This document shows, one piece after another, positions 1 through 64,000 of a stretch of DNA of 64,000 nt (the stretch's first letter is position 1; every line of letters starts with the position of its first letter). The translations under genes were made by a program, and so were the position numbers. The notes beneath the pieces are model-generated. The model worked only from the letters and a program-made list of their open reading frames with translations, made no database searches and was not told where the DNA came from. Source of the DNA: Thelonectria olida (taxonomy: Eukaryota > Ascomycota > Sordariomycetes > Hypocreales > Nectriaceae); assembly GCA_020736575.1 (NCBI GenBank), contig JAGPYM010000003.1:2480001-2544000 (forward strand), in the 5' to 3' direction.

Positions 1-1
1 C

Positions 2-664
2 GTGGTTCTCAACCATCTTACAAAGCGATTAGACGTTGCAGGTCGCGATGTCACTCGCAACCTGATCAAGCTGCTCCTCCGTCGTGGCTACGCCCTCAAC
101 CGAACTGCCGATTTCGAGACGGTCCGCCAGATCAAGGAGAAGCTCTGCTACGTGTCGTACGACCTGGAGCTGGACAAGCGCCTGAGCGAGGATACTACGG
201 TGCTGGTCGAGGACTACACGCTGCCGGACGGACGTGTGATTCGAGTCGGCAGCGAGCGATTTGAGGCTCCCGAGTGCTTGTTCCAGCCCCACCTGGTGGA
301 CAGCGAGTCGCCTGGCCTGGGCGAGTTCTTGTTTAACACGATCCAGTCGGCCGATGTGGATATTCGCTCCTCACTGTTCAAGGCAATTGTGTTGTCCGGT
401 GGAAGCAGCATGTACCCTGGCCTGCCGTCGCGATTGGAGAAGGAGCTGAAGCAGCTGTGGCTCACGAGGGCGCTGCAGGGCGACCCAGAGCGACTGAGCA
501 AGTTCAAGGTGCGGATAGAGGACCCTCCTCGGCGAAGACACATGGTTTTCCTCGGCGGAGCGGTACTAGCCAACATCATGGCGGACAAGGAGAGTATGTG
601 GGTTACCAAGGCGGAATGGGAAGAGCAGGGTGCGAGAGTGCTGGAGAAGCTGGGACCTCGATAG
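2..664 (+). CDS. arp2: Actin-related protein 2 (Arp2), C-terminal part
   Basis: This is the last 220 codons of Arp2, one of the two actin-like subunits that form the template for a new filament in the Arp2/3 complex at cortical actin patches. The 5' part lies outside the window, so the reading frame simply runs in from the left edge. Visible landmarks are the actin-fold segment [20 protein letters not shown] (about residues 127-146 of this piece), [20 protein letters not shown] (about 172-191) and the Arp2-type ending with VLEKLG just before the TAG. These match the established Arp2 pattern closely and distinguish it from actin and Arp3. No intron is needed inside this part. The next gene on the strand, ssn3, is unrelated. 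Confidence 0.95.
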
Positions 665-2218
665 ACGACGACGACAAGCGTAGAGTTGACTTTGAGCAGA
701 AACGGAGAGGGCCATGCGATTTGAGTTTAGGTGCAAACAACCAAACAAGAAAAGAAGGTTATGATCTGACCCGCATTGGTCCTCTGCAGAAGTGTTGCCA
801 TGATGGGTGTAGTTCGAAATGACTATGTCACTTCGTTGTCTCATACATAAGCCTTACCTTTGAATAAGTATGCCTAATGCATTTTGGGTTGCCTACATAA
901 GCATATTGGTCGGTAAATATTATGAACTTGACTGAATTCTTGGCAGCAATCAAGGGCTTTTTGTTAATCGCTGGTTGTAGATAGGATAGGTAGGTCGGTT
1001 TATTGATGGCCAGCTCTGAATGATCCGAGCTTAGTCATCACATGACTCAGTGCCATCACCCACGCTTAGGCTGGCAAGGAAGGAAGGCAGGCAAGGCAGA
1101 GACGGCTCGAGCCTTGAAAATTATGGCAACCCGCGCTTAATGGAGGAATTTCACCTAAACAACAACAATAACAACAGCAACCAATTCGCTCAAGGTTGCA
1201 CTTTATCCACAGTCAAACGCAATTCGCCGCAAAAGTGTCCCATCTCGCTGCTGTTTCGACTTCCTTGTTGTCATTTACCTGGAAATACACAATAGATTAC
1301 GGGATCATCAACCGGAGCCAGGTTATCATCAGCATCGCCAGCCCATCAGCTTTCGCTCACGGCGGCTATTACCGTCCACTCCACCATCTTCCCCGATCCT
1401 TTGGCTAGTCTCCCCGGTTTCGAGGGAAAGCCGCCTTTGGCCCCCTCCTCAAGCCGCATCCGCCTCACCTCTCGCCTCACCTGGCAAGTCGCTCGCCAGT
1501 CACCACTCACCACGCACTTGGCTTTCCTCTCTGGACCTTCCCGTCTTGTCTCGCCACAGAAAGGCCGCGGCGCCCGCCTTTGATAGTGAGAAAAGGGGTT
1601 CGCAAATCGCTAGTCTCGGCTCCACGACAGCGGGTTTACCTTGCTAGTCGCCGCCCAGTCCCGGCAAACGACATTGCGTTTATTGGGGTCCGACTTGGGA
1701 CAGTCGGTGGGAGGGTTTGTGAATTGGAGTCGGCCATCTCATCACGTACAATACCTACAGGACATATCTTGACGAAACAGACGTGAAAAGGGGCGCAGAT
1801 ACGAATACAGAGGCGCATACGCGGACCAGAGGACCGGAAGCCGATTCACCGGACCGACATTGCTAACGAATTTGTCGGGCCATTGCAGCGTCCAGCTCTG
1901 CCAACCTGTGACGGTGATCCTGGGCCTCACGTTCACTGGACTGATTACGGGGTGTGGTCCAGTTCGCCGTGCAGCGACAGCATCGGATTTGGCGCGTTGT
2001 GCGGGGGGAAAGCGAGACAAACGACTGATTTTATCCACCCGAGCAGCGATTTGATCGGGCGTTGGGCTTTAAACCCAGTCCAGCAGTCCACTCAGCTGCC
2101 AGCAGTGTCGTCTGTCCACTCTGATACTTCGGTCAGCCCGGACCTCTGGCAGGTTGTCGCGGGGGCTTCGCCGCTTCTCCCACCACTCGGATAACATTGA
2201 AGACGGCTTTCATTTGTG
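665..2218. other. Intergenic region between arp2 and ssn3
   Basis: No gene is supported here. Short open frames lack family resemblance. There is a CAA-rich stretch near 1156-1182, and the rest reads like the 3' end of arp2 followed by the long upstream region of ssn3. Confidence 0.5.
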
Positions 2219-2351
2219 ATGAGTTTGACAAATCCGCCCTCGGCATCGGGGGGGGCTTCGGCGCCTGGGTCCGTCAGAAGCAACGGCGGCGGCGGTGTTG
2301 GAGCTAGGGGATCATCATCGCGAAAGCGTGCTCTGCATTCGGCTCTCGATG
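2219..2351 (+). other. Possible upstream coding exon or uORF of ssn3
   Basis: An ATG at 2219 opens a Gly/Ser-rich frame of 44 codons that runs exactly into a strong splice donor (GTACGT at 2352). The exon ends in phase 1. Two bases after a possible acceptor (CCTAG, 3292-3296) comes the ssn3 ATG at 3299, and joining 2351 to 3297 keeps the ssn3 frame. It could therefore add about 45 residues to the kinase N-terminus through an intron of about 945 nt. Alternatively it is an upstream ORF in a spliced 5' UTR. The acceptor has a weak pyrimidine tract, so I am not sure of the join. Confidence 0.35.
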
Positions 2352-3298
2352 GTACGTACTGTCTTCATTTGTGAACTGTTGGTCTTTGTAGACTACATGT
2401 TTGTCTGATTTATTTCCTTGGCTTTCGTGTCGGCCTCTTGTCATTGTCTTGCAGCGTCTTGTTAACTGCCCTGCCTTGATACGCTGGGACGGCCGGATAA
2501 CTGCAGATATATCCCCTGTCCCTTGCGTCCTTGTTTAATTCCCTTTTTACCCCAATGAGCCCCATCTTTCACTTCCTTGCCCCGTTTATCCCGAAAAGCA
2601 CAAAATTCGCAGGCGTGCATCTTCTTGCCGCTGCTTGCTTACTTTTAACTGCTGCAACATTGCTTGGACTGCATTTGCAAGTTAGTACTGTAACTGTGCT
2701 GCTCATGCTCATGCCCATGCCTGCTTGCTGCAATATATTCCCACTGGTGTCCGGCTTTGCTTTCCGCTGCATGTCTCACGTCTGGGCCCCCTATTGCCAA
2801 CGATTCAGCCTGCTTTCCCTGCTTCGATTTGCTCTGTTGGCTTGATCTGGCTGGGATTGGCTTTCTTCTTTGGACAGTGGTTTTCCGACCTGAGGGCTGG
2901 CGTCAAACAAGCTCCTTCTCGCTTTCTTAGTGTGGCGTGGTCGGCGGATGCGCTCCTCCTCTTCTCCGCGCAAACACGATCTTACCTGACTCGATCTCCG
3001 GGCGAACTTCCTTCTCAACCTCAACAGTGTTGAGTTGGGCATCATCTGCGTCGTCATCGTCATCATCGCCATCATCAAAAGGCCGCAGTCATCTTTTATT
3101 CTTTTTTAATTTTTATTTCTCTCCTGCTCGCTTCATTCAACTTTCTTGCCTCAAATCTGGCCTTGCCTCTTTCTCATCCCTTCAATCCCTTCCTCTCCAT
3201 CTCGTCGTTGGGGACTCCATCACACCTTGATGCCAAGTGGCTAATGAGGCGTCATCTGTAATCCGCACTCAAGAGAGCAGCGAATCGCTCGCCTAGTC
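2352..3298. other. Upstream region or 5' intron of ssn3
   Basis: Pyrimidine-rich sequence with no convincing coding frame. It may be the intron described for the exon at 2219, or ordinary promoter and 5' UTR. Confidence 0.4.
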
Positions 3299-4633
3299 AT
3301 GCCTCTCCGCCCTCATCATGGCGTTGCTTTCCCAGCTCACGCTTACCAACGACGCCATATAGAAACGCATTCACCCGGCTACCAGCCCAAGGTCCGCATC
3401 ACCGACAAATATCGCATTGTAGGTTTTATTAGTTCCGGCACATATGGACGTGTCTACAAAGCCGTCGGCCGCAATGGCAAACCCGTCGGCGAATTTGCCA
3501 TCAAGAAGTTCAAGCCTGACAAGGAAGGCGAGCAAATCAGCTACACGGGAATCTCACAGAGTGCCATCCGTGAGATGAGTTTGTGTAGCGAGCTGAGCCA
3601 CGGCAACGTCATTCGACTGTGCGAAATCATGCTCGAGGACAAATGCATCTACATGGTCTTCGAGTTTGCCGAACACGATTTACTTCAAATCATCCATCAT
3701 CACACCCAACAACCTCGACATCCGATTCCTCCCGCCACTGTCAAGAGCATCATGTTTCAGCTTCTCAACGGATGCCAGTACCTTCACACCAACTGGGTCT
3801 TACACCGTGATTTGAAGCCCGCTAACATCATGGTCACGTCTGGCGGCGAGGTCAAGATTGGCGATCTGGGACTGGCCCGTCGATTCGACAAACCATTGCA
3901 CTCTCTCTTCAGCGGCGACAAAGTAGTTGTGACAATATGGTATCGGGCACCGGAACTGATTCTGGGGTCCTTTCACTACACCCCCGCCATCGACATGTGG
4001 GCTATTGGCTGCATTTTCGCTGAGCTGTTGTCCTTGCGACCTATCTTCAAGGGAGAAGAAGCAAAGATGGACAGCAAAAAGACGGTTCCATTCCAGCGCA
4101 ACCAGATGCAGAAAATTGTCGAGATCATGGGCATGCCTACTAAAGAGAAGTGGCCCCTACTGCCCACCATGCCCGAATACCACCATCTCCAAACCCTCGG
4201 CAACTCCATGTCCTCACACCATCACCACCACAGCGGCCACCACCATGGCCACTACGGTGGGCGCACTCAGCATGCCCCGAGCACCTCTAACCTAGAGAAA
4301 TGGTACTACAGTACTATATCTCACTCAGGCGGGCCTAATGGCTCCGCGCCTCTCCAATCTCTCGGTTCTGAAGGATACAAGCTCCTTGCCGGTTTGCTGG
4401 AATACGACCCTTCGAAGCGCCTTACAGCTGCGCAGGCACTGCAGTCGCCGTTCTTCAGTACGGGTGACCGTGTCAGTAGCAACTGTTTCGAGGGATGCAA
4501 AAACGAGTACCCCCATCGTCGAGTGAGCCAAGATGATAACGACATTCGCACAAGCAGTTTGCCGGGCACAAAGCGGAGTGGTCTGCCGGACGATTCGTTG
4601 ATACGGCCGGCTAAGCGAATGAAGGAGCATTAG
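3299..4633 (+). CDS. ssn3: Mediator kinase SSN3 (Srb10/CDK8)
   Basis: Cyclin-dependent serine/threonine kinase of the Mediator CDK8 module, which with cyclin C (SSN8) phosphorylates the RNA polymerase II C-terminal domain and transcription factors in the nucleus. The 444-residue frame is uninterrupted. The kinase domain begins near residue 38 with the glycine loop GFISSGTYGRVYK. It has a catalytic lysine in FAIKKF (about 69), a cyclin-contact helix SQSAIRE (87-92), HRDLKPANIM (169-178), DLG in place of DFG (189-191, as in yeast Srb10) and TIWYRAPEL (212-220). The KGEEAKMDSKKTVPFQRNQM segment is typical of fungal SSN3. A histidine-rich insert lies near residues 306-321, between the kinase C-lobe helices. 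In Fusarium the orthologous pair FCK1/FCC1 affects conidiation and secondary metabolism. An N-terminal extension by an upstream exon is possible. Confidence 0.95.
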   Translation: MPLRPHHGVAFPAHAYQRRHIETHSPGYQPKVRITDKYRIVGFISSGTYGRVYKAVGRNGKPVGEFAIKKFKPDKEGEQISYTGISQSAIREMSLCSELSHGNVIRLCEIMLEDKCIYMVFEFAEHDLLQIIHHHTQQPRHPIPPATVKSIMFQLLNGCQYLHTNWVLHRDLKPANIMVTSGGEVKIGDLGLARRFDKPLHSLFSGDKVVVTIWYRAPELILGSFHYTPAIDMWAIGCIFAELLSLRPIFKGEEAKMDSKKTVPFQRNQMQKIVEIMGMPTKEKWPLLPTMPEYHHLQTLGNSMSSHHHHHSGHHHGHYGGRTQHAPSTSNLEKWYYSTISHSGGPNGSAPLQSLGSEGYKLLAGLLEYDPSKRLTAAQALQSPFFSTGDRVSSNCFEGCKNEYPHRRVSQDDNDIRTSSLPGTKRSGLPDDSLIRPAKRMKEH

Positions 4634-5302
4634 ACGGACCTGGCGGATACATTGTGATTCAGCACACATGGAGGTACACGGCGGACGGTCACATTGGAGC
4701 ACAAGGAGCAAGGGATAACAGGACTGCATTTCACGGCGTCACAGGCGGAAAGGCACGGTTTCATTATTGCCAGACCATACTGGAGCAAACAGCAGCACAA
4801 CGGTTGGATTGATACCCGGTATAAGAGAGTAGAAGCACAGATGCATCATGATGAGACTGACAGAGTTGGGGAATATATATACCTTGCATCCAGAGATATG
4901 CTCAACAGGGGGTTGCATTATACACCACGTCGATACGACATTATAACCAGGCATTGGCATTTCATTGGCAAGCCTTGATTGGCGAGAGGGCTGTGTCAAT
5001 CCTTGTTCAGGGAGCTCGAAATTGGGCTCGCTATCCTCGATGTTTGGAAAGAATGTAATAAGATCTGCAAACCGAATCAAGGAGGTGAGGAACAGACGAG
5101 CGTGAGATGAACGACTCTGCGCACAAGCCGTGAATAGATGAAATCTGCTCAGTTAAATACGCCGCTCTTCGCCCGATTCTCTCGACGTTCGACCCGACAA
5201 ACAAACTCGAGGATATTTCGTTCACAATTTGCAATCTCGAAACAGCAACGACAGCAGTGAGCGACTACCTTCCAAAGACACAAAACCTTCACAGACTTCA
5301 GC
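4634..5302. other. Spacer between ssn3 and the cysteine-rich array
   Basis: No gene seen. The distal end carries a TATA-like TTAAATA at 5153-5159, 150 bp before the first array gene, followed by a pyrimidine-rich leader. Confidence 0.5.
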
Positions 5303-5593
5303 ATGCGCCATAACAATAATGGGCCACGCAAGTGTACCGCCTGTGGCTGGATTCAGCGCTGGTGCAACAATTTCGTGACGTGCGAGGACGCCGAAAGGTC
5401 GGGGAAGCGGTGCGACGAGCGGCCGTTGAAGCCTAGCGACAAGCCTGGAGACCCAGCCGACTGTATTGTGTGTAATCCTCCCCCTTCCGCTTGTAGTCGG
5501 GGGGGCAGTCGAAAGGGAGGAGCGTGGGTTCCTGGTGGATCTGAGGCTCAGAGGATGAAGTGGTCAAGGTTTCTTGCAGCGGAAGAGGCGTAG
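5303..5593 (+). CDS. Array member A: cysteine-rich microprotein with extended tail
   Basis: First gene of a head-to-tail array, function unknown. The 96-residue protein carries the array's cysteine frame: C11-x2-C14, then C27, C37 and a closing C53-x2-C56, plus an extra C21. These two CxxC knuckles suggest a small zinc-binding fold (inference). It is the only member without Cys at residue 2: it has Arg (CGC), one transition away from TGC. It is also the only one with a long tail (about 40 residues, Gly/Ser/Arg-rich) beyond the last CxxC. The start at 5303 is supported because it puts the first CxxC at 11/14, exactly as in every other member. No signal peptide or membrane segment, and no intron. 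Confidence 0.7.
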   Translation: MRHNNNGPRKCTACGWIQRWCNNFVTCEDAERSGKRCDERPLKPSDKPGDPADCIVCNPPPSACSRGGSRKGGAWVPGGSEAQRMKWSRFLAAEEA

Positions 5594-6013
5594 CATCAGC
5601 AATGGCAATTTCCTTGGTATTTTGGAACCCTGATACTAATTCTATCCGACTGTATTATATTATGTGATGTTATTTGTGTTACTGAGTGAGGTGTATAGAC
5701 AAGGACCATCATCATGGACGCTCTTCTGAGACTGTTCGGTTGATGGTGACATTGGTCGGCATGCCATCAACTTCTAAACTTCCCTGACTCGGGAGTTTTC
5801 AATGCACGATCCGAATGGTAAAGAAAGGCCAAGAGGATGTAAATCATGACTACAAACTCCGAACGTGAAACTGACAAATTCTTGGCTCTATAAGAACTGC
5901 CTGTGACCCGCCAGATGCCAATAGCTTTAACACAGTAAAGAAAGAAACCAAGAAAACAAACTGGCACAAAAACAAATTTCAATTTTAGTGATCAAATTTG
6001 CTTAGATACGATT
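5594..6013. other. Array spacer A-B
   Basis: No gene seen. AT-rich spacer containing the TATA-like CTATAAG (5888-5894) that probably serves the next gene. Confidence 0.45.
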
Positions 6014-6205
6014 ATGTGTACCCTATATCGAGTCGAGCCCCGGTGCGAGCGGTGCGGAGAGATAATCGGTAGCGTCACGGACAGCTTGAGTGGCTGTCCT
6101 GAGGCGCCGGCCAGGTTCGAAGATTGTCCAAAGTTTAAGAAGGTACCCTGGCCTCAGAATGTGAGTTATGAAAGTTGTTTCAAATGCTCTCGGGGGGCGA
6201 TGTAG
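6014..6205 (+). CDS. Array member B: cysteine-rich microprotein
   Basis: A 63-residue intronless protein of unknown function with cysteines at 2, 11, 14, 28, 38, 55 and 58, which is the complete seven-cysteine frame of the array. The first knuckle reads CERCGE and the last CFKC. No signal peptide. It has an aspartate/serine-rich middle and a very short tail after the last cysteine. A TATA-like CTATAAG lies about 125 bp upstream. It is the second unit of the array and reads in the same direction as its neighbours, each apparently with its own promoter. Confidence 0.75.
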   Translation: MCTLYRVEPRCERCGEIIGSVTDSLSGCPEAPARFEDCPKFKKVPWPQNVSYESCFKCSRGAM

Positions 6206-6303
6206 GCCTGATTGACGGGAAAGGGGAGAGAGTGGATGAAGGAGAGTGAAGAAGATGAAAGTCAAGATGGCCAATTCAAGCATATTCTAGTCTTAATTGG
6301 TGT

Positions 6304-6331
6304 GAATCACTCCTCTTGTATGAAGTGATTC
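6304..6331. repeat. Short inverted repeat between array members B and C
   Basis: GAATCACT (6304-6311) is followed 12 bases later by its perfect reverse complement AGTGATTC (6324-6331). It lies about 100 bp after the stop of member B and just before the TATA-like element of member C. It could form a short hairpin or be a palindromic protein site, but chance cannot be excluded. Confidence 0.35.
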
Positions 6332-6493
6332 GAATCCCAGCTGGTAGATTAAAAGGCCCAAGCCGCCCAGCACCTCTTCCTATTTTCCCATCCACAACAG
6401 CAATCAAGCATTATTACTAAGAACATCCAAGTTGGCGTCGTATTACGTTACATCTGACTCTCCTAATTAGAACTTTCAGAGAAATAGTAAACA

Positions 6494-6694
6494 ATGTGTA
6501 AGGCCATCGGTACCCGCGACGTCTGCAGAGTTTGCAGGCGCGTACTCAAGGAAGGCCCAAAAGAATTTGCCAAGGGCGAACCTGGGCATCCTCCCAGGTA
6601 CACCCAGTGCCCTGACCTCAAGGTGACCTATAAAGACAATGAATTGGACCCGAGTAATTGCCCCAAGTGTAGGCAGAAGGGACGCAGCAAGTAA
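6494..6694 (+). CDS. Array member C: cysteine-rich microprotein lacking the middle cysteine
   Basis: A 66-residue intronless protein, function unknown, with cysteines at 2, 11, 14, 39, 56 and 59. The fourth cysteine of the frame (near 27) is absent, and the corresponding stretch is Lys/Gly/Pro-rich. The protein is strongly basic, ending in RQKGRSK, which could favour nucleic-acid or acidic-partner binding (inference). A TATA-like ATTAAAAG sits near 6347, about 147 bp upstream. The ATG context and the Met-Cys opening match the other members. Confidence 0.72.
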   Translation: MCKAIGTRDVCRVCRRVLKEGPKEFAKGEPGHPPRYTQCPDLKVTYKDNELDPSNCPKCRQKGRSK

Positions 6695-6862
6695 GGTCGA
6701 TAGGAAGGATGGGCTAGGTTGTTGAGTCTCTGGGCATGGAACCACAGTCACAAACTAAGACAGTTGCAGTGATGGACCGTTGCTAGAGAAGATAGCGAAG
6801 AAAGCATTAAGCAGTGGTTATTACACACGAAGACTGTGATTAGAGTTGACCAAATCCGCATG

Positions 6863-6870
6863 TATTTAAG
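6863..6870 (+). promoter_or_regulatory. TATA-like element of array member D
   Basis: TATTTAAG 131 bp before the ATG of the gene at 6994, at the spacing that recurs through the array. Confidence 0.45.
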
Positions 6871-6993
6871 TATTTCCACCGACCTCCCCGTTCAGCCTCG
6901 GGTCAGTTCCACAACTCTCACTTAAGAAGACCTAGAATTGACAACTCAATTAACCGTTCAAGTCTCTTAGCCACCAGTCGTAAAAGACTCAAC

Positions 6994-7203
6994 ATGTGTC
7001 TGAAATACACAATCGTCTACCACTGTGATAACTGTGGCCACGACGTCGAGGCCATCGTCAAGTGGTTTCAATGCCAGGAAAAACTAGAACTCGGAACTGA
7101 GGAACATTGCGACCCCCCGAAGAAAGTCGCGGAGGAACGGAGAACCATGCATATGGCCAATTGTCGCAAATGTCGAAGGACTGCCTATAGCCGCGGAGAT
7201 TAG
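6994..7203 (+). CDS. Array member D: cysteine-rich microprotein
   Basis: A 69-residue intronless protein with the full cysteine frame: 2, 11, 14, 27, 39, 57 and 60. The first knuckle reads CDNCGH, the second CRKC. Charged throughout, with no signal peptide or membrane segment. Function unknown; by its paired CxxC motifs it probably binds zinc (inference). It follows member C by 299 bp and precedes a longer 765 bp gap that may hold a decayed copy. Confidence 0.75.
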   Translation: MCLKYTIVYHCDNCGHDVEAIVKWFQCQEKLELGTEEHCDPPKKVAEERRTMHMANCRKCRRTAYSRGD

Positions 7204-7612
7204 CATGGGGTTTGTTTGAGAGCGAGGAACCGCCGTTGTATGCGCACCATGTCATCAACACGAGGGCAGTATGGCTTGGAATTGCTTTGACTGCGAGTTC
7301 CATAGCTAGGTTCTCGGCGCAGGAAGATAACATGACATGCCCTTGCTTGGTCTTGGCCTATCGTGCAACCTTGCAGCGTCGTCTAGATGAACATATCGAA
7401 CTCGCTTCTTTGCCACATTTAGTTTTAGAGTGTATCGATTGAAGAAGACTCGTGTCTACCCGATGGACTTTATTTCCATTCAATATCATGCACACGCCAA
7501 TTGCTCTACATGGGGTGACAATGGCTTATGCTCACTAGTTTTTGACGGATGCCTTAGTGGATGAGAGTTGACGGACAAAGACTAGGAAATGGAGATGAAC
7601 AATTAACAATAT

Positions 7613-7765
7613 ATGTATCAAAACACAATAGTCATTCTAGACAAAGAAATGTGTTAAGAACGTGTGGCATTGGGAAGACTCTAAGAAGGGCAATGCTGTT
7701 CTGTGAACGCACTTGTTCACGCCAAAGCAAGACCGAGTGCAGGTACATCAGAGAACAGGATGGCA
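7613..7765 (+). pseudogene. Possible decayed array copy
   Basis: In the oversized gap between members D and E, a frame around 7663-7745 reads CG-x11-C (C at 7663 and 7702), then two more cysteines and a closing TECRYI. The 12-residue distance between the first two matches C14 to C27 of the array, and the ending resembles the ECRVC closure with the second Cys lost. No matching ATG is in this frame; an ATG-TAT at 7613 in another frame lies 39 nt before a TGT, which is the C14 spacing. Frameshifts would be needed, so the call is weak. Confidence 0.28.
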
Positions 7766-7818
7766 CAGAGTTCATAATGAAACTGCTATTAATGATGGTG
7801 AATGAATGCGCAACAAAT

Positions 7819-7828
7819 GCATAAATAC
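7819..7828 (+). promoter_or_regulatory. TATA-like element of array member E
   Basis: GCATAAATAC about 148 bp before the ATG at 7969, at the array's usual position. Confidence 0.45.
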
Positions 7829-7968
7829 AGGGTGATTCTCCTCAGGTGTCGAGTCTCTAAACTCACCCTCAACTCCCATCAAGCACACAACAGTACAATC
7901 CACTAGCAGCCACCATCCCATCGCCATTCGCACTTACCACAGATCCAAAGCCACTACATATAACCAGA

Positions 7969-8154
7969 ATGTGCGGAATTCGGGACGAAATCAAGGAGTG
8001 CGAGGTGTGCGGCCACCAGATTGAGTTCGGTCGAGTTCTCTTGGATTGCATCGCTGCACAAGCGAGCGGTCGTATGTGCCGTAATCCGCGTGATCTTCCC
8101 GATAAGATTACGAGAAAGCCCAAGGAGGACTGCGAAGTTTGCACGCCTCGGTAA
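7969..8154 (+). CDS. Array member E: cysteine-rich microprotein
   Basis: A compact 61-residue intronless protein close to the array's minimal form: cysteines at 2, 11, 14, 27, 37, 55 and 58 and only three residues after the last one. The opening knuckle is CEVCGH, shared in style with members D and J. Function unknown. No secretion signal is seen, so it probably stays in the cytoplasm or nucleus (inference). The + strand orientation and private TATA-like element (7819-7828) match its neighbours. Confidence 0.75.
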   Translation: MCGIRDEIKECEVCGHQIEFGRVLLDCIAAQASGRMCRNPRDLPDKITRKPKEDCEVCTPR

Positions 8155-8375
8155 TGAGAAGTGCAGCAGTATGAGGAGAGAGGATGGCCCTGAGTGGTTG
8201 CGAAAAAGGGGTTTGCGGTCTGCATGATGCACGAAGCTTTCCCTTGATACCCATCTCAGGCGAGCTTCGCGATGCAGCAATTATTCAATACTAAACTATC
8301 TCAATAAACGTCGTTCATCCTGTGACATTTGTTATTCACTTCTCGCGCAATGCGGGTCAGTCACGAATCGATAAC

Positions 8376-8560
8376 ATGTGCAAGCGTCAGCAACAACCTA
8401 CCGCACTAAGTGCCAAATGCCGTAAATCAGGACATTCCACGAAGCTCACGTGGATTTCAGTGTTTTGTTTTTCAAGACAAATGTGACCATCCCAATGGTG
8501 CAAGAGATGACTGTATATTGCCCAAAGGAGGAATGTTACCGATGCGTTCGAGAAGAGTAG
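8376..8560 (+). pseudogene. Decayed array member (frameshifted)
   Basis: The region starts with ATG-TGC (Met-Cys) at 8376 like the intact genes and ends with codons for ECYRCVREE and a TAG at 8558-8560, which is a good match to the closing CxxC and charged tail of the family. In between, TGC codons at 8411 (frame 2) and 8418 (frame 0) give the first knuckle, CxxC if one base is missing, followed by RKSGH and a Cys at 8466. The two ends lie in different frames (0 and 2), and the starting frame stops at 8484. At least two indels therefore separate it from a working gene. It sits in the array's largest gap. The alternative is chance, but matching both ends at the right length (185 bp) makes that unlikely. 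Confidence 0.6.
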
Positions 8561-9019
8561 GAGAACGACGCTGAACAGAAGCAGGTTTCAGACACGAAAG
8601 ATTTGCCTGAATCACCGTGACAGAGGGCGATTGATATAGCCCAGATGGGTATGACATGAAAATTTGTCTCGGACAGGCCGTTCTGACTTCCCTCTTTCAC
8701 ATGCATCTACGACAGCACAGCTCTAAATGCTTGTACGCGTTGACAGCTCATGTGATGGACCCGTGTGCTTCCATCTGAGTGACTAGACTATTATTGAGTG
8801 ACAAAACCTCCGTAGCCAATAATATGCTTCTACTGTACGCAAGTGAATCGCTTCACATATCATCATGCATGAGTGTGCCACGTTTTGACGTCAAGTCAGA
8901 CGTGTCATGAAGTATTACTTGTAGACAATAACAACAACAACAATCGTTCCAAAAATGATGAGATCTGCTCGCGTTCATACCTAAATGCGCAGGCGCGTGG
9001 GCTGGAGGAGCTATCAACC

Positions 9020-9172
9020 ATGTGTTCAGCAGCTCCAACAGCAACCAACAGTGCACAAGCTCACAAAGGTCTAGTGGTTCGTGGTACTTGTTTCAACATC
9101 AAGACTCATTTGCACGAGGGGGAGGCGAAAACCTGTTTCCTCCAAGATGGTCACACTGGCCTTTCACGCTGA
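9020..9172 (+). pseudogene. Possible decayed array copy
   Basis: An ATG-TGT (Met-Cys) at 9020 opens a 50-codon frame with further cysteines at residues 24 and 39. A TGC-ACA-AGC at 9052 in a shifted frame could be the first knuckle with its second Cys changed to Ser. The closing CxxC is not found. The match is partial and could be chance. Confidence 0.22.
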
Positions 9173-9466
9173 TGAGCATAGGGCAATACTAGTAGTACGA
9201 AGTCCGGAGACGAGACATGAATATGATGCGTTGACTTCATCAATGTGCCTCTATGAGGTTCTTTGGTTGAACTGTCATGTTGTTGTGGTTTATTGTCCTA
9301 TTGTCGGCTCTAGGAAGTCTTGGAAGCGGTGTTGAACAGTCGAGGGTGAGGCCTAGTGCACACAGAAGTGAGCTCCTCGGCAACTAGGAGGAGATTAGGC
9401 GAGTCATTACTAAACTGGTTCAATCAAAGCATAGTTGGATATTGAGTCAGCGAGACCAGTACCGGG

Positions 9467-9474
9467 TATATATA
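9467..9474 (+). promoter_or_regulatory. TATA box of array member F
   Basis: TATATATA 101 bp upstream of the ATG at 9568, the clearest TATA box in the array. Confidence 0.55.
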
Positions 9475-9567
9475 CTTAAGTACCCATGCCTACCTACATC
9501 CGGGTTTCGATGAGCAACGAAATCGCAGCAAACCCGTCAAGTCATCAACAGCAAGAACATCACCAAG

Positions 9568-9777
9568 ATGTGTAAGAAATACTTAACACCTAAACATTGC
9601 TCTTTTTGCTACCATTTAGTCTATTACAGTGGAAAGTTCAAACTCTGCAGCGAGACGGACCCATGTGGACGACTTAAACAAATCACCAACCCCCCGAGGC
9701 CAACAAGCCCAGAGAAGTGTCGAGTGTGCAATCCTATCGTTCCAGATCCATGCAGCGAATACGTAGACTCTGATTGA
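9568..9777 (+). CDS. Array member F: cysteine-rich microprotein
   Basis: A 69-residue intronless protein with cysteines at 2, 11, 14, 27, 33, 51, 54 and 62. The loop between the fourth and fifth cysteine is shorter than elsewhere (5 residues instead of 9-11). The tail after the last knuckle is acidic and proline-containing, unlike the basic tails of members C and H. Function unknown. A TATA box lies 101 bp upstream. The Met-Cys start and C11/C14 spacing fix the start codon. Confidence 0.75.
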   Translation: MCKKYLTPKHCSFCYHLVYYSGKFKLCSETDPCGRLKQITNPPRPTSPEKCRVCNPIVPDPCSEYVDSD

Positions 9778-10132
9778 ACCCTTGTACACTACTTGGGTGT
9801 TCGCCACATGTTGCTTAGGTGTCTGCGGAACGCATAGCAACAGACGTACAGACAGCGGAGGATAATGGACGGTGGGCGTAACACATGAGTTCTTAGTCAA
9901 CGTTGATTCAGATTGAGAGGTATGTACGCCTTTCGGCAGTGTCTTATGTGACAATGGCTCACGGTCTCTCGATGACTATAAATGTGATCTTCTCTATTGG
10001 TTCTCAGGCATGATTCCAAGAAGAAACTATTCATACCCAACATCAAGCCCAATCTAATCAAAGCGACTTGTTTAATTGCCTACCTACCAAAGAAGCGACA
10101 CACTTATTAGGATCTACCTAGTTGAAGAAAGA
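9778..10132. other. Array spacer F-G
   Basis: No gene seen apart from the TATA-like CTATAAAT (9976-9983) of the next unit. Confidence 0.45.
9976..9983 (+). promoter_or_regulatory. TATA box of array member G
   Basis: CTATAAAT 157 bp before the ATG at 10133. Confidence 0.5.
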
Positions 10133-10318
10133 ATGTGTGATCGCATCACACTACGTCTGCGATGCTCCGAGTACGGCCACCTCACAGGCTTCGGCAGATG
10201 GGTCGACCGGTGTGAGACCGGCAAGGCTACTAGGAGAGATTGTATACGATTAAAGAAATTCATCAAATGCAAGTTGGTGCCAGTTGACGAGTGTCGTGTC
10301 TGCTGTGATGGAGAGTAG
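10133..10318 (+). CDS. Array member G: cysteine-rich microprotein with broken first knuckle
   Basis: A 61-residue intronless protein with cysteines at 2, 11, 27, 37, 46, 54, 57 and 58. The second Cys of the first knuckle (residue 14) is Tyr (TAC), one G-to-A transition from TGC. The surrounding Gly-His after it is kept. Two extra cysteines (46, 58) occur. I chose the start at 10133 rather than the upstream in-frame ATG at 10076 because it gives the array's Met-Cys opening and C11 spacing and lies the usual distance from a TATA box. Function unknown; zinc binding by the first knuckle may be lost or re-routed. Confidence 0.7.
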   Translation: MCDRITLRLRCSEYGHLTGFGRWVDRCETGKATRRDCIRLKKFIKCKLVPVDECRVCCDGE

Positions 10319-10721
10319 CACGGGAGAGAGCTGGTGCTGGAAAGCGTGTGGAAGTAACGTGCGGACAGATGGCTGGGACAAGGCCGTCAAGAAAGCTTCA
10401 AGTTGCCACCTAATGTAATGTAATGTAATGACACTCATGAAAGATGGTCTTTCTTTCAAGGTTTTAGGATATCACATTTATTGGCAATGAACAGATTAAA
10501 CACGAACAACTATATTTCGCTGTTCACAAAGACATCCACAGCCAACATGTTCGTGCTATGATAAAGAGAATCGTTCGTATAGCAAACTGCTTGTGCATAT
10601 AATAGCTACCATAGGTCATCACGACATTCTAGTACGTATGAGGATCGGATGCTTCGACATTGACATTTACAGCCCTACCGAAAAACCCCAATACCCTCAC
10701 CACTGAAATAAGCTTGCAAAT
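10319..10721. other. Array spacer G-H
   Basis: No gene seen. A run of TAATG repeats (about 10413-10430) and a TATA-like CATATAATAG (10596-10605) for the next unit. Confidence 0.45.
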
Positions 10722-10940
10722 ATGTGCAATCGAGTCAAATGGGCCATCTTCTGCTACAGGTGCGAGAAGCTGCTGGGCACTGAGTGGGACGAAACCATCT
10801 ACAGATGTATCCGCGCCCGGGACGATGGCGTGGATTGTCAGCTGAAGACGAGGCACACGGATTCCAAGTGGACTGCTTACAAGGACTGCAAGGCATGCGT
10901 GAAGAAGGAGAAGAAGCGAAGGCAGACTGATTCGGCTTGA
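10722..10940 (+). CDS. Array member H: cysteine-rich microprotein, basic tail
   Basis: A 72-residue intronless protein with cysteines at 2, 11, 14, 29, 39, 56 and 59. The first loop is two residues longer than in most members. The tail after the last knuckle is rich in lysine and arginine (KKEKKRRQ), which resembles a nuclear localisation signal, so a nuclear role is possible (inference). Function unknown. A TATA-like element lies about 126 bp upstream. Confidence 0.75.
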   Translation: MCNRVKWAIFCYRCEKLLGTEWDETIYRCIRARDDGVDCQLKTRHTDSKWTAYKDCKACVKKEKKRRQTDSA

Positions 10941-11129
10941 AAACCATCATGGCCCCTTGTTCGGAGTGATTGTTCAAAACCAAGGTAGTCTTAGCGATTA
11001 ATCTTACAGAACCGTTTGCTCAATTCTCAATTGCTGTAGACTGAATATCTGACAAACAAAGAAATGGAACGATTTGTTACAAGGGCTGCCTTCAAAGACA
11101 TGCTGTGACGAGCACTACTCGGCCTGATG

Positions 11130-11139
11130 CTATTTAAAC
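11130..11139 (+). promoter_or_regulatory. TATA-like element of array member I
   Basis: CTATTTAAAC about 101 bp before the ATG at 11232. Confidence 0.45.
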
Positions 11140-11231
11140 GGTTGCGCTTTTCCTTCGCAACCAAGACATATTTGCACCCTACATACAACATACACCTATT
11201 CCTTCAAACCCGCCAAAGGTCAATTACCAAA

Positions 11232-11441
11232 ATGTGCGACGCCTTCCTCAACATGTATTACTGCGTCTGCGGCAACTTCCTGGGCAAGGAGTCTAAAGAC
11301 GAACGTTGCTACCACGCGATGCAGGTCGGGCGCAATTGTCAAACAAAGGAGAAAAAGGAACGGAAGTTGACAAAGCCCAAGTCGGAGTGTCCCAGATGCC
11401 AGGAAGAAGAGGCGCTCAAAAGACACTTGGACAGTAACTAG
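11232..11441 (+). CDS. Array member I: cysteine-rich microprotein
   Basis: A 69-residue intronless protein with cysteines at 2, 11, 13, 26, 36, 53 and 56. The first knuckle is CxC instead of CxxC: a one-codon deletion that shifts the later cysteines by one. The rest is close to member J just downstream, notably the LTKPKSECPRCQE closing segment. I take the start at 11232 (Met-Cys) although the frame is open further upstream, because the upstream part is the TATA-containing leader. Function unknown. The pair I/J looks like the most recent duplication in the array. Confidence 0.75.
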   Translation: MCDAFLNMYYCVCGNFLGKESKDERCYHAMQVGRNCQTKEKKERKLTKPKSECPRCQEEEALKRHLDSN

Positions 11442-11690
11442 GCAATGAGCCAGTTCTGCTCTGGTGATATAGATGCTGGGTTTTGAGCCAGCTGAATCAC
11501 GAAGCATGTCTAGATAGATTGTGATCAAGAGTACCAGACCTCAATGTTTTCTATTTATTCTCGTATGCTCCCGCCTATTGCACTAACTAACAAATCTAGT
11601 TAAACATTAGTTTCTTCTATCAAGACGGAGTCACACTCTACCTATGCCACCATACCTGTCTTCAAATCTCACCAAAGCCAAGTCGCGAAA

Positions 11691-11903
11691 ATGTGCAAGA
11701 GGTTCAACTTCCTGTACAAGTGCGAGGTCTGCAGCAATGACCTTGGGAGTAGAACCGGAACCGAAAAGTGCTGGGAGGCTCTGAATAAAGGCAAGAAATG
11801 TCGAACGACCGACATAAAAGACAAAATAAGACCGAAGCCTAGCACGGAATGCCCCAGGTGCCAGGAACGAGTGGCCATCGCACGGCGTGGTGACAGGCAG
11901 TGA
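11691..11903 (+). CDS. Array member J: cysteine-rich microprotein
   Basis: A 70-residue intronless protein with the canonical frame, cysteines 2, 11, 14, 27, 37, 54 and 57. The first knuckle is CEVC and the last CPRC. It shares the closing region KPxxxECPRCQE and the middle C-x-x-A-x-x-x-G-x-x-C with member I immediately upstream, pointing to tandem duplication. Basic, no signal peptide. A TATA-like CTATTTAT lies near 11551, 140 bp upstream. Function unknown. Confidence 0.77.
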   Translation: MCKRFNFLYKCEVCSNDLGSRTGTEKCWEALNKGKKCRTTDIKDKIRPKPSTECPRCQERVAIARRGDRQ

Positions 11904-12406
11904 AGCATCCTGCTCGGGCAAAAGCAGTTGTTTTCGAGTTAGTAAAGGAGTTGATGTGATCCAGATCCATTCATGACGCCGCAGTAAGATGAATTCATGG
12001 CCATTATAGTCAATTGAGCACTTTCGTCTATTTGTTGATGCCATGCAATGCTATCCTCCTGCCGACTGCCGCTTAATGGAATATGATGGACAATGAACGT
12101 TCTTGCCCCGTATACAAACGCCATGGAAGATGAATTTATAGTTAAGGAACGAACGCCTTGAAGCGCCTTCCATCCTCCGTCTTCTTCTTGTCGTGTTTCG
12201 CTCCCTCGGCTGTCTTCTTCCCGTCTCAACAACATTGACAGTCTTTCTCGCGATATCTTTGCAGCCATTACCTCACCTCGCCTCCGCTTGGATACCGTCA
12301 CCACCATCATACAATCGTCCAATCATCACATCGAATACAGCACCTCAGTTTCCTCCGAGACATACACCCACTCCGCCAGCAGCCATCCCCAGGGACATCA
12401 CCGACC
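11904..12406. other. Array spacer J-K
   Basis: No separate gene. A TTTATAG element at 12135-12141 is followed by a long pyrimidine-rich leader (about 270 bp) to the next ATG, longer than in other units. Confidence 0.4.
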
Positions 12407-12640
12407 ATGTGTACCCAGCCCGAGATCAGATTCGAGTGCGAGTTCTGCGAACTGGTGGTATGGGCTCAGCTGGGGGCAGTTCGATGGTGCGAAGAAGCCG
12501 TCAAACGAACCGCACCCTGCCCTGCATACGAGTCCAAGATACTTTGGGAGGAAGTTCCTCCGTGGAAGTGCGCGAAATGCCGCCCTAGGATCCAACTTCG
12601 GAAGGTCGGCGAAATTGTTTGCGTCGAATACTATCGTTGA
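12407..12640 (+). CDS. Array member K: cysteine-rich microprotein
   Basis: A 77-residue intronless protein with cysteines at 2, 11, 14, 28, 38, 55 and 58 plus C72 in a longer tail. The middle block W-C-x2-A-x-K-R-x3-P-C and the closing CAKC are shared with member L next door, so K and L appear to be a second recent duplicate pair. An overlapping frame on the same strand (12193-12588) is only leader sequence read in another phase. Function unknown, no targeting signal. Confidence 0.75.
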   Translation: MCTQPEIRFECEFCELVVWAQLGAVRWCEEAVKRTAPCPAYESKILWEEVPPWKCAKCRPRIQLRKVGEIVCVEYYR

Positions 12641-12840
12641 AGCAGTGACATAATGGGTGTCAGAAACAGACGGAGCGTTGTTTTGCAAACGGACAACAGC
12701 GAACTGTAACGTGACTTTGGACGCAACGAATACATGTATCATAGCAGTCTCGTCATGTTCAGGAATCACGGCCACTTGTACGTATCACACAGCCCACAAA
12801 GGTAATCGTGAGCCTTGAGTCACTATGGAATTCTCCAAGC

Positions 12841-12847
12841 ATAAAAG
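12841..12847 (+). promoter_or_regulatory. TATA box of array member L
   Basis: ATAAAAG 143 bp upstream of the ATG at 12984. Confidence 0.45.
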
Positions 12848-12983
12848 TCCTCGAGGTCCGGCCGAACCATGTTTCCCTCCTCCCGTCTTGATTCCCTATG
12901 AACCACCGCGGATCCTCTCACGAGTCACCAAGATCTCTTTTACTTATTCTATATCCACAGCATCCAAAGCATTGCCAGGCAAC

Positions 12984-13172
12984 ATGTGCACTGTATTCAG
13001 GATCATCGTCCGATGCGAAGAATGCAATGAAAAGATCGAGGACTACTGGACAGCCGCCAAGTGGTGCACCAGGGCTTGGAAGAGAGGCCTGCCCTGTGAG
13101 GACCCAGGAGTAGAACCAATCAACGATTGGGAGAATCCGGACAGGTGCCGCAAGTGCAGTGGCCAAGAATGA
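12984..13172 (+). CDS. Array member L: cysteine-rich microprotein
   Basis: A 62-residue intronless protein with cysteines at 2, 11, 14, 28, 38, 55 and 58 and only four residues after the last one. The start at 12984 gives Met-Cys and the standard C11/C14 spacing; an in-frame ATG at 12825 lies before the TATA-like ATAAAAG (12841) and is rejected. It resembles member K in the KWCTRAWKR segment. It is acidic in the loop before the last knuckle. Function unknown. Confidence 0.75.
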   Translation: MCTVFRIIVRCEECNEKIEDYWTAAKWCTRAWKRGLPCEDPGVEPINDWENPDRCRKCSGQE

Positions 13173-13479
13173 TGCATCATCGCCTTGAGTCTTTGTCGCT
13201 TTGAGAGCGGACAGAGGGCAGGAGCCGACGGGAGAACAGAACCCGGCGATGGGACGGATACTATGTTCGACGTCTCAATAGAACTCTAGAAGGAGATTGG
13301 AGTGTATAGGACTGTCTCGCATATGTATTTCCAGACCAGGCCTCCAATCTCGGCCGAACCTCCTCGCATCGTAACCCAATTCCATTCAAGCAACGAGCAA
13401 CGTCCAGGTCAACCCTGTTAAAGCACCCGTCTTCAAACCCGGTGAATACTCCTCTCCACGTCCCACGGCCGCCCATAAG

Positions 13480-13689
13480 ATGTGCTACGTCGCTACCACT
13501 ACGTTCGTTTGTCGGGAGTGCTATGGCCGCATCTGGCGCGAGAGGCGTGAGAAAGAATGCGCAACATCGTACGACCGATGCGGCTTCCCGTGCTGGAACA
13601 AGGTGTGGGACGAGTTCATCGAAGAGGTCGAGGAGGACTCCTGCGATCGTTGCATGGCAATCCCATTGCTTGAAAAAGACGACGCCTAG
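13480..13689 (+). CDS. Array member M: cysteine-rich microprotein
   Basis: The last intact array gene: 69 residues, no intron, cysteines at 2, 11, 14, 27, 34, 38, 55 and 58. The first knuckle is CREC and the closing one CDRC. The loop before the last knuckle is unusually acidic (several Glu/Asp in a row). A weak TATA-like TGTATAGG lies about 175 bp upstream. Function unknown; zinc binding is inferred from the paired knuckles only. Confidence 0.75.
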   Translation: MCYVATTTFVCRECYGRIWRERREKECATSYDRCGFPCWNKVWDEFIEEVEEDSCDRCMAIPLLEKDDA

Positions 13690-15323
13690 GAAGCAGAGAC
13701 CGATTTTGGAGAGGACTTGGGTGCTTACGAGTGAAAGTTCGAGGGGGAAAGGTTGGAGATAGAGACAACGAGTCTAAATACATGTCTTTCTGCTAAACGT
13801 AAACTTTGCCTTGTCAGTTACGAAGCTGCGAAAGGTATCCAATCCAAACCGTTCCATCTCTCCGTAGCAAGATGAATATGTGAACATGTCAGTTCAACGC
13901 TATGAGTCCGCTCGCCCCTGGTTAGTCCATTGGCGAGATGTGCAGGCTCACGAACCGGTGCGAAACCGCGGAGAGAGAAGCGGCAGAGGAGGTAGTTTGA
14001 GTTGTTCATCACGCCAGGAGTGAAGATGAACGATGAAATAGAGTTCGTGCATACAGATTCTATCTATCGCCTTTCACTTACTTCACTGTCGGCTTTTTCG
14101 TCGCTTTAGTCCTCGGTTTCGTAAACAACCACAGACCCTCGTGCAATCTTCTTCATCACTTCTTGTTGAAGCATTCTTTGAGTCGCCATCATCACTTACC
14201 AGGCTCACATGCTCTTCACGGAACCGCCATCATGTGGAAATCCTTGGAGAAATGTGCTGGTCTCTTTCTCGGCCTTACCAACACGTTTACGCCTGCCAGG
14301 CCGAGCACTCCCCGAGTTGACAACGATACGCAACATGATCGACAGCAGGCTCTTCCTCGGGCAGGAGTCCAGAGTTCGCCGGCGCAAGACCAGAGCAAGC
14401 GTGCCGACAAAGGCTTTCAACGCGTCACAACTTACTTCTATGAAGCCTGGACCCCAAGCGGTTGGTGAAGTCGCGAGGCCAAAGTCTCAGTCAGAACAGT
14501 CCGTACCGTGACCGCATGTCACAACTCACCTGTTAATAGACAAGCCATTCACACTACACTCTCATCAAGCTTTGTGATTCAACATGTGTATTAAGCTCCC
14601 CAGACCCATCTAGCTAGAACTCCCTCTACACACCTGTAAATGTAAATTGGTCGTACAGAAACGAAAACTGGGAGACATATTCATTAAGACAAGACTAAGT
14701 AACAAGACAAATATGAAAGGGAGGTACCAAAATCGCACGCCGCACACGCTGTATGCTTGTCCATCCGCTGACGCTTTCTCTCTTCGTTACATTCTTCCCC
14801 CAAGTATAACCTCCAGACTTCAACCAGCAAAAAAACATAAAACAGGGTATTTCAACAAATTCGGTAGCGGCGACAGCGATCAGGCAGCAGCATCAGTGGG
14901 GGAAGATGAAGAATTATGGCGTAAGGCGTGGCATGGTAGAGAATCGAAGACAATTGAGGAGTAGGACTGCTCCGATACGAGGAGGGGGTGTAGGTGAGCC
15001 CTGGAAATCGGGAATCATCCAGCACTGTCGTTCCCGCGTCGTTCTCTGCCATGCATGCTGACACATGCATAGGTACTGTCGGCAGCTGAGAATTTACGCC
15101 CTGGTCGTATCGGCGTTTGAACTTGTATTCGGGTAGACGGCGGGGTTGCGGGGGTCGGGGAGGAAGTTCGGGAGACTCTTGGTTGGTGAGGTATCCAGGT
15201 CTAAATGGGGGAATATCCGGAGAGAAATCCTCGCTATATAACGGAAAGAGGCGTGTCGTGACGTGATGAAGGTTGAGGGAGTTCTATACGGGAAAGGAAG
15301 AGTAGAAGGCCGTTGTTGACTCG
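13690..15323. other. Region between the array and arf6
   Basis: No supported gene. An open frame at 14209-14511 (100 codons) starts with ATG but has neither the cysteine frame nor any resemblance I recognise. At 14584 an ATG-TGT opens a nine-codon frame ended by TAG, after a leader resembling those of the array; this may be the stub of a lost member. The right end is the 3' UTR of the Arf gene on the opposite strand. Confidence 0.4.
14584..14613 (+). pseudogene. Possible stub of an array member
   Basis: Reads MCIKLPRPI then TAG. Further along the same frame a Cys-Lys-Cys occurs at 14635. Only the Met-Cys opening is convincing. Confidence 0.2.
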
Positions 15324-16013
15324 TTACTTCTTGGCAGGAGCGGGAGGTGCCTTGACGTTGTTTGAAAGCCACGCCAGACCCTCGAGAAGACCCTCGCCCG
15401 TCGTGGCGCAACTAGGCACCACATACCAGACCTTGTCCTTCAGCTTGGAGAGCTGGAGTTGTTCGGTGACTTCTTGAGGCGACATGGCTGGAGTAGATAG
15501 GTTAGCATGCCGTTATCACGGGTAGGGAGGGCAATAGGGGCTAAGGAAGTCACGTACCCTCCTTGAGATCTTGCTTGTTAGCAAAGACGAGCAGCAAACT
15601 ATCCCTCATTTCACGGTCGTTGATGATGCGGTGAAGTTCTTGTCGGGCCTCGCTCATGCGGTTTCGGTCGGAAGAGTCAATAACGAAGATCAGACCTTGG
15701 GTACCTGCAGGTCGGGAAGTCAGTCACGGCGCACACTGGGCATCAAGGTCGCGTTGCACGTACCGCTGAAGTAATGCCTCCAGAGAGGACGGATCTTGTC
15801 CTGACCACCGACATCCCAGACGTTGAACTTGACATTCTTGTATGTGACGCTCTCGACGTTGAAGCCGACGGTGGGAATGGTGGTGACGTCCTGGCCGAGT
15901 TTGAGCTTGTAAAGGATGGTGGTCTTTCCGGCGGCGTCGAGACCGAGCATGAGAAGGCGCATTTCCTTGGATCCGAAGATCTTGCCCATCATCTTGGACA
16001 GTTGGCCACCCAT
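15324..16013 (-). CDS. arfB: ADP-ribosylation factor, Arf6 type
   Basis: Small GTPase of membrane traffic, by homology the Arf6/ArfB class acting at the plasma membrane and in endocytosis and polarity. Three exons on the minus strand: 16013-15764, 15704-15558 and 15487-15324, with GTACGT donors, giving 186 residues. The N-terminus [14 protein letters not shown] carries the myristoylation Gly2. P-loop GLDAAGKT (24-31), switch I around IPTVGFNVE (46-54), switch [10 protein letters not shown] (66-73) and NKQD (126-129) are all present. The third exon ends in a short Ala/Pro/Lys tail. It is convergent with the array and diverges from nothing obvious upstream. Confidence 0.93.
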
Positions 16014-17857
16014 GGTTGCGACGTTTGTTGTGTGTTGTTGTATGACTCGCGGGGGAGAAGAAGACGAGAGACGTGATCGTGTCGCGGGTCGGGAGGATGA
16101 TGGGGGATGGAATCGAGATCACGGAAGGCGGAACGGGATTTTGGGGTGAGTTTTGTATTGTTTGGGAAGCAAAGTCGTGCTTTGCGTCTTGTGCGTGGTG
16201 TGATGGGTGGATGGACAGTGAGTGTTTCGTTTCAAGTTGTCTGGTCTGGTCGAGAAGAAAACAGCCAGGTCTGGCGTTAGCGAGCGCTCAGCAGTAGTAG
16301 TGGGCGGCTCAACAACAACGAAGCAATTGCGCGGATTACAAGCAGCACAATACGCGACTTGACTCGCTGACCGTCTCCTTGTGTTGGGGGGAGTATGACA
16401 GTGATCTGGAGCCCCTCTTCCGAGACAGATGGGAAAGGAAGTTACCTTACCTTGGTGGAAGTGACTTGTCGCGCCGCAACAGACAACAGATAAGGTTGGG
16501 GATGGGATTTCGAATCGATTGGGGGAGTTGAATGCGACGATAATGACCACACAAGAATAAAAGGGACCTTCGAATGTGGCTCACTTGTCTCTCTCTGGCC
16601 TGTGTTGCCTCGTGCTTCGGATGCGGGAGGTTTGCGTTGAGTTGCGTTGCGTCTGCGTCTGCGTCTGCGTTGCCCCCGTCAGGGGAAAAAGGGAAAGATT
16701 GATTGAGGGTCCGCGCGGGTCGCTTGCTTGCTTGCTTCTGGGCCTGAACTAGCCCTAACCCGGACTAGCCCAAGACACGGCGCAACGGCCGGAGGGACGA
16801 CTCCAGGGCCCAAAACTCCACTGGGACCTGCAGGTGAAAGATGTACCGCACTTTCAACCCAATGGATCGTGTCGAGTTGGCTGCATCAGGACGAAAAAGA
16901 AAGGGGGGACAACGTGTAGTTGACTAACGGATAAGTGATGTTATTAGAGATGCTACTGTATTATTTCCTCCTTTCCAAACAACTCTCTCCCTCCACATTC
17001 ACTCCATCCATCCAAATTGGTCACTGCGCCCAACTGGAAGTGAAAGCTCTCCCAAGGGGTTCGCTCTAAGGCCCCTGTGTTCAACTATTATAGCACAACC
17101 ATCTATTATAATTTAAACCCTCGCTACCGTCTGCCTAACCTACTGCCTCTCCCGTTCTCCCCGGTCACACTGGTCAACAGGTCATGCACACCGTCACCGT
17201 CGCAAACCACTTTCACTTGCTCAAAAGGCCGATACGCAAGGGTAGCATCCATCATAATTACATAAGATAGGCCTAATTAAGCCTTAATTAGACACATGGC
17301 AGCTGACGTCGAAACAACGGCTGCCCATCCATGTTGGGCCTGCATTCCCGGTCCAATTCCCCCATTCCGTCAACAAAACCATCCATCAGACTAGTATCCC
17401 AACTTACTTGCCTGGGTACGCAAACACACGAGACAGCCTATCGACTTGCTGGGTCCCTCCTACGAACACAGCGGGTAGCGCCAACTTCGTCTTGCTGCCG
17501 TCTTCGTCCTAGCATCGTCATCATCTGGCACGCTTCTCGCGCATATCGTGAGTGAGTATGTTGTAGAAATCAAGTCCCATTCTCTCCAAGCGCCGAGGCT
17601 ACCTATTGATGAATAATACCTACACCCTATCAGGTCTAGTCACAGCCTCTTGAGCACGAGGCTGGGTGCGATTACCCCCAAGATGCTTCCATGCTTGTCC
17701 CTGTCAAAAAGCGTACCGTTTCGCTCAGATATCCCTTTCCGTCATTTCAGTCATCAAAGCCATGTCGACTTATAGCACCTTCAGAACACAATGGCAGGTC
17801 TCGTAGCCAACCGGACTCATCGTTTCCAAAGATAACCCCATCAAACCGCATGCATCA
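16014..17857. other. Intergenic region between arfB and sgf29
   Basis: No gene supported. It contains the arfB promoter side and a GCGTCT microsatellite-like run (16648-16670) followed by GCTT repeats (about 16719-16737). The right part is the 3' UTR of sgf29. Confidence 0.5.
16648..16670. repeat. TGCGTC short tandem repeat
   Basis: Three to four copies of TGCGTC in the upstream region of arfB. Confidence 0.6.
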
Positions 17858-19249
17858 TCAGGCTCTGTACTCGATGACGAACCGCCGCTCAACTTGCTGC
17901 AGCGTCGTTGAGTCATTCTCGCCCTCAAACTTCAGATTGACCTTGGCATCTTCCATACTGTGCACCTCAGCCTTGTAAAATGTCGTCGTGTTGGGATAAA
18001 GCGCCAAAACCACCTTGCCCGACTCCCATGGTTTAAGCGTGCTCGCTAGGCTCTCCGGCGTGATAGGGATCATGCTGCTAGCACTCGATCGGTATTCCTT
18101 TTGCTGACTCGGGTCGTCCGGCTCAATGTCCAGCACCTTATATCGTCGACTCTTACCCTCGCCCAATACTTGTGCCACTTCGCCCAGGATCCAGTCTTGT
18201 GTCTGGTCTCCGACGGCCGGTCTGGGTTTGAACGCAACCGCGTCACCTTTTGAGAAAAGCACCTTGGATTTGTTGTTGGCCCCAGAGGACCCGGCTCCGC
18301 TCCCTGACGACCCCTGTGGCTCAACGCTATCGGCCTTGGGGGGCATGCTGTCTCTATCTCGGTTGCTGGACCGATCGCCATATTTGCGTGACGATCCTCC
18401 AATAGGGCTAGGCACCGGCGAGTCTCCAGCCCCGTCAAAATCGTACAGCGCCGAGGCTGAGGCCGCGGCGGCACTGTCTCTAGCTTGCCTTTTGCCTGGA
18501 CCTGCCGCTTGTGCTTCCGCCTGCTCCTTTGCAACAACTACTGCACGTAGCACCTTCAGATTCTCGATCAAAGACCTGAGTGAAGCAGTGTTCGCGTCGG
18601 AGTACTTAACGCCAGTGCGACAAAGCTGTTCCATGGTTTGGAGACTTTCCCCAGGGATTTTCTCAGACTCCATTGCCCCAACCTCCTTGTCAAGGTTCAC
18701 AAGGCTTTTGAGGCTATCATTCTCGGCGTTGATGCCTGCGACAATGTCGCCCACTTGGCTCTTGCAGTTCTCCCATATCTGAACTTCTTCACCGTGTGGG
18801 TTACCATTGTTCCGGTTGGACCCTCGTCCACTTCGATTTCTTTGTGACATTTCGTCACTTGGCGGTGTGTCCTTGGTCGAGTCTTGCCCTGGAATAGGCT
18901 GTGACGTTGGGTCACTTCTCTGCGGCGTCGGCTGGGCCGAGCTTTGATTCGGGGTGTCCTGCGATGGTGGTTCGGTGTTTGATGGCGTCCTTTTAGGTGT
19001 CGAGGTTGCCGAAGACTGTCGTATATGCCCGCTGCTGCCAGCTTTGGATCTCTTCCTAGAGTGACCTACTGGCGTTGAGTCTCTGCTTGAGGTATCTCCT
19101 CGCTTTCGCCTATTAGACAAGGGAGTGCCGGGCGATCCCTGTAGCTCCTGGCTCGCCGGGGCTCGTCTTGTCGAAGCAGTTTGGTGGTAGGACCCAAGAT
19201 CCTCCTGGAGGTTCTTTAAGATGCGCTCCAGCTTCTTTTCGTTAGCCAT
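17858..19249 (-). CDS. sgf29: SAGA complex subunit SGF29 (tandem Tudor)
   Basis: Chromatin reader of the SAGA histone acetyltransferase complex; by homology the C-terminal tandem Tudor domain binds H3K4me2/3 and recruits SAGA to promoters. The 463-residue protein has a short N-terminal coiled region (MANEKKLERILKNLQEDL), a long Ser/Thr/Pro-rich disordered stretch (about 20-160), a second helical stretch (about 160-240), then the Tudor pair from about residue 330, with GDAVAFKPRP, DWILGEVAQV, YKVLDIEPDD and KVVLALYPNTTTFYKAEV. I start at the ATG at 19249. The frame is open to 19276, but that part follows a splice acceptor, and an intron 19407-19277 (CAG|GTGAGT donor) lies in the 5' UTR. Confidence 0.9.
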   Translation of the reverse strand: MANEKKLERILKNLQEDLGSYHQTASTRRAPASQELQGSPGTPLSNRRKRGDTSSRDSTPVGHSRKRSKAGSSGHIRQSSATSTPKRTPSNTEPPSQDTPNQSSAQPTPQRSDPTSQPIPGQDSTKDTPPSDEMSQRNRSGRGSNRNNGNPHGEEVQIWENCKSQVGDIVAGINAENDSLKSLVNLDKEVGAMESEKIPGESLQTMEQLCRTGVKYSDANTASLRSLIENLKVLRAVVVAKEQAEAQAAGPGKRQARDSAAAASASALYDFDGAGDSPVPSPIGGSSRKYGDRSSNRDRDSMPPKADSVEPQGSSGSGAGSSGANNKSKVLFSKGDAVAFKPRPAVGDQTQDWILGEVAQVLGEGKSRRYKVLDIEPDDPSQQKEYRSSASSMIPITPESLASTLKPWESGKVVLALYPNTTTFYKAEVHSMEDAKVNLKFEGENDSTTLQQVERRFVIEYRA

Positions 19250-20187
19250 TTTGTCCCCGGCATTCAGACCATCCACCTAAAACATGTGTCGCAAATAAGA
19301 ATCAACTCAAAGATAGGGAAACAGCCGAAAACAGTCCAAGAAATAAGGAACCTTGTGCAACACATACAAAAACGTGGACGAGAGAATGAAAGAATGGACA
19401 AACTCACCTGTTTGGCAGAAGGTACTGGAGTTGAGCTGCCGGGGCTGAATGGCAGACTGCAAGAGCGAGAGGCTGAGAAGGAAGGGAGAAGGCAAGATTT
19501 TTGGAATTATTAAGTAAGTAGAGTGTGAGAGGCACTCAGGCCATGTTATACAATAAGAGTACTTTCGAATAAGATTTGTTGGGAAGGCATCAAAGGTTGC
19601 GATAGGGTAATAATAAGCTTGAGAGAGTTCGAAGATTGAGCTGAGTGACGATATGCGGGAAGTGGGCTGAACATGGCAGAATCTAAGCGGTGAGAACCCT
19701 GAGCGTCATGCCCCGCCAATATGAGTGCGGGTTGGGCCGCACACTATATTCACACTGTACGAGCCTAGCTTTACTACCTCCAGGTCGAAGACCTCATTAA
19801 CTTACCTACTGCATACGTCAAAGAAATAAACCGCCAAAGGAATCAATATTGATAGCATTGATCGACCCAAAGCGAACCTCGTTCATGCGGCCTCATCATG
19901 TCACATATTTTGCGCTGTTCGGTTGTCTCTCTATTTCTTAGCCCCACGCGAACCCTCCCAAACATGACCTGATGAAGCACTGCGATAACCTCAGGGCTCA
20001 GGCAGTCATTGAAACATCTCCTACAAAGTCCAACTTGCCCACTTCTAATTGGCGTCTTTATGTTGAGATTGATCCTACGACCCTCAAACAATCATACATA
20101 CGGAAGAAGTATCCAATTGATGCTATCCTTCGGCCATTGACTTGATAAGCGTCAATTGATTTGCCGGGTCCCCGGTTGAATCCAGCC
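19250..20187. other. Divergent promoter region sgf29 / monooxygenase
   Basis: Intergenic region shared by two divergent genes, including the spliced 5' leader of sgf29 (intron 19277-19407). No other gene seen. Confidence 0.5.
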
Positions 20188-21621
20188 ATGACACCACGCA
20201 AGACCATCGCCATCATCGGCTCAGCCATTGCCGGCCCAACTCTGGCTCTCCAGATCCTCTCCAACTCAGTCCTCAGATCCGCATTTCGCCCCGTTCTCTT
20301 CGACCAAGCCGCAGCTCCTGGCCTAGAAGGCCACAATGAGAAGAATCGCGCTGGCGCCTCAGTTGGCGTCTTCGCGAACGGGCTCTATCCTCTGTACCGC
20401 CTCGGCCTCGAGAACGTCGTGCGGGAACGAGGCTACGAGTGTGGTCACCTGACGACGTGGAGTTGCGACTACGCAGGAGGGCGCAAGAGACTCAATTCCC
20501 AGGCCAACGCTATGTGGAGTCATGACCTCCAGACGGGTGTCATGTACTTTGAGAGAAGAGCTCTACAGTCGCTCCTTGTCGAGAAGGTCAAGCAGCTCGG
20601 CGGCGACGTGTTTTGGGCCAAGAAGACGACAGGTTTTGACCGCCTCACCAATGGGCAGACCAGGGTCAACTTTGCGGATGGGACCGAGGTCTACGCAGAC
20701 TTGCTCGTGGGAGCAGACGGCGGCTTCTCATCAGTGCGGAAGTTCATCTTGGAGCAAAGAAACAGCGCCACCGCGGCAGATAGGTGGTTGCCAGACTTTA
20801 TGGGATTGACCGGCTTCTATGCTGTTTCAGCCGCAGCAAAGGCCAAGGGGGCTCCCGCTCAGTTCAGCGATTCGCATCTCATTTGGCTCGACAAAGGCTT
20901 CCTCGCCTCGGGGCCTTGTCCAGACGGCAAGATCCGATGGGATTTAGTTCTTCCCGAGAAGGCTCCCCCCTCCTCATCCCCACCCATCGAAACAGTTCCT
21001 GAGTCGCCCACTGGCGCAGAGCGTTGGCAGTCAGCCATCATACCAAGCCAGTATCCCTACAACTCAACCGTCGACATCTTGCGCAAGCACAACCATGTCT
21101 TCCATCCCTACGCTGGTACTCTGGAGTCACTTTTCGGTTCCGCAAACCGCATTATTCGCACTCCATTACGACAACGCGTCTGGGCTCAAGACGAGATCCA
21201 ACATAACAACGTAGTCCTAGTTGGTGACGCCGCGAGGCTCATGCTGCCGACCAGTGGACAAGGGACGGGCTTTGCCATCGAGGACGCAACCGTCTTAGCC
21301 CGTGAGCTGCTGAAACATGCGTCCGCCCCCAAGTCCAACACTATTCGCGAGGCCCTAGAGGCCTATGCAAACGCCCGCGTGCCCCGTTCCAAAAAGATGG
21401 GCTTCATGGCGAAGTTTGCGGCCTCGATGAGCACATCCGATGGACTGTTCTGGAGAGGGCTTCGGTACTATAGTTCGAAACTACAGCCGGATCGTTTAGA
21501 CGCGAGGTAAGTTTTGATAAAGCATAGCTGCAAGTCATGCTAATATCCGCGTAGCAAGTCAAAGAAAAAAGATCCATGGCCATTCAATGAGCGTCTCGAT
21601 GTTCAGGATAAATCAACTTAG
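20188..21621 (+). CDS. FAD-dependent monooxygenase (aromatic hydroxylase fold)
   Basis: Flavoprotein monooxygenase of the p-hydroxybenzoate hydroxylase-like group; the substrate cannot be told from sequence. Two exons: 20188-21506 and 21555-21621, 461 residues. The first exon ends at a strong donor (GTAAGT). The 48 nt intron has a GCTAAT branch site and GTAG acceptor, and the second exon adds a 22-residue Lys/Pro/Trp-containing tail, so the TAA at 21508 is intronic. An FAD-binding Rossmann motif IAIIGSAIAGPTLAL lies near residues 8-22 (first Gly-x-Gly is Gly-Ser-Ala here). The DG motif is in LLVGADGGFSSVR (about 172-184), and the GD motif VLVGDAARLMLPTSGQGTG sits near 347-365. The frame is open upstream but the first ATG is 20188. 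No biosynthetic cluster surrounds it. Confidence 0.85.
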
Positions 21622-21903
21622 AGACCCTTCTATATGTCGGTCCCAAACGAAAGGTAAAAGTATTCGAGAGGCGTTCAGCCGTGACATCACATTGAAGCAG
21701 CCTTCGGAAAGCAACTCCAGGCCGAAATCATTCGAACACAGAGTGAACAGAATTACCGTGAATAAATGAATAGCTGCAATTGCCTAGCTTCCATGCGTCC
21801 CAAAAAGAAAACCCAGACCCGAAATTCATCGCATCGCATGCTTCGCATCTACATACGCCCCGTTTTTATGCTCTTTGAAATACAGACGTCTCGCTTTCAA
21901 CGC
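21622..21903. other. Convergent 3' region of monooxygenase and manA
   Basis: 3' untranslated sequence of two converging genes; nothing else seen. Confidence 0.5.
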
Positions 21904-23314
21904 TCACAGCTTCTCCCTGTCGCCAGAATCATCAATCTCGCAAAAGGCCTTGAAAGTGATGAACTCATCCTCGTCATTCATAGTCTCAGACTCCAGAACG
22001 CATTCAGCCGTTGCCCCGACAAAGAAGACGTATCCCTCCTTAATCTCATGGCTAGTGGGCCCGACAGAGATGCGACCCTTTCCAGAAGTGCAGATAATAA
22101 TGCTAGGCCCGTCAAGGGGTTCAAAGGTGGCCTTCGCGGCGTCGCCACGAAGGAGGGTGCGGACGACGGCGAACTCTTCGATTGGCGGGTCGTATAGAAC
22201 CACAGCTGAGCCAGAGCTGTAGCCGGCGCGGTTGAGGGTGGCGTAGGGGTATTCGGTGGGGTGCATCTTCTGGTCCTCGATGGGAGCGAAGTTGTAGGTG
22301 AGCATGTCAACCAAGGTGTCAACGTCCTTGAACTTGGGCGTCAGACCCGCTCGAACGACATTGTCTGAGGCCGCCATGCATTCCATAATGTCACCCGAGA
22401 TGTAAGCGTGGATATCATCAGCGACGAGGAAGATGGCCTCGCCAGGCTCGAGAGTAACCAAGTTGAGGAAGAAGAGGACAAACAGACCAATGTCGTTGCC
22501 GAATTCAGTATGAAGATTGGATACGATCTTGGCTAGAGTCTCGTCCGACGCCCCAACTACGCCGCCGGCGGCGAAGTCTGTGGCCTCAGAGGCAGCAAGC
22601 TCGACAAGCTTGGGAATCTGTTGAGCAACGTCATCTGCGGAGGAAGACATGAGGGCGCCAAAGGCCTTCTTCAGGACTGCCTTTTTCGCATCGGTAACAC
22701 CCTCGGTCGCATCTCCAGCAACCTCGTCAAATTCTTTAGCGACTTCTTCGCCCACGAGGGCTCTCAAGGGAGGTACAGTGTTGAGGAAGTGCGCAATCTC
22801 GGTGAGGGGTCGGAAGCCACAGAGGCCCTGGAAAGGGGAAATGGCAATAGCCATTTCAGGCTTGTGGTTGTCATCGGGATAGTTCTTAGGGTCGCGGGCG
22901 TGGAGTTGCTCGGCAAGGGACTTGTTGGGATGGGCCTGAATGGAGAGGGCCTTGTTGATGGAGAGAACTTTGAAGAGGAAAGGGAGTTTGTCTCCGTAGT
23001 GGGAGGCGACAGTTGAAGAGAGGAGAGCTTCGTTGTCGGAGAAGAGATCGAGGAGGGAGCGGCCGGTGGCGAGGTCCCGGGAGGGATTCGAGGGGTGCGT
23101 GCCCATCCAGAGCTGTAGTTAAATGTCGTCAGTGAGTTTTTGGACGTCATATGTTTATATCATGACATACCTCGGCATAGGGCTTGTCCGACTCAATGGT
23201 CAAGTCGTCAGAGGGAGTGGCAGCAGCGAAGCGAGCGGCAGCCGAGTCAAGGCCCTGCTTACCCCAGGCGTACGAGTTCACGCCGCACTGGAGGCGCAAC
23301 AAAGGGACCTGCAT
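21904..23314 (-). CDS. manA: Mannose-6-phosphate isomerase (class I)
   Basis: Zinc enzyme that interconverts fructose-6-phosphate and mannose-6-phosphate, feeding GDP-mannose for glycosylation and cell-wall mannan. Two exons: 23314-23171 and 23112-21904, 450 residues, usual for fungal PMI. The first exon opens [20 protein letters not shown]. The splice (GTATGT donor, CTACAG acceptor) restores the family motif [13 protein letters not shown]. Zinc-ligand region [13 protein letters not shown] is near residues 100-112 and [19 protein letters not shown] near 122-140. The C-terminal cupin half is present. An upstream in-frame Met at 23368 exists, but the ATG at 23314 fits the family N-terminus. The protein is cytosolic by homology. 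Confidence 0.93.
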
Positions 23315-25982
23315 TTCGTTTGTCGCGGATTTGCGAGGGTGTCTTGGGCTCGTTTGCGACAAGTCCAAACAAGGAGAGAATGCGACGTGGAAGGTTTAGC
23401 TTGCAGCTATTCGGAGCTCTCCACCAAGTGGAGATGTGGCTTTATTCAAGAGCGGGCAACGAAATGGAGGAGGAAGGAAACAGGAGAGGGGCTTGAGAGG
23501 ACGAAATATGAGTACGAAAGAGAATTAGAAGGGGAAACGCCGACGTAATATAAAAGGACTTTGCGATGATGAGAGTGTTGTAAGAGAAAACGATGACGGC
23601 AGCCGGTGGAGGTGGAGGTGGGTTTGCATTCTCCAAGTGGCAGGAGCAGATCACTGACACACATGCAGGGCAGGATAGGGCCGGTATTGAAATCACCCAC
23701 CCCTCCTTCCTCCACGGTGCAAAGTACGCAGTATCCGTATTTCGCGGGTAGTCGGAATAGGGCCGATACTAAGAAAAGAAGAAGAATGAGCTGGACTGAA
23801 GCTATTTCCTAGAGCGGAAACCCCCTCCAAGGCGGCTTTTTCACCTGTACGCCGGTAAAAAGAATGGAGTTTCCGTACATCGTAGCTCCGTAGGCAGCGG
23901 CCAATCCGCCGGTCGTTCCCCCGGGCTCCTCTGGAGGGCTTCAGTCACAGTGGGTTCGCTGGGCGTTGGGCGCTATTCGTACATGGTTGCAGGGGCTGGA
24001 GGGGCTACCTACGCCGCGGGGCGGATCCATCGGGGAGTGTGCCCCGCTGGACCCCGCTGCGGGTCGTTTCCTCCCGGACTCGGGACGGTTAGTCCACGGT
24101 GACTCTCGGTGCAAATCAAGGTGAGGAGGGTAACTTGTCCATGGAGGTCTTCAACATGTGAGTCAGTCACAGAAGTAAGTAGCTCATCTTTTCAAGAAAC
24201 AACTCATCCATTATCAACCACCTATTACCATTCATTTTACTCGTCAGATCCAAGACACACTCCCAACCCTTCTCTGGCCCGTTCACCTCCTCCTCATCTC
24301 ATCATGGGCTCATTGACATCCAATTCCGCCTCACCTTTCAGGGGCTTCACTCTTTCCCCCAGAAACGCTCACCTGTTCTGGATAAGCATCGTCTATCTCG
24401 CTTCCAGATGATCCTATTCGACAATCTCACCCATACATCCGTCTATCGCCATCTACCCCCATCCATACAACCTCATCTTAGACCTCATCTTAGACCTCAT
24501 CTTAGTCCTCCCCATGTTCCTTTGCATATCAATAACAAATCCTCTTCGTTCAACCGCACTTACATATTCTCATCACCAAGGCCAACTCTTATTGTTCCTT
24601 ATTACACGTGCACCGCGTTGGCACATTCACCTACCCGTCCGTTCCCCCCCTCCCTCTCACGCAACCGGCTTCGTTTCCCCCTCCCCATCTCCATGTCGTG
24701 AATCCCGTCTCCCATCCCGTAACCCAAACGTCTTCCTCTGCCACTGTCCGTTCCGTGGCGTGCGTCGGGACTCGATCTTTGTGCTTTGGTAACTCAATGC
24801 CCTCCCAAAAGGACGCTTGACAGGTGTCAACAGACGTGTCAACAGTTAGTCGCTGTCACCTTCAAATCAAAACTCGACAAGTGGGAAAAGAGATTTCATT
24901 TACAACCTGTACCTTGACCAAAGCAGAACCTAAGTTATAGTACAGTTTCCCGTTAATAGCTCGCCCAGCACCCTCTTAATCATTATACGTGCTCCCAAAG
25001 ACCACCCCGAAACAGAGTCCGGCAGATGTTCGAACTTGTCCATTCTGCGACTAGTTATCAGTACTTTATCGAAAGAGCAAAACCAAACTGTACAGACAAA
25101 CTCCGGCGAAAAGAGATAAAGGAAAAACACTCCCCAAGAGCAACCGTTTTTTCTAATGATTTTCGCGCCGGTTTCATGTCATCCCCATCAATCATGGCAT
25201 AAACAAACAAAGGAAACAGAGTGTCGACTCGTCTTCGTCCCTCTTCTCTTCTCTCCCACTTCCCTCCATTGACTCATTATTGTCCCCCTGCCCAAAGCAT
25301 GTCGTGGCCAGGGGGAGATGCCGAGTCCAGAGCGTGCAAAAGTGAAAATGACAAACCCAAAATGTCAAAGGACCGGTATTGAGGGCAGAGAGGAGTCGAG
25401 CCACCCCAGTCATGCAGGCCTCGAGCACGTCAAGGTCGACATGTCACCGAGGTCCATGCCGTGACACTCACAAACGCTCACCCGCTGCAGACTCCCATTT
25501 CGAGCCCTTGCTTTCAAGCCCCCGAAGAACAGAGACAAGGGAGGCCCCCGGCCTTGTCAGCCTGAGAGCCCCTCCCTCGGAGCCGTCAACGAACGTGGTT
25601 GCAGCCACGTAATGGTGATCGCGAACGGCGGCTGCAAGGCCATCATCATGCTTGTCATGAAAGCCCGATGACGTCTGTCCCACATGGAAACGTAAAAGAA
25701 GAGGCACTTTTCTTGTCTTGTCCTCGTGTTCGAGAAGGAGGAGAATCAGCATCTATCCCGACTGGATATGCTCCGAGGTCACTATGCACGACTGCAGCTC
25801 GACACCCCCTACAGCCTCAAGGAAGCAGGTGAACAGCAAAAAAAGCAAAAAGCAAAAGATTGGCAAACTTCTTCTCTCGTCATCACACACTAGGTCTTTG
25901 ACGGGGGGCTTGCCTTATCCCAAATTGGATTCAAAACTGGTAGTCCCCGTCAACACGTCCCCAGTGCTCTCCCCGGACACAA
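23315..25982. other. Intergenic region between manA and the Zn2Cys6 gene
   Basis: No gene supported; open frames here are short and unrecognised. Three 12-base direct repeats lie at 24471-24506. The right end is the 3' UTR of the transcription factor. Confidence 0.5.
24471..24506. repeat. Three tandem copies of CCTCATCTTAGA
   Basis: Copies at 24471-24482 and 24483-24494 are identical; the third at 24495-24506 differs in the last base. Confidence 0.75.
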
Positions 25983-27743
25983 TCAAGTGTGAAGCACGGC
26001 AGGCTTGCGCTCGCCATCAGCCGACGCGGCCTCGCTTCCGGATGCCTCTTGCTCGCTTGGCATCGTGCACAATGCATGCCGTCCGTGGTTCTGTGCCACA
26101 AACGTCTGCCTGTGGTGATGACGCATGTGCTGCTGGTGCTGGGCGTGGTGCTGAGCATGATGGTGCTGGTGCTGGTGCTGGTGCGGAGGATGGGTCAGCG
26201 CAATGGCGGCCTCGGTAGATGGCGAGCTGTGGCGCTCCAGCTTGGGGATGATGCTTCCGACAGTGGGCGTCCCGTTCTCCGTAGTGGCAGTGGTCGTGTC
26301 CGTGTACCGGTAGGTCATGTCCGGGCCGGAGCCGGAGCCACGAAACGAGTCTCCGCCGGTGGAAGCATGGCTGCTTGGGGAGTACATGGCGGAGCCCGCA
26401 GACGACGGTCCGTACAAGTCGTTGGATCGAGTCAGCTGCGAGGCGAGCGCCATGGGCGCATACGAAGGCACAACAGGAGGCATGCTCGAGGAAGGCTCGT
26501 AGCTGGTGTAACCGGACGCCTCCGAACTGGGCGTCACCGGCGCCGTACTCGAGGTCGACGTCTGCGGCGACTGCGACGACGCGGGCTGCTTGCCGCTGCC
26601 GTAGACGGGAGACGAGGAATCGTTCCGGTACGACGACAGTCCCGAGGTGCAGGACGCAGAAGCGGCCAAGACGCTGCCGCGATGCCCAACGGGCGTAGGG
26701 AGGATGCGCTCGCTGGCAACGACAGCCGTGGCATCGGCGGTGGACGCATCAGCATGTCCGTTCTGCATGCTCTGGAACGTCATGCCCGTCGAGTCGCCGG
26801 AGCTACCTGGGGCGGCGCGATGGACAAGCGTCGTGGTGTAGGCAGGCTCCTGGTCAACGCAAACACTGGCGGCGTCACGGGAGGACGAGGAAACGGCGGA
26901 GCTGTGGCCACCAGGACGGTAAGGCAAGCCGATCTCCTGGTCGTAGAAGTGGGTGCCTGCGCTGGCGGGCGAGTAGACGTTGTAAGAGACGCTCTGCTCG
27001 ACAGGAAGACCATGGGGCCAGGGCGTGACGGGGTCAAAGGGACGGGCGTTGTAAGTGAACGAGGCCGAGTTGTGGCGGTAGGCGATTTCGTTGCCGTGAA
27101 GAGCAGGCATCTCCTCAGGATACTGGGAGACAGACTGGACCTGCTGGACAGGCAGAGGCGGGACAAGAGTAGAGCCACGAGCATGGTACTGGCGAGAGGC
27201 CTCGAGGCTGTAGGTGAAGCTGTCCTGCTTCATCTGGGTTTCCTGCGAGGCGACCTAATCCAGAGTGTCAGTCAAGGTCTATAGAATATGTTGCTCGGAG
27301 AGAAGACTTACACGGAGGTACTGGCAGGGCTCATGTCCAGCATTCTTGCAGTTGGTGCAAGGGGATCCGTTGCCAGAGTCGCCGCTGCAGCGAATCTTTC
27401 TCTTGCGGCATCGTCCACACTTTCATGTTGGGAAAAAAACCATGTTAGTCGATTGGGTCCTCGAGTTCCGCGCAAGGTCGCACACCTGAGGCATACACAC
27501 CACACGAGCAGCGTAACGAGCGAGCGCCATCGCCAACACAGACATGGGCTTGGGGAGACTTACAGCAACGGCTATCCTCTTCCGCTGGGAAGAGGTGTCG
27601 TCCTCGGTGATGACGGAGTTGCGTATCTCCGGATAGATGGGGTATGCCACTTGCCGGCGCTCGGGGTACGAGGGCGGATAGGCTCCCGCCCGGCCGCCAT
27701 AGCGGCGGCCTTCCAGAGGCGGATAGTTGTTAGGAGTCACCAT
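25983..27743 (-). CDS. Zn2Cys6 fungal transcription factor
   Basis: Nuclear DNA-binding regulator, targets unknown. Three exons on the minus strand: 27743-27564, 27419-27312 and 27254-25983, 519 residues. The 36-codon middle exon is exactly the zinc cluster CGRCRKRKIRC (61-71) ... CTNCKNAGHEPC (81-92), preceded by the basic SQRKRIAVA of exon 1. Splicing is in phase 0 at both junctions with GTAAGT donors. The rest is a long Ser/Thr/Pro/Tyr-rich low-complexity region without the usual fungal_trans middle domain. It ends in a His/Gln-rich tract (about residues 440-480). The start is the ATG at 27743; a frame extending to 27752 begins with TTG. I recognise the binding domain, not the specific orthologue. 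Confidence 0.87.
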
Positions 27744-30700
27744 GGTGGACAACGGGTAGCGAAGCTGGGGAGCGTGGCTGCGTGTTTTCTCAACCCTCGA
27801 GGCGTTACAGAGGGAGAAGGAGGCTAAAGGGAAGCCGATAGCTGTTTGCTGGGGAAGACGGAGCGGGAAGAAGGGTGGTGGCTAGGGTGCGGGTGTCGAG
27901 GGTTCTACTTTGTGATATATCAGCATCCAAAGCAAATAAGAACCGAGAACTGGTCGAGGAATGACTCACAGAGAACAAGAACAACAGCACCAAGGCAGAT
28001 GTGTGTAAGAAAGATGAAAGTAGTAGGTCGACTAGGAAAGTCCGGAGATGTTGAGGACAAGAGGAAAACATCCAGAGACAGAGACCTGCCGTACGACTCA
28101 CTTATACTTAGTCGTGCCATGCCCACCACCGTCTGGATCTGGCGTCTTGTTTGCTTTCCCACATGCACGCCTCTCTCTCAACTCGCCCCCCCAATACATC
28201 CAGACCCTCCCCCTTTCAAACGGAGCTTGTACTCAGTCCGGGGCTCGTCGAAAAAGAAAAAGAGCAGGATACAGGAGAAAAGGGACAAGGCCAGCACAGT
28301 CTGGGCCACAGAAACCGGCACTGAGGCTTTGCCTGGTCGAGAAGGTTGCTTGCTCTCTCGTTGGGTCTACTAAACCCAAGCCTAGTAACACAAGATGCCA
28401 CTTCCCCGGCCTCTATCTCTAGAGACAGAGACTTCATCTCTCCCCTCCTCCCATTGAGGGCACTGGCCGCCTGTTGGCGGGGCCCCCTTCTTTGCGTAAC
28501 ATGCGACGTAACCGCAAGTGTGTTTTGACTGATGGACGGTTGAAAGCCAATGCATTTCTTGGAGAAACGAGGAACCGGCTAAGACCCCAGACAGCCCATT
28601 AGAGATGCAAAAATCACTTCCTTCGCCGAGCCAATCCATTTTCTCCAGCCTGAGACCTTATACGAGAATTCTCTGAGGATGGGGTGAAATAGACAAAGTG
28701 AAACCTTTTCGCTGTACCAACAACGTACGTCTAGAAGACATCAGTCGTACCTTTCGCAACCCCCGAGACTCCCAGTGCATGGACGATGCCCTCAAATCCA
28801 CCCAGAGGTAACTCTGTTCGGCAACAACGAGGAGACGCTGCACGACATGTCGCGTGCACTTCTGACAAAATGCCTGCACCCCCTTGTTCAGATCGATGCA
28901 ATCTGCGTCGATGCTCTCGAGATCGATACTGTCCGGAGTCTCTCTCCCTCTCGCTTTGACCCTCTGCCCCCTTATGTCGCTTCCCACTAGTCTGTCCACC
29001 ATATCCATCTTCCACTTCCAAGTTGCAAACGCCCTATCGAACGAAAAAGGGTCCCTCGCTGCAAGGACAAACAAACGACACAGACGCCCCCCAGCAAACA
29101 TGAAAGCCAAGTGACACCCGAATATACGGAGACGTCTAGCTCACCCCCTCTCTGCTTCGAGATGTACCTCTCTCTCGCTGTGTGTCTGTCCTGTCTCTCT
29201 CAGTCTTGGTGACGCAACCGGCCCCAAGTCACTCGTCAACTGAGGCTTGGATCATTTCGGACTATTCAGTCCAGTTTGTGCAACTTTGCACATTTCCCAG
29301 GTAGAAGAAAAACAATACTTGTTCCCCTTCAGAGTGGCTGGCTTCAAACACTGTGAGGAGCTCAAAGCCGCAACGGCTGAAATGTAGGCATCCAAAAGCA
29401 CGTCAGCAAGTTTGCCCGTCTCCTTTCTTGCTTATGCGCTCCAGCTTTAGACCGCCATTGCTTACCTGACCAAAATGGTCTTTTTTTTCCTCCTCAGATG
29501 CAGCAGCCATCCGAGGGCAAGGACATTCTTCTGCAGCCTCGTTTGTAAGTCGAGCGTGGGCCGCGAGTATCCTGGATACCTTAACTAGTTACAAACGAAC
29601 AAGAAAAAAAGAAAGATTGGACAAAGGTCCGTGATTCGTCGGTAAGGGACACAAACGGCGGTGACTTAACTCGATTCAGAAAAGCCAACGCACCGAAAAG
29701 ATCAACAGAGAAAAAGGTGCATATTCGGCGTTGTAAAAGATGCAGAGCGGGCTGCATGTTTGCTTCACCTTGCTTCGTACGGAAAGGAAAAAAAGGGTAC
29801 ATTCGGCCCTCCATAGATTAATTAAAACTGGAGAATTCTTCCCAGAGCACTGAAAGTCGGCTGGCATAGTCGCAGTATGTCATGGCAGGCAGATTGTATC
29901 GTGACACGAGGCGGCATCCAGATCGACTGCTGCAACGCTACGTAGGTACCTGGGACTCGGTTCGCTCCAAAGCAACCAAACCCCAAAAAGGTTACGTGCA
30001 GGAAAGGGCCAGAGATTCCAAGGGCAGAAAACGGTTGAGTTTCGTGAAAGGTGTGAGAGGCAAGGCATTCACAGACAACAGGGGCGGAGGGGAATTGGGT
30101 CCGTCGGTCGGATACCTAACACTTCTTCCAACGTCCTGACCAAGATGTATTTTTTTTTCTCCTCCAAACTGCAGACAAGCCACAGGCATGCAGTAGAGTT
30201 TCCAGAACCTTAGTAGGTAGGCATCGTTCCAAGGAATAACTGACTGGGTCCTTGCAAACGAGATGCCGAGCAGGAATACGCCACATGGGTGGGCTCTCAT
30301 GCAAGGAATCGCCAACACTGCGAGCTGATTTGCTTCATAGTCAGATAGCGTCTCGTTGCGTCTGCACTGCCTGCCGGGCTGCCATCTTTTTTTTCTTTTT
30401 TTTCTTTTACTGTTCCTGGTCTTCGGAGCATGCACATACTAGAGCCGAAGACTGCATGTATGATTATACCTAGGCACGGTGCAATCGGACATGCCGGCAA
30501 AGTGAGGCGATCTTGGCATGGATAATAATAACACGAAAGGCATAGTCGCTGGCAGGATTGTCTGCTATGCCTCTCTCATTAGCTGGGACCCGGCATATAT
30601 CGAAACAACGATGGTGGAGTATGCAAACGGGCTTTGCTGTGGGGTTACAGTAAGCCAGCCACATTCTTGACAATCATCTGTTGTCTCTGTTGTCCAGAAG

Positions 30701-33597
30701 AGATATGGTCCAGTAGGATGCGTCCAAGAGTCGAAAGAAGAAGGGCTCGCCCGCTTTCTGGCACAAACGGCGGCCGGCTCCTCGCATGGCCCAACGGCTT
30801 CGTAAGCATCACCGCCTATCTTCCCAACTCCAACACTTGCAAAGGAAGCATGTAGAGAGAGAGTCCTCGACATCTTGGCACATGAGCCTTTCCTTTCAGC
30901 CCGCAATGTTTCAGCCAGAGCACAGTCCCGTTGCTCTCATGGACCATGGTTGAAAGGTGTTGACGAGTGTGCGACCAATCTCGCATTCGCCAGCAGCCAT
31001 GAATTCTCGTATCGACGAGACGTTGCTCTTCTTCTCAGAGTCTAGAACAGCCAGGAAAAGATAGGCCACTTGCTAGTGCTGAATACCCATCCTTCTCTCT
31101 TGACTCGTTTGACTCGTTTCTCATCAACCCCCCAAGCCACACGCCCATAGAAGCCTACCACCCCAAAAGGCTGCGGGAAGCATGGCAGGCCGGGCCGCAA
31201 AAAGACCCAAGGGCGGAGGATTTCGACCCAGCATCTTCCCGCCGCCGATGCTGCCTAGATACGGATACAATCCTCCTGTCATTTAAGGGTCAATCCTGCG
31301 GCTTCCCGTTCTCCTGCAAACGACACACCTGTGGGACAACGATTGGCTTCTTGTTTTCCGTATGTGAAGCGCGAAGAGATACGTCCCCCTTGTCTGTCTT
31401 TTGTGTCACAGACGCCATGCTGATATCGGATTGGGTACGTCCATCTGATGCTCAAAATTGCTTGGCTGGCTTTGCCGGGGGCAGCGAGAAGAGATACGTC
31501 AGCATCAACCAGGCCATGACAATCTCTCTCGCCTGTACGGGCCCGAAGGCCAGATGCGGGGTTTGCCTCCGTCCCGGGGTAGTGAGAGCCTCCGACCCAG
31601 AGACTCTGAAAATCTGTCGATGCTTCATGCCGTCTTCCGCTAGGGAGGTAATCACAAGGCCTCGTGGACGTTGCTTGGCATCCATGTCGCCTCCCGCGCG
31701 TAGTTTACAGGGCCTGCTGAGGCAGCGCTTCCCAGCCAAACGAAGTCAAACGGCTCTCGATCGCCCTGCCAGGGAGATCCAGAGCTGGCGTCACACCTTC
31801 TCGACAAAATCTCGTCTGGATGTTCCATGTCCGAGGTGCTCCCCTCGTGCTACCAGACAGTGTCAAGCACGCTCAGTCCAACGAGACAACAAGTCTGACC
31901 TGTAGAGAACACGAGTAGACTTTGGCCCTTGGTCCATTGTTCCACCCAAAGCATGATGATGCAATTGCTTGATAGACGAGCGAAGCAATTGTCATGCTCG
32001 GGCATCAGTCTCTGAAGAATGGATCAAGGCAGCTCGTGTTGAAGTACATCGGAACGAGGCACGTCCAATCGTCGCCACCCACCAACGAGTACCGAACCCC
32101 GGCTGGCTGAGATTGATGACAAGTGTCTTGAGATGCAAGCCGCCTGCAGATCTGCCCTAGCCTGGCCTCCCCCTTCAACTCTGAACCCGGTCGATGGAAT
32201 CGTTGTATACGCCGAATCAGATCAAACAAGCCTCTCCCCCTTGCCCTTCTTCCCCAGCAAAGCTGATGCTTCGATACGACGGGAGGAACCTATCCAATCT
32301 ATCTCTCAGCACAGGTGGCGTGTAACCCCCGTGGCGGTCTCACCACCAAGGGTTCCTTGCATTGATGGTCCTCAGTTGGCATCCAGCGTCCCCGCCGTGT
32401 ACGTTGCGGCGTTTGATTTGCAGCAACCATAGCCGAGGGGGCGGGGGATACACATTAATCAAGCATATGCTGTGGCATCAGCTTTGTTCGACCTAAGCCT
32501 CGACTCACGGCCTGGGCCCAGCTTGGCCTACAGTGTCCGCCGAAGGGGGAGGGGAGATCCATGTTTGCACATTGAGAGTGGTGCGAAACGCCCGCAAATG
32601 GTTTGTCCTCCTTTGGCGAGCTGTGGATAGCTTGGGCATGCGTGGGGGTGTGTCGACATGCGTGCTTCGGCGACACCTCAGCAGAGGAAAGGATTGGTCA
32701 GGAGGAGTATCTTGTCTGATATGGACATTGGGGTTGCGCAGCAGGATGGAAGCAGAGATCTATCTTCCCGGTCGACCCACATCCCGCTTGTCTGCTCCAA
32801 GGAATTTATTTTAAAAAAAGACACTCGCCCAGCACAGTCTGTCATGTCTCGTCGTTACCGTTCTCATACCCACCCTCAGTCTGTTGCTCGGTCTTCACCA
32901 GAGTCATGCCGCTAGAAAACGTCCTCTCCAATCGGTGATGTCGCACACGCTCACAGTGCCTTACCCAATACGCCCAGTGTCCTCGATGATCCATTCAGCT
33001 GTTGGTTACAGCCCCGTCTATGCATGGAGAATCCCAGTCATGAGGGCCTCGGCGTCATCTTGGGGTCGTTCGATCTCGTGGATTGATCGGGATGTTACAA
33101 GTGCGGTGGGGGGGTTAAGCGAAGATACATGAGATTCGGGTTCGATGAGACTTCAGGCTGAGGATCAAGAGTCGAGTTGTGGCGGTCAGAGGAGCTGCAG
33201 ATATCCTTTGCGAAGGAGCATGGACTGTTTGGAGAGTGCGGGTAAGAGGACGTGGCAGAGCAGCAATTCTGACTGTAACGTGATGGGTGAAAGATGTTTT
33301 CTATGTTTGATCGCCGGGCGTCAAAGATAGACAAGCTGAAGCAAAGTGCAAAGACCGCGGGGAGATACCCTCAGATACGAGCGAGAGCTGGTACGAACGG
33401 GGATGCGTGATTTCTCAGTCTCTCGGCCTGGTGGTTGCGGCTCCCATCATGTCCGCAGCTATCGCGCTTTCAACTCGAAAATAAGCAAAGTTCCCAAGAT
33501 GTCGAAATTCCTGTCATTAACTCCATGGTACGCCATTCTTGGACCGTGTGGTGCCGTCTCGTTTTGGTCTTCCCAGTATTATCTTTCTGCTATTCTC
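27744..33597. other. Long gene-poor region upstream of the Zn2Cys6 gene
   Basis: 5.8 kb without a supported gene. The left 1 kb is probably a long 5' UTR and promoter of the transcription factor. Pyrimidine tracts occur (for example 30388-30412, T-rich). A 184-codon frame at 31351-31905 starts with TTG and resembles nothing I know. Long upstream regions are common for regulatory genes in filamentous fungi. Confidence 0.45.
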
Positions 33598-35128
33598 TTA
33601 CCTCCTTGACCTCCTGTAGTCGTCTCGACCATGTCGGTCCCTATTCCTATCTCTATCCCTCTCGCGATCGCTGCCGTCTCTTCGATTCCGGTCTCCGTCA
33701 CGGTCTCGGTCACGATCTCGACGATCCCAGTCCCTTCTATCTCCTCGACGCTCATCTCTGGGCTTGTGATATCTGTCGCGATTCCCATCCCTGCGTCGAG
33801 GAGGGCTTCCGCTCCGACTCCGTTGTCGTTCAGAACGATCAGGTTGCCTTGGCTTTGGTTCATCGTCGTCCTGTCGCTCGTTCCCGGTGCGCTCGAGTCG
33901 ACCTTTCATTTCCTCCTCGCCGTAGACCATGCCGTATCTGTCACCCGTGCTCCTCTCTCCCTCGTCTCGATACTGCCTTCGCTTCTCCAAAGCCTTAACT
34001 CCACCCCAGCCTCCGCGGCCAGCATTGGCGCGTCTCTTATTGTTAGAGTCGTTTCGCCAGACGTCGCTCAGTTTGCTGACGCTCTGCGAAAAGTCGACAT
34101 GGATACGTCGATCATCAATAAGGACCCCTTGCATTTTGAAGTAGGCCGCCTCACAAGACGCCTTATCGTCGTACTCAATAAAGGCGTATTGCAAACTGTC
34201 TCCCGTCTTTTGGTCTCTGATGACCTCGCAACTTAGAATCTTGCCGAACCGTCCAAAGATGAGTTCCAGATCGTCGTCTCCGGTCACGGGGTTGAGTTTG
34301 CAGACAAATAGAATGTTCTCGGGGGTTTTACTTCAGCAAAAGGTAGGTCGCCCATCATTTCCAGAGTGAGAGCTTGAGCCTTTGCTTCTCTGTCCCGTCG
34401 CCTCCTCTCCAGCTCCTCTTCATCGATGCCATCGTCTTCATGTAAAGCCGCTTCATCGGCAATTCGTACCGTCTTGAGCTGCTGGTCGGTCGGAGGAGGG
34501 CTCGAGCTTGGTTCTCGCAAGCCGGGAGGGTCAGGATACGGATCGTCGAGGATGACCGTGTGTTTGATACGAATATCGATGAGGGGGTAGCCCTTGTCAT
34601 CCACAATAGCTTCATTAATCTTTTCCAAGGCGTCAAATCCCTCGACGACTTTTCCAAAGATTGCTGCCTTCCCATCCAGGAAATCCGTGTCCTCACCCAA
34701 CGTGATGATGAACTGCGATCCGGCCATTTTTACATCTGGGTCCGAGGGAAGCGGGACTGTCGCCATGCTGACTGTGCCTCGTTCCAGGTGCTTCAACTTG
34801 GGATGGAATAAGGCAGGAAAGTTTCGTTGTGACGAATCGCCCGATACATGGCCCCAAATGGAAGAGCCGCCATCTGAATCGCTAGACAGTGGACCGAGGG
34901 GATCGCCTGTTTGGAAGGAGAAGTCTTTCTGAACGGAATGGACTGGGGAAAAGTTGTAGTACTTGACTTTGCACAGTTTCAAGAAGCTGTATCATCTGTC
35001 AGCTCACTCATTAGACATATAACAACAGGGGAATACGCCCAGACTTACTTTTCGCAAAGCTTTGGCGCGTGATCGACCAAAAGGTCAATGACGATGTCGC
35101 CAGCGGTGGTTTCCAGAAGGACGGACAT
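33598..35128 (-). CDS. cyp6: Cyclophilin-RRM peptidyl-prolyl isomerase (PPIL4/Cyp6 type), frameshifted
   Basis: Nuclear peptidyl-prolyl cis-trans isomerase with an RNA-recognition motif, associated with transcription and splicing in the PPIL4 family. Exon 1 is 35128-35049 ([20 protein letters not shown]), joined to 34986 after a 62 nt intron. The cyclophilin domain (about 1-165) has [20 protein letters not shown] and QFIITLGED, followed by an acidic linker, an RRM (about 250-325, with [11 protein letters not shown] and LQYAFIEY) and an Arg/Asp/Ser-rich tail. The reading frame breaks at a run of five G on the + strand (34321-34325): upstream reads ...AEVKPP then ends at 34284, while the RRM continues in another frame. 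One more base in the run would restore the KPPENILF order typical of the family. It is either a base-calling error in a homopolymer or a real lesion. Confidence 0.88.
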
Positions 35129-36637
35129 GATCGATTACTGGCTGCAATGCCGAGTCTGCGCCAAGCCTAACGACTGTGCGACGCCGTAAGAAGAATCAGA
35201 CAGCCTCTTTGGTTGATGGGCGCAAGACGCGTCGAGATGCCTCTTGGAGTCGTGAAATGCTGTTTTAGTGACCTAACTCAAAATCGAGCTCCAGCAAGAT
35301 GACGCCAGTTCAGGTCTACGCCACATCAATGCATTAAGCTGAGGTGGAGGAGTGGCTTGAGCCGTGGCTCGGGCGCAGCGATAACACTAACCTATCATGC
35401 TATCACCACGTGATTCTGGCCATTACGAGGAATGCTGTGGCTTTGCTTCAACGCCACGAACATTATGTGGAAGGACGCGCAACTTACACGGCTGAGCCGA
35501 TTCATCCTGGAATACGACATGTTGCCTCTATCAATTCGTTTATTTTCCAGTTTTTGCATTGCCATCGCATTACGAGTTGTTTAATCGCCTCCCAAGCCCT
35601 CTACGAAGAACAAAGTATCTTCCAAATAATCGCTCTAGGAAGTTCCCGTAAACCACTAATCCATCAGATAGCCGTAGCAGTGGAGTCTTACCGCCCAAGA
35701 ACCGGCGCCAAAGCCATTTTCTCAGCCGAGCAGCTTTTGGAACTTGAGTAAAAAAAGAGTGGACACTAGAAAGCATTCTCCCCCCCTGGAAACGCCATCT
35801 TCCAAGCCTCGAGTCCCCATTTTCGAGGGGGGTTGGCACTTGGGAAGACATGGGTGGTCAGGGTGCGAGATGATGCTCATTTCCCCAATCAGGGCGGCAA
35901 GATTGTCTTTCAGGTGTGAACGCGCGTGTCTCAAGCTGGGAAACTGGTTCGTCTCTGTTTCATCAAGGTCGTTGTCTTTTGCTCCGAGAGACCCAGTGAA
36001 CGGATCGTGGGTTTCCCGGGTGACTATGATTTAGTTGGCATGAAGTTATTCTCGCATCGTGGACAGATAAGCGGTAGTAATGATTTTTTTTTTCCATTCA
36101 GTGACGGACGGTTCATCCTGGCCTGGCCAAAGCCGGCAGTACTACCAAAAAGAACAATGAAAATGTGCAAGTTCCCTTGTAGGAATGCGAAACGCGGAAT
36201 AATATACGCAGTGATCAGGCTTGATCGTCCAGAGCCTCGGGACTCCCGTTAGAACCTGTCTCAAGAATGTAAAGAAAAGGAAAAGAAGGTATAAAGGAGC
36301 ATTTTAGCCCATGCCTGTGCCCCATGCCAATGCGAAGCCCATGCCATGCCATGCCATACAAAGCGGCGTCCAGTGCTGTTTCTGTTCGCAAAGCCCAAAA
36401 AAAGAGAAACCCAATCCAGTGCAAAATAAAGGAAACATTGGTGAAGGTGCCGTTTCCTGCTTTTATCCCATTGAAATATACCTGTCCCAGGCCGTTCTTC
36501 TCCTTGTCCGTCCAGGACCACATCCCGTTTGTTCCAAAACGCCAGCGCAGAATGCAAGCCAATGCAGAGCAGATAGAAATTAAGATTAAAGGTGTCGGAT
36601 ATGTTGCGTCATGATGCATTGCGAACCAGGAGCGGCT
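35129..36637. other. Intergenic region
   Basis: No gene supported. The open frame at 35344-35751 begins with GTG and is unrecognised. A T-run lies near 36086-36094. CATGCC repeats are at about 36308-36356. Confidence 0.45.
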
Positions 36638-37261
36638 TCAATCGTTGGAGCTTCGTCGTCTGCGGCCCGAACGCAGTTCCTTTTCCGTCTCCATGAGGCG
36701 AGTCTGCACCCACATGCGTAACGAGTAGTCGCTGCGAACGGCGCTGCAGTTGAGCAGCTCGGTCAATGCGCGCTTGATGCTCTCGTTGACGTGCGAGAGG
36801 CGCTGCTCTTCGGCCGAGATTTCGCAGAGTGTTTCCTCGTCGAGAATCGTCGTCAGCTCGTTGCCTCGGTGGGCGTCGTCCCAGCCGCTGCAGCGCGCAT
36901 GGGAGCGGTGTCGACGCTCACTGCTGCGGGAGTGGCGCTTGGGCGACGAGGGAACTGAGGCGGATGAGGAAGAGGACGATCGCGTCGGCGACGACGAGGG
37001 AGTTGTGTGGAGGGAGCGAGTGCCGTTAGGTTGAGGTCGCATCTGGTCGAGGTGGAGGCAGAGCTCCTGGTGCTGCTCGTGGAGGAGCATATACTTTTGC
37101 ATCGCAAAGCTGTAGTTGTTTACCGAGTCCATCTTGGGGATCTGCGTCGTCGCTGTCGAAAAAGTAGCCGAAGTGTTGTAGTTGGACAAAGTCGACGATG
37201 CTGAAGCTGTTCGATTGTGATGGGCGAAGAAGTGGGGAGTGACACCTATTGACGAGACCAT
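36638..37261 (-). CDS. Conserved fungal protein of unknown function
   Basis: A 207-residue intronless frame, probably nuclear or cytoplasmic. The middle is a Ser/Arg/Pro low-complexity stretch. The C-terminal third is helical and looks conserved, with AEEQRLSHVNESIKRALTEL (about 150-169) and MWVQTRLMETEKELRSGRRR (about 183-202). A second in-frame ATG at 37132 (MDSVNNYSFAMQKYMLLHEQ) may be the true start, since the first 43 residues are Ser/Thr-rich and look like leader sequence. No domain of known function is recognised. I recall similar C-terminal segments in other Sordariomycetes, but cannot verify this here. Confidence 0.7.
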   Translation of the reverse strand: MVSSIGVTPHFFAHHNRTASASSTLSNYNTSATFSTATTQIPKMDSVNNYSFAMQKYMLLHEQHQELCLHLDQMRPQPNGTRSLHTTPSSSPTRSSSSSSASVPSSPKRHSRSSERRHRSHARCSGWDDAHRGNELTTILDEETLCEISAEEQRLSHVNESIKRALTELLNCSAVRSDYSLRMWVQTRLMETEKELRSGRRRRSSND

Positions 37262-40200
37262 CGAGTGCGATTATGGCTTTGGTGTAATCAGGACGACGGC
37301 CGAGGAAGGATTGATTGAGTTGTAATTGCGATAAACAACGAACGACGTCCAAAAAAGAATATGTTGGTGTTGTCGTTATCAGATAATGTAAACCGGTGTG
37401 AAGGTGGATCGCGGTTTCGGCGGGTTTAAGTGCTGCTCGGGGCCAATCTGGGAGCTTGGACGCGCAACGTGTGTGTAGTCGAGTCGATGTGGTCTTCTTG
37501 TCAGTGATGAAGATGCAAAGTGCCAGGTGAATGATTCGAAAGCTCGTTGTGTTTTGAAGACGCAGATTGAGGCCAGCGAGGATGTGACTGGGCTTTAATA
37601 GTAGTCGTGGTCGTGGATGTGGCGAGATATGAGGGAGCAGATTGAAGGGAGGCGGAGGGGTCAGCAAGTGATTTTATGTATAAACGGATCGAGGAGAGAA
37701 ATAGTAGCTTATAGGTACAATTCGACAAGGCGTAAGATGCAAGGTGCAAGCAAGGTGCAGGAAATGAAGGTCCAACAGCGAGTCAGCACGGGGCACTCTT
37801 CACGATAGGGATGGGCCACAGGTGCTAGGGTTCTTTGGATCCATGACATGGCATGGCATGGGGATGGGATAACACCAAAGGCCAGGGGGCGTTTGGGTAA
37901 GAGGACAGACAGGGCTACGGTGCTTCCGCAGACGCCTCCACGCTTCTGGGCTCTCTTCCAGCCCAACTCAATTTCAGACACCTGTGTTGGTATCCTTCCG
38001 GCTACCTTGTCCTGTCACATTGTGTATCTCTCTTCATTCCCCTTCTCTCAAAAGCTTGCTCCGAGGAGACAAAGGGGGGGCGTGTGCCAGCCAAAACCAT
38101 CAACCACCATCAACAGAGGAGGGGGAACCGATGGAGCACTCCGATGCCATGGATGGCACAAGCTTCACAGTGGAACCCCTTCCCAATGCGACAACTCTTT
38201 TTTCCCATTTCTCTTTGTCTCCTCCTCCCTAGCGTGACAGCGCGCGCTGATACATGTCCTGCAGCGTCAAATCCCGCCGCAATCCAGGTATCTGCCGGTT
38301 CTGCAGAGACATGCCCCGGGCTGGTCAACCATCGTCCCCTCTTTCTTCCTCTCTTGGGCCTCGTTCAGGGCGCCAATGTGTCAAGAGCGCCCCGCGGCCA
38401 GTGCATTCTCGTCTCGTCTTGGACGGGAGAAGTTGAGAATGAGACTGGGGACTGGAAGTCGTAATTATGGCGTCGAGTCGCCCGTTCCACACGCAATTGG
38501 CGGGCGACGAAGACGTAACTCAATTGCAAGATTGCGTTAATAGCAAGAGATGGAGGTGAGATGAACACTCCCTCCCTTTCACTTTCCCACCGAGCAGCGT
38601 CACTTCTCTTGCTTCTAGTTGATTCCCCAGCTTCCAACCAAGGCAGACGGTGTTTATTGTGTTTTGTTTTGTTTTATTTTTGCCCCTTTGGAGGCTGCAA
38701 GGCGAAAGCCCTCGAAGATACGAGGTTTAACCCGGAACAGTTTGGGTGGTGGCCATGTTAGCGTTATCAATTCTCCAGCTTCTAATCTTGGTCTCCGCGC
38801 TGGCCTCTGCAACCCACCGTTCTTGTTCCCTGTTCGTAAGTCCGATCCGGCACAGAGTTGACCGATTTTTATGTCCCTCGTTTGTGTTCATAGAGGATCT
38901 TGTGGTGGGCAAGCTCGTCATGGGATGTTTGCAAAGAGAAGGGGGTGAGATATTCGTACATCCCATCCATCAATACGAAATGCTCGGGTGACGGAGGAGG
39001 CCGACGGGCCATGAGGATCAAATCCGTCTTGGACCCTTCTTTTGCGCCTCAACAAGCAAACAAACGAGCCCCCGTCTGGAACTGTTTCTGAACCATAAAC
39101 AGACTTTGACTGCACAGTGGGTGTAACCGAGTGTGTGGCGCCTCTAATGTGAGGGGCGTGCAGTGGCGATTGGGTGAGTTGCGACAATGGCACAATGCGA
39201 GCAAGAGGCGTGACCGGGCTGGAATGGAGAGGATGGAGAAAGAAATGCAAATGGATGGAGATGGTGATGGGGCACGCAAGCTCCAAAGAACGTAAAAACC
39301 ATCGCAGAGAGGACTCATGAAGCACGCAAAGAGCAATATGCCCCAGCTCGGATGGACACTCAGACACCCTCACACACACCACGTGTCTGCTCTTGCGTTG
39401 CTACCGTCCACAGCGAGAGATGCAACCGGTGAGAGCTTCAACGGAGAAGCTAGTCCGGGGACTATTGAAGAGTGCGCTGTACTACTGCAAGTTCTACCAC
39501 GATAGCACTTCAACGCTTCAAAGCGAAAAGGCTTCCAATTGCTCGAAGAATAACCCGTGCAGATCAGTACATGGCATCAAAAATTAGCACCTCACTCGCT
39601 CAAAGTCTCACAACTGACACTCCCCACGCACACCAATGGATAAGGCAAGGTAGGATCGACACCACCATCCAAAGCTTGGCTCAATTCTTCCTCGTCCTCC
39701 TCTCCCCGGCAGCGGCTACAGGCGGGAGGGGTCAACAAGACACGCTTGACCTACTCTGTCTGCTGCATTCAACGGTTCGAAAACCGCTGATAACGAACAG
39801 AATCCATGGAGACCCTGCCTGCCCATGTACATATCGAAATACAGCGGCCGTGGGGTGACGGAGCATCAACCATCATGACGATGCTGCAAGATGACGCCTT
39901 CATGACTGACTGGCATTGCTTTTTCCAACACGTCAACTACCCCCATCACCTGTTTGCGCCCTGGCTCAGTACCCGATAACGGCAGCCACAGAATGCCTGT
40001 GCCGTTGAAATCAATACTTCGTAGATAGTCTCCGGCCAGGGTTCTTAGCATCACATCACTTGCCTGAAGCCCCTCCCACAGCCCAGGGCTCCCCTGCCCG
40101 GTCCCGTAATATGGCAGCCGATGGACTGACCGGGATGGTCTTGGGATGGGAATCACGGTGTAATCATGAAAAAATCTAAAAGGATAAGCGGGCCTCGGGG

Positions 40201-41945
40201 ATTGCAGCTCATCACGTCCCTGATGAGTTTCTATTCTTGAAATGAGAGGCTAGACTCTGTCTGCACCTATTTCTCGACTTGTAGACACGTCGTTCGCCCA
40301 ATGTTAACAAATTCCGGCATCATCAACAGCCTCAGAAGCTCAAAGTTCTTACCAGCTAGCAATTAACTACGTAATGACATCCTACGACGTACTGTTGAGC
40401 TGATGCACCAAAGGTCCAAACGAAACGTTTGTGGCAGGATGATTACAACCACTATTTCTGCGAAACGCTCCCAAGGCTGCATCCCGCACCCCCTTAAAAT
40501 GTCCTCCGCAGGGATCGGCCTTGGATGTGAAGATCCCTTCGCTGCGGGTGTTGGAAAAACTTGTCCAAAACGTCGGGACAATTTATTCTGGATCCGCGGG
40601 GGTCTGCCTCGACATCACGTTCCGGATATACAGCTCCAAATCCCATCCCATGTCTCATACAATCCGATACATGCTCATCCTCTTGCGCAACTCCGCATAT
40701 CATCATCTTCAAGTCAACACTGCCCAGTCAGAATCAAGGAACCGTTTGACTATGCTAAACGAAAAATACGTCACCTATGATATAAAAGACGGCCATGTGG
40801 CTTCAACTCAGGTACGTAATGCCAGCCACGACAACCATGTGCGGCTTAAAACGTTTGGTCATCCGGGATGCGCATCCGGAGATGATCGAGGACATTTACA
40901 TCATGATCTTGTCGAGCATTTCCTATCAGGTTCCCCTTTTGGAACATGATATCACCTATTGCGTACAACCTCCATGAACCGTCATACACCGAGTTCGACA
41001 ACACCTCTCTCAGCTTTCCTTGGTAGCTATCATCTGTCGTCCATGGCCTTTGTTCTATGACTTCATACTCCTCCCGCCCCACCATTCCGCAGTGATAGGA
41101 TTCCGGATGCGAACACCCACACCAGCGCAAACACCAACACACCTTCGCCACAGCTTTATGTGGCTCACAGCTAGGGGTGGCACCAATTATCGGGACTTGT
41201 GGGACTGCACGCGTCTTGCAGGCCTCTCGATTACTATTAGCCACAAACTCACTCGCCTCCTTAAGCCTCTCGGCGTGCTTCGGCCCTGACTTGTGTTGAT
41301 CGTCGAAGCCTCCGGAACGTGTGATCCGGGAGCGGAGTTGCTGAAACGATTGACATCTTGACGTGCGTAAGGATAGGCAGGGCATGCTTTGACGACCAGT
41401 TGATCGCTCGATTTCTTTTTTAAACTGACGTGTGCGCGGAGAGAAACTCTGGAGCCAATGGAACCCATGCCGAGAGCTTGAGCTCGTAAAGACATCACGG
41501 GTGGGGTGATGCTCAACGCTCCTGCATCACACATCGTGATAACACGCAATCATCAGACACTTGTCCCCGTCTCCCGGGAGTTGACTTCGGATCTCAGACC
41601 CCCCAAGATGCCGAACAAAGACCTAGGTACACATGCGGGGGATATCGTTCGCCATGATCTGACTGCTGGGAGGGGGTGGCATGATCCTTTTGCACGAAGC
41701 TACCCTGGAGCTTCCACCTCGTCCGATTGCTAGCCAGAACAAACACGTTGGAACTCAGCCCCCTGGTGTCGGACACTCCGAGAATAAAGCCACATGTTTC
41801 GAGGTCGTGTGAGTTGTGATGGTCGAGGTCTTTCATGGCTGTGAGCTGAGTCAGGAACTGGAATGTGACGATCAGGAACTGAAGCGAGAACCCCGAATTA
41901 CAAAGAAGTTGACCCAAAGCTTCAATTACTAGTTGTCTCATAGCC
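37262..41945. other. Gene-poor region
   Basis: 4.7 kb without a supported gene. Several frames of 90-180 codons (for example 40846-41385 on the minus strand and 39866-40156 on the minus strand) show no recognisable motif. They may be decayed genes or chance. Confidence 0.4.
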
Positions 41946-43063
41946 TCAAGATCTTGAAACCTTGCAGATCCGAATGGGAACCTTGTCGTTGTAGAATGGC
42001 CCCTCTTGGGACTCGAGACCTGGCAGCTGGAAAGCCAAGTCTTGGACGGTGAGCCCGTTCCCCTTACACTTATCCAAAAACACATGGAAGGTTTTCTCGT
42101 TACGCTGGGTTGCTGAGATGTAAACTTCGACGGACGGGTATAAGTCGAAGACGTCCAGAAGAGTCCCGACCAGGGCCGGTATCACGCTCTGATCGTAGGT
42201 GATGTCAGCGCCCAAGACGACATCTACGGCACGGCCGCCATTCCACTTGTCTTCCTCTGTGCCAACAAGAGCATGACCCCATTTGACCTCCATGGGCGTA
42301 ACTGTAGCCGAGTCCTGGAGGTTGTTGAGGAACAAGTTTTCCGGTAAGTTGTTGATAACATCGTCGGAACCATCCGAAGCAATGACATGGGCAGCCCCTA
42401 AGATGGCACAGAGGATAGAGAGATATCCAGTTCCAGCACCTAGCTCCAAGATACGTTTGCCTTTGACAGCGTTGCTGTTCTTACACAAATATGTCCCGAG
42501 ATGGAGTGCAGCCTCCCAAGTTCGTAGCCCCGTTGTCCCGGATGCTGAGATGAGAGATCGATTCTCAAAGAGAGTGATTTGATGCGGCTTGGTCTCACCT
42601 GAACCATCCAGAGTTTCGGTGTTATCTAGCGCGGATAATCGGTAAGTGACATAGCACTTCTGTTGGACAGATGTTGCTTCTGAAGGAAGTGGTGTTGCAA
42701 GGAGTAGAGATAGAGCAGACATTAACTCGTCGGAAACGCCCTTGGCAGCTGTTAGTATCATGGCACTAACAAGAACACGGCAAGATAGCTTCATGCAGAA
42801 TTCACCACAGCAAGACTTACATACTCATCCCAGTCATCAATGCTGGCCTCTATTCGTTTGACCAGTTCTTTGAGAACCCTTAGCTGATATCGTGGGGGAG
42901 GACCGAATTGAACGGCATCATCCGCGAATAGGTTCTGGTAGAGAGCATTCTGGACTTGCTCTAACTTGAGGACAGAAGAGTCAGGAAAGTCTAGGCCAGA
43001 CTCAACTTGGAGATATTGGTTGCTGAATCGAGCGACTTGAGTTGCCCATGAAGATGATGACAT
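41946..43063 (-). CDS. efm3: Protein-lysine methyltransferase, EFM3/FAM86 type
   Basis: Class I SAM-dependent methyltransferase of the FAM86 family; the yeast and human members methylate a lysine of translation elongation factor 2. Two exons: 43063-42821 and 42740-41946, 345 residues. Exon 1 carries the FAM86 N-terminal helix region (WATQVARFSNQYLQ). The 80 nt intron has an ACTAAC branch site 14 nt before the AAG acceptor, and only this acceptor keeps the frame. Exon 2 has GTTGLRTWEAALHL, the SAM-binding loop ILELGAGTGYLSIL (about 178-191), VIASDGS, and DVVLGADITYD (motif post II). The protein is cytosolic by homology. Confidence 0.88.
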
Positions 43064-43536
43064 TATGTCGACGATTTGAGAACTTGAGATTGTAGTCTGC
43101 TTCTATGTGAACGAACGATGGCCCTTATTTTGAGACATGACGATGGCCTCACAATTACCTAAGGGCGCTGCTCCCCACCAAGAACCGGGTCTCACATCTT
43201 TCGTCGCCGAACCAGCGAAGTTGTCGTCTCTCCCCACTAACAATTTCGAGGATGCATCCTTCAACCGAAGCTTTGCCAGAGAGGCCAGGGTTTCTGGCCT
43301 TCACGTGATCCGGGCGCAAAATTTTGATGTGTGGCCTATTGGAGCTTCATCATTGGGGCACGAAGTGTCCACACAACAATTTGTTAGGGCTGGACCCAAT
43401 TAAGCGACACGGCAATCGGAATTTTCGCTCCTCTGCCTCATTCGCCGCCCGCGACAACTTCATCCACGACCTCAACCACCACCGCCGTCTCTCCTGTCGA
43501 CAACCACCACCCAGAGACATCACCAACACCGTAAAC
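43064..43536. other. Divergent promoter between efm3 and rps24
   Basis: Shared upstream region of two divergent genes. A pyrimidine-rich leader precedes the ribosomal protein gene, as usual for translation genes. A short + strand frame (43137-43403) is unrecognised. Confidence 0.5.
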
Positions 43537-44324
43537 ATGGCGGATAACGAGTCTCCCGTCACCCTCCGAACTCGCAAGTTCATCCGCAACCCTCTGCTGG
43601 GCCGCAAGCAGATGGTCGTGTGAGTGATGCCACCCTTGGTGAACCCTTCGCCCAACGGCCCCCATCGCTGTCTCTATTTTTCCAACTTCTCTCTCCCGTC
43701 TCTATATCTCTTCAGGCCACGACTACGACGAATTTGCTTCGATATTGCGTACGAAGAGAAGAGGAATCACGTCCGGCCTGTGCGAGATATCGACGACGGA
43801 GAGAGACATTGAAAACAATAGAGACATACCCGATGGGGAGGGATAATGCCATCAAATCTTTTGACAAGAACATTTGGCTGATAAGCGTTTTTCGCGCACA
43901 GTGACATCCTCCACCCCAACCGCGCCAACATCTCCAAGGAGGAGCTCCGCGAGAAGCTCGGCGCCATGTACAAGGCCCAGAAGGATCAGATCTCCGTCTT
44001 CGGTCTGCGAACCCAGTATGGTGGCGGCAAGACCACCGGCTTCGCCCTCGTCTACGACTCCCCCGAGGCCATGAAGAAGTTCGAGCCTACGTACCGATTG
44101 GTCCGTGTCGGCCAGGCCACCAAGGTCGAGCGTGCCAGCAGACAGCAACGTGCGTATTCCCCTGATGCGGATGATGAGGACGCGCATAACGTGCCGTCGC
44201 ATACGTGTGGTATGGAAGCTGACATGTGTTCTTCCCCTTTACAGGCAAGCAGCGCAAGAACCGACAAAAGACCCTCCGCGGAACGGCGAAGACCAAGGGT
44301 GCCAAGGCGAAGAAGGAGAAATAA
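43537..44324 (+). CDS. rps24: 40S ribosomal protein eS24
   Basis: Structural protein of the small ribosomal subunit. Three exons: 43537-43619, 43902-44149 and 44245-44324, 136 residues, normal for eS24. Exon 1 gives [20 protein letters not shown]. The long first intron (282 nt) resumes at [19 protein letters not shown]. Exon 2 contains [20 protein letters not shown], and exon 3 is the lysine-rich tail ending KAKKEK. Donors are GTGAGT and GTGCGT. Introns early in the gene are typical of fungal ribosomal protein genes. It is divergent to efm3. Confidence 0.96.
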
Positions 44325-44833
44325 ACGGTTTACGTCTCAACCATGTATATCCTCGGATCGGTGGGGGAAAGGTTGTGGTGTTTATTTGCCTTTGGCAGCT
44401 TCCGCCACGGCCATGCAGGTGCGTCCAGTTGGCCTCTTTCGGCGGCACGAGGGACGTGTCGTCGCTGGAACTCTGGACTCGGCGAGGGGGCGTGAGGGCC
44501 TGGCTTTCATGATCTTTCCTCCTCAATACACTAGCATGAAATCAATGGTGTTTCGGGTTTCGGACCAAAAAAGTTTTACAGCACACGTTTTGCACATCCG
44601 TTTTCTCGTTGCAGTTTCTCGTTCTCGTGTGTATCAACTGTTGTTATGGCTTCCAAAGTCTTTCTGCCTGTGAGTTCAGAGCCTGTGATGTGAAAAAAAT
44701 CGTATTCTCGTTAAATGCCGTCCCGCAGCGGGTATCAAAAGCACACTGAAAAGGTCTATCATGACTCCCAAACGCCCCGTATGTATCAATGCCGCTGTGG
44801 TCTCGTCGTTGCCATCACCTCGTCCGCATGACA
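44325..44833. other. Convergent 3' region
   Basis: 3' UTRs of rps24 and of the small secreted protein gene on the other strand; no further gene. Confidence 0.5.
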
Positions 44834-45229
44834 TTACATTACAACCCAACCCACAGCCCCGAACGCCGCCACGACATGCCATGCGCTCACCTCCCGCCTG
44901 CCCACTCCCGAATCCAACTTCCGCACGGGAATGTGCCATCCACAGTGCTCGTGGCCGTCCCTCGTCCGACACTCGTAGTATGTGGTCTGGTAGTACCCCA
45001 GACTGGCCAGCGCCTCGTCCTGTGTCGGCGCCGCTGTGACGATGGCCGTGTACGGTGGGATCGACTGCTGGGGCTGTCTCGCTTGCACGAGTGCCGTTGG
45101 TGTTGCCGCAGGTATTGCCGACGAGGAAGGTGTGAGGTGCGACACGTCCTCGGTTGTGCACGTAGTCGGCAAAGCCGTGGTCGTGGTCGTGCTGAGGCAA
45201 AGAGCGAAAAGGGTGTGTAGCACCTTCAT
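44834..45229 (-). CDS. Small secreted or GPI-type surface protein
   Basis: A 131-residue protein with an N-terminal signal peptide (MKVLHTLFALCLSTTTTTALP). It has a Thr/Ser/Ala/Pro-rich middle and a short cysteine-bearing motif YYECRTRDGHEHCGWHIPV (about 91-109). The C-terminus is hydrophobic after GRREVSAWHV, which could be a GPI-attachment signal (inference). I choose the ATG at 45229 over the open frame to 45283 because it begins the signal peptide. A TATATA element near 45345-45351 on the + strand lies about 115 bp upstream. Function unknown; extracellular or cell-wall location is expected. Confidence 0.72.
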   Translation of the reverse strand: MKVLHTLFALCLSTTTTTALPTTCTTEDVSHLTPSSSAIPAATPTALVQARQPQQSIPPYTAIVTAAPTQDEALASLGYYQTTYYECRTRDGHEHCGWHIPVRKLDSGVGRREVSAWHVVAAFGAVGWVVM

Positions 45230-46352
45230 CTTGATTGTCGTAGCTGGTGTTGCTGTCGGCCTGAATAGAGAAGACTGGAACAAGCCTAGATTTCGGTGTC
45301 AGCTAGGGATTGTGTGACTGATGGAAGTCTGGCACTGACTGGAGTATTATATAGGATATGAGTATGTGAAGATGGTTTGTCGAGCAACGGTGGCGAACAG
45401 CAGTTTCATCGGCAGCGTTGAAGAGCTCTGTATAAGTTCCTTAGGGAAGGTATCCAAACGGCGATGAATGTCACCAACTCGAGAAGAGCCACCGGAGAAA
45501 AGAAGAAGAAGGATAATGAAGAGAGACCAGCTCAGAAGAAAAAGAAACAGATGACAAAGGAAAGAAAACGAGAAGTTTACTCCATAGCAAAGCCTGTAGT
45601 GTCAACTCTGCCTCCCTCCATCATCAACGCGAACGACACGCGACACGATCTTTATAAATCATGCGTCGTGCATTACAGCCCGTGACACCCCCACCTCCAA
45701 TTCAATTCCATCATAGGAAACTATTGTTGTCTTCCAAGGCTGCACTTTAGGCAGGTTGGCAGCGTTCCAACTAACAAGTTCTGCGTGCGTGACCCAATAG
45801 GTCGTGTGGGGTATGAGCGAATCTGGGGTGGTGGTGTGGCACCGCGATGAGGCATTGGTTGGCTCACACGAAGGCGCCGATGTGACGAACAAGAGTCACA
45901 AGGGGGACTTGAAACGGCCGTGAAGATGAAAGATTAGGGGTTTGTTATGGGCATCTATCGCCCTCACAATTCATTAGCGGTTGTCAATGTTGGTTTGTGG
46001 TAATCAGATTCACTTGGCCATCTGCGACCCGACTTGACGCACATATGCAGACGATGCATAAGTTATAGCAAGGTATGTATGTATTCGACTCAACTTCAGC
46101 TTGATCGTAATACTACGTAGTAACTCATCATGCTCCCTGATCCTTGATTATGATGAATATGCTTAACTAGCCATCCCTCAACCGTACCATTCATCACAAA
46201 GCACGACTTCCTTGCCTCCCTTCGTACACGTTATTATGAAATCAAGATGCTGGTTGGTATCTTCCGCCTGAGTGCAAATGGAAGCAAATCTAACGCCATG
46301 GTGCTATAGTGCCATACCAACGCAATGCAGTCAAACAAACAAAATGCAACTC
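45230..46352. other. Intergenic region
   Basis: Promoter of the secreted protein gene and the 3' side of the coilin-like gene. No other gene supported. Confidence 0.5.
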
Positions 46353-49300
46353 TCAAAACTTGCCGCTGCGCTTCCTCCAGTTCTTGATCTGGCCAAACGC
46401 GCTCGTCTTGGCCTTGGCTGGTGCTGGCATCGACGATCGGCTGCGCGTTGATTGGCCAGCTTCTGTCTCCTTCTTCCCTCGACTTCTTGTGTCGCGTTGA
46501 TTCAGGACACTTTTCTTCTTCAGCCTCAAGCTCTCTGCCGCTGGGGGACTCTCCCTGTATGATTCGTCTTTGCTGTCATATGCGTAATCTTCCACAAATT
46601 GAACTGATTGAGGGCTCGACTCGATTGTAACGACCTGACTCCCTTCTGGGACCACAAATGGCGACGTTTGTAGTCGTCGTTTGATCTGCGTCGCCTTCTC
46701 CGGTGTGCGCAGTTTGAGGAGGTCATCCGAGGGATCGGGTTGTGTCGCATTGGGAAACAAACTGCGAATCGATTTGTTCTTATCCTGAGACTTGTCCGAA
46801 TCTTCACCCTCGCCATCGTCCAACTTGCGCATCTCTTCCTCGTAATCCAAGTCTGGTTTCACCTCGACTTTGAGAGATTCCTCAAGCTCCTGTGCCGATT
46901 TGTGAGAATTCTGTGTTTGCCTTGAGGCTGCTGACGAGGCTGCCGTGTGAAATATTTCTTCGATAGTGGGAAACGGACTGCTGCTTCCTTCAGATTCGTA
47001 AATGGTCTTGATTTTTGGTGGCGTTGTCAGTACTGAATCTTCAACTCGGTCGCCATGAACTCCTCCAATGTCATATTTCGAAGGAGGTTGTCGTCCGCTA
47101 TTGATGCTCGTCAGCGACGCAGGTCCCGCTCGAGGTACCTCTCCGGAAGAAAGCGATGGAAGAGAGTCCATGACCTCTGATTGTTGTGGTGGCAGGTCGA
47201 CCATAGGCATGCTGTCAGGAACGACAGAATCCAAGATCGAGTCCTCCAAATGTGGTGGGCTGGAGTTTCCAACATCAAGATCCATGGTCTCTCCCTCATC
47301 AGCCTTATCATCAGTGTGATCATGTGCAGCGCCATCCGACTTCCGCAAGACCTCTCCCTTTTGGACGGCCGCCATCTGTGGTAACTCTCGTGGTTGGCGG
47401 GTTTGGCCATCAGTCTTGTCGTCCGATGTATTCGTGCTCCGGATAATATCGGTCAGCGGCAGATCGTTGGAGCCCAAAAGCTCAATGCGTGGTACGCCTT
47501 GCCCAGATGGAATCGAGGTTGAGTTGTCGCTCCCTGAAGGCCTTTCCGCCTCCAGACCCCCCAGCTTGCCGCTGGCACCGGCCATCACTTCCTGCGAATC
47601 TAACTCCTCAGCCGTTGTCTTGTCATTGTCGTTCGTCTTGCTAACCTTGTCTGTGCTCGAATCGTTTGCTGTTCCGTTCTCAACGAGTCGAGTTGCACCT
47701 TTTGCAGGTGTTCCAGCCACGCTACCAGATTGTGCTGGCTGCACTAGTCTCGGCTCAATAAGCTCGGTCCATGCGACATCTCTTCTGCCATCATCTTCGT
47801 CTTCGTCTTCGTCTTCATCCGATTCTGGAGCCTCAAACTTATCGTAGATCCGTTTGCCAGTGTCATCGTACACCTTGTCGTTCTTCTTACGGTCTCTGTG
47901 AGCAAGGAGAAGTTGCAGAGTGTCGTCGTCACTGATCGACTGCAGCATCCCTGTGAGTGAGACTAATTGGGGTTGCCAGCGCGTTGCCTTAGACATGAGT
48001 AGCTTTTTCCAAGTTATGACCATGCCGGCCTGAGCATCGGCAAACTTGAGAGTGTGAAGTGTAGAGAGGTCGGGGGGCAATGCCGGCAAATCATCCTCAA
48101 CCATAAAGTGATGGACATTCTGCTCTGCCTTGGCTGGTACATCATCATAGTTGAGCTCGACGTCTTCGTCATTCTTCGTTTCCCTGGCCTTGCCTTTCTT
48201 CGACTTCTTCTTCGATCTGCTCTGGTTGCTGCTTTGGTTGCTGTCGTCCCATTCGGCACCATTCTCATGCCAATGGGGATATTCCTCATTGTAGCTTTCA
48301 CCGTAGTAGCTTTCATCGTAGTAGCTGTTATCGTAGAATTCTTGAGAAGCCCGTTTCCTCTTTCTCATAGATCCATAATGCTGCTGAGGATCCCAACGTT
48401 GGACAAATGGGAATGGTGGTTCGCTCAGCACCATACCCTCGTGGCAACATTCCACGGCCCGGTAAACGACCTTCTCACGCCAAGCATCAGGGTCTTCTTC
48501 GGGCTCGACAGGATTGACATCTTTCACATCATTCTTCTGCGAGTCTTGAGTGCGGTGATTCTCCAAAGGCTTGATATCCTTCATGAGATCTTTGCGGAGT
48601 TTGTCCTCGTCCGCTTTGGACTTGGGGTTCTTCAATCCCAAAGCTCCAAAAAGCAGTCTGCGTCCAGCTCCCATGTCAACTTTTGAACGACGCTGCGGGT
48701 TGGGCTCGGAGTCTGGCGTAGCAACTTGACCTGGGTCCATGTTCTCTCCTGATTTTTCCGTTGTAGATTTCTCCTTGTGTTGAACCTCAACAACCTCTTG
48801 AATCAAGGGACGAACATGCTCAACATTCTGTTGCTCGGCATCGGGGGCTTTGTCACTGATGACACTGAGGAGGGCTCTTTTTCGAGCCTGGAACTCCGAC
48901 TCCTCATCCCCGGCAACGGAAATCATGGGTGACTGTGGCATTGATCCGGGCTGAGATACGGGTTGCAGTTTACCTGTTTTATGTCGTCGTCGCCTAATAT
49001 TGCGCTTTTGAGTTCTGCCGGTCCCGCAACCAGGCGCGACTCGGGTTTTGGGAAGCGTAGAAGCAGATGGCCCTAGCGAGATGGTGGTTGCTGGCTCTAC
49101 TAGTCTAGAGAGAGCCGTCTGCTTGAATAAAGCCTCTTTCGGTTCCAAAACTGCAGCCGCCGTTGTTGAAACTTTCATCTTGGACGGGAGCTCTTCTGGC
49201 TCTGAGTCTGAATCAGAATCGTCACTCGAGCTCGAGTCATCACTTGAGCTTTTCTTGGAACTATCGTCGAAGCTTTCATCATCAGAACTATCGGCTGAGT

Positions 49301-50789
49301 TATCGACGTTGGGTCCAGGGCCAGCCGGGCGAGAGCCAGAATCTGAGTCGGAATCGGACTCAGAGTCAGAGTCAGAGTCAGAGTCACTTGAATCACTGTG
49401 CCCAGAGCTGGATGTATCATCCTTGTCTGATCCGCTTTCAGAGCTGGAATCTAAATCTGATTCTGATTCAGAGCTGCTGTCACTGCTCGATGTCTTGTCG
49501 CTATCCAATTCGAAGTGCACATGGGGTGGCTGACTGACACGAACGGGTTCTGTCACGACCTCCGTTTCTAGCGCCTCAACCACAGGAGCGCCGTCGGTTT
49601 CAACTTCCTCGACAACCTCAATAAGGGGCCTTCTAGGAGCCCTAACCGGGCTCGGTGAGTCCTGGTCGAGGGCAGAGAGAAGAGACGTTTCTTGCTCGAG
49701 CAGACCTGATGAAGGAAACACGCTGTGGCTAGTCAACGCTCGATCCATCATCTCGTCGAAACTCATTACGGGTTCGTTTGTTTTAGCAAGCACCTGGAAA
49801 GTCTGTCTCATGTCTTTGCCCTGGCGTTGCAGCTCAGTATGAATGGCGAAGATTGAGGTCAAAGGGAAGGCGCATCGCAAAGCGGTGATCTGATCTAAAG
49901 CTGTGAGATCGAGATCTTTGGGCGTGAGCAGACCCTTGAGAGGCTCCATTTGTTCGTCGAGGGAGAGTTCCACTTGTTCTCCTGGTGGGTTCTCTCCGAT
50001 AACAGCATTATCCTCTTGTAAAAGTCGAAGCTCGTCCGCTAAGTCGGCATCTTCTTCTTCGTCCTCACTGCTCTCGGCGAGACCTTCAGGTTCAAAATCG
50101 TTCTCGCCTATCTCGGCGCCGTCATCGCTTTCGTTGTCGGCATCTCGATCGGCATCGTCGAACAAGGCGTGGAATCCAATACTACTTGGCTCTTCATCAA
50201 ACGACTCGGGGCCTTCTAGGAGAAGCTGTTCCTCCGAGCTTGTGTCCATGTATTCATCGTCATCTTCGTCTTCAGAGTCATCGTCCTCTTCCTCTTGGTA
50301 TGTAAGGCGAGCTCGTTTTCGTGGAGGTAGGTCGAGGGCAGGTCGGTCTCGTGGAACTCTGAGCCATGGCCTTCCGAAGGCGAGACCATCGACTAGATGC
50401 TTCCCGTCCAAGGAAATCTGGTGTCGGCCGCTCAACCTTCGCCGCCGCAGGTCTTCGGTAAGAAGCGATCGGATCCTGCCACAATTAGTCTGGCTGAAAT
50501 ACGCAGGGCAAGGAGAAGAAACGTACACAACCTGGTCATCCTCCTTGAAGACCTTGTTCACTTGCTGAAAATGCAAACACTCGAAGCTGCCTCCCTTGTC
50601 ATCGAGCAGTTCCACGGCATAGTCCTCCAGGCCCCAATCTGCGCTCTCGAGAGGTATCACCTCATTGACCTGGGTGAGCAACTTTGCGATGGTGAGGTCT
50701 TCCGAAGCAACGCATGGCCACACGAGCCGAAGCTCTGGGACCGCATGCCTGCGGATGACGAGCCGTAGACGGATGCCCTGAGATGACAT
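46353..50789 (-). CDS. Coilin-like nuclear protein (large, Ser/Asp-rich)
   Basis: A 1461-residue protein with two structured ends of interest and long acidic linkers. The N-terminus MSSQGIRLRLVIRR followed by an about 120-residue globular block resembles the ubiquitin-like N-domain of coilin, the scaffold of Cajal bodies. A conserved block in the second half (VVYRAVECCHEGMVLSEPPF ... ITWKKLLMSKATRWQPQL) resembles its atypical C-terminal Tudor domain. In between lie long runs of alternating Ser/Asp/Glu. Fungal proteins of this layout are annotated with a DUF; assigning it to coilin is inference. Start is the ATG at 50789, as the open frame continues to 50957 without an ATG. A 51 nt intron (50526-50476, GTACGT donor, GACTAAT branch, GGCAG acceptor) is divisible by three and free of stops. 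Confidence 0.65.
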   Translation of the reverse strand: MSSQGIRLRLVIRRHAVPELRLVWPCVASEDLTIAKLLTQVNEVIPLESADWGLEDYAVELLDDKGGSFECLHFQQVNKVFKEDDQVVYVSSPCPAYFSQTNCGRIRSLLTEDLRRRRLSGRHQISLDGKHLVDGLAFGRPWLRVPRDRPALDLPPRKRARLTYQEEEDDDSEDEDDDEYMDTSSEEQLLLEGPESFDEEPSSIGFHALFDDADRDADNESDDGAEIGENDFEPEGLAESSEDEEEDADLADELRLLQEDNAVIGENPPGEQVELSLDEQMEPLKGLLTPKDLDLTALDQITALRCAFPLTSIFAIHTELQRQGKDMRQTFQVLAKTNEPVMSFDEMMDRALTSHSVFPSSGLLEQETSLLSALDQDSPSPVRAPRRPLIEVVEEVETDGAPVVEALETEVVTEPVRVSQPPHVHFELDSDKTSSSDSSSESESDLDSSSESGSDKDDTSSSGHSDSSDSDSDSDSESDSDSDSGSRPAGPGPNVDNSADSSDDESFDDSSKKSSSDDSSSSDDSDSDSEPEELPSKMKVSTTAAAVLEPKEALFKQTALSRLVEPATTISLGPSASTLPKTRVAPGCGTGRTQKRNIRRRRHKTGKLQPVSQPGSMPQSPMISVAGDEESEFQARKRALLSVISDKAPDAEQQNVEHVRPLIQEVVEVQHKEKSTTEKSGENMDPGQVATPDSEPNPQRRSKVDMGAGRRLLFGALGLKNPKSKADEDKLRKDLMKDIKPLENHRTQDSQKNDVKDVNPVEPEEDPDAWREKVVYRAVECCHEGMVLSEPPFPFVQRWDPQQHYGSMRKRKRASQEFYDNSYYDESYYGESYNEEYPHWHENGAEWDDSNQSSNQSRSKKKSKKGKARETKNDEDVELNYDDVPAKAEQNVHHFMVEDDLPALPPDLSTLHTLKFADAQAGMVITWKKLLMSKATRWQPQLVSLTGMLQSISDDDTLQLLLAHRDRKKNDKVYDDTGKRIYDKFEAPESDEDEDEDEDDGRRDVAWTELIEPRLVQPAQSGSVAGTPAKGATRLVENGTANDSSTDKVSKTNDNDKTTAEELDSQEVMAGASGKLGGLEAERPSGSDNSTSIPSGQGVPRIELLGSNDLPLTDIIRSTNTSDDKTDGQTRQPRELPQMAAVQKGEVLRKSDGAAHDHTDDKADEGETMDLDVGNSSPPHLEDSILDSVVPDSMPMVDLPPQQSEVMDSLPSLSSGEVPRAGPASLTSINSGRQPPSKYDIGGVHGDRVEDSVLTTPPKIKTIYESEGSSSPFPTIEEIFHTAASSAASRQTQNSHKSAQELEESLKVEVKPDLDYEEEMRKLDDGEGEDSDKSQDKNKSIRSLFPNATQPDPSDDLLKLRTPEKATQIKRRLQTSPFVVPEGSQVVTIESSPQSVQFVEDYAYDSKDESYRESPPAAESLRLKKKSVLNQRDTRSRGKKETEAGQSTRSRSSMPAPAKAKTSAFGQIKNWRKRSGKF

Positions 50790-51479
50790 TGCAACGCGTT
50801 GATGGCTAGCGATAGCAAATGCGCATGCTTGAGGAGGCGGGGTGAAAAGAAGCGTCGGTTTCGAGGAGGAGGAAATGCGAACGCAGCTTCGACGTTTGAC
50901 GCGTGCGGTGCCTGGACTAGAAATTCTGGAGGCGAGGTTGGACCCGCCATTGTTCACTGGCTCAGGGCGCTAGCGCACGTCGTTACAGGGCCTCTCCACT
51001 GAAGATCCATTGTTGCTTGAAATCAACGTCATGATGGATTGCAAGTTGTGATGCCTGATTGCCCAGATACTGATACACTAAAACTATTCTATAGATTGAG
51101 AAAGCTTGGCAAATTGATGTCCAGATTACTCACAGAGAGGGTTTCTGCCTTGATTGAAACGTGCCCGGTGTTTGGTTGTGTTGAATTAGCTGTGTAATGG
51201 GAATCCAGATGAACACCTGGACATCTCCAGGCCAAGACGGTCCAGATGCAAGCTGTGGCACATCATAAGTCAAACAAACCAAACATCACAGAGGCAATAG
51301 AATCGTTATGCCTGTTTTGCAGTTGTCGTATTTTGAGGTATATCCGGTTTTTGTCTACAGATACAATTGAGCTTCCGCCATAACGCCATCACAAGCACAC
51401 CCAAATAAAACTCCGTCCATACGTGCATTGCTGATTCAAGAGACCTCCCTCCATTCTCATAGTCGGGCCCTCGCACCGC
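50790..51479. other. Intergenic region between coilin-like gene and rib1
   Basis: Promoter of the coilin-like gene and 3' UTR of rib1. No other gene seen. Confidence 0.5.
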
Positions 51480-52666
51480 TCATTGAAGACCTCCCATATC
51501 CAGCATGTGGCCCATCTTCTCGATCTGTCATTTTTGGTTAGCCTCATGCTATCTATTTAAGAATCATGGGAACTTACCTTAGTCTTGAGGTAACCCTCAA
51601 CCTCTTGGCTCCGGAACCCGCCCCGGCCCTTCCACGAGAGAGGGACCATGGCTACCCGCTCCTTGACTACAACCTCTCGGTTTGGTCCCTCCACTGCACG
51701 AATCTTGTCGGGGTTGTTGGTCAGGAGTCGCACGTCCTGCTGGCCGAGATCCATCAGCATCGCAGTGGCCAGTCCATAACTGCGAGCGTCGGCGGGATGT
51801 CGCAATAGCAAGTTTGCCTCGACGGTATCTGAGCCCAGGTCTTGGAGGTTATAGGCCTTCAGCTTCTCTCCGAGTCCGATGCCGCGACCCTCTTGTCGCA
51901 GATAGATAATGATACCACCGCTCTTATTTCCAGGAAGACTCATGAGACGGGCAGCTTCGTCCAACTGCTCACCACAGTCACACCGAGCTGACCAGGCAGT
52001 CTCACCTGTGTAGCACTCGGAGTGAATTCTCACCAGGGGAGGTTGAGCGGATTCGGCTTGGCCAGCACCAGGCTCGCCGCTGCCCATGCCACTCGTCGTC
52101 CTACCAGGGAACAGTCTGCCAGTATATGCGCCTCGTACCATTCGGTCCATCTCGGTTTCACCCTCCCGGGGCGCATCGAGGCTCTGGCTACGAATGTTGT
52201 TTCCAAACACAATGGCAAGGTGTTCCTTATTATCGACGTTGTTGGTGTAGAGGTGAAGGAACATTTCCGTCCCCGCAACTGTGGGGATGCGAGCGCGCAC
52301 AATGCATTGCACCTCGGGAAGAGTCTCAAGAAGACGAGGCTTCTTGGAACCGCAGCCACCTGAAGGAATTGAACTATCAACCAGAACACCACGTAGGCCA
52401 GCGGTGGTGGGAGTCGAGGTGCCGGGCGTCGCGGGCGGCGTAAAGGCGGGGGACAAGAGCGACGGCGGGGGCGGCTGAGTCGACCCGGCGGGGGTTTCGG
52501 GGCCCTCGGCGGGGGAGAGAGACAAATCGTCTACGGGCTCGGAGCGTTGGACATTGTTGATGGCAGCACGAGAAGGCGAGGCATCGGCGGCCTGGGTACG
52601 AGGGGAATAGAAAGAAGGGAGCTGGGACGAGCCTGAGGGTGAGTCTGTCATGGCATCTGAGGGCAT
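51480..52666 (-). CDS. rib1: GTP cyclohydrolase II
   Basis: First enzyme of riboflavin synthesis, opening GTP to the pyrimidine precursor with release of formate and pyrophosphate; zinc and magnesium dependent. Two exons: 52666-51578 and 51524-51480, 377 residues. The short last exon gives [14 protein letters not shown] after a 53 nt intron; reading through the GTAAGT donor would end in five unrelated residues. Zinc cysteines are in ECYTGE (Cys218) and CDCGEQ (229, 231); the catalytic RQEGRGIGL lies near 257-265. The N-terminal 130 residues are a Ser/Pro-rich extension common in fungi. The start is the first ATG (52666); a second one at 52651 is possible. The protein is cytosolic. Confidence 0.94.
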
Positions 52667-55600
52667 GATTCCCTGCCGGCGCCGTAATCGGGAGTGGTCA
52701 CTTGTGGTGGTGGGAGAGGAGAGGATAGTCGGGTCGCTAGATGCGCATTGGACGGAGAGGAGGGGCGGTATCGCAGGCAAGTGGGTGGGCGGAGGATTGC
52801 GAAATTCCAATTAGAAGTACGCACGACTGCAGGAGAAAAGACGTAAAGATGAATGACGGGAGAGCAACAAATGAAGCGGAATGAAGCGCAATTCAACGAT
52901 GGCGATAGTTTGCGGAACCATGGCTTGATAGCGATTAGTGGGGTTTTACCGGTCGCGCATGACACTCGGCCTCGACGTCGGAAGGTGGGATTAGTCATCT
53001 CGTTCCAAGTCGGGCTCCCACCCGCGCGGTTACCTGCTCCCGCTGCCGTGGCCATGGGAATTCTTGCGCCATGGTGTGTCTTTGCATGTGAGTGCCTTGG
53101 ATAATTGCCGAGTCTACCGCAATCGCTCTCACCTTCCAATGCCATATCCTGAATGCCGACCAGTTCCTTATATTTCCAGCGATACCTCTGATTTTTTCCT
53201 CAAGCCATGGTGCCTTTCCCGACCAGCCCGTGCCGGCAACCCCGCAACTGCCGCCGGGGCCGGTCTCGTTGGAATCTCAGCGACGTCGACGGAATTCCCA
53301 AACCCACCTACGTCAGTGGAGGATCAGTCAGCAGTTTTCAATCAGATGCTGACTTTGTCTGCACAGACGTAGCGGGTCAGAAACATGCTCGAGACCCTAT
53401 CGACATTGTTGCACTTTCTGAGACACTTTGACAGCTGAGACGCGGCAAGGCAGTTCCATTGCTCCCATAACGTTTGCCACCATTCCGGCAACACGGTTCC
53501 ATATTCATTTGTTTATTATGTTTCTGCCTTACTCCCATTTACACGAGGTAACTAACTAGGTAGGAAAGAATTTTAAGCAATTTCAGCGGGGGGGGGGGGG
53601 GGGGCAGTATAATCCCAGTCCGGCCCCGACCCGAGGCTCAATTGAGGTCCAACTAGATGAAATGCTCGCTCCTCGTTGCTCTTGCGCCTACCGATCAAAT
53701 GTCTGATTTGCCACGGACAGAGGTAAAAATCGAGACATTTGGGCATAGGCAAATCGAACTCATCGTGTCCCCTTACAATGTGATTGAGTGAAGTCGACTG
53801 ACGACATCTTGAGCAGATGCTCACAAATCATCCAATTTGCGATTCTCTGACACATTCCATGGCTATTATTGTCACTCCATTTATTTATATTGAAGGACTA
53901 TGGTATTTCACATCCGGGAGAAATCGCGGACAACTGAGATAGGAGTATATGCGGAACGTCCCACAGTGCTTTCAACACCCACGATGGTCTTCAGTGGTTG
54001 CAGCTATGATTGTATGAGGCAAGACATGCGCAATGATACGCAACCAAAATAAAGGTTTCCCCTCGTATACTTCGCTAGCTTTTGTCTCACGTATATCGCT
54101 TCAGCATCAGAAAGGCCGGCCGTCAAGCTGACCAACACACAAGTTCAGAACAGGTGCTCTGTAGTTCCGATTCTCTACAGACAGATCGTCTAGTATAAGA
54201 AAGCCATATTAATCGTTCAAGAAACCATACTAGACGCCTTTTAATCTCGACAACTGATTTCTGCAGTGCATACGCCTAACTCTCTGAAGAGGTCGTCTCT
54301 GGGGAGGAAGAACCTAGTTTCAGGGTCGAATCATTAGAATCACACCAATGCAGAATGAGAAGTCGTCACGACACGGTTGTACGGTATGTCTAATGGCTGT
54401 AAGGAATCTACAAACACAAGCCGGCATGACGCAACAACTCGTCATCTTGCAGCTTGGGATGCTCTCCTCGGGGATGTTTCGGGGAGATATAATAGCCAGA
54501 ACGTAGCTTCTTCTTACCTTGCCTTCGCAGCGGAAGGTGTTGGGTGTTGCTTGAATTGCCGGGCTTGTTGGCAGCCCGATAATGAGCGGACACCACGGCG
54601 TGCTTCGGTTGCAAGGGACAACGCATATACATAACAGAAGAAAGGCGGTGATCAAAATACCTGTGGAAAGGACAGAACCCACATACATATGAATGGCTGA
54701 TTGGGATTTTCAGGTCCAGTTTCCTTAGTGTCGGCCCTCCATCTTCGTTCAGCAAGAATAGCTCAGATCAACCCCTTTCGTTCGTCTGCAATGCGCAGAT
54801 CAAAGTTCGTCGCTTTCACCTCAACCCCCGTTCATAATGAACATCACATAAGCACGTTCACAACGGCCTGAGACACTCGTTCGCGCAAAAGAAATTCCCG
54901 ATCGCCTTGTCATGTTCATATCCCTCATCCCTGCCCCCCGAAGGATTTCTCCCCAACCACCAACGACTGCAACGTCAGCTGTCAATAGATCCATCCGTCC
55001 ATCCAACGAGATCAAACGACTCATGGCTCCCCCAGCCCTGTCGACGAATGTACGGCCGGGCCCGGGTCCGTTGGAGCCGTACGAGTTCTCTCGGGGTCCG
55101 CGTAATACACAGCCAACGCGAGAAGGTCATGATGGCAAAAAGGATCCAATGTCAGAATACAACGCATCTTACTCCATACCAAATTACACAAAGAATACAC
55201 ACCTGTAATACCGCACATGGCACAATGATTCCTCGGACCATTTTCGTCTAGGTCCCCCCCTTTTTTCTCTCAACACGTGCGGTCCGATGTGATGTTTCAT
55301 CCTTCCGTCACGCTTGGGCCAGGACGTCGATATCCCCCAGATCTCGTTCGACGGCTCGGACCACACTGGTTTGCCCATCCTCCAGGAGTGTTTCCTCTCG
55401 AATAAATCCAGTGACAGGGTGATAAGGATAGCATGTTTATCCCAACATGAAACTCCCCCACTGTCATTCGTCGCAGTTTCATCCCGCACGTCTTCGCAAA
55501 GCTTATGTCAGTCCTGTTGGTCGTCAGCTGCCGAGAGGTAACGTACCAACGGAGCCAACCGGGGGGCGCCCAACAGAGTCAAGAACAATAAAGGGAATCA

Positions 55601-56278
55601 AAAACGCCAAGGGATCAGCATAATGAAAGAATGGCGCTGCATGGACAACAAAGCAGACCACAAAAATACATTGTGCACGAAAATAAAATGCCAACAGCCT
55701 TTCAAAAGTGCGCGCGGCCGAGAACATGTTGCAGATGGGGAAGCGTCCACCGTGTAAGTGAGTGTTGTTGGTCGAGTGTGACACCCCCCACACACACTCA
55801 CTGGCTCAGTGACACTCACTCGCACAAACATCGTGGAAGAGTTGCGAAGGTTGCCCGTCTTTTTAGAAACAGGGATGCGTTGGCAGGGGGGCAGGGGCCC
55901 GTCACAGAACGGATCGCTTCACATGAATGTGATTCGCTACATGCAAGGATGGCCGCGGTAATCAAGGGCTGACGGCTGCAAGGCACATTTGTCCGACGCC
56001 AGCACCGTGCAAAGCTTACGACGGGAAAGTACCATCCACACTGTTATCAAGTTGTCACATGGAAATCAATGGAAAGTTGTGCTGCCGTCATGTCCATCTG
56101 AATGCCCCTTGTATTTGGCTCGTCTTCGTCTAAAAGTATATACAAAGAATGGGAGGAAAACAAAAACTCTGTGTCCTTTTTTGTATAGTCCTGTCGTTTC
56201 ATATCATAGCGTAGCGAGTGTGTACCCCCTTTCCTAGGGCGGCATTGTTTGGTTGTTCATCATATCATAGCTGCGACC
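52667..56278. other. Gene-poor region
   Basis: 3.6 kb without a supported gene. Contains the rib1 promoter, a run of 17 G (53588-53604) and the 3' UTR of the secreted protein at 56279. Confidence 0.45.
53588..53604. repeat. Poly-G tract of 17
   Basis: Uninterrupted 17-base G run (C on the other strand). It could form a quadruplex; the exact length is error-prone in sequencing. Confidence 0.9.
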
Positions 56279-56938
56279 TTAAGCGGCAGCGACCACCTTG
56301 CCGGTGCTGTAGAGGACGTTGGAGACCTTGAGGTTCAGCGCGGCATTGGAGCCGAGACCGCTGGGGCAGATAGGCTGGTTGGAGACAGCGAGGTTGAGAG
56401 CGCACTTCTCGTCGACACCGTACTTGCAGACGGGGTCGAGGACGTTGTAGAGCTGGTAGTTCTTGGCGACCCAGCTGTTGGGCTGCGAGATGCAAGAGGC
56501 GACGTAGTTCATGGCGTTGGCGGCAGCAAGAGGAAGCTTGCCGTCGTCGAGGAGGTGGGCACACTTGCTGGCATGGACCTCCTCGTAGTCGAAGTTCTCA
56601 CCACCTCCAGTCTGAGGGCTCTCAGTGGCAGACTTGCCGCACTTGAGGTAGTTCCAGGCGTCGTAGGAGATATCGTGGGCACCACCGGACTGGTCAATCT
56701 TGAGGAGATAGACAGAGCGGCCCGCGTTAGAGACCTTGACGCAGATGTCGTCACAGCCGACAGAGCTGGGCCAGTAGGCAACGCGGTTGGTGTTGATCTT
56801 GCATCCCAAAACACCCACGCTGGACGAGTACATGTCGTGGGGGGTCATGCTAGCAGAGCCGGCGCCACGAGGAGCGATGGCAGCAGCGGAGGCCATGGTG
56901 GCCGAGGCAGCGGCGAGAAGGGCGGTGAAAGCGAACAT
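56279..56938 (-). CDS. Secreted cysteine-containing protein, conserved in fungi
   Basis: A 219-residue intronless protein. It has a signal peptide (first about 20 residues, cleaved near ASAAA) and possibly a short pro-segment ending in APRG. Nine cysteines (46, 62, 66, 100, 126, 149, 171, 179, 191) suggest disulphides in the secreted form. The block GVLGCKINTNRVAYWPSSVG-CDDICV (41-66) and GRSVYLLKIDQSGGAHDISY (73-92) resembles small double-psi beta-barrel secreted proteins of fungi (inference from pattern only). A TATATA lies near 57237 on the + strand, about 300 bp upstream, in a TATATAAG context on the gene's strand. High expression is plausible. Role unknown: cell wall or host interaction are options. 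Confidence 0.8.
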   Translation of the reverse strand: MFAFTALLAAASATMASAAAIAPRGAGSASMTPHDMYSSSVGVLGCKINTNRVAYWPSSVGCDDICVKVSNAGRSVYLLKIDQSGGAHDISYDAWNYLKCGKSATESPQTGGGENFDYEEVHASKCAHLLDDGKLPLAAANAMNYVASCISQPNSWVAKNYQLYNVLDPVCKYGVDEKCALNLAVSNQPICPSGLGSNAALNLKVSNVLYSTGKVVAAA

Positions 56939-59900
56939 TTTGGAAGATGTTGTAAAAGTTGTTGGTAAACTTTGAAACAGTTGAAGCGTAGATTTGTTTG
57001 AAACAGTTGGTCAAGAGACTGGCTCGACTTGTAATCTCAACGCACGGCGATGAGGAGTTGTTTTGTCAAGGAGTGGTGGTGACTGATCACAGATCTGTGT
57101 CTGAATTGTTTGGCAAGGCGCAGCCGAGGGAGTGACAAGGAATGAATAGAGAAAGGAATGGTTATCGAACTGATACCAAGAGAATGTGGTGGTGATCAAG
57201 AAACGAGAGGCAGATATCGAGGTGGGCGCCCTGGCTTATATAGGTTGATGGGGAGCATCTCTGGGGTGATAGGGGTGGTGGCACCCGACTCCGTAGATCT
57301 AGGGGGAGGAGCATACCCAGACGCTTGGGACAAAGACACAAACAAGGCGCCGGCCGGGGTGAGTGTGCGACACGGAGCAAAAGCGCAAGGCAGGCGGCAA
57401 GCCTTGCAGAGGCTGGTGGGCAGAGAATGAGTGTGTGTGGAGGAGTCTCTCAAAGTGCCCGAGTTGGGACCTCGCGGCTCCATGATTCGCGATGCCGGGA
57501 CATGGCCATCATGTCGCTAGTCGCCGTCAGCTCACTGAGCGCAGGCATGTTCTTTGCCCCATCGTCGGAGCTCGAGGGGGCGACGTGGATCCGCTCGGCA
57601 GCCAACCGATGGATAGGCCGGGATGGGATGAAAACCACATGGATTCCCAGCAGAGCTAAACCCGTTGCCGTTGGGAGGCCTGGTTGTGCCCCTGGGCGTC
57701 TCCTCGCCCCCTGTCGGCTTGTTCTCTTTGGCGCGGCCCACGCAAAAGCCCTGGCAGGGAAAATGGCTCACCCACCAGCTCGTCCAAGAGGGCACTAAGC
57801 CTGGATCTGCTTAGACCTGGCCTTGGGTGGCCACCTTCACCAGGCTGTCCCTGAAGCCGTTCCAGGCACGGTGCGTTAGTCAGGGACCCAGACGACGCAG
57901 GCACTCAAAGGAACCTTACACACCGTGAGCTGGTGGCTGTGACTGGGCAGTTTCACAGCCAGGTGAGCGAGCTGGAGGGCCGGGACATAAGCAAGGATGT
58001 GTCGGTCTGCGGGGAGATCCTGTCGTGGTTGCCCCCCTTTCAGGAGTCACCAGTCGCCCAAATGTCCACTCCCAGCCTTTCCGGAGCGCGGACTGGCAGC
58101 CGACGAGGGCGCGACGCAACGAGAGAACAAGGGAGAAAACTCTGCATGCTAGCGGGGAACTGGGAGGCTGAGAGAATGGTGCAGAAGCATTCATGGCCGC
58201 AGTTTTAACGCGGATCGAGATGCAAGCTTGAATTTGACACTGTATGCGTCCTCGGCCTTATAGAATCAGGCAGGCAACGACGAAGCGCCTGATGCCTCAG
58301 GCCCGACGTTGTGGAACCACTCAGAAGGCTGGACATGGTGTGCACTGTGGACAGGATGCCAAGGACAATACCTAGGCTGCGGGAGTGTGAGCTGACAACG
58401 AGGCTTGGGCGAGAAACCGAAATGAATTGCGGTTGAGGTGCGGCGCGGCGCACGGGAGAGACATTAAGGTTGTTTCTTTGTTTGCGGAGTTCGGATGCCA
58501 TTGTTTCATGCTCGTCTATCCGTAATAAAAGGGCCAGACAAGGAGTTCGTCTGTAAGAGAAGGGAAATTAAAGAGTTGAAACGCAGGATGCTACCGGTGT
58601 TTGAGCTTATTCAGACAAAGCAAAAATGAAAGGCAGGCCAGCGCATAGCCCTGAGTGAAGGAGTGTCTCAGTGAATAACAATGGGCCCAGTGTGTGCTCA
58701 GGTATCGTACGTATCGCACTGTCCAGCAGTCGGTCATGTTTTCACCTTGCATAAGTGGTCGCAGAACAGGCTTACGCAGGTTGACGCCGAGAGTCATGCC
58801 TTGGTATCCAGTCTCTTCGTCACCACGGGTCAAAGGTCATACCGTACAAATAGATGAACTTGTCTGAGCCTTACTGCACCGACGGCGGCAAGATGCAGAG
58901 ACCGTCACACCTCACCATTTCTTAAACTGGTTGACCCACTGGGAAACGGGCAGCCGCTGACTCAAAAGATGTGGTGGAGGCGGCACCGGTTCAATGACGG
59001 TTGCTGGCAGAGGAGCCTGAAGGGCGGCGTATTGGACGACGCGATAACGGACGGAAGTGGGAGACAAGCCCGAGAACCTACACAAGCTCGGAAAGAATAT
59101 CCATGGATGGCAAGAAAATTCTAATTCTCCATGGCTCGGGGCATGACTACTGAAGCTACTGCAACTTGTCGAAAGCGTACAATAAAATCGGAGAAACGGA
59201 GGTTCTCGAAGGCTGCAAAAGCAAATGGGAAGCAAGGGCGAGAACGGTGGGAACTCTGGCCCCGAATAGTTGCATTGAGTGACAATTCCTTGTTTCTATT
59301 CAGAGCGAGGCATCGTTGATTGCACTTTGTCAGTTGCGGTATTTCTTGCGCTCTTTGTTTCTATTATTGTTCTGCCTCTCAACAAAAGAAGATGCTGCAT
59401 GTAGGCCAGAATTACAAGGCATCGATGGATCTCAGTCTTACAATTGCCAAAGCAAGCAAGGTGGGAAATCGCCTGGCCGTTGCTTCTTGCCGCGGCGGTG
59501 CCCTTCCGTTCCGCTACTTGCCCGCATTCCAGAGTCAGGTTCCAACTTTTTAGGACCAACGGTGGGCTTCGGGCCAATGATGTCTCGCGGAAAAGAATTT
59601 TCTTTCTCTCTTCGGCGGTGTGGGAGCAAACGGCACTCAGACGGTCCATGGACGGCTCACGGACGGTGGGACCTCGACGGAGCACAGAAGACAAAAAGCC
59701 TCCCACCATCCGAGCAACTGTCGGCCCAGCTTTGGGAGAAAGAAGTGTGTGTGGGGGTCAATATGGCCAGGAAAGAGTGGGATATGGATTGGTAGTGAGC
59801 AGCAAAATCCCTCGGCGAAAGACGACGTCTGCTGTGAAGCCTTGTTCCTGAGGCCTCACTGCCAAGAGTCAGGAACCAAGTCGGGCCAACGAGCGGATAC

Positions 59901-61526
59901 CAGAGCACTGCCTCAAGCCAAGACGCAAACATCTTGAGTGCCTTGTCGAAAGCTGAGATGGCTGCGAGAGGGAAAAGTTGCGCACAGTATGAAGAGAAGC
60001 GCCAGCGAGACAAAAATAGGCTTCGATGCTGCCTTGGCTGGACCGACTGCATGTTTGAGAGTGGTATGACGAGCTGTCATGGCTGAATTTGGCTTGCAGC
60101 AGTATTGGTCACACGGCATCCGTCTTATTTGTCCAGCGAAGCAACAACCAAAATTAAATTGCAGAGTACGTGGACAGGTCTGGGCACTGGAGGTTTGGGT
60201 CGTCGAATATCATCTCGTCTTCACATCGCCGAGCCAGTCATATCGCAATCAGACGACCGGCGGTCCTCTTAGCTTGACAGCCACGTTTGAGATGACTGTG
60301 CCGCTGATGGCTCTCCAGACTCCAGCAGGATCTATGATAACTTGGCTGGGATGCCTTAGATCCTGGGGAATCCCAGTGCTGGCATTTACACCGCTCATCA
60401 ATGGCTGCCCAAATGCCAACTCATGTCGGTTTCCAAAGTGTAAACAGGTAAATCGTCAGGCGTCTATCTACATCGATGACAAATGTATCACATGAATATG
60501 CGTAATCTGCTATCGCCCCGGACAGTGCAGATACGTACCTTCGGTACTCGAGCGATAATATCTTGAATCGGGGCATGCAGATTCCCGCGGAATATTCCAC
60601 CGCCATCACCTACCGGCGTCAACGGACGATTTGCCGGAGCGCGGAGGCACCTCTGGAATAGTCTAGCTCGGAGTCGGCGGAGCCACCTGAGTGTTCGATC
60701 TATTCGTTGCACAATTCTAGCCGGTCGGCATGATTCAGGCGCGTGGGCATTATTCGGCGGTTGGGTTTGTTGAGGAAGAGTGATCCCGATCAGATAACCG
60801 CATGTTGAGGGTTGCCTCCGCCTGACCAAGCCGAATATCATCGGGGCTTGAATCGACGTCTCATCCGAGTTGATGACGCCAGAGTACCAAATTCTCTTCC
60901 TTCTAGAATCGTTGCTCCGTTCAGCGGGTTTGCCTTCGATGAGCTCATGTGAAATGCTAAGTGAGCCCCTACACGCACAAACTCCTCCGACCTTTTGAGG
61001 GTCAGCGCTGGGCCAGCGCTGGGCGGGCATTACTAGAGGTGAGATCTCTAGGTTCTATCTCGTGCGTTGTTTTCGGATACACGACTCTCGATTTTATCCG
61101 TAGCAGAAGCGGTAATGATTGTCTGTGTGACCTTCCGACCGATCTGTGAGGTGTAAGTGAAGTGTGGAGCCAATGTGAAAGACATCTTGGCGGAGCTCGT
61201 TATGCTGTGGGTGGAAGCAGACTCAAAGCTTAAGCATTTTCATTGAGTCGTAGCTGAGAGCTGATAAGATGTACTGAATACCAAACTAAAGCAACTGCAA
61301 ACCACCGCATACACCCAGATAGCCATCTTTGCGAGAAACAGAAGCGCGATTGGTTACGTTTCTGATGCTATAGGGTAAGCCACACCGGGGTGAAGGCCCT
61401 TGTGCGGTGGTCCCACCTCGGTGTGCTCGGTGAAGCCAACGATAATCGATAAGGACTCTCTAAAAAAAATTCCTGCAGCTTCCTCCACCAAGCCCATTCG
61501 TGAGAAGCATCACCAACAACGCAACA
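56939..61526. other. Gene-poor region
   Basis: 4.6 kb with no supported gene. Left end: promoter and TATA box (57234-57242) of the secreted protein gene. Frames such as 60488-61030 (minus) and 60079-60495 (plus) lack recognisable motifs. Confidence 0.45.
57234..57242 (-). promoter_or_regulatory. TATA box of the secreted protein gene
   Basis: TATATAAG read on the minus strand, about 300 bp before the ATG at 56938, preceded by GC-rich sequence. Confidence 0.5.
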
Positions 61527-62912
61527 ATGGCGCCAATCGCCTCGCCCGAGCCGACAGCTGTCAAGCCCGAAAAAAAAACCAAGAAGGAGAAGAAGCGTGC
61601 ACGAGAAGAAGACGCCACTGGCGACGGCGAACGAAAGCACAAGAAATCAAAGAGCGTTGCGGTCGCTGCTATTGAGCCAACATCAGACGTTGGCGAGAAA
61701 GCCGAGAAAAAGAAAAAGAAGAGTAAGAAGGAGAAGCACACAGAGAATGGCGACACTCAACTCGAAGCCGAGCCAGCGGTAGACGTCCCCAGATCGGAAA
61801 AGAAGAAACACAAGAAGAAGAAGAAGCACGAGGTCCCGGATGCGACTGCGCCAGATATCGAACTGATCAACGGAGAGAAGAAGAAGAAGAGTCACAAGAA
61901 AACCAAGGCGGCCGAAAACACAGAACCTGAGATCGAGGCGGCACCTGAACCTGAGGAGGCCGATCTCGATGCTATGGACGTCGACGCTGAGCCTCAGCCG
62001 AAACCCTCCAATTCTTCAATTCACCAGCCACCCGACATCCCTGCGAACCCTCAATTCCCGTTCTTCACCCAAACCGTATCTTTGTATGAGCCTCTCTTTC
62101 CTATCGGTTGGGCACAACCCGTGACCAGTTGCCAGGGTCAGCACCTGCAACACCTGCAGAACAAGTATGTGCCTTCTCTCCGAGGCGTCCTACTCGACTA
62201 CAGAAACGTTGCATTCGGCGAGAAGCCTGGTAGGAATGGCGCAGCAATGGACGACGAGACGCCGACAACTGTCCTAGCCAAGGGCGAGGCAGCCGTTGGT
62301 TTTGGTTGGATTACCGCCGACGTGGATCTTTTTGTCCCTAGTCGAGGTGCTTGGATGGAGGGAAGTGTCAACCTCCAGACGGAAGGCCACATTGGCGTTG
62401 TCTGCTTTGGCAAGTTCAACGCCTCCATCGAGGCCCGGAGATTACCACCCCAATGGAAATGGGTACCCAACGAGTCCCCCGAAGCCCAAGGTTTCGAGGA
62501 GACAGCCTCCGTCATCACCGCCGACGACCATGGAGTGATTCGACAGATCCATAGCACCGGATTCTGGGCCGATGGTAGCGGCGAGAAGATCAAGGGCAAG
62601 ATCCGCTTCCGGATTCGCAACTTTGACGTCGGAACCAGCGGCGAGACCAGCTACCTCAGCTTGGAGGGAACCATGTTGGACAAGCAAGCCGAAAAGGCGG
62701 TTGTTTCTGAAGAGGCCAACACGGCACGGATGCGCAAGAACAAGAGAGGCGGGAGGAAGGCCTTCAAGAGACACATACCCGAGTTCAGCATGACCCGCTT
62801 CGACGTCGATGAGGAGCAGGTTCAGGACGACGAGGAAAAGAAGCGAGAAGTGTTGGCGGTGGACGAAGCGCGAGAAGAAAAATCAAAATACGTGGCGAAA
62901 GAAGACGATTGA
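61527..62912 (+). CDS. rpa43: RNA polymerase I subunit RPA43 type
   Basis: Nucleolar subunit of RNA polymerase I that, with RPA14 in yeast, forms the stalk and contacts the initiation factor Rrn3. The 461-residue intronless protein starts at the ATG 61527; the open frame to 61500 begins with GTG. The N-terminal 150 residues are extremely lysine-rich with repeated KKKKKS/KHKKKKK blocks, likely nucleolar targeting. The conserved domain follows: FTQTVSLYEPLFPIGWAQPV, GVLLDYRNV, FGWITADVDLFVPSRGAWM (OB fold) and IGVVCFGKFNASIEARRLP. A GTMLDKQAEK stretch and an acidic tail end the protein. Good match in order and length to fungal RPA43-like proteins. Confidence 0.85.
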   Translation: MAPIASPEPTAVKPEKKTKKEKKRAREEDATGDGERKHKKSKSVAVAAIEPTSDVGEKAEKKKKKSKKEKHTENGDTQLEAEPAVDVPRSEKKKHKKKKKHEVPDATAPDIELINGEKKKKSHKKTKAAENTEPEIEAAPEPEEADLDAMDVDAEPQPKPSNSSIHQPPDIPANPQFPFFTQTVSLYEPLFPIGWAQPVTSCQGQHLQHLQNKYVPSLRGVLLDYRNVAFGEKPGRNGAAMDDETPTTVLAKGEAAVGFGWITADVDLFVPSRGAWMEGSVNLQTEGHIGVVCFGKFNASIEARRLPPQWKWVPNESPEAQGFEETASVITADDHGVIRQIHSTGFWADGSGEKIKGKIRFRIRNFDVGTSGETSYLSLEGTMLDKQAEKAVVSEEANTARMRKNKRGGRKAFKRHIPEFSMTRFDVDEEQVQDDEEKKREVLAVDEAREEKSKYVAKEDD

Positions 62913-63142
62913 GGACATGGCATGGAATTTACCAAGGAGCCAGGAGTTGTTGATACCTTAAGGGGTTTAATGAGGAGTAAATTGTTACTACAGACGGAGT
63001 GGCATTCCCGCGTCCATCTAAAGAGTGTCTCGTTGCAAACTAACCCATCCCAAACGAGAGAACCAAACGCCAAACTGTGACATATCCCAACGAAGCACGC
63101 TCCAACGATATATCTGACACTTTCAACGAAATAACACTGACA

Positions 63143-63886
63143 TCAGGCCGCCGCCTTGACCATGGGCTCCCACGGCCGGGACAAATTCCACAAGTACATC
63201 TCGCCGGATGGTTCTTCGCCGATAGACTTGACAAAGATGTGTTGAAACGAGGGGATGGAGGAGAATAAAGGCACCACTGGGTTGACGGATGTTCGATCCC
63301 AACCGGATGTTAGGCCATCGGTCCATGAAGGCTGCTTAACAAAGGCTTCGACGTTGGTGCGGTACGCGTCCCAATCGGCCGAGTGGTCGTTGACGACGAG
63401 TTGGAAGCGCACGCCTTGAATGTCGATTGTGATGCGCTGCACGGTACTGGGAAACCCATGCGAGCAGCCGCTGCTGAGGAGCCATGTGTAGTCGGTCTGA
63501 TCGCCGTTGCTTTCCCAGTCGTACCAGACTTGGGTGCCGCGGTCCGAGAAGTCGTTCAAAACAAGGCGGCCCTCGGCGTCGAAGCTCACTTCGCAGTGAC
63601 GGGACGCAATGCCGGGGAGCGAGGGCAGAACAACGTCGCAGCGGAGGGGGTCGGAGCCGAGGACGAAGGAGCCCGGGCGCTTGGGAGCTTGGTCAAAGGA
63701 CAGCTGGATGGCCTTGGCGGGTTTGCTGGTGACGAGATTGGGAAGACGGGAGGCGAGAAGGGGCGACGAGTCGGTGGCGACGGTGCGGAAGATGTTGGTG
63801 ATGAGGTGGGTTGCTTTGTCGGCAAAGGAGCCACGCGCCGTTGGAACCAGCCAGGCGATGACGTTGGAAGTGTTTGTGTTGGACAT
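63143..63886 (-). CDS. FHA-domain protein
   Basis: A 247-residue protein whose core is a forkhead-associated phosphothreonine-binding domain: GSFVLGSDPLRCDVVLP, then the signature GIASRHCEVSF and LNDFSDRGTQVWYD (about 71-123). Start is the ATG at 63886 (MSNTNTSN); the open frame upstream is hydrophobic leader sequence in another context. In many Sordariomycetes such N-terminal FHA segments are followed by a protein kinase domain. Here the frame ends (TAG/TGA region at 63143) after WNLSRPWEPMVKAAA with no kinase, so this is either a stand-alone FHA protein or a shortened relative. Partner and role unknown. Confidence 0.78.
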   Translation of the reverse strand: MSNTNTSNVIAWLVPTARGSFADKATHLITNIFRTVATDSSPLLASRLPNLVTSKPAKAIQLSFDQAPKRPGSFVLGSDPLRCDVVLPSLPGIASRHCEVSFDAEGRLVLNDFSDRGTQVWYDWESNGDQTDYTWLLSSGCSHGFPSTVQRITIDIQGVRFQLVVNDHSADWDAYRTNVEAFVKQPSWTDGLTSGWDRTSVNPVVPLFSSIPSFQHIFVKSIGEEPSGEMYLWNLSRPWEPMVKAAA

Positions 63887-64000
63887 GATGATGAAATAAT
63901 AAAGAGAGAAGAATGGAAAAGTATTATACAGGAGTTGGGGTATCGATATCAAGACAAGAAAACAATTACAGTGCTGGAAAGGAGAGTAAAATGGCAAAGA

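Follow-up and report, generated by a model that had tools for sequence, protein, structure and literature searches.

Thirteen intronless open reading frames lie in tandem on the + strand of a 64,000-nucleotide stretch of Thelonectria olida DNA (the window), occupying positions 5303-13689 (~8.4 kb) between an SSN3 kinase gene and an ARF gene. Their products, 61-96 residues in length, share a frame of seven cysteines, and we tentatively favor the view that they are likely intracellular, likely zinc-binding microproteins, in which a seven-Cys scaffold carries divergent residues that would give each copy its own partner. A sequence-only reading of this DNA had described a thirteen-gene + strand array with a cysteine frame, and all 13 ORFs are indeed present at the expected place, on the expected strand, and with the expected lengths.

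The frame consists of Met-Cys2, C11-x2-C14, C27, C37, and C54-x2-C57. C11, C37, C54, and C57 are each found in 13/13 proteins, and C27 in 12/13. C2 is present in 12/13, C14 in 12/13 (counting an early Cys in gene 9), and the near-invariance previously ascribed to positions 2, 11, and 14 thus holds. The distance from C2 to C11 is 9 in all 12 proteins that have C2. All seven cysteines are found in gene 2 (6014..6205, 63 aa), gene 4 (6994..7203, 69 aa), gene 5 (7969..8154, 61 aa), gene 6 (9568..9777, 69 aa, with a short C27-C37 distance of 6), gene 8 (10722..10940, 72 aa), gene 10 (11691..11903, 70 aa), gene 11 (12407..12640, 77 aa), gene 12 (12984..13172, 62 aa), and gene 13 (13480..13689, 69 aa, acidic, pI 4.5). 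The departures from the frame are confined to gene 1 (5303..5593, 96 aa), which has Arg instead of C2 and a long C-terminal tail, gene 3 (6494..6694, 66 aa), which lacks C27, gene 7 (10133..10318, 61 aa), in which C14 is replaced by Tyr, and gene 9 (11232..11441, 69 aa), in which the second Cys of the first pair sits one residue early. C-terminal tails range from 3 to 39 residues.

A strict regular expression for the frame matches 10 times in the array, never in the rest of the window, and once in 200 kb taken from a second contig (C100), and none of 100 array sequences simulated with a first-order Markov model contains a match. A looser expression, in which genes 1 and 3 go unmatched for lack of C2 and C27, respectively, matches 11 times in the array, again never in the rest of the window, and once on C100. 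An A occupies position -3 of the start codon in 13/13 genes, versus a fraction of 0.301 among the 1098 + strand ATGs of the whole window. Half of the eight inter-Cys blocks are more alike than shuffled residues, namely those after C14 (z 8.1) and after C27 (z 8.5), the block before the last CxxC (z 4.3), and residues 3-10 (z 3.2), while the other four are at the shuffled level (z 0.6-1.4). The earlier statement that the proteins share almost nothing but the fixed frame was, therefore, too strong. Because the frame is absent from the simulations, A is found at -3, and inter-Cys blocks are conserved, the ORFs are real genes under constraint, and the frame, start-context, conservation, and Pfam tests together support a tandem family that codes for protein and has no match in Pfam. 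Genes 9 and 12 start, at 11232 and 12984, within longer ORFs that have in-frame upstream ATGs at -35 and -53 codons, respectively; since their frame and start context are shared with the array, the Met-Cys is the likely start of both. TATA-like boxes occur 60-170 bases upstream of 5/13 genes. At random places the fraction is 0.12 within the array and 0.04 elsewhere in the window, and the excess is suggestive only.

The array has likely grown by tandem duplication and loss of copies, and the duplications would have occurred long ago, as most pairs appear saturated at synonymous sites: among the 78 gene pairs the median pS is 0.74, versus 0.71 for the shuffled null. The median pN of 0.59, against a null of 0.74, looks like an old amino-acid constraint at saturated pS. 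In the closest pair, genes 9 and 10 (42-43% identity), dN is 0.58 and dS 1.11 over 69 codons, a ratio of ~0.52. The diversifying or relaxed selection suggested earlier is not shown, and relaxed constraint on the protein surface is possible. The distant pair of genes 5 and 9 shows the opposite (dS 0.90, dN 1.13, 59 codons), but it is not readable over so short a length and at such high divergence, and is no evidence for purifying selection. Loss is suggested by a probable broken fourteenth copy at about 8376..8560 on the + strand, with a Met-Cys start and C-x9-C and C-x2-C pieces in three frames, a call made by eye from frame translations, the profile alone matching just 8510-8560, and weakly (E 2.2). 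Contig C100 carries one intact relative and one apparently broken neighbor. The wide-gap stretches at 7.56-7.82 and 9.02-9.34 kb were weighed as broken copies and not accepted, and a weak match on contig C35 (E 0.165) was dropped, since the 123-aa ORF that contains it has no Met-Cys frame.

The sequence-only reading knew of no named family with exactly this frame, and consistent with this, no Pfam family reaches its cut-off in any of the 13 proteins. The best Pfam rows are zinc ribbons, PF07191 (E 0.0019) and PF09723 (E 0.002), and among the six proteins scanned against NCBIfam none reaches cut-off, the best row being an FmdB-type zinc ribbon (18.8 of 31.3 bits). A profile of all 13 sequences found 66 word-sharing candidates in a protein database, none at E <= 0.01, and gene 10, the only member searched singly, has no database candidate with three common 5-residue words. 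This database is rich in fungal SSN3, the nearest to the window's SSN3 (88%) being that of Neonectria ditissima. Neonectria is a member of the Nectriaceae. Relatives are thus included, yet word-based searches reach close copies only, and the negative outcome says that nothing nearly identical to gene 10 was found; it does not show that other organisms lack the family. A sequence-profile search of the PDB gave 19 rows at E <= 10 (best 0.062), headed by zinc fingers of RPA12 and PARP1, with NDUFS5, Nup93, and scoloptoxins further down. Uncharacterized small fungal proteins with a Met-Cys start and a C..CGH-like knuckle exist. No description of this family was found in the literature searched, which was covered by titles and the starts of abstracts, with subscription papers mostly outside.

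Two AlphaFold models, of the products of genes 10 and 12 and built from one alignment, agree on a beta-beta-alpha-beta-alpha arrangement, with a weaker hairpin in the second, and both arrange the two CxxC pairs as in a Zn(Cys)4 site. Zinc binding is plausible from this predicted fold and from the pairing of the CxxC motifs. The seven-Cys frame would hold this small scaffold as the inter-Cys residues diverged, creating a different surface, and thus possibly a separate partner, for each copy. As one CxxC pair is placed at the hairpin turn and the other where the last helix begins, C11, C14, C54, and C57 may jointly bind one structural zinc. C2, C27, and C37 would converge at the opposite end of the hairpin. 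Methionine removal is usual when Cys is residue 2. Such removal would bare the N-terminal Cys, the thiol of which, perhaps with the amine, could join C27 and C37 to complete another metal site. An N-terminal Cys ligand would explain why, if the Met-Cys start is accepted, all 12 copies with C2 have it at position 2, directly after the Met, despite their varied C-terminal tails.

Neither model has a strong fold match (Foldseek, VIA), which does not show that the fold is new. The recurrent weak PDB look-alikes include Fur-type dimerization domains, found for both models, and also non-zinc mucin-binding domains. Like the C-terminal dimerization domain of bacterial Fur/PerR/Zur proteins, the array proteins have a CxxC followed later by a second Cys pair, and the gap between the pairs is 36 residues in E. 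coli Fur (C96 to C133) versus 36-42 in the 12 copies that have both. Unlike Fur, they lack the N-terminal winged-helix DNA-binding domain, for which 61-96 residues and a frame that begins at residue 2 (11 in gene 1) leave no room; moreover, the second pair is C-x2-C rather than the C-x4-C of E. coli Fur, and C2, C27, and C37 are extra. The Fur family (PF01475) is not among the 20 Pfam families at E <= 10 for the 13 members, and hhalign against two sequences only, E. coli Fur and Zur, gives a probability of 3.5% (3.4% in a further comparison) over 15 columns around the first CxxC. Homology to Fur is unsupported. Zn_ribbon_6 (PF07191) and Zn_ribbon_8 (PF09723) have CxxC knuckles in common with the array proteins but are below their curated cut-offs (18.6 of 25 and 18.5 of 34.4 bits, in 2/13 members each). 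The Zn2Cys6 fungal cluster follows the pattern C-x2-C-x6-C-x5..12-C-x2-C-x6..9-C and is rejected, as the distance after the first pair is 13-15 and the proteins have no third Cys in common beyond the second pair; an additional Cys at x6 occurs in gene 1 only. RING fingers are cross-brace domains with eight ligands in C3HC4 order, and are rejected on the basis of seven common Cys, no common His, other spacing, and the absence of RING among the Pfam rows.

Several other explanations have to be weighed against the proposed one. That the ORFs are spurious is hardly credible: by hexamer coding score the true frame comes first in just 6/13 genes, and the score is negative in 12/13, but the controls (no frame in 100 simulations, A at -3 in 13/13, and conservation beyond the cysteines) are already strongly against it. 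The same poor hexamer score could be read, rather improbably, as a sign of old and mostly relaxed duplicates with little present function, their frames open by chance and slow decay. The three copies that each lack one frame Cys, the copy with a shifted pair, the apparent broken copies in the array and on C100, and the excess of dN over dS in genes 5 and 9 would fit such decay; against it, 13 frames are open with their start context intact though synonymous change is near saturation, the median pN is under the null, and 4/8 non-Cys blocks are conserved. Like many of the effectors that fungi secrete, the array proteins are small, rich in cysteine, encoded in tandem, and divergent, and mild hydrophobicity (up to 1.58) is seen in some of their N-terminal 11-mers, so that disulfide-bonded effectors or antimicrobial peptides with Cys paired outside of the cell might be considered. 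We regard this as quite unlikely given the odd number of frame Cys, the two CxxC pairs typical of metal sites, the Cys at position 2, and, by hydropathy only, the lack of a signal-like stretch (19-residue mean <=1.01 in 13/13).

A function of the N-terminal Cys as a tag, being acetylated, acylated, or an oxygen- or redox-sensitive degradation signal after Met removal, with the zinc domain as its cargo, is unlikely, if less so than mere relaxation of the copies. Cys at position 2 in 12/13, its equal distance to the first ligand in 12/12, and the variable C-terminal tails are consistent with a tag; yet a tag should tolerate a variable linker, and the fixed nine-residue C2-C11 distance better suits a strand that joins two sites. 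Equally as improbable as secretion is the notion that these are binders of nucleic acids or the silencing machinery, like viral silencing suppressors, perhaps of viral origin or with an antiviral role. The viral list of the gene 10 model (model 1) is topped by an unnamed 71-aa protein, A0A3G8F6C8 (prob 0.97, TM 0.43, E 0.025), and the lists of both models hold ORF1/p1 of Physalis rugose mosaic virus and Subterranean clover mottle virus, which we take to be sobemoviruses, and the Cys-R protein of Rice stripe necrosis virus, presumably a benyvirus. RYMV P1 (titled a silencing suppressor) and other sobemovirus P1 structures (6ty0, 6xv2) are among the PDB rows of both models; P1 of RYMV and other sobemoviruses is a small zinc protein. 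The pI exceeds 8 in 7/13 array proteins. However, none of 340 and none of 424 viral matches pass E 0.001, the plant-virus rows have query TM-scores of 0.22-0.44, the first viral row for model 1 does not appear among the best 50 of 424 for model 2, and two copies are clearly acidic (pI 5.1 and 4.5).

The preferred reading, intracellular zinc-binding microproteins with diverged partners, has a more ambitious form that we consider unlikely, in which the array would represent a new fungal class of two-site metal microproteins, the thiol and amine of the N-terminal Cys closing a site with C27 and C37 on a rigid, two-ended scaffold, and a lineage of the Nectriaceae having made of it a genomic set of 13 different intracellular binders that follow the logic of a recognition repertoire. 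The array illustrates how family databases and homology searches pass over short divergent proteins. With its 13 open copies of a single small scaffold, diverged from one another, the array is also a natural experiment, separating the apparent needs of the fold (seven Cys, a helix motif after C27, and a knuckle motif after C14) from variable residues. If the N-terminal Cys is a ligand, the Met-Cys start gains a reason, and if the partners of the copies differ, fungi would have a natural family of intracellular binders; antiviral or self-recognition roles are conceivable.

Thirteen head-to-tail ORFs on the + strand at 5303-13689 encode proteins of 61-96 residues, as the sequence-only reading had proposed, and these proteins share a frame of seven cysteines: C2, C14 and C27 (each in 12/13), and C11, C37, C54 and C57 (each in 13/13). 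The near-invariance claimed earlier for positions 2, 11 and 14 is borne out by these counts. C2 and C11 are 9 residues apart in all 12 proteins that have C2, and the C37-C54 distance is 17 or 18 in 13/13. The strict frame pattern has 10 matches in the array and one in 200 kb of C100, another contig of this genome, with none in the remainder of the window outside the array and none across 100 simulated arrays. All 13 array starts carry an A at -3, versus 0.301 of 1098 ATGs, and GC is 0.63 at third codon positions and 0.45 between genes. Weighing against a coding reading, a hexamer score whose training set was 43 ORFs (each ≥300 aa) taken from C100 and the remainder of the window puts the array frame first in just 6/13 genes and is negative in 12/13. 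In gene 1 (5303-5593), codon 2 is CGC (Arg), whereas all twelve remaining genes encode Cys there (TGC or TGT); this gene also has an additional Cys at position 21, and its tail is the longest in the array.

The array lies entirely within the window and is bounded by conserved genes, since an SSN3/CDK8-type protein kinase (3299-4633; a Pfam match, named from relatives) is found upstream, and an ARF GTPase ORF piece (15720-16013, - strand) and an SGF29-type tudor protein (17858-19249, - strand) downstream. Among the best 120 of 2803 matches to this SSN3, the closest other database protein is from Neonectria ditissima (88% identical), followed among named records by Stylonectria, Stachybotrys, Sarocladium, Fusarium and Trichoderma. 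This places the fungus probably in Nectriaceae, the family of Neonectria.

An intact 81-aa member with the full frame lies on C100 (224340-224582, - strand; E 0.0039 versus gene 10), adjoined by a copy split over two frames (~225.9-226.2 kb, - strand); GC drops locally at this second locus, to 0.474 over 224-226 kb. Within the array, the widest gap holds family pieces across three frames at ~8376-8560, probably a broken fourteenth copy. Protein searches of the whole genome (52.5 Mb, 165 contigs) with nine members, eight from the array and one from C100, found no additional place with the frame; further copies may exist, because each search also overlooks most array members. A genome scan for 5.8S rRNA, in which 39 of 1534 candidates were scored, gave a single match, a degenerate copy with an ITS-like flank on contig C133 (1964649-1964779); the assembly may lack the normal rDNA.

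Genes 9 and 10 are 42-43% identical (dN 0.58, dS 1.11, 69 codons); for the distant pair 5/9, dS is 0.90 and dN 1.13 over 59 codons, figures on which we place no reading. The 78 pairs of array genes have a median pS of 0.74 against a null of 0.71 and a median pN of 0.59 against 0.74, indicating that synonymous change is saturated while amino acids are held back. Between the cysteines, where the sequence was previously described as free to change, four of eight anchored blocks show no similarity above shuffled residues (z 0.6 to 1.4), and the other four exceed that level: those after C14 (z 8.1), after C27 (z 8.5), before the last cysteine pair (z 4.3) and at residues 3-10 (z 3.2). Hydrophobic residues occupy positions 5, 7 and 9 in 10, 8 and 9 of the 13 C2-bearing proteins (12 array members plus the one on C100), versus 7, 2, 6 and 4 proteins for positions 4, 6, 8 and 10 (permutation p 0.001, positions picked after inspection), a pattern over residues 4-10 that suggests a strand with one face mostly buried.

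No Pfam family exceeded the cut-off for any of the 13 proteins, nor did any NCBIfam family for the six scanned. AlphaFold models of the gene 10 and gene 12 proteins (21% identical), both built from the same 13 sequences, share a predicted order of elements: beta 2-11, beta 17-25, helix 28-33, beta 39-49 and helix 55-67 for gene 10 (pLDDT 82.2), and beta 3-11, beta 17-22, helix 29-34, beta 42-50 and helix 56-59 for gene 12 (pLDDT 84.7). Among viral structures, the gene 10 model matches best an unnamed 71-aa protein, BFVD A0A3G8F6C8 (prob 0.97, TM 0.43, E 0.025).

In the models, the turn of the hairpin carries C11 and C14, and the last helix begins at C54/C57, a placement that would fit a zinc site of four cysteines. 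Assuming a symmetric hairpin in gene 10, residue 2 would face approximately residue 26, making C2 and C27 neighbours, and C37, just after the short helix, would sit beside them; both models have their lowest confidence over this stretch, and gene 12 has a shorter second strand. The N-terminal cysteine would then be part of a second metal cluster, and the near-fixed C2-C11 and C37-C54 distances would correspond to two strands linking both ends. In the reading we favour, the array proteins would be intracellular microproteins, metal-locked scaffolds whose exposed surface has diverged among copies, perhaps towards different partners.
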